DNA from: Gammaproteobacteria bacterium
GTDB lineage: Bacteria > Pseudomonadota > Gammaproteobacteria > Eutrophobiales > Eutrophobiaceae
Length of the DNA stretch: 33,506 nucleotides
Direction of reading: 5' to 3'
Assembly (NCBI GenBank): GCA_030829985.1
Contig: JAURNW010000023.1
Location: 1 to 33,506, forward strand
Shown: positions 1 through 33,506 of the stretch, one piece after another
How the letters are laid out: every line of letters begins with the position of its first letter
Numbering within the stretch: the stretch's first letter is position 1
Translations under genes and position numbers: made by a program
The notes under the pieces: generated by a model
Databases searched by the model: none
What the model was told of the DNA's origin: nothing
Seen by the model: the letters and a program-made list of their open reading frames with translations, nothing else

Positions 1-138
1 ACGTGCATTGATTAAACAAAATACCTTGGCACTACGTAAACAGATGCATTACGATAAACAACACATTAACTAACCCGATGAACCGATCTGTCTCTTAGTT
101 TATGCCGCTCTTTGTCCAAAAGGTTTTGACGACGTACA
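1..138 (+). repeat. Left copy of a 138-bp perfect inverted repeat, probable insertion-sequence end
   Basis: Positions 1-138 are the exact reverse complement of 33367-33504; base i pairs with base 33505-i and identity breaks at 139. The repeat contains an open tail of 23 codons that ends at a TAA (71-73), then about 65 non-coding bases ending in GACGACGTAC. A transposase end followed by a short untranslated tail and a sharp edge is the usual structure of an IS terminus. The IS family is not recognised. The window stops inside the repeat at both sides, as assemblies do at multicopy elements. Confidence 0.75.
2..73 (+). pseudogene. C-terminal tail of a probable transposase (partial)
   Basis: An open frame enters the window at base 2 and reads 23 codons to TAA at 71-73. 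The peptide is basic (RALIKQNTLALRKQ, then MHYDKQHIN). It lies inside the inverted repeat, and the same tail is read on the minus strand at the right end. Being at the 3' end of a duplicated element makes a transposase the natural guess, but 23 residues are too few to identify a family. The rest of the gene is outside the window. Confidence 0.35.
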
Positions 139-1005
139 CTTAATAAAATAGTTGAACGCGAAAAGCCGGATTTGATTATCGGATTGTCAGATATATTACA
201 TACATTAATTGCTTCGGTTTTATCAAGGAAATATAAATTGCCTTACATAGTTGATTTATATGATAATTTTGAAAGCTTCGGGTTAGCAATGATCCCAGGT
301 TTAAAAAGATTATTTCAATATGCAATAAAAGACGCTGACGGTATATCTGTTGTATCACCCGAATTAAAGAACTATGTGATCGAGAAATATAAACCAAACT
401 CCAGGATCACAGTTATTGAAAATGCGGTTGATGCAAAAGCCTTTTATCCCATGGATAAAGTTAGTATGCGCAAAATATTTAAACTGCCTGAAAAGGGTAT
501 CTTTATCGGGATGGCTGGAGCGTTAAGCGAAACTAGAGGTATTAGTATACTTTTCAAGGCTTATTTAGAATTACTTAATAATTACGATGATATTTTTCTT
601 GTATTAGCAGGCCCAATAAATAAAAAATCAAAGTTACCGAAATGTTCTAATATTCTATATTTAGGAGTATTGCCATACTCAGAAATCCCTGCATTTCTTA
701 ATACGCTGGATATAGGGGTCATCCTTAACAAAGATGATGCTTTTGGCAAGTATTGTTTCCCGCAAAAATATTATGAAATGTTGTCATGTAAACTACCTAT
801 AGTCGCATCACGAGTGGGTGTAATGTCAAGAGTCCTTTCGGAGACACCAGAAATATTATTTGATCCTGCTGATTCTAAAAGTCTTGTTGCTGCAATAGAA
901 ACGCAGCTAGATAATAAATTCAATATTAATGCTGAGGTATTTACCTGGGACAATCAGTCTAAAAAATTCGCCTCCATGGTGAATGATGTCATAAGCACTC
1001 AGTAA
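139..1005 (+). CDS. GT4-family glycosyltransferase, 5' end missing at the repeat junction
   Basis: The C-terminal part of a retaining GT-B glycosyltransferase of family GT4, which transfers a sugar from a nucleotide-sugar donor in surface polysaccharide synthesis. The frame is open from the repeat edge (LNKIVEREKPDLIIGLSD), but the same frame has a TGA at 127-129 inside the repeat, so the gene is cut there. A TTG at 172 is only the first start-like codon in what remains; roughly the first 80-100 residues of the N-terminal Rossmann domain are lost. The GT4 donor-site signature is present: GVLPYSEIPAFLNTLDIGV, then FPQKYYEMLSCKLPIVAS with the paired glutamate/basic region, then a VGVMSRV loop. 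It is probably non-functional at this locus unless the 5' part is supplied differently. The AT-rich composition matches the next four genes. Confidence 0.85.
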   Translation, partial: LNKIVEREKPDLIIGLSDILHTLIASVLSRKYKLPYIVDLYDNFESFGLAMIPGLKRLFQYAIKDADGISVVSPELKNYVIEKYKPNSRITVIENAVDAKAFYPMDKVSMRKIFKLPEKGIFIGMAGALSETRGISILFKAYLELLNNYDDIFLVLAGPINKKSKLPKCSNILYLGVLPYSEIPAFLNTLDIGVILNKDDAFGKYCFPQKYYEMLSCKLPIVASRVGVMSRVLSETPEILFDPADSKSLVAAIETQLDNKFNINAEVFTWDNQSKKFASMVNDVISTQ

Positions 1006-1009
1006 TTAA

Positions 1010-2422
1010 TTAGTCAAGATTTCTACTATTAAGTAATGTGTTTATTAAGTACATGAAGGTCATAATCAATCCGACCCTTATCATTACTGCACACTGAATC
1101 AAATGACGATCCAACTCCCCAAGATCAGCATGCCATATAATAAGATACAAAATAGCTCCGGCAAATAAGATAAAGATAGGTAGCATGATTTTATTTTTCT
1201 CTATCGGTATTTTTAGGCTTGTAATATAAATTATCATCAATAAAACTATACTAGTAATTACCCATAAAAATAAATCTGTAAATATTATTTGTATTTTTTT
1301 CGTTACAACCTGCTCATGGAAATGTAAGTCAGGAGTTAAATAAAAATAGACAGCTTTATTGTATTGGTTTGTATACTGAAATGGACGAATGAAAAAATAA
1401 GAAGGGTGTGTGATCAAGTATTTTTGATATGTTTTGGAAGAATTATTTAACCACCATTCTTGCAATTCCGGATATTTTTCAAATGGAGCTGTCCACAATT
1501 TTCCGATAACTTCGGGAGCTAATTCAGGCATGCCATTATTTCTAAAATATTCATAGATATCTTCATATCCTTCACTGCTTATACGTGATGATATAAGATC
1601 TTTCATGGGCACATTGGTTCTATCTCCACTGAATAGCATGAATTGATTTAGGGAAAACAATGTAAGTAATGTTGCGATTATAAGCCCATAATTAAGCTTG
1701 TGTTGAAAGTGAGAGTTATAAAAATGATATAAAAAGAAAGGGATTAAAATCAATAAAAAATAATTATTTGTTATTTTAAGAAACGATATAAAAATAAGCA
1801 TTAATATAAATAGTATAAGAAATACTGTTTTTCTAGTAATTAAATTAATATGAATTAGCAAAGATACTGTCAATAAGAGAACAGAGATTGAGATTGATTC
1901 CGTAATTATATGTTTATCCCATATAACAATGCTTGATTCCAAGCCAAGAAATAATATAAATAATAACGAAGTTAATTTTATTTTGAAGTCATTAAAAACA
2001 GTACTAAATGATATGGCCAGTATTACTGATGAAAATATCGACAGTACTAGTTGGAATAGGGATGCGGCAATTACATTAAAATTATCTTTTACAAGAAAAA
2101 AGGGGTAATCATCGAGTAATTCAATCCCCTTAACAATATCTGGTTGATATGAAAATATAGATAAAAAGTTTAAAACACTAGTGTCTGACAAGTGAGTAAA
2201 ATATTTAAGAAAGAATGGATAAAGCGGAGGAACTCCATCCGCCCAGAATAATTTTGACCAAATAGGCGCTAAAGATGTGGCAGCATATTGAGCACTATCA
2301 AACCAGATAACAAAGTATTCTGTTTGAAAATATTCAGATAATCTGATGGCAATAAAAATAAAAATGATGATAGAAAATATAACTCTTTCATTAATCAGGG
2401 TCATTGTTTTATCTTTTGCCAT
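1010..2422 (-). CDS. Polytopic membrane protein, probable GT-C-type glycosyltransferase
   Basis: This 470-residue protein is very hydrophobic, with about ten membrane segments spread along its length. After the first segment it has an acidic loop (IWFDSAQYAA) and then GVPPLYPFFLKYF. The 4576-6162 gene carries a similar pair, WTDSFIYLL and PPLYPFFLSVIG. An acidic residue in the first periplasmic loop is characteristic of the GT-C fold (PMT/ArnT-like enzymes), which take sugars from polyprenyl-phosphate donors on the periplasmic side. I see no closer family match, so donor and acceptor are unknown. It is transcribed toward the truncated GT4 gene, with 4 bp between the stops. It probably belongs with the surrounding glycan genes. 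An alternative is a Wzy-like or uncharacterised membrane protein. Confidence 0.7.
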   Translation of the reverse strand: MAKDKTMTLINERVIFSIIIFIFIAIRLSEYFQTEYFVIWFDSAQYAATSLAPIWSKLFWADGVPPLYPFFLKYFTHLSDTSVLNFLSIFSYQPDIVKGIELLDDYPFFLVKDNFNVIAASLFQLVLSIFSSVILAISFSTVFNDFKIKLTSLLFILFLGLESSIVIWDKHIITESISISVLLLTVSLLIHINLITRKTVFLILFILMLIFISFLKITNNYFLLILIPFFLYHFYNSHFQHKLNYGLIIATLLTLFSLNQFMLFSGDRTNVPMKDLISSRISSEGYEDIYEYFRNNGMPELAPEVIGKLWTAPFEKYPELQEWWLNNSSKTYQKYLITHPSYFFIRPFQYTNQYNKAVYFYLTPDLHFHEQVVTKKIQIIFTDLFLWVITSIVLLMIIYITSLKIPIEKNKIMLPIFILFAGAILYLIIWHADLGELDRHLIQCAVMIRVGLIMTFMYLINTLLNSRNLD

Positions 2423-2563
2423 TACATTACCTACTTAATATTAAATTCGGGAGTTTTTTTCATATATAGTGCTGAGTTTATATTATATGCTAATCCTGAA
2501 TAATATAAATCAAGGATTATTTCTTGGTGCGTACTGTAATTCTAATTGAGTAGAAAAATATGA

Positions 2564-3271
2564 TTAGCGTTTCGATTTTTTTGCGATTAGTAACAAATTT
2601 TTACCAATCGGCATTGGAGTGATCTTATCAAGTTTCTTAATAATGGGTATTACAAGTCGGTCGTATATTTTCGTGGCTTTATCATCAAGGTGTCTTTTCA
2701 ATAAAACAAAATTTAGATACCAAGGTAATATTCCAAGCATATCAATATATTTTACAGTGATAATATCGAAACCATTATCTTCAAATAATTGTATTAGTTG
2801 ACCTTTATGATACCGCCTAAAGTGTCCAATTGATTTATCAAAATCGCTATAAAGCCATGACAAAGCAGGAACGAAGATTAATGCATGTCCATTTTCACTC
2901 AATGAGTAATGCATTTTGGCTACTTCAGCGGAATCATCCTCTATGTGCTCCAGTACATTGGTATATAGGATACTGTTAAACTGTCCGCCATATTTAACAG
3001 TCAATGCACTATTTATCGTTATTATTTTGTCATCATCATTTAATCTTTGAGCAAGCGTGTTAAACATGTTCACAGAAGGTTCGAAAGCCGTAATATTAGA
3101 TATACTATTTTTCGCTGATAATAGTTGTGTGAGGTTTCCAGTGCCAGCCCCGATTTCCGCAATAGTTTCACCAAGATAAGGGCTATAAAGTTCAACAATC
3201 CATTGGTTGTAATTTTTGGCAAAGGACATCGCCTCGAGATCGGTTCCTATATATTCATGCTTTGTAGACAT
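2564..3271 (-). CDS. Class I SAM-dependent methyltransferase
   Basis: A 235-residue Rossmann-fold methyltransferase. Motif I is AEIGAGTGNLTQLL (about residues 38-51), the acidic strand-2 end is AFEPS, and the strand-4 region is LYTNVLEHIEDD. Downstream it has the PALSWLYSDFDKSIGHFRRY segment and a hydrophobic stretch near DMLGILPWYL. This arrangement, including HFRRY, recurs in a second methyltransferase at 7787-8518 and is common in methyltransferases encoded beside polyprenyl-phosphate glycosyltransferases. The substrate is unknown; a sugar or lipid-linked sugar is plausible from context. It lies between two other minus-strand genes with AT-rich gaps of about 110-140 bp, so it may not be tightly co-transcribed. 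No strong Shine-Dalgarno sequence is visible at the chosen ATG. Confidence 0.85.
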   Translation of the reverse strand: MSTKHEYIGTDLEAMSFAKNYNQWIVELYSPYLGETIAEIGAGTGNLTQLLSAKNSISNITAFEPSVNMFNTLAQRLNDDDKIITINSALTVKYGGQFNSILYTNVLEHIEDDSAEVAKMHYSLSENGHALIFVPALSWLYSDFDKSIGHFRRYHKGQLIQLFEDNGFDIITVKYIDMLGILPWYLNFVLLKRHLDDKATKIYDRLVIPIIKKLDKITPMPIGKNLLLIAKKSKR

Positions 3272-3383
3272 ATCAAGTATGATTATTTTCTGTTGAACTT
3301 GAGCATGAAGCCACTAATTCAATATAATTAGATCTTATAGATAAAATAATATGAGTGCGGTTTTGAAAAAGTATAAATCATAT

Positions 3384-4322
3384 TTATTTAATCAGTTTAT
3401 TTCTAAAATACGCTATTGTTTTATTCAACCCGGTTTCCTGATCGATTTTAGGCTGCCAATCAAGTAGATTTCTGGCTTTAGTGATATCTGGGCAACGTTG
3501 TAATGGATCATCAAGAGGAAGAGGCAAGAATGTTAACTCTGATTTGCTATTTGTCAGTTTTATAATTAATTCAGCAATTTCAATGACAGTCATTTCAACC
3601 GGGTTGCCTAAATTAATTGGTGAATGAAGATCGGGTGTATTCATTAATTTTATAAACCCATCTACAAGATCATCGACATAACACAGGGATCTTGTTTGAC
3701 GGCCTTCACCATAAATTGTTATGTTCTCATTATTTAAAGCTTGTACGATGAAGTTGCTGATGACGCGACCATCATTGATAGACATGTTAGGACCATATGT
3801 ATTGAATATCCTGGCAACTCTTATATCGGTTCCTAATTCACGGTGATAATCATAAAAGAGCGTTTCTGCACAGCGCTTACCTTCGTCATAACATGAGCGT
3901 ATCCCAGTACAGTTTACATTACCCCAATAGTCTTCGGTTTGTGGATGAACTGTCGGATCTCCATATATTTCACTGGTCGATGCCTGCAAGACCGTAATTT
4001 TAAGTCGTTTTGCAAGACCGAGAACATTTATCGCCCCTGATACGCTGGTTTTTGTAGTCTGTATAGGATATTTTTGATAATAAACGGGGCTGGCAGGGCA
4101 AGCCAGATTATAAATTTGATCAACCTCAAGATAAACCGGGAAGGTAATGTCATGCCGAATAATTTCGAAATAAGGATTGTCTAATAGCTCGACGATATTA
4201 TCTTTTGAACCCGTATAAAAATTATCAAGGCAAAGCACTTCATTGTCTTCTTCGACTAGCCTTTTACACAGATGGGAACCTAAAAATCCAGCGCCGCCAG
4301 TAACCAATATTCGTTTTTTCAT
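3384..4322 (-). CDS. UDP-glucuronic acid decarboxylase (UDP-xylose synthase)
   Basis: An extended short-chain dehydrogenase/reductase that converts UDP-glucuronate to UDP-xylose through a 4-keto intermediate using bound NAD. The N-terminal NAD site is [14 protein letters not shown] (residues 5-18), followed by [30 protein letters not shown] (72-89) is a hallmark of this subfamily. STSEIYGDP (115-123) and YDEGKR with Tyr145 and Lys149 give the catalytic Ser/Glu, Tyr and Lys. [11 protein letters not shown] and [18 protein letters not shown] complete the usual pattern. The 312-residue length is normal for the bacterial enzyme, which lacks the ArnA formyltransferase domain. In this glycan block it probably supplies xylose, or a derivative, to one of the glycosyltransferases. 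It is divergent from the GT-C gene to its right, across a 253-bp AT-rich gap. Confidence 0.93.
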
Positions 4323-4575
4323 ACTGAAATATATTTAATATAAATTATTTATTCAAATATAATCTAGTTGTTCTGGTTAATCTAGATAATACCTTACTAA
4401 AATTCATTTAATAAGATAAATAGTTAATAAAAGTAGTTTGAAATTCCAGTCAAATACCTTTACTACCATTGAATATTTTTCAATATGAAAACAGGCTTTA
4501 GTAAAAATAAATATTATATCGACTATAAACATTATTGATGCTAATCAATATATAAAATGAGGGTTAAATTCATTG

Positions 4576-6162
4576 ATGGATATTAAAAAATACTTCTCAG
4601 AAGATTGGGCATGGGTTTTATGGATTTTAATATTATTGTCATTAGTTATTCATTTAATTCTTTCACTCAACAATACGCCAGGGTTCTGGACAGATAGTTT
4701 TATTTATTTATTGCAAGCAGACTATTTTACGTTCTGGAACAAGGGACATCCGCCTGTATTAGAACAGGCTATTGTCTATAGAAATTTTCCTCCATTATAT
4801 CCCTTTTTTCTGAGTGTTATTGGAGCAGGCAGCAATAATATAGTAATAGCAAGTATTGCCACTTCATTTTTGCTATTTCCTATATGCATTTTTTACGTCG
4901 ACTGGCAAACCAAGGAAGGGCTAAGTAAGCACAATGCTCTAATTACGGCATTATTATTTGTTCTATTACCCGCTACGTTATTATTTTCCACAGAATTATG
5001 GAGTGAAAATTTATACATCTTACTTGTTCTATTAACTTTGTGGAGCTTTCGCAAGGCGAAAGATGATGCAGACAAATGGTTGTATTTTTCTGCGTTATGT
5101 TGCGGGTTGGCATTTATCACAAGAAGTGTGGGTATTTCATTAGTGGTCGCGTTGCTTATCGCCGTATATTTTTTTGATAAACGGAAGATTATATTAACAA
5201 TTGCGATAATTTTTACGCCCTGGTTAATTTGGGCAGCGCTAAGCAACGAATTTGATTACAGTAATACTTATTTTAAAAATGCATTATTAGAAAGATATAA
5301 AATATATTTGGGGCTACATGAAAATATATTTAATGGCCTATTAGAAATAGCAAAAACACAAACAGAAACATTATGGAAGGGTTTGCAATTACAATTTAAT
5401 AACTCGCTTAATAATGGAACAGCTGTTCTTGCATTTCTAATTACTATTGCAACATTATATTCATTTTTACAGCGTCTCATTTGTTTGTCATTAGATGCAT
5501 TATATGTTCTTTTTTATCTTGGGATAATATTTGTCTGGAATTATTCTGACCATAATGTACGGTTTATTTATGTTGTTGTTCCATTCGTTTTATTCTATTC
5601 CCAGCTAACCATCGTATTTATATTAAAACGGTTAAATAATGACTTAGGTAGATTAAAGAATTTCTTGTTGCCATTGTTAATAAGTGTGGTCATTTTTCCA
5701 TGTATCTTACTTATGGCGGAAAGATTTATTACTATACCGGGTGAAAATATAAAAAATTACAGTAATGATCGGTTCTGGTTAGCAGGAGAAGATAGAAAAA
5801 AAATGTACAAACAATTGGTTTTTAAAAAAGAACTAATTGAATCGGTTAAAGAAATAAAGGAAGTCGTGTCGGAAGATGAATGCATCTATTCAGTTACACA
5901 AGAGATTGTGATGTTGTACGCGCAGCGCAGAGCCATCGTCCCACCATTGCAGAATCTGTATCAAAAGAATTTTATTGAGCAATTAAACCAGTGTCGTTAT
6001 ATGTTAGTTGTTGGCACTGTTTATAGCCAACATGAGCCACTCTATCCAGTAGATAGAGTAAAAGATATTTCATGGGTTCTGCGACAAAAATTTTTCCCAC
6101 AAGAGTTTAGTGGTGAAATCGTTTCAGTATTATTAGAAATTGATAAGAATATAGATATGTGA
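4576..6162 (+). CDS. PMT/ArnT-like GT-C membrane glycosyltransferase
   Basis: A 528-residue protein with about ten or more membrane segments and a soluble C-terminal portion from about residue 395. After the first segment comes the acidic motif GFWTDSFIYLLQADYF and then RNFPPLYPFFLSVIG, the pattern of GT39/GT83-type enzymes that move sugar from polyprenyl phosphate to a protein or lipid acceptor in the periplasm. LFSTELWSENLYILLVLL and TRSVG further on fit the same superfamily. The ATG at 4576 is preferred over the adjoining TTG; GAGGG lies about 12 bases upstream. It resembles the 1010-2422 product in layout and in the PPLYPFFL motif. The acceptor is unknown. It is convergent with suhB, with a 31-bp gap. 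Confidence 0.75.
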   Translation: MDIKKYFSEDWAWVLWILILLSLVIHLILSLNNTPGFWTDSFIYLLQADYFTFWNKGHPPVLEQAIVYRNFPPLYPFFLSVIGAGSNNIVIASIATSFLLFPICIFYVDWQTKEGLSKHNALITALLFVLLPATLLFSTELWSENLYILLVLLTLWSFRKAKDDADKWLYFSALCCGLAFITRSVGISLVVALLIAVYFFDKRKIILTIAIIFTPWLIWAALSNEFDYSNTYFKNALLERYKIYLGLHENIFNGLLEIAKTQTETLWKGLQLQFNNSLNNGTAVLAFLITIATLYSFLQRLICLSLDALYVLFYLGIIFVWNYSDHNVRFIYVVVPFVLFYSQLTIVFILKRLNNDLGRLKNFLLPLLISVVIFPCILLMAERFITIPGENIKNYSNDRFWLAGEDRKKMYKQLVFKKELIESVKEIKEVVSEDECIYSVTQEIVMLYAQRRAIVPPLQNLYQKNFIEQLNQCRYMLVVGTVYSQHEPLYPVDRVKDISWVLRQKFFPQEFSGEIVSVLLEIDKNIDM

Positions 6163-6193
6163 CTATAGTATGTATATGAACAGCAACATTATT

Positions 6194-6964
6194 CTAATTA
6201 ATAGTTTTAAGTATAGTTTTGATTAGTTTTGGATTAGCACAAACAATATTACCGCTCTCCATAAAATTTAACCCGCCTGATATCTCACTATTAAGCCCCC
6301 CGGCCTCTTGAACAATCAATGCTCCGGCTGCTATATCCCAGGGTTTTAAATTATATTCCCAAAAACCATCTAAACGGCCGCAGGCTACGTAAGCAAGATC
6401 TAAAGACGCAACGCCAGCACGTCTTATTCCAGCTATATTGGGATAGAGCGCTTTAAAACTAGTGATGAATTCATCAACTTTAGGGTTATCGCCAAAAGGG
6501 AATCCTGTGCCAAGTAAAGCGCCATCCAATGTTTTCTGGGTGCTAACACGAATTTTTTTATTATTAAGTTGAGCGCCTTTTCCTTGCGATGCAGTAAATA
6601 GTTCCTGTTTTAAAGGATCATAAATGACTGCCTGGTCGAGACGTCCTTTGTGTTCAAGGGCGATAGATACTGCAAAATGTGGAAAGCCATGCAGAAAATT
6701 TGTTGTACCGTCGAGCGGATCAATGATCCATGTAAAATCACTATCTCCAGATTTACCACTTTCTTCGCATAAAAAAGCATGATCAGGATATGATTTTTTA
6801 ATGGTATTAATAATAGTGAATTCGGCTTGCGTATCCACTTCTGTGACAAAATCATTTTTACCTTTTATATCGACAGAAATATCACCCACACGATCCATTT
6901 CACGTACAATAAGATCTCCAGCTGCACGGGCAGCGCGTATAGCGATATTGAGCATTGGATGCAT
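6194..6964 (-). CDS. suhB: Inositol-1-monophosphatase family protein SuhB
   Basis: A Mg-dependent phosphatase of the inositol monophosphatase family. In E. coli, SuhB also joins the NusA/NusB/NusE antitermination complex on rRNA operons, so the catalytic activity may not be its main role. Metal-binding residues are visible: Glu67 and Glu68 in LCEESG, WIIDPLDGTTNFLHG with Asp82 and Asp85, and the later KPWDIAAGALIVQEAGG motif. The 256-residue length is close to that of the E. coli protein. It is transcribed away from trmJ with 72 bp between start codons, the same divergent pairing as in E. coli, which supports orthology rather than a sugar-phosphatase paralogue of the glycan cluster. Confidence 0.93.
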   Translation of the reverse strand: MHPMLNIAIRAARAAGDLIVREMDRVGDISVDIKGKNDFVTEVDTQAEFTIINTIKKSYPDHAFLCEESGKSGDSDFTWIIDPLDGTTNFLHGFPHFAVSIALEHKGRLDQAVIYDPLKQELFTASQGKGAQLNNKKIRVSTQKTLDGALLGTGFPFGDNPKVDEFITSFKALYPNIAGIRRAGVASLDLAYVACGRLDGFWEYNLKPWDIAAGALIVQEAGGLNSEISGGLNFMESGNIVCANPKLIKTILKTIN

Positions 6965-7036
6965 AAGTGTTTAAATTCCTCGGAAGTTTTAAAACGTATT
7001 CAATGTTGAATGAAAGAATGAGTTAAATTGATAAAT

Positions 7037-7759
7037 ATGAATTCTGTATTAAATAATGTACGTATTGTTCTGGTTGGTACCACACACCCCGGCAATATAG
7101 GGGCTGCAGCTCGGGCAATGAAAACAATGTCACAGGATAAACTATATTTAGTCAATCCAAAAGAATTTCCTTCTGCTGAAGCAACTGCGAGGGCAACAGG
7201 CGCAGATGATATATTGGCACAGGCGAGCATACATTCGGATTTGAAGTCTGCTATATCGGATTGTCAGTTGGTCATAACAACCAGTGCGAGAGTGAGGAGT
7301 ATTCCATGGCCAATGGTGACGCCGCGTGAGTGCGCGGAAAAAATTGCTGAATCGAGTAGTGAGTCTACCGCAATTGTTTTTGGAAGGGAAAACTCCGGAC
7401 TCAGTAATGAGGAAATGGAATTGGGTAATTTGGTATTGCAAATTCCGACTAATTCAAAATACAGTTCACTTAATTTAGCTGCTGCAGTTCAAATTATCTG
7501 TTATGAGTTATTACTTAAAGGAAAAGGCAGTGAGGTTGCCATTGATAAAGAAATATTTCCCACCGTTAATCAAGATAAAATGGAAATGTTTTATCAACAT
7601 CTTGAACAATGCATGATTGATATTGGATATCATGATACTAATAACCCGCGTAAATTAATGCATAGAATGCGACGCTTGTTTAATCGTGCCCAATTAGATG
7701 AAAGTGAATGGAAAATATTGCGTGGTTTTTTGTCCAGCGTTCAAAACTTACGTGAATAA
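7037..7759 (+). CDS. trmJ: tRNA (cytidine/uridine-32-2'-O)-methyltransferase TrmJ
   Basis: A SPOUT-class methyltransferase that methylates the 2'-OH of nucleotide 32 in the tRNA anticodon loop. Motif 1 is VLVGTTHPGNIGAAARAMK near the N-terminus, motif 2 is VFGRENSGLSNEEM, and motif 3 is IPTNSKYSSLNLAAAVQI, forming the knotted SAM site. The C-terminal part contains PRKLMHRMRRLFNRAQLDESEW, typical of TrmJ. I chose ATG 7037 (240 residues); a TTG at 7028 would add three residues. The gene faces away from suhB as in E. coli, but here a glycan-type methyltransferase follows rather than iscR. Confidence 0.93.
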   Translation: MNSVLNNVRIVLVGTTHPGNIGAAARAMKTMSQDKLYLVNPKEFPSAEATARATGADDILAQASIHSDLKSAISDCQLVITTSARVRSIPWPMVTPRECAEKIAESSSESTAIVFGRENSGLSNEEMELGNLVLQIPTNSKYSSLNLAAAVQIICYELLLKGKGSEVAIDKEIFPTVNQDKMEMFYQHLEQCMIDIGYHDTNNPRKLMHRMRRLFNRAQLDESEWKILRGFLSSVQNLRE

Positions 7760-7786
7760 CAGAACAGTAAAGACATTATTGTAATT

Positions 7787-8518
7787 ATGGAAAATCAATT
7801 ATTTGATGAGATGTATAAAGTTGAATCTCAACACTGGTGGTTTGTTGCAAGACGAAAGATAATTGCTAATGTTATAAAAAATTTAGCATTGGGAAAAGAC
7901 GCCAAAATATTAGATGCTGGATGTGGTAATGGAGACAATCTTGAGATGTTATCCAAAGCTGGACAGTTAGTTGCTATAGAAAGAGATGAAAATGCCCTAG
8001 CACGGTCGAAATCAAGACATATAGCAGATGTATTTAAAGGTGAATTACCCGATAATTTGCCAGTGCATATTGATAAAGAAAACGATTTAATCGTGTTGTT
8101 AGATGTTTTAGAACACATTGACGATGATCAAAAAAGCTTATCTGTACTAGCTAGCTGGGCAAAAAACAATGGGAAATTATTAATGACTGTTCCAGCATAT
8201 CAATTTCTTTGGACTGTTCATGATGAGTTACATCATCATAAACGAAGGTATAATATTAATAATTTAAAAAAAGTCATAGAGAATAATGGTTGGAAAATAC
8301 AGTATATTTCTTATTTTAATACCTTGTTATTCCCTCTGGCGTTGATTGACCGATTAAAACAAAAAATATTTCCATCATCAAAAGTAAATGAACTGAATAT
8401 GCCTAATAGTATTATTAACTCAATTTTTGAAAAAATATTCAGTCTGGAATTAAATATTATTGGCAAGTTCTCATTACCTTTTGGGCTATCAATACTCGTT
8501 ATTGCTGAAAAAGAGTGA
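7787..8518 (+). CDS. Class I SAM-dependent methyltransferase (GT2-associated)
   Basis: A 243-residue methyltransferase. Motif I is ILDAGCGNGDNLEMLSKAG (about residues 41-59), strand 2 ends in AIERDE, and strand 4 is IVLLDVLEHIDDD. It continues with MTVPAYQFLWTVHDELHHHK and RRYNINNLKKVIENNGW. An N-terminal segment (MYKVESQHWWFVARRKII) before motif I is typical of methyltransferases encoded next to DPM1-like glycosyltransferases. It starts 27 bp after trmJ, and the GT2 gene begins 7 bp after its stop, so the two are very likely co-transcribed and may act on the same lipid-linked sugar. The substrate is not known. AT-rich relative to trmJ. Confidence 0.85.
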   Translation: MENQLFDEMYKVESQHWWFVARRKIIANVIKNLALGKDAKILDAGCGNGDNLEMLSKAGQLVAIERDENALARSKSRHIADVFKGELPDNLPVHIDKENDLIVLLDVLEHIDDDQKSLSVLASWAKNNGKLLMTVPAYQFLWTVHDELHHHKRRYNINNLKKVIENNGWKIQYISYFNTLLFPLALIDRLKQKIFPSSKVNELNMPNSIINSIFEKIFSLELNIIGKFSLPFGLSILVIAEKE

Positions 8519-8525
8519 TTTCTAC

Positions 8526-9509
8526 ATGGAAAATATAAAATCAAACGAACAAAAAATATTATCCATTGTTGCACCAGCTTACAATGAGTCTGACAGTCTT
8601 AATGAGTTCTATTCAAGGTTACTAAGTTCCACTCAGGATTTGGAACTCAATCTGGAAATTGTATATGTAAATGATGGGAGTACTGACAATACGTTCGAAA
8701 TAATGAAGGCTCAGTATAGTAATGATCCACGAATCTCTATTATTAACCTGAGTAGAAACTTTGGTAAGGAAATTGCGCTGACAGCAGGCTTGGATCATGC
8801 TTTGGGTGATGCGATTGTAGTTATAGATACCGATCTACAGGATCCGCCAGAATTAATTGCTGATTTAGTTTTAAAGTGGCTGGCTGGCAATGATGTTGTC
8901 AATGCACGAAGAATTAAAAGAAAAGGAGAAAGCTGGCTTAAAAAACTTACCTCCTTTATTTATTATCGTTTTTTATATCAATTAAGTGATATTAAAATTC
9001 CAAAAGACACAGGTGATTTTAGACTGTTAAGCCGCGCTGCCCTTGATGCGCTGCTTAAATTAAGAGAAAAACATCGTTATATGAAAGGTCTGTTTGCATG
9101 GGTAGGATTCACGCAAGCAGAAATCACTTATGAGCGTGATGAACGTTACGCAGGCAAAACTAAATGGAGTTTTTGGAATTTAGTGAACCTGGCATTTGAA
9201 GGACTGACTTCATTTTCTGTATTGCCCTTACGACTTGCATCAATGATGGGCTTTCTATCCGCTTTTATTGCACTGATTTTCGGGATAACGATCATTTTTA
9301 AGAAGTTTTTATATGGCGATCCTGTTGCTGGTTATCCCTCCCTGGTTGTATTGATAACCTTTATCGGTGGGATGCAACTTCTAGCACTTGGTGTCATCGG
9401 GGAATATCTAGGTCGTGTATTTAATGAAACAAAAAACAGGCCGCTATATATTGTTAAGGACATTCATGAATCCAGTTATCTAACAAATCAAGTAACTTCT
9501 GAAAGCTAA
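8526..9509 (+). CDS. GT2 polyprenyl-phosphate glycosyltransferase (DPM1/GtrB/ArnC-like)
   Basis: An inverting family-2 glycosyltransferase that loads a sugar from a nucleotide donor onto undecaprenyl phosphate at the cytoplasmic face. The GT-A domain has SIVAPAYNESDSL, IVYVNDGSTDNT (Asp50), then IDTDLQDPPELI with the metal-binding DxD, and the RxxRKxGESWLKKLTSFIYYR region. The C-terminal third has two membrane segments (about 235-262 and 272-298), as in GtrB and ArnC. ATG 8526 (327 residues) is chosen; upstream extension would overlap the methyltransferase. Its product could serve as donor for the two GT-C proteins at 1010-2422 and 4576-6162. Sugar identity is unknown. It is convergent with purM, with 15 bp between the stops. 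Confidence 0.88.
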   Translation: MENIKSNEQKILSIVAPAYNESDSLNEFYSRLLSSTQDLELNLEIVYVNDGSTDNTFEIMKAQYSNDPRISIINLSRNFGKEIALTAGLDHALGDAIVVIDTDLQDPPELIADLVLKWLAGNDVVNARRIKRKGESWLKKLTSFIYYRFLYQLSDIKIPKDTGDFRLLSRAALDALLKLREKHRYMKGLFAWVGFTQAEITYERDERYAGKTKWSFWNLVNLAFEGLTSFSVLPLRLASMMGFLSAFIALIFGITIIFKKFLYGDPVAGYPSLVVLITFIGGMQLLALGVIGEYLGRVFNETKNRPLYIVKDIHESSYLTNQVTSES

Positions 9510-9524
9510 ACGAACGATTGATAA

Positions 9525-10571
9525 TTATTTTATTTCAACTCTGGTGTGTTCAGTTCCACTGCGTTTAGTTCGTCCAATCACCCAGGCTTCTTCCCCAATG
9601 TTTTTCATATGAGATAATGTAGCATCTACATGCTTATTCTCGATGCATAGGACAATACCCACACCACAATTAAATGTTTTGTACATCTCGTGTGTATCAA
9701 TATTTCCTTTTTCACGAAGCCATTCAAAAACAGGTGGCAACACCCAGCTCTGAGCATCTATTTCTATAGATAAATCTTCAGGAATAACACGGGGAATATT
9801 TTCAATTAATCCACCACCCGTAATATGCGCAATAGCCTTGATCGGGACTTCTTTTATTAATCCCAGTATTTGTTTTACATAGATTCTGGTTGGTTCAAGC
9901 AGGTGGTCTAGCAGCGTTTTTCCGTCCAGTATTTCAGATAAGTCCTGATTAGTGTCGGCAATAATTTTTCTAATCAAAGAGTAACCGTTTGAATGACAAC
10001 CGCTCGACGCAATGGCAATAATAGTGTCTCCTGCTGATACGTTCTCGCCTGTTATTATCTCGTCTTTTTCAACAACTCCGACACAAAACCCTGCCAGATC
10101 ATATTCTCCCGCCTGATACATGCCCGGCATTTCTGCTGTCTCACCGCCTACGAGGCTACAGCCAGCCAATGAGCAACCTTCGGCTATTCCGTTAATAACG
10201 GTTTCAGCTACATCAACATCAAGACTGGAACAGGCAAAGTAATCGAGAAAAAACAAGGGGTCAGCACCTTGAACGATCAAATCGTTTACACACATCCCGA
10301 CCAGGTCGATACCAATCGACTCATGCCGATTGTTTTCTATAGCGAGCTTTATCTTGGTGCCAACACCGTCTGTCCCCGATACCAGTACAGGGTGTTTATA
10401 ATTTAATGAGCCGAGATCAAACAGGGCGCCGAAGCCACCCAGGCCGCCCATAACCCCTTTTCTATGGGTGTTACTAACGGTTTTTTTCAGGCGTTGTACC
10501 AGTTCATTGCCATGTTCTATATTGACGCCAGCGTCTTTATAGCTAACTTTCTTTTCTGTGGGTTGATTCAT
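9525..10571 (-). CDS. purM: Phosphoribosylformylglycinamidine cyclo-ligase (AIR synthetase)
   Basis: Catalyses the fifth step of de novo purine synthesis, the ATP-dependent closure of FGAM to 5-aminoimidazole ribonucleotide. Family signatures are clear: [20 protein letters not shown] at the N-terminus, [74 protein letters not shown] and [15 protein letters not shown]. At 348 residues it is full length. It is divergent from the DUF2066-perM-hda operon across a short spacer, which is the usual arrangement around purM in many gammaproteobacteria. Nothing unusual in the sequence. Confidence 0.97.
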
Positions 10572-10645
10572 GCGGGTATGGTATCGGTGTCTACAACTTC
10601 TCGCAATCCTTGACTTAAAGACAAGTCTTGCTTAGCGTGCTCAAC

Positions 10646-11692
10646 ATGAAATTTAAAATGATATTCTTCTTCTTTTTATTGGCCCTGTTGAACCAACCTG
10701 TCTATGCGATCAAGGTTGCAGGTCTATATCATGGAAATGTCCCGGTTGAGAATGAATCTGCGGCATTACGCCGCCCGGCCATAAAACAAGCCCTGATTAA
10801 TGTGCTTGTAAAACTTACGGGTGACCGGAATATAAGCAAAAATGCTGATATTGCCCCATTAATTAATCAGGCAGAAGGCTTTGTGCAACAATTTCGGTAT
10901 CGGCAGGTTGCGAATCAGATAGATCCTGCAATCCAGGCTTCTGAATTGTGGGTTCAATTTGATGAAGTTGCTGTTAATGAAGGGCTTAGGTCTTATGGAT
11001 TAAGTATTTGGGGGAATGAGAGGCCTTCGATACTGGTTTGGTTAGTACATGAGGATAATGGCGTTAGACGTCTGGTGAGTTTTGAAGAAAGCCCTCAATA
11101 TTTGACCATGTTGGATAAAGCCGCTTCAAATAGAGGTATTTCACTATTATTTCCATTGCTGGATCTGGAAGATAGTTCAAGGATAAGTGCGAGCGACATA
11201 TGGGGCGGTTTTAAAGATCCTATCTTAGCCGCATCTAATCGCTATCAGGCCGATGTTGTGCTGACAGGAAAGCTGGTCCAGGCACTGCCAAATATATGGG
11301 AATCTTATTGGACTGTGTATATCAATGGACAGACTATAAATTGGGACAGCCAGGGTGAACTTGCTGAAATAGTGTTGCAAGAAGGCGCCGATGAATTGGC
11401 CGATAGAATTGCTTCTCAATATGCATATACCGGGTCAACACTGACTGAAGTAATCGAATTATTAGTGACGGATGTTGATGATCTGGATGAATATGCCAAA
11501 GCATTATCCTATCTTGAGTCTGTCCAATCTGTTCAATCCGTTCAGGTTAAAAGTGTCTCTAAAGACAAGGTTCTTTTTGAATTAATAAATCGAGGTGGCC
11601 TGGGCGCATTTGATCAATCTGTTACGCTGGGCAAGACACTTGAAGCAGTTAATAATAGTGAAATACTTACCTACCGTTTAATATCAAGATGA
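10646..11692 (+). CDS. DUF2066 domain-containing exported protein
   Basis: A 348-residue protein with a clear signal peptide: a basic start (MKFKM), a hydrophobic core (IFFFFLLALL) and a probable cleavage after VYA near residue 21. The mature region begins IKVAGLYHGNVPVENESAA and continues ALRRPAIKQALINVLVKLTGDR, the conserved opening of the DUF2066 family. The function of the family is unknown; a periplasmic location follows from the signal peptide. ATG 10646 is chosen over an upstream TTG because it places the signal peptide at the start. The next gene overlaps it by 4 bp (ATGA), so it is co-translated with the PerM-like permease and hda, a linkage conserved in gammaproteobacteria. Confidence 0.88.
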   Translation: MKFKMIFFFFLLALLNQPVYAIKVAGLYHGNVPVENESAALRRPAIKQALINVLVKLTGDRNISKNADIAPLINQAEGFVQQFRYRQVANQIDPAIQASELWVQFDEVAVNEGLRSYGLSIWGNERPSILVWLVHEDNGVRRLVSFEESPQYLTMLDKAASNRGISLLFPLLDLEDSSRISASDIWGGFKDPILAASNRYQADVVLTGKLVQALPNIWESYWTVYINGQTINWDSQGELAEIVLQEGADELADRIASQYAYTGSTLTEVIELLVTDVDDLDEYAKALSYLESVQSVQSVQVKSVSKDKVLFELINRGGLGAFDQSVTLGKTLEAVNNSEILTYRLISR

Positions 11693-12749
11693 GCACAAAT
11701 ATTAGTGATGCCCAAAAATGGTTAATATTAACGATAATAATAATCTGTGGGTATTTGTTGTATTTACTCGCACCCATATTAACGCCATTTTTGATTAGTG
11801 CTTTTCTCGCCTACCTTGGTGATCCTGCAGTAGATAAACTGGAAACAATCAAATTTTCTCGTACGGTCTCTGTCGTATTTGTTTTTTTTCTAATGTTTAT
11901 CATTGCTGTCTGTTTTTTCTTTATAATTTTCCCGCTGCTTGAAGAACAAATAAGACGCCTGTTTACGCGCATTCCTGAAATGATCGACTGGATACAAACG
12001 GGTTTTATACCCTGGTTGTCGCAACGGTTTGGTCTGGATTTAAACAGTATAGATTTGAATCAGATAAAAAGTTCATTGCTCGGTCAGTGGAAAACCTTTG
12101 GGAGTATTGGTGCCAGGGTTTTTACAGAAATTTCTGCCTCCGGGCAATTGATCTTGCTTTGGATAAGTTATTTCTTATTAATCCCGGTCGTTACTTTTTA
12201 TTTACTTAGAGATTGGGATTTGCTGGTTGGTAGAATCAGAGAAGCAATACCCAGAAAGTATGAAAGTGTCGTCACTGATCTCATTAAAAATTGTGATGCC
12301 GTTTTAGCAGAATTCTTCAGAGGCCAACTCCTGGTCATGTTTGCACAAGGTGTTTTCTATAGCATAGGTTTATGGATAGTGGGTTTGGAGTTTTCTTTAT
12401 TAATCGGGCTGTCTGCAGGTCTTGTTAGTTTTGTGCCTTACCTCGGCGTTATCGTCGGTATCGTTATTGCGGGTATTGCTGCAGTTATGCAATTTCAGAA
12501 TGTTATACATGTTGTCTATGTATTAATCGTTTTTGGGGCAGGGCAAATACTTGAAGGGATGGTGCTTACCCCGTTACTGGTAGGCGATCGAATTGGTTTA
12601 CACCCGGTAGCTGTTATCTTTGCTGTTATGGCGGGGGCACAGTTATTTGGTTTTTTCGGCATGTTAATCGCCTTACCTGTTGCAGCTGTGATCACCGTGC
12701 TGTTACGACATTTCCATGGCCAATATTTAAACAGTAGTTTTTACACGCC

Positions 12750-12753
<4 letters not shown>
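11689..12753 (+). CDS. AI-2E family transporter (PerM-like)
   Basis: A 354-residue polytopic inner-membrane protein of the AI-2E exporter/PerM family with about eight membrane segments. Family features are LLAPILTPFLISAFLAYLGD near the start, a soluble loop containing RRLFTRIPEMIDWI, then LIPVVTFYLLRDWD, AVLAEFFRGQLLVM, LVSFVPYLGVIVGI and EGMVLTPLLVGDRIGLHP. Substrates vary within the family, and transport of autoinducer-2 should not be assumed. The start codon overlaps the stop of the DUF2066 gene and its own stop overlaps the start of hda, each by 4 bp, so the three form one translationally coupled operon. Confidence 0.9.
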
Positions 12754-14393
<1,640 letters not shown>

Positions 14394-14501
14394 GCTGGCT
14401 CCATTACTGTATATTTAATATAAGATCTGAGTTCATTTTACAGGAATATGGGACAATAATACGCTTGAAACTTTTCAGTGTGAAAGATTGAATCAATTAA
14501 T

Positions 14502-15782
14502 ATGACAAATTCTATGATTAATACACCAGAAATAGTTATTAAAAAAATTAAACTTGGTGTAATCAAGGTTTTTTATTTTTGCCGCTTTTTTTTACGCCAT
14601 TTTTATAATTTACGTGGTATGCAAACAGCTTCTTCACTGGCTTATACAACGTTGTTATCGATTGTCCCATTGGTGACAGTTATGTTTGGTTTGTTTGGAA
14701 AGATTCCTGTCCTGCAGGAATTTTCAGCCTCAATACAAGATTTTATGTTCAGCAGTTTTGTGCCCCAATTTGGTTGGACGATACAGAACTATATTACCGA
14801 TTTCTCAACCAAGGCTTCGCAACTGACGATAAGTGGCATCATTGTACTGGTGTTTATCGCAATCATGCTAATGGCGACAATTGATAATGCGTTTAACAGG
14901 ATCTGGTTCGTGAAGAATAAAAGGAATCCGGTTGCACGTTTATTAGTGTATTGGGCAGTATTAACTATGGGCCCGGTATTGATTGGTGTTGGTTTAGCAT
15001 CAACATCATATTTGCTGTCATTACCGGTTGTCATTGATGTAGACACATCATTTAATTTAAAAGAGCGCCTTCTTGGTTGGCTGCCATTTTTGACGACATC
15101 AATTGCGTTTACCTTGTTGTATATACTGGTTCCTAATTGTCCTGTTCCTAAAAAGCACGCTTTGCTGGGCGGCATTATTTGTGCGGTATTATTTGAATTA
15201 GCCAAATATGGATTTGGGATCTACGTGAAAGAGATGCCGAGTTATGAAAATATCTATGGTGCTATCGCAATCATTCCTCTGTTTCTGATTTGGATTTATG
15301 TGTCCTGGATGATTGTACTGTTTGGTGCGCATATTACTTTTTGTTTATCTTCATTTCGCTTGAAACATGAAGTTGAAAATCGCAGTAAGATGAGCTGGTC
15401 TTTTCAGGATGTTTTGCGCGTTATTAATTTTCTGTATCAGTCACAAAAAGATGGCCGTACTGTCTCTATACCAGAACTAAGAAGAAATGCTGTCTATTTA
15501 CCCCATCATCAAATGCATGACCTGCTTGAACTTCTGCAACGATTTAAATGGGTTAACCAGAGCTCAGCTGGCGAATGGTTGTTGTCAAAAGATATGAAGG
15601 AAACGAATTTGTATGATTTATATAAATTATTATCAGTCCGTCTACCTTTAATTGATTCAGAATTTGATGACAGCAATATTTCAACAGGCCTTAAAAATCG
15701 GCTTGTTAATTATCAGGAACAACTGGAACAGGCGTTGACTATTTCTATAGATGAGTTTCTAAAGGGCGGTAGCAGCGAATAG
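14502..15782 (+). CDS. YihY/UPF0761 family inner-membrane protein
   Basis: A 426-residue protein with six predicted membrane segments in the first 290 residues and a soluble C-terminal domain. Family signatures are RGMQTASSLAYTTLLSIVPLVTV, here split as GMQTASSLAYTTLLS and IVPLVTVMFGLF, then MATIDNAFNRIW and NIYGAIAIIPLFLIWIYVSW. The C-terminal region (about 300-426) resembles the winged-helix-like tail of the longer YihY/BrkB proteins. The molecular function is not established; older annotations as ribonuclease BN are not supported for this family. It is divergent from arsC-wrbA and its stop lies 1 bp from the stop of the convergent PilZ-like gene. Confidence 0.9.
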   Translation: MTNSMINTPEIVIKKIKLGVIKVFYFCRFFLRHFYNLRGMQTASSLAYTTLLSIVPLVTVMFGLFGKIPVLQEFSASIQDFMFSSFVPQFGWTIQNYITDFSTKASQLTISGIIVLVFIAIMLMATIDNAFNRIWFVKNKRNPVARLLVYWAVLTMGPVLIGVGLASTSYLLSLPVVIDVDTSFNLKERLLGWLPFLTTSIAFTLLYILVPNCPVPKKHALLGGIICAVLFELAKYGFGIYVKEMPSYENIYGAIAIIPLFLIWIYVSWMIVLFGAHITFCLSSFRLKHEVENRSKMSWSFQDVLRVINFLYQSQKDGRTVSIPELRRNAVYLPHHQMHDLLELLQRFKWVNQSSAGEWLLSKDMKETNLYDLYKLLSVRLPLIDSEFDDSNISTGLKNRLVNYQEQLEQALTISIDEFLKGGSSE

Positions 15783-15783
15783 G

Positions 15784-17364
15784 TTACATCGAGTTATATT
15801 TAAATATTTCATAAGAAATGCTTGAGTCATGCATACTCCCAGCAACAATTTTTTCAGTTTTTTCACCACGTTTTATTTCAAGTTCACGGTCTGCCATGTA
15901 AAGACCTTTTTCTGCAATTATGGAGAACATATTTGAGTTGTTGACGTGATTAATAAGAAATCCTGGCTTGAACTCTCGATCGGATTTGCTACCGGCGCAG
16001 GCGCGTAGAGCAATTGGTTTGGCTGTTTCAGAAATTATCTGTAAACCAACCTTATGAATGCCCCGACTGACCATAAGCCACCGTACTACCGCAATAGACC
16101 AGATATTATCCTGTACATTAACACCTGTCAGATCACCGACACGAATTGCCTTTTTAAGTTTATCATCTTTGATGATGGCATAACCTTCGGTGCCTTCATC
16201 AACAATTCGCCAGCATTCAGGAATGTAATTAATCTGAGGTGGTGTTTCAGTCCGGGTTTCAGATATGTCAATTTCCTCATCATCGCTAGCAATGGCTATA
16301 TTCCTGAAAGCTTTACCATCATTTAAAAAGTAATAGATAGCGCCAATACCAGTAACAATGTTCAATTGTCCCGATTTTGCATTTCTTGGAAAATAACGTT
16401 TAGGTGGTAATCTCCAGGCTTTTAACATGTGAGCGAGCAGTGACTTGGCATAAAAAGGGGATAACACTATGGATTTATCGATCTGCTGACCTTTCTGAAG
16501 CAAATCAATTTGTTTCTGTATCAGGTTCTCAAGCGGGGTCGAATCGAGCAAACGACAATTCTCGTTTGCGTTTTCCTGATTAAATTTCTCTAATGGTATT
16601 GGCTTGCTATCACTTTTTAAATCGAATGCAAAATATCCGGTCGTGGTTGATACAGTCTTCAGTGGATGTATCTGTGTATATTCTGCCCAGCTATCCAACT
16701 GCTCGTAAATCTCCCAAATAGCGCCGAAAGGAAGGTGATGTGGATCAACCAGAGAGGCCATAATGATTCGTTTGTATATATGGTCAATGGTAGTGTTTAT
16801 GTTTTTATTATTTGCTCCGGGAATTGCATAGCTCTTTTTGTGACACTGGATAGACTCGGCAAAGTCATAGATAAAATTAAGCTGTTGCCAAACGTTTTTC
16901 GGGACAGGTGAATATTCCAGAAAACTGAAAACGAGGGCATGCGACAAATAATTCATCGACATCAGCATAGCTTCAACCGGAGGCTTGGTTTTTTTCCAAA
17001 GTGTTTTTTTGTTTAAAGCAGTATCAAAGGCCAATTTAAATGAGAAACTCAAAGCAACAGCAATTTGCTTCATTTGACTAACCTGGGTCTGCATCGCGTC
17101 TATTGTTTGTAGTGTATGCTGTGCGCCAGCCTTTATTTGCGATTCGACATAATATTGATAGGGTCGATTATAGAGTTCTATCAACTCGATTCTGGTTGAG
17201 GATTTAATAGTTGCCTTATTGGTTGCTACCAATGCATCGTAAAGTAGTATGCTGGTTTTTTTGAAATCAATATAAGGTAATGAGTCTAGCCATTCCTCAA
17301 CATAAAGCGGTCGAGTTTCAATCTCGTCACCACGTGCGGTTTTTCTTGTTGGCAATTGATTCAT
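15784..17364 (-). CDS. Hypothetical protein with helical N-terminal region and PilZ-like C-terminus
   Basis: A 526-residue soluble protein. It opens TRPLYVEEWLDSLPYID and continues with a long helical region that includes RIELIELYNRPYQYYVES. This is the start of a family of beta/gammaproteobacterial proteins that I recall being annotated as PilZ-domain proteins. The C-terminal part (about 384-526) looks beta-rich: GYAIIKDDKLKKAIRVGDLT, then WSIAVVRWLMVSRGIHKVGL and QIISETAKPIALRA. That resembles a diverged PilZ barrel, but the canonical RxxxR and D/NxSxxG pair is not clearly present, so cyclic-di-GMP binding is uncertain. It has no signal peptide or membrane segment. It stands alone, divergent from acyP. 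Confidence 0.6.
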   Translation of the reverse strand: MNQLPTRKTARGDEIETRPLYVEEWLDSLPYIDFKKTSILLYDALVATNKATIKSSTRIELIELYNRPYQYYVESQIKAGAQHTLQTIDAMQTQVSQMKQIAVALSFSFKLAFDTALNKKTLWKKTKPPVEAMLMSMNYLSHALVFSFLEYSPVPKNVWQQLNFIYDFAESIQCHKKSYAIPGANNKNINTTIDHIYKRIIMASLVDPHHLPFGAIWEIYEQLDSWAEYTQIHPLKTVSTTTGYFAFDLKSDSKPIPLEKFNQENANENCRLLDSTPLENLIQKQIDLLQKGQQIDKSIVLSPFYAKSLLAHMLKAWRLPPKRYFPRNAKSGQLNIVTGIGAIYYFLNDGKAFRNIAIASDDEEIDISETRTETPPQINYIPECWRIVDEGTEGYAIIKDDKLKKAIRVGDLTGVNVQDNIWSIAVVRWLMVSRGIHKVGLQIISETAKPIALRACAGSKSDREFKPGFLINHVNNSNMFSIIAEKGLYMADRELEIKRGEKTEKIVAGSMHDSSISYEIFKYNSM

Positions 17365-17704
17365 AAAATTATTATTTTTAGTCTTTATAATTAATTGGCT
17401 TGATTAAGTCTGTAATCGGTCATTAAAGCTAATGTATTTTCAGCAATCTTCGTTCCAGAAACCTGTTTTAAATAACAAATTAATGTGATGAAGTAGTCAT
17501 AAATTGTATAAAAATATTTGTTTGGTATTTTTAAGATTTTTAAAATTATTAGATTAAAATATGTTATATAACAACAAGATAAGTCAATATTGTTGATTCT
17601 TAAGTATTTCTTATGATGTCCTGTACATGGTGATATATTATGTATTAATTAATCGTGTCGTTTCTCTGAGACATCACTGTTATCTTTCTAATATATTGAA
17701 TTAT
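17365..17704. other. Divergent intergenic region, AT-rich
   Basis: This is the only gap above 300 bases. It separates the start of the PilZ-like gene (minus strand) from the start of acyP (plus strand), so both promoters should lie here. It is strongly AT-rich, with many possible -10 boxes, so I do not assign one. The clearest structure is the perfect 12-bp palindrome TGTTATATAACA at 17562-17573. A longer reading frame from 17627 runs into acyP but has no family support before the ATG at 17705. I see no tRNA or other RNA gene. Confidence 0.6.
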
Positions 17705-17974
17705 ATGAAAAAATCAATAAATTGTTTTGTATCTGGCAGGGTTCAAGGAGTCTTTTTTCGTATGGCGACCAACCAACAGGCCAAGTTATTAGGTTTAACT
17801 GGCTGGGTCAGGAATTTGGATGATGGACGAGTTGAAGTTCTGGCAAGTGGAGAAACCCAATTATTAGAGCAACTCAAGCAATGGCTGAACCATGGTCCAA
17901 CTATGGCAAAGGTAATCAAACTTGAATGTATAGAACTCGATTTTCAGGAATATTCCGACTTTTCAGTTCGTTGA
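17705..17974 (+). CDS. acyP: Acylphosphatase
   Basis: A small alpha/beta enzyme of 89 residues that hydrolyses the carboxyl-phosphate bond of acylphosphates. The active-site loop is VSGRVQGVFFRMAT, whose second arginine binds phosphate, and LTGWVRNLDDGRVEVLASG holds the catalytic asparagine. These two blocks define the family, and the length is standard. ATG 17705 is chosen because the family begins just before the first strand (KKSINCFVSGRV); an upstream extension is possible but unsupported. It converges on proS, with 11 bp between the stops. Confidence 0.95.
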   Translation: MKKSINCFVSGRVQGVFFRMATNQQAKLLGLTGWVRNLDDGRVEVLASGETQLLEQLKQWLNHGPTMAKVIKLECIELDFQEYSDFSVR

Positions 17975-17985
17975 TTCTCAGAAAT

Positions 17986-19692
17986 TCAGGCAAGTCGACC
18001 GCTTATGAATTCCAGTGCTGAAGATAACGCTATGTTTTGATTTTCTGTGTCAATTCGTGATTTGTATTCAATTTGTCCGGCATCAAGACCACGTTCACTG
18101 AAAACGAAGCGATGTGGTATACCAATTAGCTCCATATCAGCAAACATAACGCCAGGACGTTCCTGTCGGTCATCAAGAATTACATCGATGCCAGCTGCAA
18201 GCAGTGATTCATAAAAAGCCATCACCGCTTCTCGCAAGCGTATTGATTTGTGCATATTGATGGGGATAAGTGCTAATTGGAAAGGCGCAATTGCTGTTGG
18301 CCAGATGATGCCCTTGTCATCATGATTTTGTTCTATCGCAGCCGCGACCACACGAGATACACCAATACCGTAGCAGCCCATGGTTAATGTGACTGATTTA
18401 CCCTGTTCATCAAGGCAACTCGCTTTCATGCTAGCGCTGTATTTTGTGCCGAGTTGAAAGATATGACCAACCTCAATTCCGCGCGCAAAATTTAGTTCCC
18501 CTGTGCCATCGACAGCCATATCACCATCACAGACATTACGTATATCAACAGTGGACGAAAGTGCAACATCTCGTTCCCAGTTAACACCGGTTAAATGTTT
18601 ATTGTCGATATTAGCACCGCAGATAAAGTCGCTGATATTCCCGGCACTATGATCAACATATATCGGTAGAGAGAGTCCTACAGGCCCAATTGAACCGACC
18701 TCACATCCTAAGGTGGCCTTTATTTCCGCATTATCTGCAAAACTCAGTGGACTCATAACTCCGGCCAGCTTTTCTGCCTTGATTGAGTTCAATTCGTGAT
18801 CGCCTCTTAATACAAGTGCGACCAAGCCATCATCATCAGACTTCACAATCAAGGTTTTCAGACATTGTTCAGGTTTTACTCTTAAAAATTGACTGATCTC
18901 GTCAATAGTATGTTGTCCTGGTGTGTCAACTGTTTGCATGGTTAGTTCAGCTTGTGGCCGCGATAATTCAGGAATCAAGGCCTCAGCCTTTTCCAGATTA
19001 GCGGCGTAATCACTGTTTTCAGAGAAGACTATCTGATCTTCACCGGAATCAGCCAGGACATGAAATTCGTGTGATTTGCTTCCACCAATATTGCCCGAAT
19101 CCGCCATAACTGCTCGAAAATTTAAACCCAGGCGGTTGAATATATTCGTGTATGTTTCATACATCTGGGTATAGGTTTCTTGCAAAGACTCATCGCTAAG
19201 ATGAAACGAATAGGCGTCTTTCATCAAAAATTCACGAGCACGCATAATACCGAACCGCGGTCGTATCTCATCTCTGAATTTGGTTTGTATTTGATAAAAA
19301 TTAACCGGGAGTTGCTTATAGCTTCGGATCTCGCGTCGGACTAAATCAGTAATGATCTCTTCATGTGTTGGGCCGAAACAAAATTCACGATCATGTCTAT
19401 CGTTGATGCGGAGCAATTCAGGACCGTACTGTTCCCAGCGTCCCGATTCTTGCCATAGTTCGGCGGGTTGAATCGCCGACATTTGTATTTCTTGTCCCCC
19501 GGCCCGGTTCATTTCATCTCGAACGATGTTCTCGACCTTGCGCAAGACACGTAATCCTAGCGGTAGCCAGGTATAGATTCCGGCGGCTAATTGTCTGATC
19601 ATGCCCGCCCGAAGCATTAAACGGTGGCTAACTACCTCAGCATCGGCAGGGGCTTCACGTAAGGTAGCGGTTAATAACTGTGATGTTTTCAT
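17986..19692 (-). CDS. proS: Prolyl-tRNA synthetase, bacterial type
   Basis: A class II aminoacyl-tRNA synthetase that charges tRNA-Pro. At 568 residues it is the bacterial form, with the editing (INS) domain inserted between motifs 2 and 3. Motif 1 surrounds [19 protein letters not shown], and motif 2 is [20 protein letters not shown]. The editing domain spans about 225-390, with a [19 protein letters not shown] segment. Motif 3 is [14 protein letters not shown], and the anticodon-binding domain is at the C-terminus. [19 protein letters not shown] is the usual N-terminus. It is divergent from the ilvIHC operon, with a shared 283-bp intergenic region. Confidence 0.97.
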
Positions 19693-19730
19693 ATACGCGT
19701 CTATACTTTGATATAAATAATGTTGATGTA

Positions 19731-19749
19731 GCCTGATTCTGATTCAGGC
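19731..19749. other. Inverted repeat near the proS start
   Basis: GCCTGA (19731-19736) and TCAGGC (19744-19749) are complementary across a 7-base spacer. The site lies 39 bases upstream of the proS start codon and 17 bases before the proposed -35 box of ilvI. It could be an operator or a hairpin in the proS 5' leader. It has no U-tract on either strand, so it is not a terminator. Confidence 0.3.
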
Positions 19750-19765
19750 CAAGTGTTTGCAAAGC

Positions 19766-19793
19766 TTGATTTTATCAGGCAGGGCACTATAAA
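19766..19793 (+). promoter_or_regulatory. Candidate sigma-70 promoter of the ilvIHC operon
   Basis: A -35-like TTGATT (19766-19771) and a -10-like TATAAA (19788-19793) are separated by 16 bases. Transcription would begin near 19800, about 60 bases before the leader ORF and 175 bases before ilvI. It is the best promoter match that I found in the proS-ilvI gap. Confidence 0.5.
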
Positions 19794-19859
19794 CGGAATT
19801 AATCTGCAGGGTAAGTAGTAGCTGATTGTTCAGATAATGTTTTGCTGTTTTGAGGTGGA

Positions 19860-19907
19860 ATGCCTCTGATTCTGTATATTATCCTTAATATTTCAGACAT
19901 GACTTGA
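19860..19907 (+). CDS. Candidate Ile/Leu-rich leader peptide of ilvIHC
   Basis: A 15-codon ORF, MPLILYIILNISDMT, in which seven residues are Ile or Leu (codons CTG, ATT, CTG, ATT, ATC, CTT, ATT). It is preceded by a strong Shine-Dalgarno-like GAGGTGG (19852-19858), and an in-frame TGA at 19851 marks its upstream limit. It lies between the candidate promoter and the acetolactate synthase genes, where attenuation leader peptides for branched-chain amino acid operons are found. Ribosome stalling on scarce Ile- or Leu-tRNA would then regulate ilvI. Downstream I see only weak pairings (ACCTG 19907-19911 with CAGGT 19958-19962) and no U-tract terminator, so the mechanism is unproven. Confidence 0.45.
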   Translation: MPLILYIILNISDMT

Positions 19908-19975
19908 CCTGACCCCGGAATCTCAGTAACTTCCCGCAGTTTCGACGTAACAAAATACAGGTAATCGGAAGTCCA

Positions 19976-21703
19976 GTGGCTAAAAAGAGAGAAATACTTC
20001 GCGGCGCAGAAATTTTCTGTCGTGCGCTCAAAGATGAAGGGGTCAAACACTTGTTTGGGTACCCTGGTGGTGCTGTATTGCATATCTATGACGAGCTCTA
20101 CAAACAAGATGCTGTACAACACATACTGGTCCGTCATGAACAAGGTGCGACGCATGCTGCTGATGGTTATGCGCGTGCGACGGGTAAACCAGGTGTCGTT
20201 CTGGTTACCTCAGGTCCTGGCGCTACTAATGCAGTGACAGGTATTGCGACAGCTTATATGGATTCAATTCCTCTGGTTGTTTTTACCGGGCAGGTACCGA
20301 CTCACATGATTGGAAACGATGCCTTTCAGGAAGTCGATGCGATCGGCATCACACGCCCCTGTGTTAAGCATAATTTTTTGGTGAAGGACGTAAAAGATCT
20401 GGCCAAGACTATTAAGAAAGCTTTCTATGTTGCTACCAGTGGCCGACCAGGTCCAGTTGTGGTCGATATACCAAAAGATGTTACGGCAGATTCCTGTGAG
20501 TATGATTACCCTAAGGAAGTTGAGATGCGTTCTTATCGACCGGTAGTCAAAGGGCATCCAGGACAAATAAAGAAAGCAGCAAAATTGATTCTGTCCGCCA
20601 AGAAGCCGATGATCTATTCCGGTGGTGGCGTCATTCTGGGTGAAGCCAGTCAGGAACTTATCGATTTTTCACGTCTGTTAGGTTATCCCGTAACCAATAC
20701 CTTGATGGGTCTTGGCGCGTTTCCAGCGACTGATAAACAGTTTATTGGCATGCTTGGTATGCATGGTACCTACGAAGCGAACATGGGTATGCATCATTGT
20801 GATGTACTTATTGCTATAGGCGCCCGATTCGATGATCGTGTAACTGGTGATCTGGAAAAATTCTGTCCCTACGCCAAGATTGTACATATTGATGTGGACC
20901 CTTCTTCTATTGCGAAGAATGTTCCTGTTGATATTCCTATCGTTGGTGATGTCAAACATGTTCTGACAGATTTAATTGATCTCATTAAAAATGATAAGGA
21001 AAAGCCTGATGCCAAGGCGCTTAAATCCTGGTGGCAGCAGATGCATGACTGGGCTGCAATTGATTGTCTGAAATTTGATCGAACGACTGATGTTATTAAA
21101 CCGCAGTATGTTGTTGAGAAACTGTGGGAGCTTACAAAAGGTGATGCTTATGTAACATCAGATGTGGGTCAACATCAGATGTGGGCAGCACAATTTTATA
21201 AGTTTGATAAACCACGACGTTGGATCAACTCCGGTGGTTTAGGCACCATGGGCTTTGGTTTACCTGCTGCTATGGGTGTCAAACTGGCTTTTCCTGAAGA
21301 GACTGTTGCTTGCATAACCGGCGAAGCGAGTCTGGTTATGTGTATTCAGGAATTATCGACCTGCCTGCAATACAACACGCCGGTTAAAATTATTAGTTTG
21401 AATAATCGTTATATGGGGATGGTTCGTCAATGGCAGGAGTTTTTCTATTCCAGTCGTTATTCACATTCATACATGGAAGCCTTACCCGATTTTGTCAAAA
21501 TGGCGGAAAGCTATGGTCATGTCGGTATGCGCATTGAAAAAACCAGTGATGTCGAAGGTGCTTTGAAAGAAGCGTTGGCAATGACAGATCGTACCGTCTT
21601 GATGGATTTCGTTACAGACCAGACAGAAAATGTTTATCCGATGATAGCCGCTGGTAAAGGCCATCATGAGATGCACTTGCAGCCTGATCGGGAACTCGCT
21701 TAA
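19976..21703 (+). CDS. ilvI: Acetolactate synthase, large catalytic subunit
   Basis: A thiamine-diphosphate enzyme that forms acetolactate or acetohydroxybutyrate, the first common step of Val, Leu and Ile synthesis. The start is GTG at 19976 with GGAAG four bases upstream; MAKKREILRGAEIFCRALKD is the expected N-terminus. The catalytic glutamate lies in VRHEQGATHAADGYARATG. The FAD/central domain includes IAIGARFDDRVTGDLEKF. The ThDP motif reads ITGEASLVMC and reaches NN 24 residues after GEA (residues 449-451): glutamate replaces the metal-binding aspartate, as in related enzymes, but the third glycine is alanine. The 575-residue length and the partner size match IlvI/IlvH rather than IlvB/IlvN. 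ilvH starts 2 bp downstream. Confidence 0.95.
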   Translation: MAKKREILRGAEIFCRALKDEGVKHLFGYPGGAVLHIYDELYKQDAVQHILVRHEQGATHAADGYARATGKPGVVLVTSGPGATNAVTGIATAYMDSIPLVVFTGQVPTHMIGNDAFQEVDAIGITRPCVKHNFLVKDVKDLAKTIKKAFYVATSGRPGPVVVDIPKDVTADSCEYDYPKEVEMRSYRPVVKGHPGQIKKAAKLILSAKKPMIYSGGGVILGEASQELIDFSRLLGYPVTNTLMGLGAFPATDKQFIGMLGMHGTYEANMGMHHCDVLIAIGARFDDRVTGDLEKFCPYAKIVHIDVDPSSIAKNVPVDIPIVGDVKHVLTDLIDLIKNDKEKPDAKALKSWWQQMHDWAAIDCLKFDRTTDVIKPQYVVEKLWELTKGDAYVTSDVGQHQMWAAQFYKFDKPRRWINSGGLGTMGFGLPAAMGVKLAFPEETVACITGEASLVMCIQELSTCLQYNTPVKIISLNNRYMGMVRQWQEFFYSSRYSHSYMEALPDFVKMAESYGHVGMRIEKTSDVEGALKEALAMTDRTVLMDFVTDQTENVYPMIAAGKGHHEMHLQPDRELA

Positions 21704-21705
21704 TT

Positions 21706-22197
21706 ATGCGCCATATTCTTTCTTTACTTCTGGAAAATGAAGCCGGGGCTTTGTCACGAGTTGCAGGTTTATTCTCTGCACGTGCATTTAATATTGAATC
21801 ACTGACTGTTGCGCCAACAGAAGATCCAACGATTTCACGTATGACTGTTGTTACCAGTGGTTCAGATGCAATTATTGAACAAATAACAAAACAACTAAAT
21901 AAACTGGTCGACGTCATAAAGGTAGTCGATCTGAATGAGTATCGTCATATAGAACGCGAACTGATGTTAATTAAGTTAACAGCGCAAAAAACAGATCGTG
22001 ATGAAATTAAACGCATGGTCGATATTTTTCGCGGCCGTATTATTGATGTGACAGAGAATACCTACACTATCGAAATGACAGGCACAGGTGAAAAACTTAA
22101 TGCCTTCATAGAAGCACTGGATGACAGCATAATACTTGAAGTTGTTCGTTCTGGCGTTTCCGGTATATCACGTGGCGATAAAGCCATTCAATCCTAA
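21706..22197 (+). CDS. ilvH: Acetolactate synthase, small regulatory subunit
   Basis: A 163-residue regulatory subunit that binds valine through its N-terminal ACT domain and activates the large subunit. MRHILSLLLENEAGALSRVA followed by GLFSARAFNIESLTVAPTED is the ACT-domain signature. The second half (from about residue 80) is the ALS_ss C-terminal domain, with ELMLIKLTAQ, MVDIFRGRIIDV and the ending EVVRSGVSGISRGDKAI. The length equals that of E. coli IlvH, not the shorter IlvN. It lies 2 bp after ilvI and 37 bp before ilvC, in one operon. Confidence 0.96.
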   Translation: MRHILSLLLENEAGALSRVAGLFSARAFNIESLTVAPTEDPTISRMTVVTSGSDAIIEQITKQLNKLVDVIKVVDLNEYRHIERELMLIKLTAQKTDRDEIKRMVDIFRGRIIDVTENTYTIEMTGTGEKLNAFIEALDDSIILEVVRSGVSGISRGDKAIQS

Positions 22198-22207
22198 GAT
22201 TTATTAA

Positions 22208-23251
<1,044 letters not shown>

Positions 23252-23263
23252 TAGAGGTGTATA

Positions 23264-23334
23264 AAGGAAATAAAGTGAAACGTGAGTAGTAAATAGTAAT
23301 GTATAAAAATAAATACGTTTCACTTTAATTTCTT
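23264..23334 (+). terminator. Long hairpin between ilvC and the psd-like gene, possible terminator
   Basis: The 20 bases at 23264-23283 pair with those at 23315-23334 at 18 of 20 positions; the inner 13 bp (TAAAGTGAAACGT with ACGTTTCACTTTA) are perfect. The loop is 31 bases. The right arm is U-rich in RNA (CUUUAAUUUCUU), but there is no clean U-run after it. It lies 13 bases after the ilvC stop and could end or attenuate the ilv transcript, protect its 3' end, or be a remnant of a small mobile repeat. Confidence 0.4.
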
Positions 23335-23357
23335 GAAATTTCGCGCCTTGTCATATT

Positions 23358-24020
23358 ATGCCCAGTAATCGATATCCATTAATTGCGCGCGAAACCTGGT
23401 CAATATTATTTGTATTGCTTGGACTAGCGGTTCTTGCACAACTATTTATTGGACCTGTTGCATTCGTTTTAGCACTTACAGTTTTATTCGTTACGGTATA
23501 TCTCTTTCGTGATCCTGACCGAATCATCCCATCTCAACCATTGGCAATCGTCAGTCCGGTATATGGTGTAGTCACACTGATTGAAGAAGCGGAAGAAATA
23601 CGTTTACATAACAAGGCAATTCGTGTGCAGATAACCATGCGTTTCCATGATATTTATTCTTTTCGCAGCCCGATTGAAGGGAAGGTCATGGACCAATGGT
23701 GTTCAGCACCGAATGAAAATGAATCACGTCGGCATTTCGATTTTTATATAAAATCAGATGAAGGCGACATTGTTGTTACCGCTATCAGACTTAGAAACTT
23801 AATCCGTCGTTTTCATGTATATTTATTTTCTGGAGAACGAGTGGGTCAGGGTCAACGTTGCGGTTATTTCTATTTTGGTGGCGTTATCGATGTTTTTTTG
23901 CCGCTCGAATCCAAGCTACAGGTAGAGGTTGGTCAATATGTCCAATCAGGTAGTTCAGTGCTAGCTCGATTAATCCATTCCAAGGCCACTAGTGTTATTC
24001 AAGATGACAATAACACCTGA
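23358..24020 (+). CDS. Phosphatidylserine decarboxylase-like protein lacking the catalytic triad
   Basis: A 220-residue homologue of the short Psd enzymes that convert phosphatidylserine to phosphatidylethanolamine through a self-generated pyruvoyl group. The start (YPLIARETWSILF), two N-terminal membrane segments (about 14-50), FRDPDR and the GERVGQGQRCGYFYFG region align with real Psd proteins. The catalytic residues do not: the Asp of P-x-D-G is Tyr69 (SPVYGVV), the His of N-V-H-x-x-R-S-P is Tyr100 (DIYSFRSP), and the self-cleaving Ser of FGS is Gly175 (YFGGVIDVFLP). The middle loop with FPG-x-F-L-N is also shortened. Self-processing and decarboxylation should therefore be impossible. The gene is open and keeps its usual place between ilvC and pssA, so it looks like a maintained pseudoenzyme rather than random decay. 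Confidence 0.85.
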   Translation: MPSNRYPLIARETWSILFVLLGLAVLAQLFIGPVAFVLALTVLFVTVYLFRDPDRIIPSQPLAIVSPVYGVVTLIEEAEEIRLHNKAIRVQITMRFHDIYSFRSPIEGKVMDQWCSAPNENESRRHFDFYIKSDEGDIVVTAIRLRNLIRRFHVYLFSGERVGQGQRCGYFYFGGVIDVFLPLESKLQVEVGQYVQSGSSVLARLIHSKATSVIQDDNNT

Positions 24021-24065
24021 AGTCTGTCAAATAAATCATCACTTCCTTTAAGTAAACACATTTCA

Positions 24066-24092
24066 TAGGTACACTCTATAGTGGTTTACCTA
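24066..24092 (+). other. Imperfect hairpin upstream of pssA
   Basis: TAGGTACACT (24066-24075) can pair with AGTG (24080-24083) and TACCTA (24087-24092), leaving a 4-base loop and a 3-base bulge. It lies 26 bases before the pssA start and could affect ribosome access. No U-tract follows. Confidence 0.25.
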
Positions 24093-24117
24093 CATCAACC
24101 GATGGGATTAGAACAAA

Positions 24118-24870
24118 GTGACGGAATATAAGCGTGGAATTTATTTGTTACCCAACCTGTTTACAACCGGTGCGTTGTTTGCGGGTTTCTATTCCATCGT
24201 GGCTGCAATGAATGAACAATTTGAACCAGCAGCGATTGCCATCTTTGTCGCTATGGTATTGGATGGTATGGATGGGCGTATTGCGCGTTTAACTAATACA
24301 GCCAGTGAGTTTGGTATGCAATACGATAGTTTATCGGACATGATTTCTTTTGGTCTTGCGCCTGCTCTGATTATGTATCAATGGGCCTTGTCTGATATAG
24401 GCAAATTGGGATGGCTAGCCTCATTTGTATATACCGCGTCAGCAGCATTGAGACTCGCCCGATTTAATACACAAGCGACCAGTATTGATAAACGTTATTT
24501 TCAGGGGTTGCCTAGTCCAGCAGCGGCAGCAGTTTTAGCCGGTATGATCTGGTTTGGTAGTAGCTATGGTTTAGAAGATGGTGCTAGCGTCATTGTGTTT
24601 TGTTTACCCATAACCTTACTTGTTGGCATTTTAATGGTCAGTAATATTCGTTATCACAGTTTCAAGCAGCTAGATTTGAAGGGACGCGTACCTTTCATGG
24701 CGGTATTGGTTATTGTTCCGATATTTGTATTAATAGCTGTTGAGCCACCATTGGTACTTTGTTTAATAACATCGTTATATGCTATCTCCGGGCCGATATT
24801 AACTCTGATATTAATACGCAAACATCGCGAATCGAGAAAGGTTAGTGATGTGGATGCCGGAAACACTTGA
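24118..24870 (+). CDS. pssA: CDP-diacylglycerol--serine O-phosphatidyltransferase
   Basis: A membrane enzyme of the CDP-alcohol phosphotransferase family that makes phosphatidylserine from CDP-diacylglycerol and serine. The diagnostic motif D-G-x2-D-G-x2-A-R-x8-G-x3-D-x3-D is complete in VLDGMDGRIARLTNTASEF plus GMQYDSLSDMISFG, giving the metal-binding aspartates. About eight membrane segments fill the remaining 250 residues, as in the Bacillus-type (not E. coli-type) PssA. The start is GTG 24118 (MTEYKRGIYLLPNLFTTGAL), about a hundred bases after the psd-like gene. Its product is the normal substrate of Psd, so the loss of catalytic residues in the neighbour is striking. A candidate promoter for the leuA leader overlaps its stop codon. 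Confidence 0.94.
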   Translation: MTEYKRGIYLLPNLFTTGALFAGFYSIVAAMNEQFEPAAIAIFVAMVLDGMDGRIARLTNTASEFGMQYDSLSDMISFGLAPALIMYQWALSDIGKLGWLASFVYTASAALRLARFNTQATSIDKRYFQGLPSPAAAAVLAGMIWFGSSYGLEDGASVIVFCLPITLLVGILMVSNIRYHSFKQLDLKGRVPFMAVLVIVPIFVLIAVEPPLVLCLITSLYAISGPILTLILIRKHRESRKVSDVDAGNT

Positions 24871-24894
24871 AATTCGTTTGAATATCGCTATATT
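24867..24894 (+). promoter_or_regulatory. Candidate sigma-70 promoter of the leuA leader, overlapping a palindrome
   Basis: TTGAAA (24867-24872) and TATATT (24889-24894), each five of six consensus bases, are 16 bases apart. The -10 box lies within the inverted repeat TTGAATAT-CGCT-ATATTCAA (24878-24897), which could be an operator or a hairpin. Transcription would start about 24901, at the ATG of the leader ORF, so that ORF would be read from a leaderless transcript or by read-through from pssA. Confidence 0.5.
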
Positions 24895-24900
24895 CAAGTC

Positions 24901-24987
24901 ATGCGTTTAAATCGTCAAAACATCAATGTTATTCACTGTGCAAATGCACAGTTTGTTCTGCTTCGCCTGTCATTTCTCCTGCCCTGA
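24901..24987 (+). CDS. Candidate leucine-rich leader peptide of leuA
   Basis: A 28-codon ORF whose end reads FVLLRLSFLLP, with five Leu in eight codons (CTG CTT CGC CTG TCA TTT CTC CTG) shortly before the TGA. A leucine-codon cluster before leuA is the hallmark of attenuation by leucine supply, as with leuL in enteric bacteria. Hairpins flank it: ACTGTGC/GCACAGT (24935-24952) inside the ORF, TGCCC/GGGCA (24980-24993) around the stop codon, and a third before leuA. It has no good ribosome-binding site, so translation from its ATG is the weak point. Confidence 0.45.
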   Translation: MRLNRQNINVIHCANAQFVLLRLSFLLP

Positions 24988-25062
24988 GGGGCACATAACC
25001 GTATTTAAAAATCTGTTGTTATATTGCGTTTATTAAAGCGCGATTTTCCTGTTTGAATTGCT

Positions 25063-25094
25063 CAGTCTATCAACTTAGACTGCGCATAAGTTTT
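25063..25094 (+). terminator. Candidate leader terminator or RBS-proximal hairpin before leuA
   Basis: CAGTCTA (25063-25069) and TAGACTG (25076-25082) form a 7-bp stem with a 6-base loop, extendable past one mismatch. TTTT follows at 25091-25094, and the leuA Shine-Dalgarno GGAG starts at 25095. The T-run is short and 8 bases from the stem, so this is a weak intrinsic terminator at best. It could be the attenuator of the leader system or control access to the leuA ribosome-binding site. Confidence 0.35.
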
Positions 25095-25107
25095 GGAGTA
25101 GAGAGTA

Positions 25108-26643
25108 ATGAAGGACAAATTAATCATTTTTGATACCACTTTGCGTGATGGTGAGCAAAGCCCCGGCGCTTCGATGACGAAGGATGAAAAGCTTCGTATT
25201 GCCAAGGCCCTTGAGAAGATGCGTGTCGATATTATCGAAGCGGGATTTCCCATTGCAAGCCAGGGCGATTTTGAAGCCGTGAAAGCGGTTGCTGAAATGG
25301 TCACGGAAAGTACCGTATGTGGTTTAGCTCGTGCGTTGGACAAGGATATTGATCGTGCAGCTGAAGCCTTGAAACCGGCTAAGTCATCGCGTATTCACAC
25401 TTTTCTTGCAACGTCTCCAATACACATGCGGGAAAAATTACGTATGGAACCGGATCAGGTAGTTGAACATGCTGTGCGTGCGGTAAAGCGCGCCAGAAAC
25501 TATACCGATAACGTTGAATTTTCCCCCGAAGATGCGGGTCGCTCAGAATTTGATTTTTTGTGTCGTGTAATAGAAGCAACTATCGATGCTGGTGCAACGA
25601 CGATTAATATCCCTGATACAGTGGGTTACAACTTACCGCAGTATTTTGGTGATTTGATCGGCAAGCTGATTGAAAATATTCCAAACTCTGACAAGGCGGT
25701 CTTTTCAGTACATTGTCATAACGATTTAGGTTTGGCCGTGGGCAATTCATTGGCGGCGGTTTTGAATGGTGCACGACAAGTTGAATGCACGATTAATGGT
25801 TTGGGTGAACGCGCTGGTAACGCGGCACTTGAAGAAGTAGTTATGACCGTACGCACACGCAGGGATATCTTTAGTTGCGACACGGATCTTGATACCACCC
25901 AGATTATGCATTGTTCGCGTCTTGTCTCTACTATTACCGGGTTTCCGGTACAGCCCAATAAAGCGATTGTTGGTGCTAATGCTTTCGCACATGAATCGGG
26001 TATCCATCAGGATGGTGTATTAAAAAGTCGAGAGACGTATGAAATCATGCGTGCCGAAGATGTTGGCTGGAATGCAAACCGTATGGTTTTGGGTAAGCAC
26101 TCCGGTCGTAATGCGTTTCGTACACGATTGGAAGAATTGGGCATTACCTTCGATAAGGAAGAGGATTTAAATGCTGCGTTTTCCAGCTTTAAAGATTTAG
26201 CTGACAAGAAACATGAGATCTTTGACGACGACTTGCAAGCATTGGTCAGCGATACGATTCAGGAAGGTGCTAATGACTGGATTAAATTGATTTCACTTAA
26301 AGCCAGTATTGAAACCGGTGAGATACCTAAAGCAGAGATTACACTTTCTATAGATGGAGTAGAGAAACGTGCCAACGCCGAAGGTGGTGGTCCAGTTGAT
26401 GCGACTTTTAAGGCTATAGAAAGCTTGATCAATAGTGGTTGCAATCTTCAACTTTATTCAGTCAACAACATAACCACCGGTACAGACTCACAAGGTGAAG
26501 TGACTGTGCGGATTGATCGTGAGGGACGTATTGTTAACGGGCTGGGTGCTGATACTGATATTGTGACGGCGTCTGCCAAGGCCTATATCAATGCCTTAAA
26601 CAAAGTGTTTAGCGAGAGTGAACGCGCGCATCCGCAGGTCTGA
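25108..26643 (+). CDS. leuA: 2-isopropylmalate synthase
   Basis: Condenses acetyl-CoA with 2-ketoisovalerate, the first committed step of leucine synthesis; ketoisovalerate comes from the upstream ilv products. The TIM-barrel catalytic domain opens [16 protein letters not shown], with the metal-binding aspartate, and has [20 protein letters not shown] and [22 protein letters not shown]-terminal LeuA dimer/allosteric domain (about 390-505) carries the leucine feedback site. At 511 residues it is the standard proteobacterial size. The start has GGAG ten bases upstream. A 237-bp leader region with a leucine-rich ORF and hairpins precedes it. Confidence 0.97.
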
Positions 26644-26651
26644 GATAACGT

Positions 26652-27365
26652 ATGCAATCATATCAACGACAATATTTAAAGGAAATGGGTATTGATGTCT
26701 GGGTAGACAGAAATACCCCTGTCTCTATAAATGAAAGTGTTGTTGAAAAAAGTATTAGCCAGAATAAAGTTTCAGTCCAACCAGAAAATCAGCCGTCTGT
26801 GTTACCTGTAGAACTGGATACTCTGGCGAAACAGATCGCGGTTTGTACAAAATGTAGTTTGCATGAATCACGTACGCAAACTGTGTTTGGGGTTGGTAAT
26901 CCTGATGCAGACTGGTTGGTGATCGGTGAAGCGCCTGGCGCGGACGAAGATCGTCAAGGCGAACCCTTTGTAGGTCGTGCAGGTCGATTATTAAATTCAA
27001 TGCTGTTGGCAATGGGCTTGCCTAGAGAGCAGGTGTTCATTGCGAACATATTAAAATGTAGACCGCCGAATAATCGTGATCCAAAACCGGAAGAAGTGAC
27101 TGCCTGTGAGTCCTATCTACGCCAACAGATTGATTTAATAAAACCAATAATCATTCTGGCTGTTGGACGTATCGCCGCACAAAATTTATTAAAACTCGAG
27201 ACACCCATCGGCAAGATGCGTGGACAACGTTATCAATATCCTGATAGCGAGTTGCCTGTGATTGTTACTTACCATCCGGCCTATCTATTACGCTCTCCTC
27301 GTGAAAAACGAAAAGTGTGGGAAGACCTTAAGTTTGCTATGCAAACCTATAAGGCAATAACATGA
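26652..27365 (+). CDS. Family 4-type uracil-DNA glycosylase with HolD-like N-terminal peptide
   Basis: An iron-sulfur uracil-DNA glycosylase that removes uracil from DNA. The catalytic domain (about 54-235) has the cluster cysteines Cys65 and Cys68 (CTKC) plus two later ones (ILKCRPPNNRDP, TACESYL), motif A GEAPGADEDRQGEPFVGRAG, and motif B TYHPAYLLR. In front is a separate conserved-looking peptide, residues 1-22, with YLKEMGIDVWVDR, joined by a low-complexity linker (about 23-52). From memory, E. coli HolD starts MTSRRDWQLQQLGITQWSLR; Leu9, Gly13, Ile14, Trp17 and Arg20 match at identical positions. In E. coli, holD lies directly upstream of rimI, and here rimI overlaps the end of this gene by 4 bp. 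A link to the polymerase III clamp loader is inferred. Confidence 0.9.
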   Translation: MQSYQRQYLKEMGIDVWVDRNTPVSINESVVEKSISQNKVSVQPENQPSVLPVELDTLAKQIAVCTKCSLHESRTQTVFGVGNPDADWLVIGEAPGADEDRQGEPFVGRAGRLLNSMLLAMGLPREQVFIANILKCRPPNNRDPKPEEVTACESYLRQQIDLIKPIIILAVGRIAAQNLLKLETPIGKMRGQRYQYPDSELPVIVTYHPAYLLRSPREKRKVWEDLKFAMQTYKAIT

Positions 27366-27856
27366 GTGCCGTCATCAAGGAAGCGCTGTTAAATATCAGG
27401 CCAATGCGCGAAGAAGACGTTGAACTTGTGATAGCAATTGAAAACCAGTCTTATGAATATCCATGGACTAAAACCATTTTTCAGGATTGTCTGCATGTGG
27501 GATATTGCTGTTGGGTACTTGAACGCGACGAGACGCTGGTTGGGTATGGTGTTATGTCAGTTGCTGTTGGTGAATCGCATTTATTAAACCTGTGTGTTCA
27601 TCCTGACTATCAGTCCATTGGCTTGGGAAAAGTGCTGTTAAAGCATTTACTGGAACTGGCACAGGAGCATAATGCATTCATGACTTTTCTTGAGGTTCGA
27701 CCATCAAACTTTGCTGCAATAAAACTGTATTTTGATAACGGTTTCGATGAAATTGGTGTACGTCGAAATTACTATCCGGCAAAAGTCGGTCGTGAAGATG
27801 CGCTAATATTGGCCAAGACAGTTGTTAGAGATGACCATGAATTCCAAACAAAATAA
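27362..27856 (+). CDS. rimI: Ribosomal protein S18 alanine N-acetyltransferase
   Basis: A GNAT-fold acetyltransferase that acetylates the N-terminal alanine of ribosomal protein S18. IRPMREEDVELVIAIENQSY is the usual opening, YEYPWTKTIFQDCL the substrate region, and LLNLCVHPDYQSIGLGKVLL the acetyl-CoA-binding motif A. FLEVRPSNFAAIKLYFDNGF and the RRNYYP segment with the catalytic tyrosine follow. At 164 residues it is slightly longer than the E. coli protein. Its ATG overlaps the stop of the glycosylase gene, and its end overlaps the start of cysM by 20 bp, so all three are co-translated. Confidence 0.94.
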   Translation: MSAVIKEALLNIRPMREEDVELVIAIENQSYEYPWTKTIFQDCLHVGYCCWVLERDETLVGYGVMSVAVGESHLLNLCVHPDYQSIGLGKVLLKHLLELAQEHNAFMTFLEVRPSNFAAIKLYFDNGFDEIGVRRNYYPAKVGREDALILAKTVVRDDHEFQTK

Positions 27857-28754
27857 ATTACCTGATTTTCAAACGCTGGAATCTTTTGTCGGTAATACAC
27901 CGTTGATAAGGTTACAACGTCTACCAGGCAAGACCAGTAATGTGATTCTCGGCAAGATGGAAGGCAATAACCCTGCCGGTTCAGTCAAAGACCGACCTGC
28001 ATTAAGCATGATTAAACATGCTGAAGAACGTGGCGAGATTCATCCCGGTGATACATTAATTGAAGCTACCAGTGGAAACACCGGCATTGCATTAGCTATG
28101 GCAGCGGCGATTCGTGGTTACCGTATGATATTAATTATGCCGGAAAGTATGAGTGTAGAACGTCGTGCAGTTATGAAGGCATTTGGTGCTGAAATAGTAT
28201 TAACTTCAGCTGAAGGGAGTATGGAAGAGGCAATTGATGTCTCTCGGGCAATGGAAGCAAAAGGCGAAGGTAGAATTCTTGATCAATTTGCAAACCCGGA
28301 TAATCCGAGAGCACATTACGAGGGTACCGGACCAGAGATTTGGCGTGATACCGATGGCACGATAACTCATTTTGTCAGTTCCATGGGCACAACCGGGACC
28401 ATTATGGGAACCTCCCGTTATCTAAAAGAACAGAATCCTGATATACAAATTATTGGGGTTCAACCAAAAGAAGGATCGAAGATACCCGGCATCCGTCGTT
28501 GGCCAGAACAATACTTGCCGAAGATCTATGAACCGCTACGCGTCGATCGAATTATTGATATTGGACAGGAATTGGCAGAAGAAACAACACGTGAACTCGG
28601 TGCAAAAGAAGGCATTTTTGCTGGCATCTCTGCCGGCGGTGCCATGGCCGCCGCATTACAATTGTCCGCGGAAGTAGAAAATGCTGTGATTGTCTCGGTT
28701 GTTTGTGATCGCGGTGATCGTTATCTATCCACTAACATATTTCCTGGTGAATAA
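27837..28754 (+). CDS. cysM: Cysteine synthase B
   Basis: A PLP enzyme that makes cysteine from O-acetylserine and sulfide (or thiosulfate). The PLP lysine is Lys51 in NNPAGSVKDRPAL, the phosphate-binding loop is EATSGNTGIALAMAAA, and the late GISAGGAMAAAL segment is typical. The arginine-rich VERRAVMKAFGAE region and SSMGTTGTIMGTSRYLKEQN fit CysM rather than CysK. ATG 27837 (305 residues) is preferred because AGAG lies six bases upstream and MNSKQNKLPDFQTLESFVGN gives the usual N-terminus; a second ATG at 27831 is possible. It overlaps the rimI end by 20 bp, and the exonuclease gene follows 6 bp after. Confidence 0.94.
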   Translation: MNSKQNKLPDFQTLESFVGNTPLIRLQRLPGKTSNVILGKMEGNNPAGSVKDRPALSMIKHAEERGEIHPGDTLIEATSGNTGIALAMAAAIRGYRMILIMPESMSVERRAVMKAFGAEIVLTSAEGSMEEAIDVSRAMEAKGEGRILDQFANPDNPRAHYEGTGPEIWRDTDGTITHFVSSMGTTGTIMGTSRYLKEQNPDIQIIGVQPKEGSKIPGIRRWPEQYLPKIYEPLRVDRIIDIGQELAEETTRELGAKEGIFAGISAGGAMAAALQLSAEVENAVIVSVVCDRGDRYLSTNIFPGE

Positions 28755-28760
28755 ATTATT

Positions 28761-29537
28761 ATGAACGTTCTCGTGTTTGATATTGAGACTGTGCCAGACA
28801 TCGAGTCAGGTAAAAAACTGTATAATCTGGAAGGACTTAAAGATGAGGATGCTGCTGAGTTGATGTTTAGTCAACGCCGTCAGGAAACGGATGGCAAATC
28901 TGATTTCTTACGCCATCATTTGCATAAGATTGTGGCAATTTCTGTTGTCTTAAAAACAAAAGATAAACTCAGTGTTTGGTCATTGGGTGATGTTGATGCC
29001 GATGAGAAAGAAATTATCCAACGTTTCTTTGAAGGTATTGAACGTTATACTCCAACGATTGTTTCCTGGAATGGTAGCGGCTTTGATTTACCGGTTTTAC
29101 ATTATCGTTCTTTGTTACATGGCGTTGTAGCACAACGATATTGGGAGAATGGTGAGGATGATCAGAGTTTTAAATGGAATAATTATTTGTCCCGCTTTCA
29201 TAGTCGCCACACTGACTTAATGGATGTTATAGCGGGCTATATGCCGGGAACTAAAGCGCCACTTGATCAAATCGCAACACTGCTGGGGTTTCCCGGAAAG
29301 ATGGGCATGAGTGGTGATAAAGTTTGGGACTGTTATGTGAATGGAGGTATTGAAGAGATTCGTGATTATTGTGAGACAGATGTCCTGAATACCTATCTGG
29401 TCTATCTGCGTTATGAATTAATACGTGGTCGTTTAACAGAGAATGCCTATAAGAATGAATGTCAAAAAGTACGGGACATGCTGGATGATGAAAGCAAACC
29501 ACACCTGAAAGAATTCCTTCAAGCCTGGCAGGCTTGA
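28761..29537 (+). CDS. Predicted PolB-like 3'-5' exonuclease
   Basis: A 258-residue DEDD-superfamily protein similar to the exonuclease domain of family B DNA polymerases. Exo I is NVLVFDIETVPD with the paired acidic residues, Exo II is TIVSWNGSGFDLPVLHYR, and the C-terminal YCETDVLNTYLVYLRYEL provides the Exo III acidic residue. LGFPGKMGMSGDKVWDCY is characteristic of the stand-alone family. No polymerase domain is attached. The physiological role is not established; a nucleic-acid processing function is inferred from the active site. It sits 6 bp after cysM and 23 bp before rlmD, within a long co-directional cluster. Confidence 0.88.
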   Translation: MNVLVFDIETVPDIESGKKLYNLEGLKDEDAAELMFSQRRQETDGKSDFLRHHLHKIVAISVVLKTKDKLSVWSLGDVDADEKEIIQRFFEGIERYTPTIVSWNGSGFDLPVLHYRSLLHGVVAQRYWENGEDDQSFKWNNYLSRFHSRHTDLMDVIAGYMPGTKAPLDQIATLLGFPGKMGMSGDKVWDCYVNGGIEEIRDYCETDVLNTYLVYLRYELIRGRLTENAYKNECQKVRDMLDDESKPHLKEFLQAWQA

Positions 29538-29560
29538 ACCCATAATAATATCTTATCTCC

Positions 29561-30892
29561 ATGAGTAAACGCCGTCGTAACAAGATACCGGAAGGACTAT
29601 TTACAGCGGAGATCGAATCTTTATCACATGAAGGTCGCGGAGTTGCGCATATAGATGGCAAGACTGTCTTCATTGAAAACGCATTACCGGGGGAGCAGGT
29701 TGAATTTAAATATATCAGCAAACGTGCAAAGTTTGATCAAGGTGTTGCGGAAAATATAGTCACTGCTAATACACAACGAATTGAGCCAGAGTGTGAATAC
29801 TTTGGTTATTGCGGTGGTTGCAGTCTGCAACATATGAAACCTGAGTCGCAACTGGCACATAAGCAAAGTGTGTTACTGGAACAATTTACCCATCTTGGCA
29901 AGGTTCAACCGGAATCAATTTTACCACCTTTACAAGGCCCCGGTTTTGCGTATCGACATAAAGCCCGTCTTGCGGTTAAACATGTTATTAAAAAAGAAAA
30001 AGTGCTGGTGGGTTTCCGGGAGAAGCGCAGTCCTTATGTGGCAGACATAACAGAATGTAAAGTGTTGCATCCAGATGTAGGTTTGAAATTCACAGCCTTA
30101 CAGCAATTGATTGAAGGCCTGAGCAATTTTAATCAGATTCCACAAATGGAAGCAGCGGTAAGTGATAATGGCAGCGCTCTGGTTATCAGACATTTGGCAG
30201 AATTTACTGAAGACGATATCGACAAACTTAATACTTTCGAACAAGAACATCAATTAAAGTTGTTTTTACAACCCGGTGGTTATGACAGCGTGCATCGCTT
30301 GAATAAAAACGATGATGAGGAACTGTTTTACAAGCTCGAAGACCATGACATCACGATTTATTTTGAGCCGGTAGATTTTACCCAAATCAATGTCGAGATT
30401 AATAAAAAGATGATTAATCTCGCGATCGAATTGCTTGAACCTGATAAGGAAGATACCATTCTGGACTTATTTTGTGGTGTTGGTAATTTTACCTTGCCAC
30501 TCGCACGCAGGGCGAAGTCAGTAACGGGTGTCGAAGGTGACAAGGGTCTGGTTCAACGTGCAAAAAATAATGCCATTAAAAATGGCATTGATAATGTTAA
30601 GTTCTTTGCTGCTGATCTGGCTGAGTTGAATAATTCAAATGAGTTTATGCAGCAGACATACGATAAAATATTGTTGGATCCAGCTCGTACCGGTGCAAAG
30701 GAAATTATTGAAGCGCTTGATACAAAAAACGTAAAACGCATCGTCTATGTTTCATGTAATCCGGCAACTTTGGCGCGTGATGCGGGTATACTGGTCAATG
30801 AAAAAGGTTTTAAGCTAAAACAAGCAGGTGTGATGGATATGTTTCCTCATACTACCCATGTTGAGTCGATAGCTGTCTTCGATAAAAAATGA
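29561..30892 (+). CDS. rlmD: 23S rRNA (uracil-1939-C5)-methyltransferase RlmD
   Basis: An iron-sulfur SAM methyltransferase that makes m5U1939 in 23S rRNA. A TRAM RNA-binding domain (about 10-70) includes SLSHEGRGVAHIDGKTVFIE. The cluster ligands are Cys78, Cys84 and Cys87 (CEYFGYCGGC) with a fourth in ITECKVLHP. SAM motif I is ILDLFCGVGNFTLPLA, DPARTGAKEII follows, and the nucleophilic cysteine lies in VYVSCNPATLARD. The 443-residue length and FTQINVEINKKM match RlmD rather than TrmA or RlmC. Its stop overlaps the start of the next gene by 4 bp, an odd pairing of rRNA modification with a transport lipoprotein. Confidence 0.96.
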   Translation: MSKRRRNKIPEGLFTAEIESLSHEGRGVAHIDGKTVFIENALPGEQVEFKYISKRAKFDQGVAENIVTANTQRIEPECEYFGYCGGCSLQHMKPESQLAHKQSVLLEQFTHLGKVQPESILPPLQGPGFAYRHKARLAVKHVIKKEKVLVGFREKRSPYVADITECKVLHPDVGLKFTALQQLIEGLSNFNQIPQMEAAVSDNGSALVIRHLAEFTEDDIDKLNTFEQEHQLKLFLQPGGYDSVHRLNKNDDEELFYKLEDHDITIYFEPVDFTQINVEINKKMINLAIELLEPDKEDTILDLFCGVGNFTLPLARRAKSVTGVEGDKGLVQRAKNNAIKNGIDNVKFFAADLAELNNSNEFMQQTYDKILLDPARTGAKEIIEALDTKNVKRIVYVSCNPATLARDAGILVNEKGFKLKQAGVMDMFPHTTHVESIAVFDKK

Positions 30893-32400
30893 TTTTGACG
30901 CGAATCATTAATAAACCCTGCTGTATCATTTTATTTTTTTGTTTTCTACTTTCTTTATCAACTGCCTGTTCCGATTCTAATCGACAAAACATTGCTATTG
31001 GCTTAAATGCAGCCCCCGTTACGCTAGACCCACGCTACGCGACTGATGCTGTCTCTTACAGAATTACACGCTTGATATATAAAAGTCTGGTCGACTTTGA
31101 TGAACAATTTCATGCAGTGCCGGATCTGGCCAGATGGGAACAACTGGCACTAAACCATTATCGATTTATCTTAAATGAACAAAACAGGGAGTTTCATGAT
31201 GGTTCTCGTCTAACCAGTGCTGATATAAAGGCGACTTATGAATCGGTATTAAACCCGGAAAATGTATCGCCGCATAAAGGTTCGGTAGAGATGATTCAGG
31301 CAATGGAATTGATTGATGAAGACACAATTGATTTTAAATTGACCCAGTCCGATCCGCTGTTTCCGGGCAGATTAGTGATAGGTATTTTGCCAAAAAACAT
31401 GATTAGTGAAAAACATGACTTTAATCGTGAACCCATTGGAAGTGGTCCTATGCGTTTTTCAAAATGGATTGATGATTCCAGATTAAGATTGATTCGTGAT
31501 TATGATAATCAAATAATAGAGTTCATTGCATTAAAAGATCCAACTGTAAGAGTCTTGAAATTATTAAGAGGCGAAATTGATCTGGTTCAAGGTAATTTAT
31601 CTCCAGAGATAGTACAGTGGCTGAATGAGGATGAATCGATCACTGTACATAAAAAACAGGGTAATACTTTTAGCTATATCGGTTTTAATCTGGAAGATAA
31701 TATAACAGGGAATAGTAATATCAGACATGCAATAGCAATGGCAATTGATCGTGCTACGATTATTAAATATGTCATGGGTGAATCGGCGCGTAAGGCGGGG
31801 TCCATGTTCACGCCGGACCATTGGGCTGGAAACTCGAACTTAACTGGAGTTGAATATAATCCGGATCAGGCAAAGCGTTTGCTTAAACAAGCTGGATTTG
31901 ATACTGCTTCGCCGCTCAAGTTAAGTTATAAAACGTCAAACGATCCTTTTCGTTTACGCCTTGCGACAATTATTCAGGACCAATTAAAGTCAGTCGGGAT
32001 AGAGGTGGATATTCGCAGCTATGATTGGGGTACATTTTACGGTGATATCAAGGCGGGTCGTTTTCAGATGTATAGTCTGTCCTGGGTAGGTCTGAAGATG
32101 CCGGATATATTTCGTTATGTATTTCATAGCACTGCCGTTCCACCTGATGGCGCCAATCGTGGACGGTTTGTCGATGCACGTGTGGACTCACTTATAGAAT
32201 TGGCAGAGGTAGAGTCATCATTATCAAAACAGGCAGAATATTATCGTGAGCTACAACAAATTCTATTTGATGATTTGCCTTATATTCCATTATGGTATGA
32301 GGATAATGTCGTAGCGATGCGAAATAACATACAAGGTTATATCCTTAGTACCGATGGTAACTTTGATTCATTAGTGCACACGATTAGAGTAAATAATTAA
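30889..32400 (+). CDS. ABC transporter substrate-binding lipoprotein, family 5 (peptide type)
   Basis: A 503-residue periplasmic solute-binding protein of the SBP_bac_5 family, which binds oligopeptides, nickel or related ligands. The N-terminus is a lipoprotein signal with a hydrophobic core (CCIILFFCFLLSL) and lipobox-like LSTAC giving Cys27 as the lipidated residue; the -3 position is Ser rather than the usual Leu. Mature motifs are NAAPVTLDPRYATDAVSYRI, LIYKSLVDFDEQFHAVPDLA, FHDGSRLTSADIKATYESVL, and near the end DDLPYIPLWYEDNVVAM. No permease or ATPase genes are in the window, so it must share a transporter encoded elsewhere or act alone. It overlaps rlmD by 4 bp, and the next start is 1 bp after its stop. 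Confidence 0.92.
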   Translation: MILTRIINKPCCIILFFCFLLSLSTACSDSNRQNIAIGLNAAPVTLDPRYATDAVSYRITRLIYKSLVDFDEQFHAVPDLARWEQLALNHYRFILNEQNREFHDGSRLTSADIKATYESVLNPENVSPHKGSVEMIQAMELIDEDTIDFKLTQSDPLFPGRLVIGILPKNMISEKHDFNREPIGSGPMRFSKWIDDSRLRLIRDYDNQIIEFIALKDPTVRVLKLLRGEIDLVQGNLSPEIVQWLNEDESITVHKKQGNTFSYIGFNLEDNITGNSNIRHAIAMAIDRATIIKYVMGESARKAGSMFTPDHWAGNSNLTGVEYNPDQAKRLLKQAGFDTASPLKLSYKTSNDPFRLRLATIIQDQLKSVGIEVDIRSYDWGTFYGDIKAGRFQMYSLSWVGLKMPDIFRYVFHSTAVPPDGANRGRFVDARVDSLIELAEVESSLSKQAEYYRELQQILFDDLPYIPLWYEDNVVAMRNNIQGYILSTDGNFDSLVHTIRVNN

Positions 32401-32401
32401 T

Positions 32402-32893
32402 ATGCATATTCAGATATCAATTTCAGCGCAGTTGTTAACACTTCTGGATGGCGAAGAGACAATTAAACAGTATTTGATCTCTACGGCTAAAAACGGTGCT
32501 GGCGAAGAAATGGATAGCGAATGTACCCCACGAGGAAAACATATAGTCTCAGAAAAGATTGGCGCCGACTGTGAACCAAATTCAGTCTTTATTGGCAGAA
32601 TGCCTACCGGTGAAATATATGAGCCGGCATTACGGGAATTGCACCCTGAGCGAGACTGGATACTGACACGTATACTCTGGTTAAGTGGTGAAGAACAAGG
32701 AAAAAACAAGGGACAGAATAAAGGTAAGAATCTAGATAGCCATGATCGTTATATTTATATCCACGGTACACCGGATGATGTGCTCATGGGGCGACCCGGT
32801 TCACGCGGCTGTATTCGAATGAGGAATGCAGAAATCATCGAATTGTTTGAATTGGTAGACGTTGGAACAGAGGTCATTATTTGTGAAAAGTAA
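32402..32893 (+). CDS. L,D-transpeptidase (YkuD domain) without a signal peptide
   Basis: A 163-residue protein made almost entirely of a YkuD catalytic domain, the fold that forms 3-3 peptidoglycan cross-links or attaches lipoprotein. The active site is YIYIHGTPDDVLMG followed by RPGSRGCIRM: His121, catalytic Cys137 and Arg139. The domain begins at residue 2 (HIQISISAQLLTLLDGEE), with no signal peptide or membrane segment, so export is unexplained; relatives of this compact type also start this way. A lysine/asparagine/glycine-rich insert, KNKGQNKGKN (101-110), sits just before the active-site strand. The start follows the lipoprotein gene by 1 bp, and the globin gene overlaps its end by 11 bp. 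Confidence 0.9.
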   Translation: MHIQISISAQLLTLLDGEETIKQYLISTAKNGAGEEMDSECTPRGKHIVSEKIGADCEPNSVFIGRMPTGEIYEPALRELHPERDWILTRILWLSGEEQGKNKGQNKGKNLDSHDRYIYIHGTPDDVLMGRPGSRGCIRMRNAEIIELFELVDVGTEVIICEK

Positions 32894-33299
32894 CGAAGAT
32901 AAATTGTTCAAACCCACATCAAGTTATGAACGTATTGGTAGTGATGAGGGCTTGCAAAAGTTAGTTAAGGAATTTTATGACAATATGGAATCGTTGCCAG
33001 AAGCAAAATTAATTCGTGATTTACACCCCAAAGATTTGAGAAGTTCACGAGAAAAGTTGTTTATGTTTTTAAGTGGCTGGATGGGTGGTCCAGACCGTTA
33101 TATTGCAGCCTTCGGTCATCCACGTTTGCGTGCCAGACATCTTCCCTTTTCAATTGGCGTAGATGAGAGAGATCAATGGTTGATGTGCATGCGTAAGGCA
33201 TTGGAAGGAATGGAAATTGATACGATGTTCAAGCAGCAGCTTATGTCTTCATTTACCCAGACAGCTGATCATATGATGAATAGAGATATCAGTCCTTAA
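32883..33299 (+). CDS. Group II truncated haemoglobin
   Basis: A 138-residue 2-on-2 globin. Such proteins bind oxygen and nitric oxide and are linked to NO or peroxide detoxification. The helix B residues include FYDNM (Tyr32 at the B10 position), the CD/E region is FMFLSGWMGGPDRY, the proximal histidine is His86 in HPRLRARHLPF, and Trp99 in ERDQWLMCM is the G8 tryptophan typical of group II. The start is GTG 32883 with GAGGT eight bases upstream; upstream extension in frame would only overlap the transpeptidase further. It is the last gene of the rlmD-lipoprotein-transpeptidase-globin run, and its stop overlaps an opposing open frame by 11 bp. Confidence 0.93.
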   Translation: MKSNEDKLFKPTSSYERIGSDEGLQKLVKEFYDNMESLPEAKLIRDLHPKDLRSSREKLFMFLSGWMGGPDRYIAAFGHPRLRARHLPFSIGVDERDQWLMCMRKALEGMEIDTMFKQQLMSSFTQTADHMMNRDISP

Positions 33300-33366
33300 T
33301 ATCAGGCTCGATAAAACACCATTTAACTGAAGACACCTGCTTTTTAATCTCAACCTCGAGTTCATT
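33289..33366 (-). pseudogene. C-terminal fragment of an unidentified gene, cut at the repeat
   Basis: On the minus strand an open frame leaves the repeat edge and reads NELEVEIKKQVSSVKW then CFIEPDIKD to TGA (33289-33291). The same frame has a TGA inside the repeat, so the frame is interrupted just as at the left end. The 25 residues look like a plausible protein end convergent with the globin gene, but are too short to identify. It may be chance coding. Confidence 0.3.
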
Positions 33367-33504
33367 TGTACGTCGTCAAAACCTTTTGGACAAAGAGCGG
33401 CATAAACTAAGAGACAGATCGGTTCATCGGGTTAGTTAATGTGTTGTTTATCGTAATGCATCTGTTTACGTAGTGCCAAGGTATTTTGTTTAATCAATGC
33501 ACGT
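33367..33504 (-). repeat. Right copy of the 138-bp inverted repeat
   Basis: The exact reverse complement of 1-138, in inward orientation. On the minus strand it carries the same 23-codon transposase-like tail (33432-33503) and the same non-coding edge ending GACGACGTAC. The flanking bases differ from those on the left (AATGAACTCG against CTTAATAAAA), so these are two separate insertion junctions rather than one sequence read twice. Confidence 0.75.
33432..33503 (-). pseudogene. C-terminal tail of a probable transposase (partial, right copy)
   Basis: The second copy of the 23-codon tail described at 2-73, read on the minus strand and ending at TAA (33432-33434). The rest of the gene would lie to the right of the window. 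The same caution applies: the assignment rests on its position in a duplicated element end. Confidence 0.35.
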
Positions 33505-33506
33505 TG

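Follow-up and report, generated by a model that had tools for sequence, protein, structure and literature searches.

Between the ilvC and pssA genes of the window (the whole stretch of DNA analysed, 33,506 nucleotides in length) lies a gene, here termed pseudo-psd, coding for a homologue of the small phosphatidylserine decarboxylases (Psds) from which the Asp-His-Ser triad and the substrate loop have been lost. It belongs to a single clade of such proteins, which is subject to purifying selection, retains a set of invariant residues outside the old active site, and in most of the genomes concerned coexists with a second Psd of the Escherichia coli type. The explanation preferred, judged about equally likely to be right or wrong, is that this is an old clade of Psd pseudoenzymes kept as a non-catalytic helper or scaffold of the phosphatidylserine (PS)/phosphatidylethanolamine (PE) pathway, the His, the Ser and the loop having been lost after, or as, the E. 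coli-type Psd took over. If that is true, this clade, sampled in 53 families and located next to a core phospholipid gene, would constitute a new component or regulator of membrane lipid synthesis. A search of the open-access literature by title or abstract opening, with few subscription journals covered, returned neither a triad-less Psd clade nor a Psd pseudoenzyme among the matches listed.

The lost triad and substrate loop

The frame of pseudo-psd is open, and its product contains an N-terminal hydrophobic stretch (approximately residues 14–50). Homology to Psd over the domain is evident from the match to PF02666 (51.2 bits against a cut-off of 22), the Pfam family to which the E. coli-type Psds also belong (structures in PMC7952604). 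With the small Psds PRK05305.1-5 (NF003680), the triad of which is intact, the protein is homologous over its full length (hhalign probability 100), and it further shares with them the hydrophobic N-terminus and, in the case of most intact rows, the ilvC-pssA locus. Unlike these enzymes, the window copy lacks the triad Asp, His and Ser, the NER loop motif and AGLxARR, and all 11 of the NCBIfam models that it matches do so below their cut-offs, the best at 118.2 bits versus 262.

Triad positions were assigned from an alignment of the window protein with small Psds of intact triad and the genome's own E. coli-type enzyme. In the latter, the first His of the DYHRIH motif aligns with position 100, and from the numbering is presumably E. 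coli His144. Both the alignment and the codons concerned bear out the claim, made in an earlier note on this DNA, that Tyr69, Tyr100 and Gly175 have replaced the catalytic residues (Table 1).

Table 1. Features of the pseudo-psd locus in the window
Feature	Position	Strand	Remarks
Acetolactate synthase large subunit	19976..21703	+	Upstream of pseudo-psd
Probable ilvH (acetolactate synthase small subunit)	21706..22197	+	By position, and sequence by eye
ilvC	22235..23251	+	Upstream neighbour of pseudo-psd
pseudo-psd	23358..24020	+	Triad-less homologue of small (PRK05305-type) Psd, 220 aa
Codon 69, TAT (Tyr)	23562..23564	+	Triad Asp in active relatives; alignment with intact Psds
Codon 100, TAT (Tyr)	23655..23657	+	Essential His in active relatives; alignment with intact Psds
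Glu107 of RSPxEGK	23676..23678	+	Kept in 126/127 broken copies
Asp134-Glu135-x-Asp137	23757..23768	+	Asp134 and Glu135 in 127/127 broken copies, Asp137 in 122/127
GERxGQGQRCG (residues 159-169)	23832..23864	+	Clade hallmark; Gly159 127/127, Arg161 126/127, Gly163 125/127
Codon 175, GGC (Gly)	23880..23882	+	Self-cleaving Ser of FGS in active relatives; alignment with intact Psds
pssA, type II CDP-diacylglycerol-serine O-phosphatidyltransferase	24118..24870	+	TIGR00473, 123.4 bits versus cut-off 107
leuA, 2-isopropylmalate synthase	25108..26643	+	Downstream neighbour

The loss of all three residues holds for the window copy but not for the clade as a whole: among 127 homologues with a broken triad, three residues were lost in only 30, two in 77 and one in 20, the Asp being retained in 95 copies, the His in five and the Ser in 17. 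The shortening of the substrate loop which the earlier note had also described was confirmed, and extends to its relatives. The span from position 110 to before position 134 comprises 32 residues in all 21 intact-triad rows and all 16 rows from outside the class, and a median of 24 (range 14–44) in 126 broken rows; the NER/NEQ motif occurs in none of those 126, the window copy included, in 20 of the 21 intact and in all 16 outgroup rows, and AGLxARR in none, 21 and 16 respectively. Even the looser pattern [FL]xNA is restricted to six of the 126 broken rows, as against every intact and outgroup row. The hydrophobic N-terminus is kept in 97% of the broken rows. Decay confined to this one genome was considered and rejected, its relatives having the same losses.

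The designation of the protein as a pseudoenzyme is supported by known Psd chemistry: according to PMC7952604, the H144A and H144N variants of E. coli Psd formed no PE, and the S254A variant underwent no cleavage. The clade presumably lacks decarboxylase activity. Lipid binding, which the earlier note had suggested as a possibility, is so far unsupported as regards the old route, the substrate loop being gone.

Promoter-like (10) and terminator-like (2) sites around pseudo-psd showed no excess over shuffled sequences. Elsewhere in the window, the genes at positions 172–9509 include glycosyltransferases, methyltransferases and an epimerase (Pfam), perhaps a surface-glycan region, and two long open reading frames on the minus strand (1010–2422, 470 aa; 15784–17364, 526 aa) gave no Pfam match at thresholds of 1e-6 and 1e-4.

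Extent, origin and locus of the clade

A search of 370 genomes of the window's class with profile A1 yielded matches in 132, intact-triad copies included, and the window protein itself was matched in 28 of 58 relatives; named near relatives of the window are Gammaproteobacteria. All but one of the 132 matching genomes were read (G213, with 45 positions at E 2.5e-4, was left out), and rows that were duplicates (L031–L040, L051, L066, L002), partial (L030, L172) or weak (L174, 25 bits) were dropped. The 149 usable homologues from the class consisted of 127 with a broken and 22 with an intact triad, the latter including L173, which was read without its N-terminal part. The window's own family contributed 23 of the broken rows, because one of the searches was made on relatives; further genomes of that family in which PF02666 matched a second time (G406, G407, G415–G419) were left out. 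The broken rows represent 53 families and 82 genera, the intact rows 12 families and 17 genera, and no family holds both forms. Scans of viral contigs gave no relative with A3, and with A4 a single partial one (L262), which was excluded.

On an unrooted tree the split between intact and broken forms required one change (support 94). When rooted with 16 intact-triad rows from other classes, the tree again required one change and placed the broken rows, the window copy included, in one clade (SH-aLRT 92), and a branch with a support of 99 separated 125 of the 126 broken rows from L099 together with the intact and outgroup rows. The trees were quick ones constructed without bootstrap and with the three triad columns excluded, L170 and L173 being omitted from the rooted tree. 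The row L099 (genome G402) is intermediate in character, with a Tyr in place of the His, the Ser and FGSR kept, a degenerate loop and a motif of the pseudo-type. A fusion to a neighbouring gene, at which long open frames had hinted, was not found in L055 or L063, the two examples inspected, the long frame there extending upstream of an ordinary start.

Of the 127 broken copies, 119 are flanked by ilvC upstream and by pssA downstream, all in one orientation; most of the intact rows occupy the same locus, and the median distance between the family match and the PssA match is 100 bases. For the other eight, the stretch examined contains ilvC but lacks pssA in four cases (L010, L110, L112 and L057, the last with only 941 downstream bases), contains pssA but lacks ilvC in three (L130, L131, L170) and shows neither gene in L146, pssA thus being absent downstream of five of the 127 within the stretch examined. 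In two of these genomes, G107 (L110) and G227 (L112), pssA is located on a different contig from pseudo-psd. A longer version of L010 from the window's genus (L038, genome G002, 5001–8821) displays, by eye, ilvC and pseudo-psd followed by an elongation-factor-G-like gene in place of pssA-leuA.

The gene has been cleanly lost more than once. Among 55 pssA loci from genomes without the family, ilvC lies 22–335 bases before pssA in 25, leaving no room for pseudo-psd; these comprise 12 of 17 such loci in the window's own family, from seven genera (L177, L178, L180, L181, L182, L184–L188, L190, L191), and 13 of 38 elsewhere. The pssA gene scores over its cut-off in 334 of the 370 class genomes, compared with the 132 that match the pseudo-psd/Psd family, active copies included.

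Selection and the retained residues

Nei-Gojobori estimates of dN/dS ranged from 0.037 to 0.281 in 16 pairs of broken copies, several with dS near saturation, and from 0.060 to 0.108 in seven pairs from the window's genus; for PssA and IlvC the values in the same pairs were mostly lower than for pseudo-psd. At an IlvC identity of 0.70, the median identity of broken Psds was 0.36 and that of PssA 0.57 (1833 pairs), the equivalent figures for intact Psds being 0.54 and 0.51 (29 pairs). The broken Psd is therefore relaxed relative to the intact form, yet far from neutral. According to the earlier note, triad-bearing relatives at the same locus, with relaxed selection on this copy, would have made it a case of simple decay; such relatives exist but in other families, and simple decay is not the explanation since the broken form constitutes one clade under purifying selection.

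On the tree of 126 broken rows, no change was inferred at Asp134, Glu135 and Gly159, and one each at Pro67, Glu107, Arg161 and Gly163, against a median of 42 per column (203 columns). With 35 and 38 changes respectively, the old His and Ser columns resemble ordinary ones, and the Asp column, with 15, is more conserved than most. When each family was represented by one row, the invariant columns were Glu107, Asp134, Glu135, Gly159 and Gly163; the window copy keeps all five together with Arg161.

These results make it very improbable that the gene is a slowly decaying relic, or a stretch kept just for spacing or for translation into pssA. Evolution faster than that of intact Psd and the repeated clean loss of the gene would fit such a relic, but dN/dS values of 0.04–0.28, three columns free of any change across 126 broken rows, the 100-base median distance to the PssA match, and the retention of the invariant residues even in L010, L110, L112 and L146, for which the sequence read contains no downstream pssA, all argue against it.

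Part of the motif already occurs alongside an intact triad: L080 and L085 have Glu107 and DExD, L118 has Glu107 and DE, and L111 has DExD. Judging from these sequences, the motif of the pseudo-clade appears in part to predate the loss of the triad. This bears on the notion of a new enzyme, in which the clade would have traded its chemistry for a different one, the old fold now carrying a newly acquired catalytic or metal site made up of Glu107, Asp134-Glu135-x-Asp137 and Arg161. The invariance of acidic and basic residues across 53 families speaks for such a site, but their partial presence in the four intact copies implies that they may instead serve structure or assembly, and no fold model brings the candidate residues together, so that a new enzyme is regarded as improbable. 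An AlphaFold2 model built with nine sequences from the genus (mean pLDDT 46.1, pTM 0.34) was too poor to place the invariant residues, and a PDB sequence search returned three matches up to E 1, the best at 0.27, none of them a Psd.

The E. coli-type Psd and possible roles

The inference of the earlier note that the cell must use another Psd is supported. Unlike pseudo-psd, the second Psd of the window's genome is of the E. coli type, 290 aa in length, encoded on another contig (C35), and intact in its SPVDG, DYHRIH and MGST motifs; with this enzyme present, the alternative of a cell lacking PE is not needed. A Psd was counted as of the E. coli type when its PF02666 match had E<1e-48, residues having been read for the second Psd of the window's genome only. 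By this criterion, such an enzyme was recorded in 119 of the 127 genomes with a broken copy, the window's included, versus none of the 22 with an intact copy, each of which gave a single PF02666 match (E 1.6e-33 to 4.1e-47). The margin in E value is narrow, the best intact-copy genome reaching 4.1e-47 and the worst broken-copy genome 4.3e-49. Fisher's test of the association gave 5e-20, a value that overstates independence because the split between intact and broken forms is one event on the tree, and its link to the other Psd does not therefore represent many independent events.

Of the broken-copy genomes without a marked E. coli-type Psd, G010 contains two further PF02666 fragments, and none was found in the remaining seven (G017, G118, G217, G240, G261, G302 and G331, G240 and G331 being of one genus). 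A search of these seven and of G235 with a one-protein query also detected no E. coli-type Psd, a result that is uninformative alone since no positive genome was included. The seven exceptions reflect either gaps in the assemblies or cells that lack the usual Psd.

These seven genomes offer some encouragement to the idea that the protein is still an active Psd operating via substitute residues, as do two properties of the E. coli enzyme given in PMC7952604, namely that Asp90 and Asp142 can replace each other and that H144 mutants are substantially cleaved once purified. Nevertheless, the idea is hardly credible: position 175 of the window copy is neither Ser, Thr nor Cys, the E. coli H144 mutants make no PE (PMC7952604), the substrate loop is gone, and 119 of the 127 genomes have another Psd.

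A role alongside PssA or the other Psd is suggested by the locus. As regards PssA, the regulatory role proposed in the earlier note has found no support so far, in that the PssA sequences next to broken copies are little different from the rest. A comparison of 119 PssA sequences adjacent to broken copies with 57 others revealed no clear co-adaptation: the largest Jensen-Shannon divergence was 0.23, and PssA position 133 provided four independent pairs only. The group of 57 was slightly mislabelled, L211 and L231 being from G107 and G227, which have the gene elsewhere. The evidence on a partner role is thus divided between synteny in 119 of 127 copies and a PssA without clear co-adaptation.

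The same evidence bears on whether the product is a selected membrane protein with a job unrelated to PS or PE, its locus inherited rather than functional. The lack of clear co-adaptation in PssA, the far wider distribution of pssA than of pseudo-psd, and the persistence of copies apart from pssA are all compatible with an unrelated job, but 119 of the 127 copies still lie between ilvC and pssA, and on balance this reading is considered doubtful.

On the preferred explanation of a non-catalytic helper or scaffold, the starting point would have been a small Psd that was active and lay between ilvC and pssA, a form still present with its triad intact in 12 sampled families. The His, the Ser and the substrate loop would then have been lost after, or as, the unlinked E. 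coli-type Psd took over PE synthesis, and the protein retained for a non-catalytic job dependent on other residues, those of Glu107, Asp134-Glu135-x-Asp137 and GERxGQG, some of them shared with the closest relatives of active type. The N-terminal hydrophobic stretch most likely places the protein in the membrane, where it would most plausibly assist the PS/PE pathway, its partner being either PssA or the second Psd. Counting against this explanation are the lack of clear PssA co-adaptation, the repeated loss of the gene, the wider distribution of pssA, the five copies with no pssA in the stretch examined, the faster evolution of the broken copies and the seven genomes in which no E. coli-type Psd was found. 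A further proposition, put forward tentatively and thought unlikely, is that an active Psd turned early in the Gammaproteobacteria into a dedicated, widely inherited protein in which Glu107, Asp134-Glu135-x-Asp137 and GERxGQG make up a new catalytic, metal-binding or partner-binding site controlling the flow of PS between PssA and the E. coli-type Psd. Depending on the family, the ilvC-pssA locus holds an active copy, a dead one or no gene at all, which makes the question directly testable.

The retention of an inactive homologue beside active relatives is a feature of pseudoenzymes generally, an example being the inactive LytM protein DipM. Representatives of all 53 families with a broken copy match NCBIfam models named phosphatidylserine decarboxylase and the window protein does so below the cut-offs, so that loose annotation can call a Psd where none exists.
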